Shown: positions 1-12,740 of the stretch, piece by piece
Position numbering within the stretch: the first letter of the stretch is position 1
How the letters are laid out: each line of letters begins with the position of its first letter
Assembly: GCA_031278855.1 (NCBI GenBank)
Contig: JAITJR010000039.1
Coordinates: 1 to 12,740, forward strand
Source of the DNA: Mycoplasmataceae bacterium
GTDB lineage: Bacteria > Bacillota_I > Bacilli_A > Mycoplasmatales > Mycoplasmoidaceae
DNA: 12,740 nucleotides
Reading direction: 5' to 3'
Made by a program: the position numbers and the translations under genes
The notes under the pieces: generated by a model
What the model saw: only the letters and a program-made list of their open reading frames with translations
What the model was told of the DNA's origin: nothing
The model's database searches: none

Positions 1-2
1 CC

Positions 3-785
3 TATGTAGATTTAAAACAACTTACATCAATTGATACAATTGGAGAAAATTTTTTCAACAACTGTAGTGCTCTAGTCGACATTGATTTATCATCGTTAAC
101 AAAAGTACAAACAATTCAAAATGGTTTTTTAAGTAATTGTAAAAGTTTAACTTATGTTAATTTAAATGGATTAGAAAATGTTACTAGTTTAGGTAGTAAT
201 TTCTTTGCTGGTTGTAGTTCCATTACTTATGTTGATTTACAATTACTAATTAATGTAACTAATGTTGGGGAATATTTTCTAGCTAATTGTACCTCCATCA
301 CATCACTTGATTTAACACCGTTTAATGGTGAACGCTCCCAAGCTGGCGGATTAGCATCGGCTGGCGACCATTTTCTTGAAAATTGTAGTGCCTTAGTTTA
401 CCTTGATTTATCCCCACTTAAAAAATTAACTTCATGTCAAAAATATTTTATTGCTGGTTGTACAGGACTAAACTACATTGATTTATCTGGACTACTTAAT
501 GCATCAACTTTTGGCGATCATTTCCTGGCTGGTTGTATTTCCTTAGTTTCAATTGATTTATCTCCTGTCAGTAAATTAACTTATCCGAGCGAATATTTTA
601 TGACAGGTTGTTCTGCTTTAACTTCAATTAATCTTGGTAATAATATAAGTAATGGGCCCAATTATAACGACACAATGCCTTTCTTAGGTGTAACTAATTT
701 ATCCCAAAATAAAATTTCTGGTACATACGCAAGTCAATTTAAAAATATAATGTCACATTTAAGTAATTGAACGGTTGTTTCTTAA
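3..785 (+). CDS. BspA-like leucine-rich-repeat protein, 3' end (5' truncated by window)
   Basis: The last 260 residues of a longer protein are visible; the reading frame is already open at base 3 and stops with TAA at 783-785. Eight LRR_5/BspA-type units repeat around the pattern 'F-hydrophobic-x-N/G-C-S/T-x-L-x-Y/S-hydrophobic-D/N-L'. The invariant Cys lies at about residues 21, 46, 71, 96, 128, 153, 178 and 203. The period is therefore exactly 25 aa (75 nt), except for one 32-aa interval that carries a polar insert (GERSQAGG). The protein ends with a short tail containing one UGA-encoded Trp (residue 256). BspA-like LRR proteins of host-associated bacteria and mollicutes are usually surface-exposed adhesins or antigens. 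Surface location is inferred here, because the N-terminal signal or lipobox lies outside the window. The gene converges on tatD with a 42-bp gap and no clear hairpin terminator. Confidence 0.85.
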
Positions 786-827
786 GATAAATCTGTTACG
801 AAATTTGCTCAATAAGATTAGCTACAT

Positions 828-1595
828 TTAATTTAAAAATAAATTAATGGCATTTTTATATAAGTGTTCAGCGAGTTGTTCTTCTGGCATTTTTAAAATT
901 TGACTCATGGCTCTCACAATGATTGGAATATGCAATGGTGAATTAATCTGACCACGAAATGGTTCGGGAGCTAATCATGGGGCATCTGTCTCACTTAACA
1001 AACGATTTAAAGGAATTTTGACAATGGCTTCTTTTAAAGCTTTGGCACTATTAAAAGTAATTACCCCGTTAATCGATATGTAATAGTCCAATTCAACGTA
1101 TTTCACCACTAGAGCACTATCGCCAGTATAACAGTGAATAATTACTTTTAGTCCCTGAGCGTTTTCTTTTAAGATTGCAATCGCATCTTCATGGGCATCA
1201 CGGACATGAACCATTAATGGTAATTTATATTTATGAGCTCATTTAATGTGTTCTAAAAAAACACGTTTTTGTTCATCGGCATTATAGCCTGGATAATGAT
1301 AATCCAATCCCGTTTCGCCGATGGCAACAATAGCTGTGTTTTCTTCTAATAATATTTCCATTTCACTAATGGCAATATTAACATCAATCCGACTGACATC
1401 ATTAGGGTGAATACCGACACAAGCATATACATTTTGAGATTCACGAGCATGTCGGATGGCTAACATACTTGTATTTATATCGGTACCAACATCAATATAC
1501 GAAATATTAAGTTTTTTACATTCCCTGGCTATTTCTGCTGCTTGACTATCTAAAGAAGCATAATTGGTATGAGTGTGGACATCAAAATATTTCAT
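828..1595 (-). CDS. tatD: TatD-family metal-dependent deoxyribonuclease
   Basis: 255 aa, the usual length for TatD/YcfH hydrolases, which are TIM-barrel metalloenzymes with 3'-5' exonuclease or DNA-repair-related activity in the cytoplasm. The family motifs appear in order. HTH (His7, His9) forms the first metal ligands, and GIHPN lies at 61-65. IGETGLDYH at 92-100 carries the bridging Glu94. VHVRDA at 129-134 supplies His130, HCYTGD at 154-159 supplies His154, and SETDAPWLAP at 201-210 supplies Asp204. The C-terminus (FRGQ...P...V...I to the end) is also typical. Two Trp residues, in KWAHKY and DAPW, are UGA-encoded, so a standard-code translation would break the gene into three pieces. The start ATG overlaps the mnmE stop by one base (TAATG), which indicates translational coupling. 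It is the last gene of the serS operon. Confidence 0.95.
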
Positions 1596-2920
1596 TATTT
1601 ACCTACGCAAAATTTACGGAACAATTCGTTCATGAAATTATATTCTTTTCCATAGCCTAATATGCTATCAATGTTAACTAAAGCCACATGTAAGTGCTCC
1701 ATGGTCAGATCTAATGGTTGTTTGATGTTAATTAATGTCTTAGCTTCCGTTAATTCTGTTAAAGCTTGCTGTACATAACCAATGGAATGAGTTGATTGTA
1801 AAATTACATTACTAGTGTTAATGGGTGTATTAGTTTGTAATTTTTTAACAAGCGCATTAATCAAATTGTCGATTTTATTAAACTTAGCCGATATTTTAAT
1901 ACCGTTGATTTTAGCTCGATTAGGAATATCGCTTTTATTAATAATGATCAGATGATTTTTATTAACAAGTAGTTTTTGAATGCGTTTATCTGCGGTAGTT
2001 AGTGGTTTTGATCCATCAATGACTCATAGCACTAAAGCGGCTTGCTGTAAAAATTCCTCTGCTTTAGCAATCCCTTTTTTCTCAATTTCATTACTAGCCT
2101 GATGGATTCCAGCTGTATCTGATAAATTAATGGTTACGCCATGAAGGTTAATGCGGGCATCAATCAAATCACGGGTGGTACCTGGAATATGGGAAACGAT
2201 GGACCGTGGTTGATTTAACAAGGCGTTGAATAATGAAGATTTCCCGACATTGGGTTTACCCACAATAGCAACATTAATCCCTTCAATGATGGGCATTAAC
2301 TTTAAAGAATTTTGGATGATAATTTTTATTACCCTAATTAATTTGGCTAATTTAGATTTAAATTGTTTGGTGGTAACGTAGGGAACGTCATCAAATTCGG
2401 GGTAATCAATATTTATTTCGACTTGACCGATCAATTCAAATAAATTTTCGCGTAATTGTTTTAAGGCTTTAACTGTATTAGGATTTAAACCCATATTGGC
2501 TAAAGTGATGGCTTTTTCATTAGTCGCATTAATCAAATTATGAATGGACTCGGCTTCATGAATGGTCAATTTATTATTTAGATAGGCTCTTTGAGTGAAT
2601 TCGCCTGGTAGTGCTAATGTGCAACCATGTTTAATTAACAATTGCATAATTTTATTAGCTAAATAATAACCACCATGACAATTAATTTCTACCAAATCTT
2701 CCCCTGTGAATGATTTGGGAGCCACAAAAGTATTAATGAGCACATCATCAATTACTTGTTTGTCATCCAATAGTTGGCTTCTTTGGATAATATACCCTTT
2801 TTTGATGATTTTCTGAGTGGTAAGGCGGTTAATAATGGCAAAAGATTTAGGACCAGACATTCTGATAATATGAATGGCACCATTCATTGGTGGGGTGGAT
2901 AATGCAACGATGGTTTTCAT
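1595..2920 (-). CDS. mnmE: tRNA modification GTPase MnmE (TrmE/ThdF)
   Basis: 441 aa, typical for MnmE. With MnmG, this enzyme installs the cmnm5 group on uridine 34 of tRNAs reading split codon boxes. The N-terminal folate-binding domain opens with TIVALSTPP...[12 protein letters not shown] helical region carries the NATNEKA motif. The G domain is inserted after about residue 215: G1 GKPNVGKS (221-228), the K-loop/G2 GTTRD (247-251), G3 DTAG (268-271), G4 NKSD (328-331) and G5 SAK. The protein ends in FCVGK, the family's C-terminal C-x-G-K with its functional Cys (Cys438). One UGA Trp (residue 299) sits at ALVLWVID. The canonical N-terminal PPGRGA is PPMNGA here. The ATG lies 2 nt after the holB stop, and the stop overlaps the tatD start. 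Confidence 0.96.
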
Positions 2921-2922
2921 GA

Positions 2923-3723
2923 CTAACTACTTTGTAATACCGTTCATAGTTGTTGAAATAGTAATATCTTAATAGGGTTCACATTAATGTGTGCTAACAA
3001 TTCAAATAATCTTTCGTTTTTAGGCAATAAAGTGGTTAGCATTTTTAAGACTAACTCGATTTGTTTATAGCTAAACTTACTAAATTGTTCTTGTAGTTGT
3101 TTAATGTTAGTTAAATCATTTTTTCTCATGATTAAGTTTTTTACTCATTCATAGACGGTGGTAAATATTGCCTCATGTAAATCTTGCATCACTTCATCAT
3201 AGTTATAATAAACACCACGAATGATTTCCTTTTGTTCTAAAGTTAGACTAAATTTTGACAATTTTTCATCAAATAATTGTAAATTACTTTTGAGAATGTA
3301 AGTTTGACACCGACTGCGAATTGTTGGTAGTAATAAATTTATGGCTCGGGTGGTTAATATGGCATAAGTATTGGCTGGTGGTTCTTCTAAAAATTTTAAA
3401 AGCGAATTAACAGCTTGACTTGATGCATATTCAATCCCGTAGATAACATAAATTTTAATCCCTCTTGCTTCAACGGTAGTTTTCGCAAATTGGTTGATGA
3501 CATTTAATATGTCTTCTTTCTTGATGTTATCGGTATAGCCATTGATAGTAATCATGTCAAAATAAGTGTTAGCATCTATTTTTTGGGCTCATTCATCGTT
3601 TGGTGAAATCGCTACAATCGCTTTAATGTATGCTTTAATGAAAGCCTTGACATCACATAATTTAGCCTCAATTAAAAGAATGGCGTGCGGTTTGTTTTTA
3701 ATATGTAATAAATTATTCACCAT
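2923..3723 (-). CDS. holB: DNA polymerase III delta' subunit (clamp loader)
   Basis: 266 aa. Delta' is the rigid subunit of the clamp loader that opens and loads the beta clamp at replication forks. The diagnostic stretch is [11 protein letters not shown] (106-116), followed by [19 protein letters not shown] (122-140) with the conserved SRC motif. The N-terminal part (HAILLIE...) has no P-loop, as expected for delta', and I see no Cys4 zinc cluster, unlike many bacterial homologues. Three Trp codons are UGA (near nt 3589, 3145 and 2944), so the frame looks broken under the standard code. The start ATG at 3721-3723 overlaps the tmk 3' end by 11 nt; it is the first in-frame Met and gives the normal N-terminus. 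The sequence is divergent, as is usual in mollicutes, but its place between tmk and mnmE agrees with the call. Confidence 0.88.
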
Positions 3724-4375
3724 AGTGAACTTTAATTTTTTCTAAAATAATATTAAAAACATTGGTAGTCACTTCAACTAGTGGTAAAGCTGCATTGACT
3801 TCAATAATCGTATGATTGTGATTTTCAGCGATGATTTTCCGATAACCTTCGTAAACTAGTTGGTGTAGGCTTAGTGCTTCTTGATCTAGGCGATTAAATT
3901 CGCGTAATTGATTGTGACGAATCCGTGCTAATCCTTGCTCAGGATTAATCATAAATACGATCGTTAAATCAGGCAAAACATGATTGATGCCAAAAGCATT
4001 AATACTTCATATTTGGTCAATCCCTAATTTTCGAGCATATCCCTGATAAACTAGTGAAGAATGAATGTAACGATCACATAAAACTAAATTGCCTGCTTCA
4101 ATGTTCGGTAAAATGAAATCTTTGACATGTTGAGCACGACTGGCTGCAAATAACAAAGCTTCGGCTCGGGGCGAAATCTGGTATTCAATGCGGTTTAAAA
4201 GAATATTGCGAATTTCTTCGGCAATCACATTATTTTTACCCCCAGGCTCACGGGTAATTGCTACATTAAAAGCATGTTTATTTTTTTTTAACATATCATA
4301 AACAGCGGCTAGCACAGTCGATTTACCACTTCCGTCTGGGCCTTCAAATGTAATAAATAATCCTTTTTTATTCAT
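3713..4375 (-). CDS. tmk: thymidylate kinase
   Basis: 220 aa, close to the family norm. It phosphorylates dTMP to dTDP with ATP and is essential for DNA synthesis. The P-loop GPDGSGKST is at 12-20, the TMP-binding TREPGG at 41-46, the helix carrying SPRAEALLFAASRAQH at 68-83, and the DRY signature in LCDRYIHSSLVYQGYA at 99-114. A Lid/C-terminal region follows (REFNRLDQE...HQLVYEGY). One UGA Trp is in DQIWSINAFG. The start MNKKGLFITFEG is the usual one, although no strong Shine-Dalgarno precedes it, so it is probably coupled to serS (32-nt gap). Its 3' end overlaps holB by 11 nt. Confidence 0.95.
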
Positions 4376-4407
4376 GGACGATGAACGATTTTGCCTTTCC
4401 TATTGCT

Positions 4408-5679
<1,272 letters not shown>

Positions 5680-5710
5680 ATTAACACCTTATTCTTTTTT
5701 TAGTTATTAC

Positions 5711-5716
5711 ATTATA
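5711..5716 (-). promoter_or_regulatory. putative -10 box for the serS operon
   Basis: On the minus strand these bases read TATAAT, a perfect -10 hexamer, 32 nt upstream of the serS ATG. No convincing -35 is visible, which is common in mollicutes. It sits back to back with the -10 box of the rightward operon only 15 bp away. Confidence 0.55.
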
Positions 5717-5731
5717 TTAATTATGCTTTAA

Positions 5732-5737
5732 TATAAT
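5732..5737 (+). promoter_or_regulatory. putative -10 box for the 5761-9969 operon
   Basis: A perfect TATAAT lies 23 nt upstream of the ATG at 5761, with a Shine-Dalgarno AAAGG at 5751-5755. Only weak -35 resemblance (ATTACA around 5706-5711) is visible. It lies inside an 81-bp divergent region shared with serS. Confidence 0.55.
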
Positions 5738-5760
5738 TAGTTTTAAGATAAAAGGCTGAT

Positions 5761-6081
5761 ATGAGTAAAATTAAATTAAACATCGAAATTGATACAGAAA
5801 TTTACGAAGCAATTAAAAAGCAATATGAAGAAATGTCCAAAATGTTAAATCACGACATCGCCATTGGTTCCGTCGACGAATACATTGAAAACATTCTTAT
5901 TTCATGTGCTAAAAGTGGTGAACAAATGAAAAAATTAGGTTCAAAATTGAATGATATGTTTGAAAAAATCGGTGGGCTTGATAATTTAGGTGATTTTGAT
6001 TTAGGCAGTATGTTTAACCCCAAAACTAAAACCGAAGAAGCAAAACCCAAACCACAAAAACCATCTAATTTAAAAAATTAA
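5761..6081 (+). CDS. small hypothetical protein, acidic/lysine-rich, first gene of operon
   Basis: 106 aa; I do not recognise a family. The ATG is well supported by AAAGG 5 nt upstream and by the promoter above. The N-terminal part (about 1-60) alternates strand-like and helical residues: KIKLNIEIDTEIYEAIKKQYEEM, then VDEYIENILI. It loosely recalls a ribbon-helix-helix opening (a short beta strand, then a helix), but the similarity is too weak to assign. A Gly/Asp/Leu-rich segment follows (GGLDNLGDFDLGSMF, 71-85). The tail is disordered and rich in Lys and Pro (KPKPQKPSNLKN). There is no signal peptide or membrane segment, so it is probably cytoplasmic. The stop is 1 nt before the glycosyltransferase start, so the two are co-translated. 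Confidence 0.8.
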   Translation: MSKIKLNIEIDTEIYEAIKKQYEEMSKMLNHDIAIGSVDEYIENILISCAKSGEQMKKLGSKLNDMFEKIGGLDNLGDFDLGSMFNPKTKTEEAKPKPQKPSNLKN

Positions 6082-6082
6082 A

Positions 6083-7024
6083 ATGAAACTTGCGATCGTA
6101 TATCATGCATATAAGAACTCCGCTCATCTAAAAAAATCATTAGATAGTATTTTGCTTCAAACTGATCAAAATTTTGAATTTATCTTTATCAATGATGGTG
6201 CTGCACCTGGAGTTACTAAAATTATTAAAGAAATCGACTTTTCAAAATTTAAGAAACTTACTTACTTTAAATATAGTCAAAACTTTGGCCATGCGACCTG
6301 TTTTAATCAAATAATTGCCACCACTAATGCCGATTATGTAATGTTTGTTGGTGCTAATTTCATTCCTGATCAAGCTTTCGTTAAAACCTTAAATGATATT
6401 TTTGAACATAATCCTGATGTGGATGTATTGTCATTTAATACAATTAAAAACGATCGTCAATACCTGTCTTTCGATAAACTAAATAGTAAAATGAATTTGC
6501 TGATTGATCAATCAATGAAAGATAAGATTTTTTCGGTTAAATTGTTACGAAAACATCAAATCTTATTCAACGAGCATGCTTATTTCCCTTTATTATTTAT
6601 TTACCAAGTAATGAGCCAATTTAAAAAATGAATTGTTGTTGATTACGCCCATGCGGTTTATGAAAAAAATAAATTTTTTACGTACAACTTTTATGATGTG
6701 TTTGACCAAAATGATTACTTGATTAGCAATTTTTCGAAATCCAAATTTTGACATGCTAACTTAGACTTAATTCAATACTTTATGATTAATTATGTTATGT
6801 TGATTTTTCTCTTCCGTTTTTTTCACACCTACCCCCAAAATGCCACTAAACAAACTGCCCTGCGAAGAGCCCAAGTGTGACTTGATACCAATATTCCGAA
6901 TTGACGTAACAATAAAATTTTGAATAATAGTAAAAATCGTCAACCAGAAGTATCAACAATTTTGGCTAAACTTAAGTTTAAAACAAATTATTTGGACAAA
7001 ATAATTAGGAAATATAAACTGTAA
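6083..7024 (+). CDS. GT2-like (GT-A fold) glycosyltransferase with altered metal site
   Basis: 313 aa. The N-terminal third follows family 2 glycosyltransferases: MKLAIVYHAYKNSAHLKKSL, then SILLQTDQNFEFIFINDG (Asp38 in place of the usual V-D-D-G), then QNFGHATCFNQIIATTNADYVMFVGANF. These enzymes transfer a sugar from a nucleotide donor to lipids, proteins or capsular polysaccharide at the inner face of the membrane. The usual DxD/DSDD metal-binding motif after the 'A-x-x-D/Y' strand is VGAN (89-92) here, with no aspartates. The activity may therefore be metal-independent, altered or lost. The C-terminal half is less recognisable; it has one hydrophobic stretch (about YFMINYVMLIFLF) that could anchor it to the membrane, and a basic tail. 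Five or so Trp codons are UGA, starting with residue 183. The stop overlaps the next ATG (TAATG), so it is coupled to the RDD protein. Confidence 0.75.
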
Positions 7025-7773
7025 TGTCTGCTGTATTACCATCAATTGTTCCTAACGAAAATGCGAAAGCACGATATGCCTTAGCTAAAGCTTCAAACCG
7101 AATTTTTGCTCGTGTTTTGGATTCGGCTATTGTTTTAATTGTCGCAATCGGTATTTCTTTATTAATTGTTGCCACCGATCAAAGTGGTATTAAAGCCGCA
7201 CTAAATTTACATCAAACTTGACGATATTTTTTAATTGCTTTGCTCGCGACTATAATTTTTACCATTTATTTTTTAGTTGTGCCTTATCTAACCAACGGTA
7301 GAACACTTGGTTTTTTGGTATTTAAATTACGTATTTATAATCTAATTGCAACAAAAAATTTCTTTGTTAATTTACTAAAACGTGAATTTTTTCTATGAAT
7401 AATCGTCGCGATTGCTAATGTAATCTTAGGCATTGTTTTGTGTGCCATGTCACCCAATGATGCCCATATTTTTTTAACCCAATTAACACTCGCTAGTAAT
7501 GAAAAAACCAATCAAGCAACTATTGCTATATTTCAAGTGTTATATGCGATTGCTACTTTATTATTAATTTTCGTAATTATTCATATGTGCATTAATAATA
7601 AACGTCGTTGTTTTATCGACCATATTAGTGATACAGTTGTAATTAAATTAATTGATGTCTCTGGCAGTGATCTGCAACCAACTGCCAATCCTAAAACTAG
7701 TAAATCAAGACGAAATTATGGTTTGCCTGGCGAAATCATCGCTGGTGCTGAAAACGAAATTGATTCTTTATAA
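7024..7773 (+). CDS. RDD-family integral membrane protein
   Basis: 249 aa. Four likely membrane segments lie at about 33-50, 68-87, 122-141 and 165-190. The family hallmarks are a basic/aspartate start of TM1, IFARVLDSAIV (Arg30, Asp33), then the loop TNGRTLGFLVFKLRIYN (90-106), matching 'G-K/R-T-L-G-...-L-x-V', and the post-TM motif RRCFIDHISDTVVIK (194-208). The second Asp of the RDD triplet is Ser34. The function of RDD proteins is mostly unknown; some are proposed to take part in ion transport. The tail is cytoplasmic, polar and rich in Lys, Arg and acidic residues. It starts on the stop of the glycosyltransferase gene (1-nt overlap). Trp66 and Trp125 are UGA-encoded. Confidence 0.85.
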
Positions 7774-7782
7774 TTGAGGGCT

Positions 7783-9969
7783 ATGTTAGATTTATCTGTA
7801 CTTAATCATGAACAGTTAGCAGCCGTGCAAGCTGAGACTGGCCCTGTATTAATCATTGCTGGAGCTGGGACAGGTAAAACACGAGTGCTTACGACGAGAA
7901 TCGCTTACTTAATTGAACACAAACATTTTAATCCCAATCGGATTTTAGCTATCACTTTTACCAATAAAGCTGCAAACGAAATGCGAGTGCGTATTGCTAA
8001 AATGTTAGAAAATGTTTATGTTCCATGAATTGGAACATACCATGGTACTTGTTTAAAAATTTTAAAAGAAGATATGCAATATCTGGGGCGATCAAATAAT
8101 TTTAATGTCATTGACGATGAAGACCAATTAAGCATCATTCGTGAAATATTTAAGGAAGGTGAAATATCAACACGAGATATTAAACCTAAAAAAGCACTCG
8201 AAATTATTCAAAAAGTTAAATTTGATGGGATTAATTTAGCAACCATTGATTCCATGCAAAAATTAATGGAACTTAAAATTTATCGTTGAGAAGATTTAAA
8301 CTCATTCCGTTATATTGTTAAAAATTATGAAAGTAAATTAATAAAAGCCAATTTATTGGACTTTGATGATTTATTAATATTAACGCATCAATTATTCAAT
8401 CAACATCCAAATGTGAAAGAAAAGTGACAGAACCGTTTTGACTGTATTTTGGTAGACGAATTTCAAGACACTAATTTGATTCAATTTGAAATATTTAATG
8501 CTTTGATAAATCCCCAACTACAAAATATTTTTGCAGTTGGGGATCCTGATCAAACTATTTACACCTGACGTGGGGCATATCCTAACATTTTTAATGATTT
8601 TTTACATAATTTTAAAAATACCAAAATGTATGTTTTGAATCTTAATTATCGATCTACTAAAAATATTCTTAAAGTAGCCAATCATTTGATTAAAAATAAT
8701 AGTGATCGCATTGATAAGGAATTAATAACTGATAACCACCAAGGTGAAACTATTGTAGTTTATACTGGCGATACCAGCCAATTAGAAGCTAGTTATATCG
8801 CCCGTGAGATTCAAAAAATGATTAAAAATAAGGTTTATGCCTATCATGAAATTGTTGTTTTATATCGTGCTCGTCACTTATCGCGTGCACTTGAACAAGA
8901 ATTTATTAATAACGGCATTCCTTATTATGTATATGGCGATATCCGTTTTTACCAAAGGCGTGAAATTAAAGATTTAATTGCATATTTAAAACTTCTAGTA
9001 AAACCAGATGACGAATTATCATTGAAACGTATCATCAATGTTCCAACTCGTAGTATTGGAGCGACTACCGTTGAAAAAATCAGTCAATATGCATCAAGTC
9101 ATAGTCTTAAATTTTACGATGTGTTACTACAGATTGCTAACAACGAGATTGAAGCTGAATGAGCTAAAAAATCCATTAAGCAATTTGTGATATTGATGGA
9201 ACACATTGTAAATGAATCAAAGCATTTATCAATGACAAAAATATTGAAATTAATTATGGAAACAGTTCATTATGATGATTATCTGAAAACATTAGATCAA
9301 GCTGAAGAACGTTTTGAAAATGTGAAAGAATTAATGATGGCAATGGAAGAATATCAAATGAAAAATCCGACTAATTCTTTAAGTTCATTTCTTGATGAAA
9401 TTAGTTTATACACCGAAGCTGACGATAGTAAAAATAAAACCCATAATTCCGTTTCGTTAATGACAATACATTTTGCTAAAGGAACAGAATTCAAAGTAGT
9501 CTTTATTGCTGGTATGAATGAAGGAATATTCCCAAGTCGACATTTAAGTGGTGAAACTAATATGGAAGAAGAACGACGGATTGCCTATGTTGGATTCACC
9601 CGAAGCAAAGAAATGCTTTATTTGACTTGTAATTTAGGTTTTTCACCAATTTCAGGCGAAAATTTAATTCCATCGCGTTTCATTAAAGAAATTGGTAAAA
9701 AAAACTATCGAGCTGAGACATCGCAAATGATTGCCATTAGTAAGGCTGACTTAGATTGATATGATTCCAAAACATATTCGCATCCGCAAGAAAATTACAA
9801 CAGCGAAAATATTGATTTCAAAGTAGGTGACATAATCGTCCATATTGCATTTGGTAGCGGTCAAGTCATTGGTATCAACAATGATATATTAGAGGTGGTG
9901 TTTAAAGCTCCGTTTGGCATAAAATCACTCGTGAAAAATCATAAGGGCATTAAACGTTTGAAAAATTAA
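7783..9969 (+). CDS. pcrA: UvrD/PcrA-type superfamily 1A 3'-5' DNA helicase
   Basis: 728 aa, the normal size for PcrA/UvrD, which unwinds DNA in nucleotide excision repair and clears replication and recombination intermediates. All SF1A motifs are present: Walker A GAGTGKT (27-33), Ia [10 protein letters not shown] (58-67), Walker B VDEFQD (224-229), [16 protein letters not shown] (253-265) and [10 protein letters not shown]. Motif V is [13 protein letters not shown] (558-570) and VI is [20 protein letters not shown] (596-615). In motif V the usual AKGLEF is AKGTEF (Thr568). The C-terminal domain ([20 protein letters not shown]) is the PcrA/UvrD tail, linked to RNA-polymerase binding in other bacteria. 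I chose ATG 7783 over a TTG at 7774 because GAGGG (7776-7780) precedes it and the protein then begins normally, although the spacing of 2 nt is short. It is the last gene of the rightward operon. Its stop shares TTAA with the convergent ABC gene. Confidence 0.93.
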
Positions 9970-10673
9970 ACTACTATTTTAGGTTTGTAACGGTTGTAAA
10001 TACGGTGTAAATCTTTGGTCGGTTCATGACTAGATATTTTTTTAATTTTGCCATTAACAATAATAACAATTCAATCCGTAAAATTCTGTATTTCATCTAA
10101 ATTATGAGTAGAAATAAATATCGTTTTGCCTTGTTTTTGTAATTTTTGCATTAATTTGTAAAAAATATCCCTAGTATCTGGGTCTAAATTTTCAGTTGGT
10201 TCGTCCATGATCAATAATTGTGGATCATGTAATAAAGATTGAATAATCATAATTTTCTTTTTTTGACCACTAGACATGCTACTTAAATTAATATTCAAGC
10301 GATTTTTTAAGCTAAATATGTGTTCGTAATATTTAATACGACTATTGATAACGCGTTTTGGGACATTATATAGAGCAGCCATCATTTGTAAAAATTTGAT
10401 GGCTTTTATTTTAGGAAAATTTTCTTTTTCAGGGACATATCCGATGATCTGATGCGACTCAATTTTTCTAGAATTAATGTTATTAATAAAAATTTCTCCA
10501 CCATCATAACCATACAAAGATAAAATTGATTTAATGGTAGTAGTTTTACCCGCTCCATTATGACCAATGAAAGCACACAACTTACCGCTCGGGACATAAA
10601 AAGAAATATCGTCCAGAATTTTTTCATGGTCAATAACCCTTTTAAGCTTTTTAACTTCAAGTGTATTTGCCAT
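9966..10673 (-). CDS. ABC transporter ATP-binding protein
   Basis: 235 aa, a single nucleotide-binding domain of the ABC-2/CcmA type. Walker A is GHNGAGKTT (37-45). A Q-loop equivalent lies near YVPEKENFP (79-87). The signature is LSSMSSGQKKK (130-140), Walker B plus D-loop LLIMDEPTENLDP (153-165), and the switch His190 is in STHN. It hydrolyses ATP in the cytoplasm to drive the permease encoded immediately upstream (3-nt gap). Substrate cannot be read from the sequence; the single NBD with a separate six-helix permease suggests export of a drug, peptide or lipid. One UGA Trp (residue 201) follows NFTD. Past that point the protein runs on 34 residues and ends on the TTAA shared with the helicase gene. 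Confidence 0.92.
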
Positions 10674-10676
10674 TAC

Positions 10677-11390
10677 TTAAACTCCGATATTAATTCGATG
10701 ATTCATAAAGAATCCCACACCAATGATGATAGCTATCATCGGTAGGATTACAGTTAGTGGGATAAAGTATGACTCTAAGTACTCCAAATTTGGAGCTTCA
10801 CTCGGAGTTTGGGTGATTGGAAAACTAAACCCAACCCCATATGACATAACGACAACTAGAACGATAATGCTAACAATCATTTCACGTGAATAGTAACGTA
10901 AAGACACTCCAGCCGTTGCACCTAAAATACATAAAATAAAAGTCAACAAAATCATATATTCAAATTTCATTTTTCCAGAAAATAAAGCGACATTTTTTGA
11001 GTCACATCATTTTTGTAAAACGACGTAACTTGCACTAATTAAGGCAGCAAAAACGATCGCAAAAGTCAGACTTAATATTAATTTGGCAGTTAAATAAATA
11101 GAACGTTTTATCGGTCTACTCAAGATAAAAATACGGTCATTAGGGTTTGCAATAATTTCGCCTAGTACCGAACAAAATAATGCCACTGTGCAAATCGATA
11201 TTAGTCGAGACATTGTCTTAATTTCTCAAATATTAGCATCGGTAACAGGGTGATTGTTATACATGGCAATGGGAACTATTGCGATAAAAACAGCATTTAG
11301 TATAAATCCAGCAATAAATACAATTAATGTAGAAGACTGACTTATTGTCGTTTTAAAGAACTGCCCATACAATTTACATGTTATTCGCAT
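10677..11390 (-). CDS. ABC transporter permease, ABC-2-like
   Basis: 237 aa, very hydrophobic, with about six predicted membrane segments: near 20-42, 60-82, 100-125, 145-165, 171-190 and 209-230. Polar loops between TM2 and TM3 (NPNDRIFILSRPIKRSIYLT) resemble the cytoplasmic coupling region of ABC-2 exporters, in which 'SRPI-x-R' follows the second helix. It forms the membrane channel for the ATPase downstream. The start at 11388-11390 follows an in-frame TAG by three codons and has AGGTG just upstream, so it is well fixed. A GTG two codons earlier is an alternative. Two Trp codons are UGA. It lies next to the (CA)10 tract, 63 bp upstream. Confidence 0.85.
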
Positions 11391-11453
11391 AAACACCTAA
11401 TTTTAGTTGAATAAATCAAACAAAGAGAAACTTTCACCGACGGAAGGATCGTC

Positions 11454-11473
11454 CACACACACACACACACACA
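11454..11473. repeat. (CA)10 dinucleotide microsatellite
   Basis: Ten uninterrupted CA units, read as (TG)10 on the minus strand. They lie 63 bp upstream of the ABC permease start and about 50 bp upstream of its putative -10 box. Simple-sequence tracts upstream of promoters can vary in length by slippage and switch expression in mollicutes (the GAA tract of vlhA is the known case). Whether this one does so is inference. Confidence 0.95.
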
Positions 11474-11543
11474 AATGGCGAAAAATCAGGCTTTTCCCGT
11501 AATAAATCCGTTATCAAATATTTTTAAAAAAAATTCACAAAAC

Positions 11544-11567
11544 GGAACTTTTTAAGGCAAAAGTTTC
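11544..11567. repeat. inverted repeat, 9-bp stem, 6-nt loop
   Basis: GGAACTTTT pairs with AAAAGTTTC across the loop TAAGGC, with one G-U pair at the second position when read as + strand RNA. It has no T-run on the + side. On the minus side a U8 run starts only about 10 nt downstream, so this is not a standard intrinsic terminator. Confidence 0.7.
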
Positions 11568-11569
11568 TA

Positions 11570-11590
11570 GTGAATAGTGCAACTATTCAC
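11570..11590. repeat. perfect inverted repeat, 9-bp stem, 3-nt loop
   Basis: GTGAATAGT and ACTATTCAC flank the triloop GCA with no mismatch. It starts 2 nt after the previous hairpin, so the pair would form two tandem stem-loops in RNA or two dyads in DNA. No U-tract follows on either strand. As it lies between divergent genes, it does not follow any recognised gene as a terminator would. Confidence 0.8.
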
Positions 11591-11724
11591 CACAAAAGAT
11601 TAAATGGAGAGATGTCTTACGGTACATAACTACAATTCATTAGTCTAACATTAAAGTATTGCCCTTGAATTTAGCACTTACAAAAGTTACATAAAAGTTT
11701 GTCATACGAAGTATTTAAAGAAAT

Positions 11725-11742
11725 AACGAAAACGACAACGAA
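11725..11742 (+). repeat. triple AACGA hexamer direct repeat, possible operator
   Basis: AACGAA-AACGAC-AACGAA: three copies of AACGA with a strict 6-nt period, ending 7-12 nt before the putative -10 and so covering the -35 position of the Panacea promoter. A fourth ACGAA occurs at 11706-11710. This placement fits an operator or activator site, by inference from position only. Confidence 0.55.
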
Positions 11743-11748
11743 AAGAAT

Positions 11749-11759
11749 TACAATATATT
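11749..11759 (+). promoter_or_regulatory. putative -10 region of the Panacea module
   Basis: Two overlapping -10-like hexamers: TACAAT (11749-11754) and TATATT (11754-11759). Either would start transcription some 10-20 nt before the ATG at 11781. A clear Shine-Dalgarno, AGAGGT (11769-11774), lies 6 nt before that ATG. The -35 position is occupied by the AACGA repeats. Confidence 0.5.
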
Positions 11760-11780
11760 TACTAAAGTAGAGGTAAAACC

Positions 11781-12233
11781 ATGAATAAACAAAATAAAAT
11801 AACAGCATTAGATGTTGCCAAGTTTATTTTGTCAATCATAGATGTAGAGCAAGGAGAAGTGATTTCTAACTTAAAACTACAAAAACTTTTATATTACTCG
11901 CAAGGATTTACATTAGCACTATATGATAAACCGCTTTTTGACGATAAAATCGAAGCATGACAATATGGTCCTGTTGTTCCAAATGTATATGATAAATACC
12001 AAAAATATGGGTACAATAACATACCACCAATTTTAAAAGACGAGACAAACATCGACAGTGAATCAAAAAAAGTAATCCATGCCGTTTATAAAGAATATGG
12101 GCAATTTTCCGCTTTCAAGTTAGTTGAGTTTACTCACAATGAATTGCCATGAAAAGAAGCGTCTGAAAGAGAAGATAAAACAATTTCATTAGATACAATG
12201 AAAAAATATTTCAAAAATCAAATAAATGAATAA
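11781..12233 (+). CDS. Panacea-domain (DUF4065, SocA/GepA-like) protein, probable antitoxin
   Basis: 150 aa; essentially the whole protein is one Panacea domain. The domain core is plain: ISNLKLQKLLYYSQGFTLAL (28-47), then KPLFDDKIEAWQYGPVVPNVYDKYQKYG (50-77). The rest is helical and ends with LVEFTHNELPWKEA (114-127), the usual 'L-x-x-x-T-H-x-x-x-P-W' element. The best-known function of stand-alone Panacea proteins is neutralising a toxin encoded next door; SocA is also a proteolysis adaptor for toxin SocB in Caulobacter. Trp60 and Trp124 are UGA-encoded, so this copy is adapted to the mollicute code and not freshly acquired from a standard-code host. AGAGGT 6 nt upstream fixes the start. 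The 3' end overlaps the partner gene by 8 nt, the tight coupling expected of toxin-antitoxin pairs with the antitoxin first. Confidence 0.9.
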
Positions 12234-12621
12234 GTTTAATGCCCCACTAGTTAAACCAAATATTAATAAGCAAATATCAAGTGATAATGAAGTGCCATCT
12301 TTTGATTTCAAACATAATAAAGTAAATAATTTTAGTGTAGATGATTTAGATAATGAAAATAGAATTGCTTTACTTAATACTTTATATAAATACAAAGATA
12401 TTACGTGAACTCAAATAAAAACAAGCGGAAGGCATGGTGCAGGCACTGAAAAAATAGACATAAGTTCTTTAAGTTTTGTTTTACCTACTTCTATCACTGC
12501 TGACGTAAATTATTTATTAGCGATGAGATATCATGGGAATGCACCTATTTTAGGTTTTAGAGTAGGTAGTATTTTTCATATTGTCGCGATAGACCATAAG
12601 TTCGAAGCATACGAACATTAA
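12226..12621 (+). CDS. small partner of the Panacea protein, probable toxin (unnamed family)
   Basis: 131 aa, overlapping the antitoxin gene by 8 nt in another frame. I cannot name the family. From memory the layout resembles a group of small bacterial proteins with the order 'F-F-x-Y/H ... L ... TW-x-QI ... RHG-x-G-x-E-KI ... P ... D-V-x-x-L ... R-x-x-G-x-x-P-I-x-G-F/Y-R ... I-F-H-x-x-x-I-D-x-x-F-x-x-Y-x-H'. Visible here are ITWTQI (59-64), GRHGAGTEKI (68-77), DVNYLLAMRYHGNAPILGFR (93-112), and the close SIFHIVAIDHKFEAYEH (115-131). The repeated His and Arg (Arg69, His70, His103, His118, His124, His131) are plausible nuclease or RNA-binding residues, by inference. There is no signal peptide or membrane segment, so it should act in the cytoplasm rather than as a membrane-depolarising toxin. 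Trp61 is UGA-encoded; under the standard code only the first 60 residues would be made. The toxin role rests on the Panacea neighbour and the overlap. Confidence 0.75.
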
Positions 12622-12690
12622 ATAAAAAAATATCACTGTGCTAAATAATGTTTGCTTGGTTTTTGTAGTAACAATCTCTTGGAGAACTTT
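12622..12690. other. short non-coding spacer after the toxin gene
   Basis: An A-rich run (12621-12631) follows the toxin stop, and a T-rich stretch lies at 12658-12665. I could not pair a stable stem before a T-run, so no terminator is claimed. Confidence 0.4.
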
Positions 12691-12740
12691 ATGCTGACCT
12701 TTGTGCTTAAGGTGCACTCATTAAAGCCAGACACTCAGAT
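12691..12740 (+). CDS. possible start of another gene, cut by window end
   Basis: ATG at 12691 is preceded by a good Shine-Dalgarno (GGAGA, 12681-12685, 5-nt spacing) and stays open to the last base, reading MLTFVLKVHSLKPDTQ. These 16 residues show no recognised motif. Codons are somewhat richer in G+C (CTG, ACC, GTG, CAC) than in the neighbours. The reverse strand is also open across 12619-12740, so direction is not certain. It could be a normal gene or the edge of an insertion sequence. Confidence 0.35.
   Translation, partial: MLTFVLKVHSLKPDTQ

Follow-up and report, generated by a model that had tools for sequence, protein, structure and literature searches.

A Panacea-domain gene and its putative RelE-like partner from the PHROG 8366 family in a mollicute genome

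Near the end of a 12,740-nucleotide stretch of DNA from a Mycoplasmataceae bacterium (contig JAITJR010000039.1; the whole stretch is referred to here as the window), two overlapping genes, panA and panT, likely constitute a type II toxin-antitoxin pair, in which an endoribonuclease toxin with a RelE fold, probably acting on mRNA at the ribosome, would be held by direct binding of a Panacea antitoxin. The order of the genes, their near-obligate pairing and a set of conserved residues are observed directly; the fold model of PanT is confident, and the solved structures nearest to it are mostly RelE-type toxins. We infer toxicity, RNA cleavage, ribosome dependence and direct neutralization, as well as any role in phage defense or element maintenance. 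Neither half of the pair is new in kind, since pairs with Panacea and toxins with a RelE fold have been described before, and the pair is a widespread new family. Within the literature searched, the step that appears to be new is to place PHROG 8366 and the MAG6450 group in the Panacea-pair architecture and, by prediction, in the RelE fold.

Under genetic code 4, panA is called as a reading frame of 150 amino acids (aa) with two TGA codons (positions 11781-12233, forward strand) and panT as a frame of 131 aa with one TGA codon (12226-12621, same strand), the two overlapping by 8 nt (12226-12233), as the first-pass annotation of this DNA had recorded. Translational coupling of the two genes across this overlap is likely. 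Upstream of panA, AGAGG at 11769-11773 is its likely ribosome-binding site, and a possible promoter (ACGACA-16-TATATT, 11732-11759, 9 of 12 positions, forward strand) is a weak candidate, as six such sites occur in the window against 7.6 expected in shuffled sequence. Tryptophan is encoded in the pair by three TGA and no TGG codons, in agreement with the earlier remark that both genes use UGA for this residue, and the 14 listed genes of the window together contain 30 TGA against 2 TGG. The sole TGA of panT (12406-12408) encodes Trp61, which is tryptophan in all 49 aligned sequences, hence panT must be read with code 4. The existence of relatives at 24-42% identity in many phyla and in phages likewise means that the panT frame is not a chance one. 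The GC content of panA and panT is 0.29, as compared to 0.32 for the window, and their composition resembles that of the neighboring genes; Rfam gave no match. A perfect 9-bp inverted repeat with a 3-nt spacer (GTGAATAGT-GCA-ACTATTCAC) lies at 11570-11590, between panA and a divergent permease gene, and is present as a single copy in the genome when up to two mismatches are allowed. It was considered as an operator of panAT and rejected, given that the Panacea protein has no DNA-binding domain in Pfam and that the site is single in the genome.

PanA is matched by the Pfam family SocA_Panacea (PF13274) over residues 33-125 (positions 11877-12155, forward strand) with an E-value of 7.4e-25 and 88.5 bits against a cut-off of 25.7, and by PHROG 1281 with an E-value of 2.8e-50. 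It has no further recognized domain, the sole other Pfam row being noise (E 0.23), which upholds its description as a stand-alone Panacea protein, and it stays below the cut-off of the SocA model of SocAB (NF047745; 80.5 vs. 190 bits). Validated Panacea pairs include those with Doc, toxSAS, MazF-like and membrane toxins (PMC8832971) and one with MqsR, which is called homologous to RelE in the title of a reference cited there (PMC10440598). In some antitoxins that are free of extra domains, the Panacea domain alone neutralizes the toxin, and does so directly (PMC10440598); direct binding is proposed for PanA because it has no other recognized domain. Partner swapping has also been described for Panacea, and 88 toxin clusters were predicted (PMC8832971). 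With these PanAT systems (Kurata 2022, PMC8832971; NetFlax 2023, PMC10440598), the pair in the window shares the Panacea gene in first position with a small partner directly after it, an antitoxin that consists of Panacea alone, and a spread across phyla and phages. Table 1 of PMC8832971 gives toxin classes and accessions rather than sequences, hence a match of the PanT family to one of the validated pairs would not be visible from it; the family may already be one of the 88 predicted clusters. The papers searched hold no toxicity datum for the PanT family.

The partner had been described as uncharacterized, and this stands insofar as PanT has no Pfam family and no PADLOC match, and falls over residues 11-131 into PHROG 8366 (E 8.1e-28), a family to which no function is assigned. 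The match of PanT to the NCBIfam model MAG6450 (NF046006) reaches 23.5 bits (E 6.3e-5) and lies under the 40-bit cut-off. No Pfam or NCBIfam model of RelE type (YoeB, HigB, RelE) matches PanT of the window, and the families to which the 49 sequences of the core alignment show a match include none either. This alignment (A3) consists of the window protein and 48 relatives, filtered at 90% identity, with loci L001-L007, members at least 90% identical and fragments shorter than 95 aa (L032 and both pieces of L040) left out. A match of PanT to 3no5 (E 0.018) was rejected as chance, 3no5 being an unrelated protein of 275 aa.

Pairing with Panacea was followed through the relatives of PanT. By tblastn, relatives were found in 12 phage and three plasmid records, and a Panacea frame lies just upstream in all six loci examined from these 15 records; in phage phiv205-1 (L003) that frame is broken into two pieces. 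Scans with the partner alignment found 35 loci in genome contigs and 55 in viral contigs, many of the latter being near-identical phages, and the Panacea profile identified a Panacea gene immediately upstream and in the same orientation in 34/35 and 55/55 of them, respectively, i.e. in 89 of 90 loci. These scans were selected on the partner protein alone, hence the pairing is not built in. The pairing of PanT with Panacea is therefore near-obligate, and the frequent adjacency that the first-pass annotation had named as support for pairing is borne out both here and among the distant matches of the class discussed below (11/12, L125 excluded); the partner rarely occurs without Panacea, and no known non-toxin family was matched. 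The sole exception among the 90 loci, L024 from a Bryobacterales metagenome bin, has a TIR-domain frame upstream in place of Panacea; in the stretch 3445-4291 of this locus, the TIR frame (PF13676, E 3.2e-8) directly precedes the partner gene in another reading frame. The distance between panA and panT has a median of 3 nt and ranges from -32 to 119 nt in 47 pairs (A3 minus L024, which has no PanA, and L042, which is cut short), with start codons chosen by script that are uncertain in the longest distances. In the same 47 pairs, the sequence distances of PanA and PanT correlate with r 0.56, as compared to a maximum of 0.23 in 2000 permutations, a correlation to which shared ancestry of the whole locus contributes.

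One variant of the PanT family is found in 34 of 5426 complete Escherichia coli genomes, in all cases on the chromosome. In E. coli UMNK88 (L230, 3001-3420), the partner frame is intact and unannotated in RefSeq, the annotated features in the vicinity being the Panacea gene and a different frame of 309 bases; no annotated feature lies under the match in four of the best five of the 34 E. coli rows.

AlphaFold2 modeled PanT from 49 sequences with a pLDDT of 89.2 and a pTM of 0.79, approximately 20 N-terminal residues being poorly modeled. The model comprises a strand (25-27), two helices (43-56 and 61-66) and four further strands (74-78, 96-103, 106-113 and 116-122); as modeled, the helices of 14 and 6 residues appear too short to span a membrane. 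The relative L021 was modeled with the same order of elements (pLDDT 90.8, pTM 0.77). The RelE fold runs in the order strand, two helices and antiparallel strands, which the order of elements in both models appears to fit, and the guess of a RelE-type protein was recorded from this order and the sequence ahead of the results of the structural search. In that search (Foldseek against the PDB), chains that we assign to the RelE superfamily from their titles, with 8yxv_E, titled just as a toxin-antitoxin complex, counted among them, account for 38 of the best 50 of 90 matches of the PanT model and for 32 of the best 34 of 90, the other two of these 34 being Txp40. For the L021 model, they account for 41 of the best 50 of 145 matches and for all of the best 20 of 145, headed by archaeal RelE (1wmi_A, E 0.049, probability 0.97, TM 0.61 by target). 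The chains matched are YoeB, HigB, RelE/RelJK, YafQ, an H. pylori toxin, Cami1 and ParE types, several rows being chains of one entry. In the same searches no E-value reaches 0.001, the best being 0.16 for PanT and 0.049 for L021, and a search of the viral-protein library yielded no informative match (best E 0.21). Profile comparison of PanT by hhalign with small YoeB and HigB sets produced nothing convincing, in a test without power, as the control comparison of YoeB with HigB failed too. As regards the known families themselves, the HigB_toxin model matched in 0/149 genomes of the class and 0/245 of the phylum, and E. coli K-12 HigB and YoeB as queries retrieved zero and two loci in viral contigs, respectively.

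With the RelE superfamily (YoeB, RelE, HigB and YafQ), PanT appears to share the order of predicted secondary structure and the Foldseek neighbors, whereas there is no significant sequence match, PanT is longer at 131 aa, and its partner is Panacea rather than YefM, RelB or HigA. It had been suggested that the partner is a distinct toxin; this holds for the family, but the fold is probably RelE-like and not distinct. The accompanying suggestion of a toxin directed at RNA or the ribosome gains support, since the predicted fold and the conserved residues point to a RNase of the RelE superfamily.

The candidate active site is drawn from these residues. The sequence blocks named in the first-pass annotation are conserved among the 49 aligned sequences, with His70 in 48 (codon at 12433-12435, within the RHGxGxE block), Gly73 in 49, Glu75 in 48 (12448-12450), Arg101 in 47 (12526-12528), Asp123 in 48, Tyr129 in 48 and His131 in 47, the C-terminal Tyr129-x-His131 being encoded at 12610-12618 (all on the forward strand). 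Glu75, Arg101, Tyr129 and His131 occur together in 46/49 sequences, the exceptions being L008, L033 and L042, which is cut short. In the PanT model, Glu75 is placed on the first strand after the helices, Arg101 on the next strand, and Tyr129 and His131 at the very end. In YoeB, Glu46 acts as the base and His83 as the acid, together with Arg59, Arg65 and Tyr84 (PMC3814384). A conserved Glu, an Arg and a C-terminal Tyr and His in similar order are common to both proteins, compared here by order along the sequence, with the Tyr and His swapped relative to PanT; by this analogy, Glu75 is a candidate equivalent of YoeB Glu46. Arg65 of YoeB has no equivalent in the core family, where column 107 holds proline in 37, alanine in 11 and a gap in one of the 49 rows.

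On this basis, panA as the first gene of the operon would produce a stand-alone Panacea antitoxin, and the product of panT would be a soluble toxin resembling the RelE superfamily. This toxin is most likely an endoribonuclease that needs no metal and cleaves mRNA, probably at the A site of the ribosome in the manner of YoeB. The general base would be Glu75, Arg101 together with other basic residues may bind the RNA and stabilize the transition state, and Tyr129 and His131 at the C-terminus would complete the active site as a candidate catalytic tail. PanA would neutralize PanT by binding it directly, and growth arrest would follow upon loss of this hold.

Of the alternatives, the one that survives best, though rather unlikely, accepts a true Panacea toxin-antitoxin pair with a RelE-fold toxin and directs the toxin at another target, namely tRNA, rRNA or, as for ParE, DNA gyrase. 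Some toxins with the RelE/ParE fold cleave RNA and others inhibit gyrase (PMC10440598), ParE-type chains are among the Foldseek matches listed, and the core family lacks the second YoeB arginine; however, the conserved Glu, Arg, Tyr and C-terminal His suit acid-base cleavage of RNA more than they suit a non-catalytic gyrase binder. It is less probable still, and in our estimate distinctly improbable, that the module is gated by Panacea but that its effector, the partner, has another fold and works by another mechanism, its RelE likeness being a loose match of a beta-meander. Such a reading would accommodate the Foldseek E-values, none of which is significant on its own, and the lack of a profile match for PanT, by hhalign as well, where the control failed too. 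Yet RelE chains that fill all of the best 20 of 145 matches for L021 and 32 of the best 34 of 90 for PanT, drawn from 350,542 chains, would not be expected of a loose match.

The PanT family was also followed into more distant relatives. Among 395 genomes of the class of the window, the PanT profile matched five, namely the source genome and four others with weak matches at five places (L126-L129 and L134), and the MAG6450 model matched six, at eight places of which two lie above the cut-off (L121-L125 and L131-L133), making 13 places altogether, with L123/L124 and L132/L133 being two copies in one genome each. The A3 profile also finds three of the MAG6450 matches (L122, L123 and L124); for four others (L121, L131, L132 and L133) the MAG6450 model is the sole link, which makes their relationship less sure. 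The match at L125 was rejected as chance, the frame having two TGA codons and strong Pfam neighbors in a NlpC/P60 protein and a proton pyrophosphatase. The one distant match that adjoins no Panacea gene, L134, has a DUF218 gene upstream and a contig end close to its downstream side.

Nine distant rows were aligned, L124, L125, L131 and L132 being left out. Asp123 is retained in nine of them, Glu75 in seven, Tyr129 in eight and Arg101 in seven, with lysine in the other two; arginine stands at column 107 in 8/9 and would match Arg65 of YoeB, and position 126 is occupied by His in several rows and otherwise by Phe or Tyr. The RHGxGxE block, which had been put forward as conserved, accordingly holds as such for the core family, and in the distant rows the Glu is kept (7/9) but the His is not, as it occupies its column in 0/9, L126 having a His beside it. 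L127 and L128 match the Pfam model HigB_toxin at the candidate active-site stretch with E-values of 0.0083 and 0.1, both below the cut-off; the model matches none of the seven other distant relatives scanned (L121, L122, L123, L126, L129, L133 and L134). Among PDB sequences, neither the A3 profile nor L127 finds a match, and matches of L128 to hemocyanin were dismissed as chance, being a sum of very weak repeats.

The link to the uncharacterized family MAG6450 (NF046006), a distant relative, is a weak and consistent one, as 44/49 members of the alignment match this model at E-values up to 1 (best 5.9e-7). Of the eight places that the model matches in the class, seven adjoin a Panacea gene, and the eighth is the chance match L125. 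The four aligned rows of MAG6450 type have no equivalent of His131, unlike PanT. In the one paper found to name it, a table of Mycoplasma agalactiae loci, MAG6450 is given as 'CHP' (PMC3179502). As a tentative idea, to which we give a low probability, PanT and the MAG6450-type proteins could belong to one large unrecognized superfamily of RelE-fold toxins that depend on Panacea. Within it, the positions of the catalytic Arg and His would have shifted (Arg present at column 107 or absent from it, His at 126 or at 131), branches would cut different RNAs, and Panacea would act as the sensor, setting the toxins free when a phage infects.

Panacea genes close to panA are also found with other partners. 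Among the best 80 of 169 viral relatives of PanA, 61 have a frame of the PanT family in the stretch fetched and 19 do not, many rows being near-identical phages. Several of the 19 lie at contig ends, the sequence of L149 and L150 running out 3 nt past PanA; the 19/80 without PanT fit the partner swapping of Panacea (PMC8832971). These 19 loci include proteins in which hydrophobic stretches were noticed by eye (L197 and L208) as well as unassigned proteins (L196 and seven near-copies, L209, L210 and L212). At L196 (3053-3409) and L209 (3065-3448), frames of 119-128 aa without Pfam or NCBIfam match follow phage Panacea genes of the same clade and are possibly further Panacea partners. At L215 (497-817), also one of the 19, the partner of a Panacea gene of the same clade matches YoeB_toxin (PF06769, E 1.9e-6, 28.2 bits vs. 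a cut-off of 27), which suggests exchange between RelE-type partners. The source genome itself contains a second Panacea gene on contig C15 (L130, 758-1225; PF13274, E 3.6e-8), followed directly by a protein of 103 aa (1229-1537) that is weakly Txe/YoeB-like (TIGR02116, E 3e-4; PF06769, E 0.019; both below the cut-off), possibly another pair of Panacea with a RelE-type protein in the same organism. On contig C45 of this genome, 7530-7718 (L136) and 6314-6526 (L142) match YoeB_toxin with 69.1 and 63.5 bits, and the frame of the former contains one TGA and two TAA stops.

PanT is found in one of 36 genomes of the genus, that of the window, and the close PanT family is confined to the source genome among the 395 genomes of the class; by identity, the nearest PanT proteins are those of a Novosphingobium (L010, 42%) and of a bin assigned to Chloroflexi (L011, 40%). 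Horizontal gain followed by adaptation to code 4 is likely. The earlier view that the pair has long been settled in mollicutes is therefore sustained in part: the Trp codons fit code 4, but the presence in 1/36 genomes of the genus and four weak matches in 394 other genomes of the class speak against it. An inert or degenerate remnant in the source genome, no longer a working pair, is very improbable, because, despite the single copy near a contig end and the absence from the other genomes of the genus searched, both frames are intact and overlap or abut as in relatives, the conserved residues are kept and code-4 Trp codons are used. The P22-like immunity region is a usual site for accessory genes, and the phage homologs of phiv205-1, Emek and a prophage of E. 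coli have arc and further immunity genes of P22-like type close by; the family is represented in phage Emek by, for example, accessions YP_006560565.1 and YP_006560566.1.

The analysis provides a candidate identity for PHROG 8366, a widespread orphan family that occurs in phages of E. coli, Salmonella and Pseudomonas as well as in the source mollicute and several bacterial phyla, and by extension for MAG6450, and it names four candidate residues, Glu75, Arg101, Tyr129 and His131. A RelE-like toxin would thereby join the list of toxins apparently neutralized by a Panacea domain on its own, which bears on how one antitoxin fold may restrain many toxin folds.
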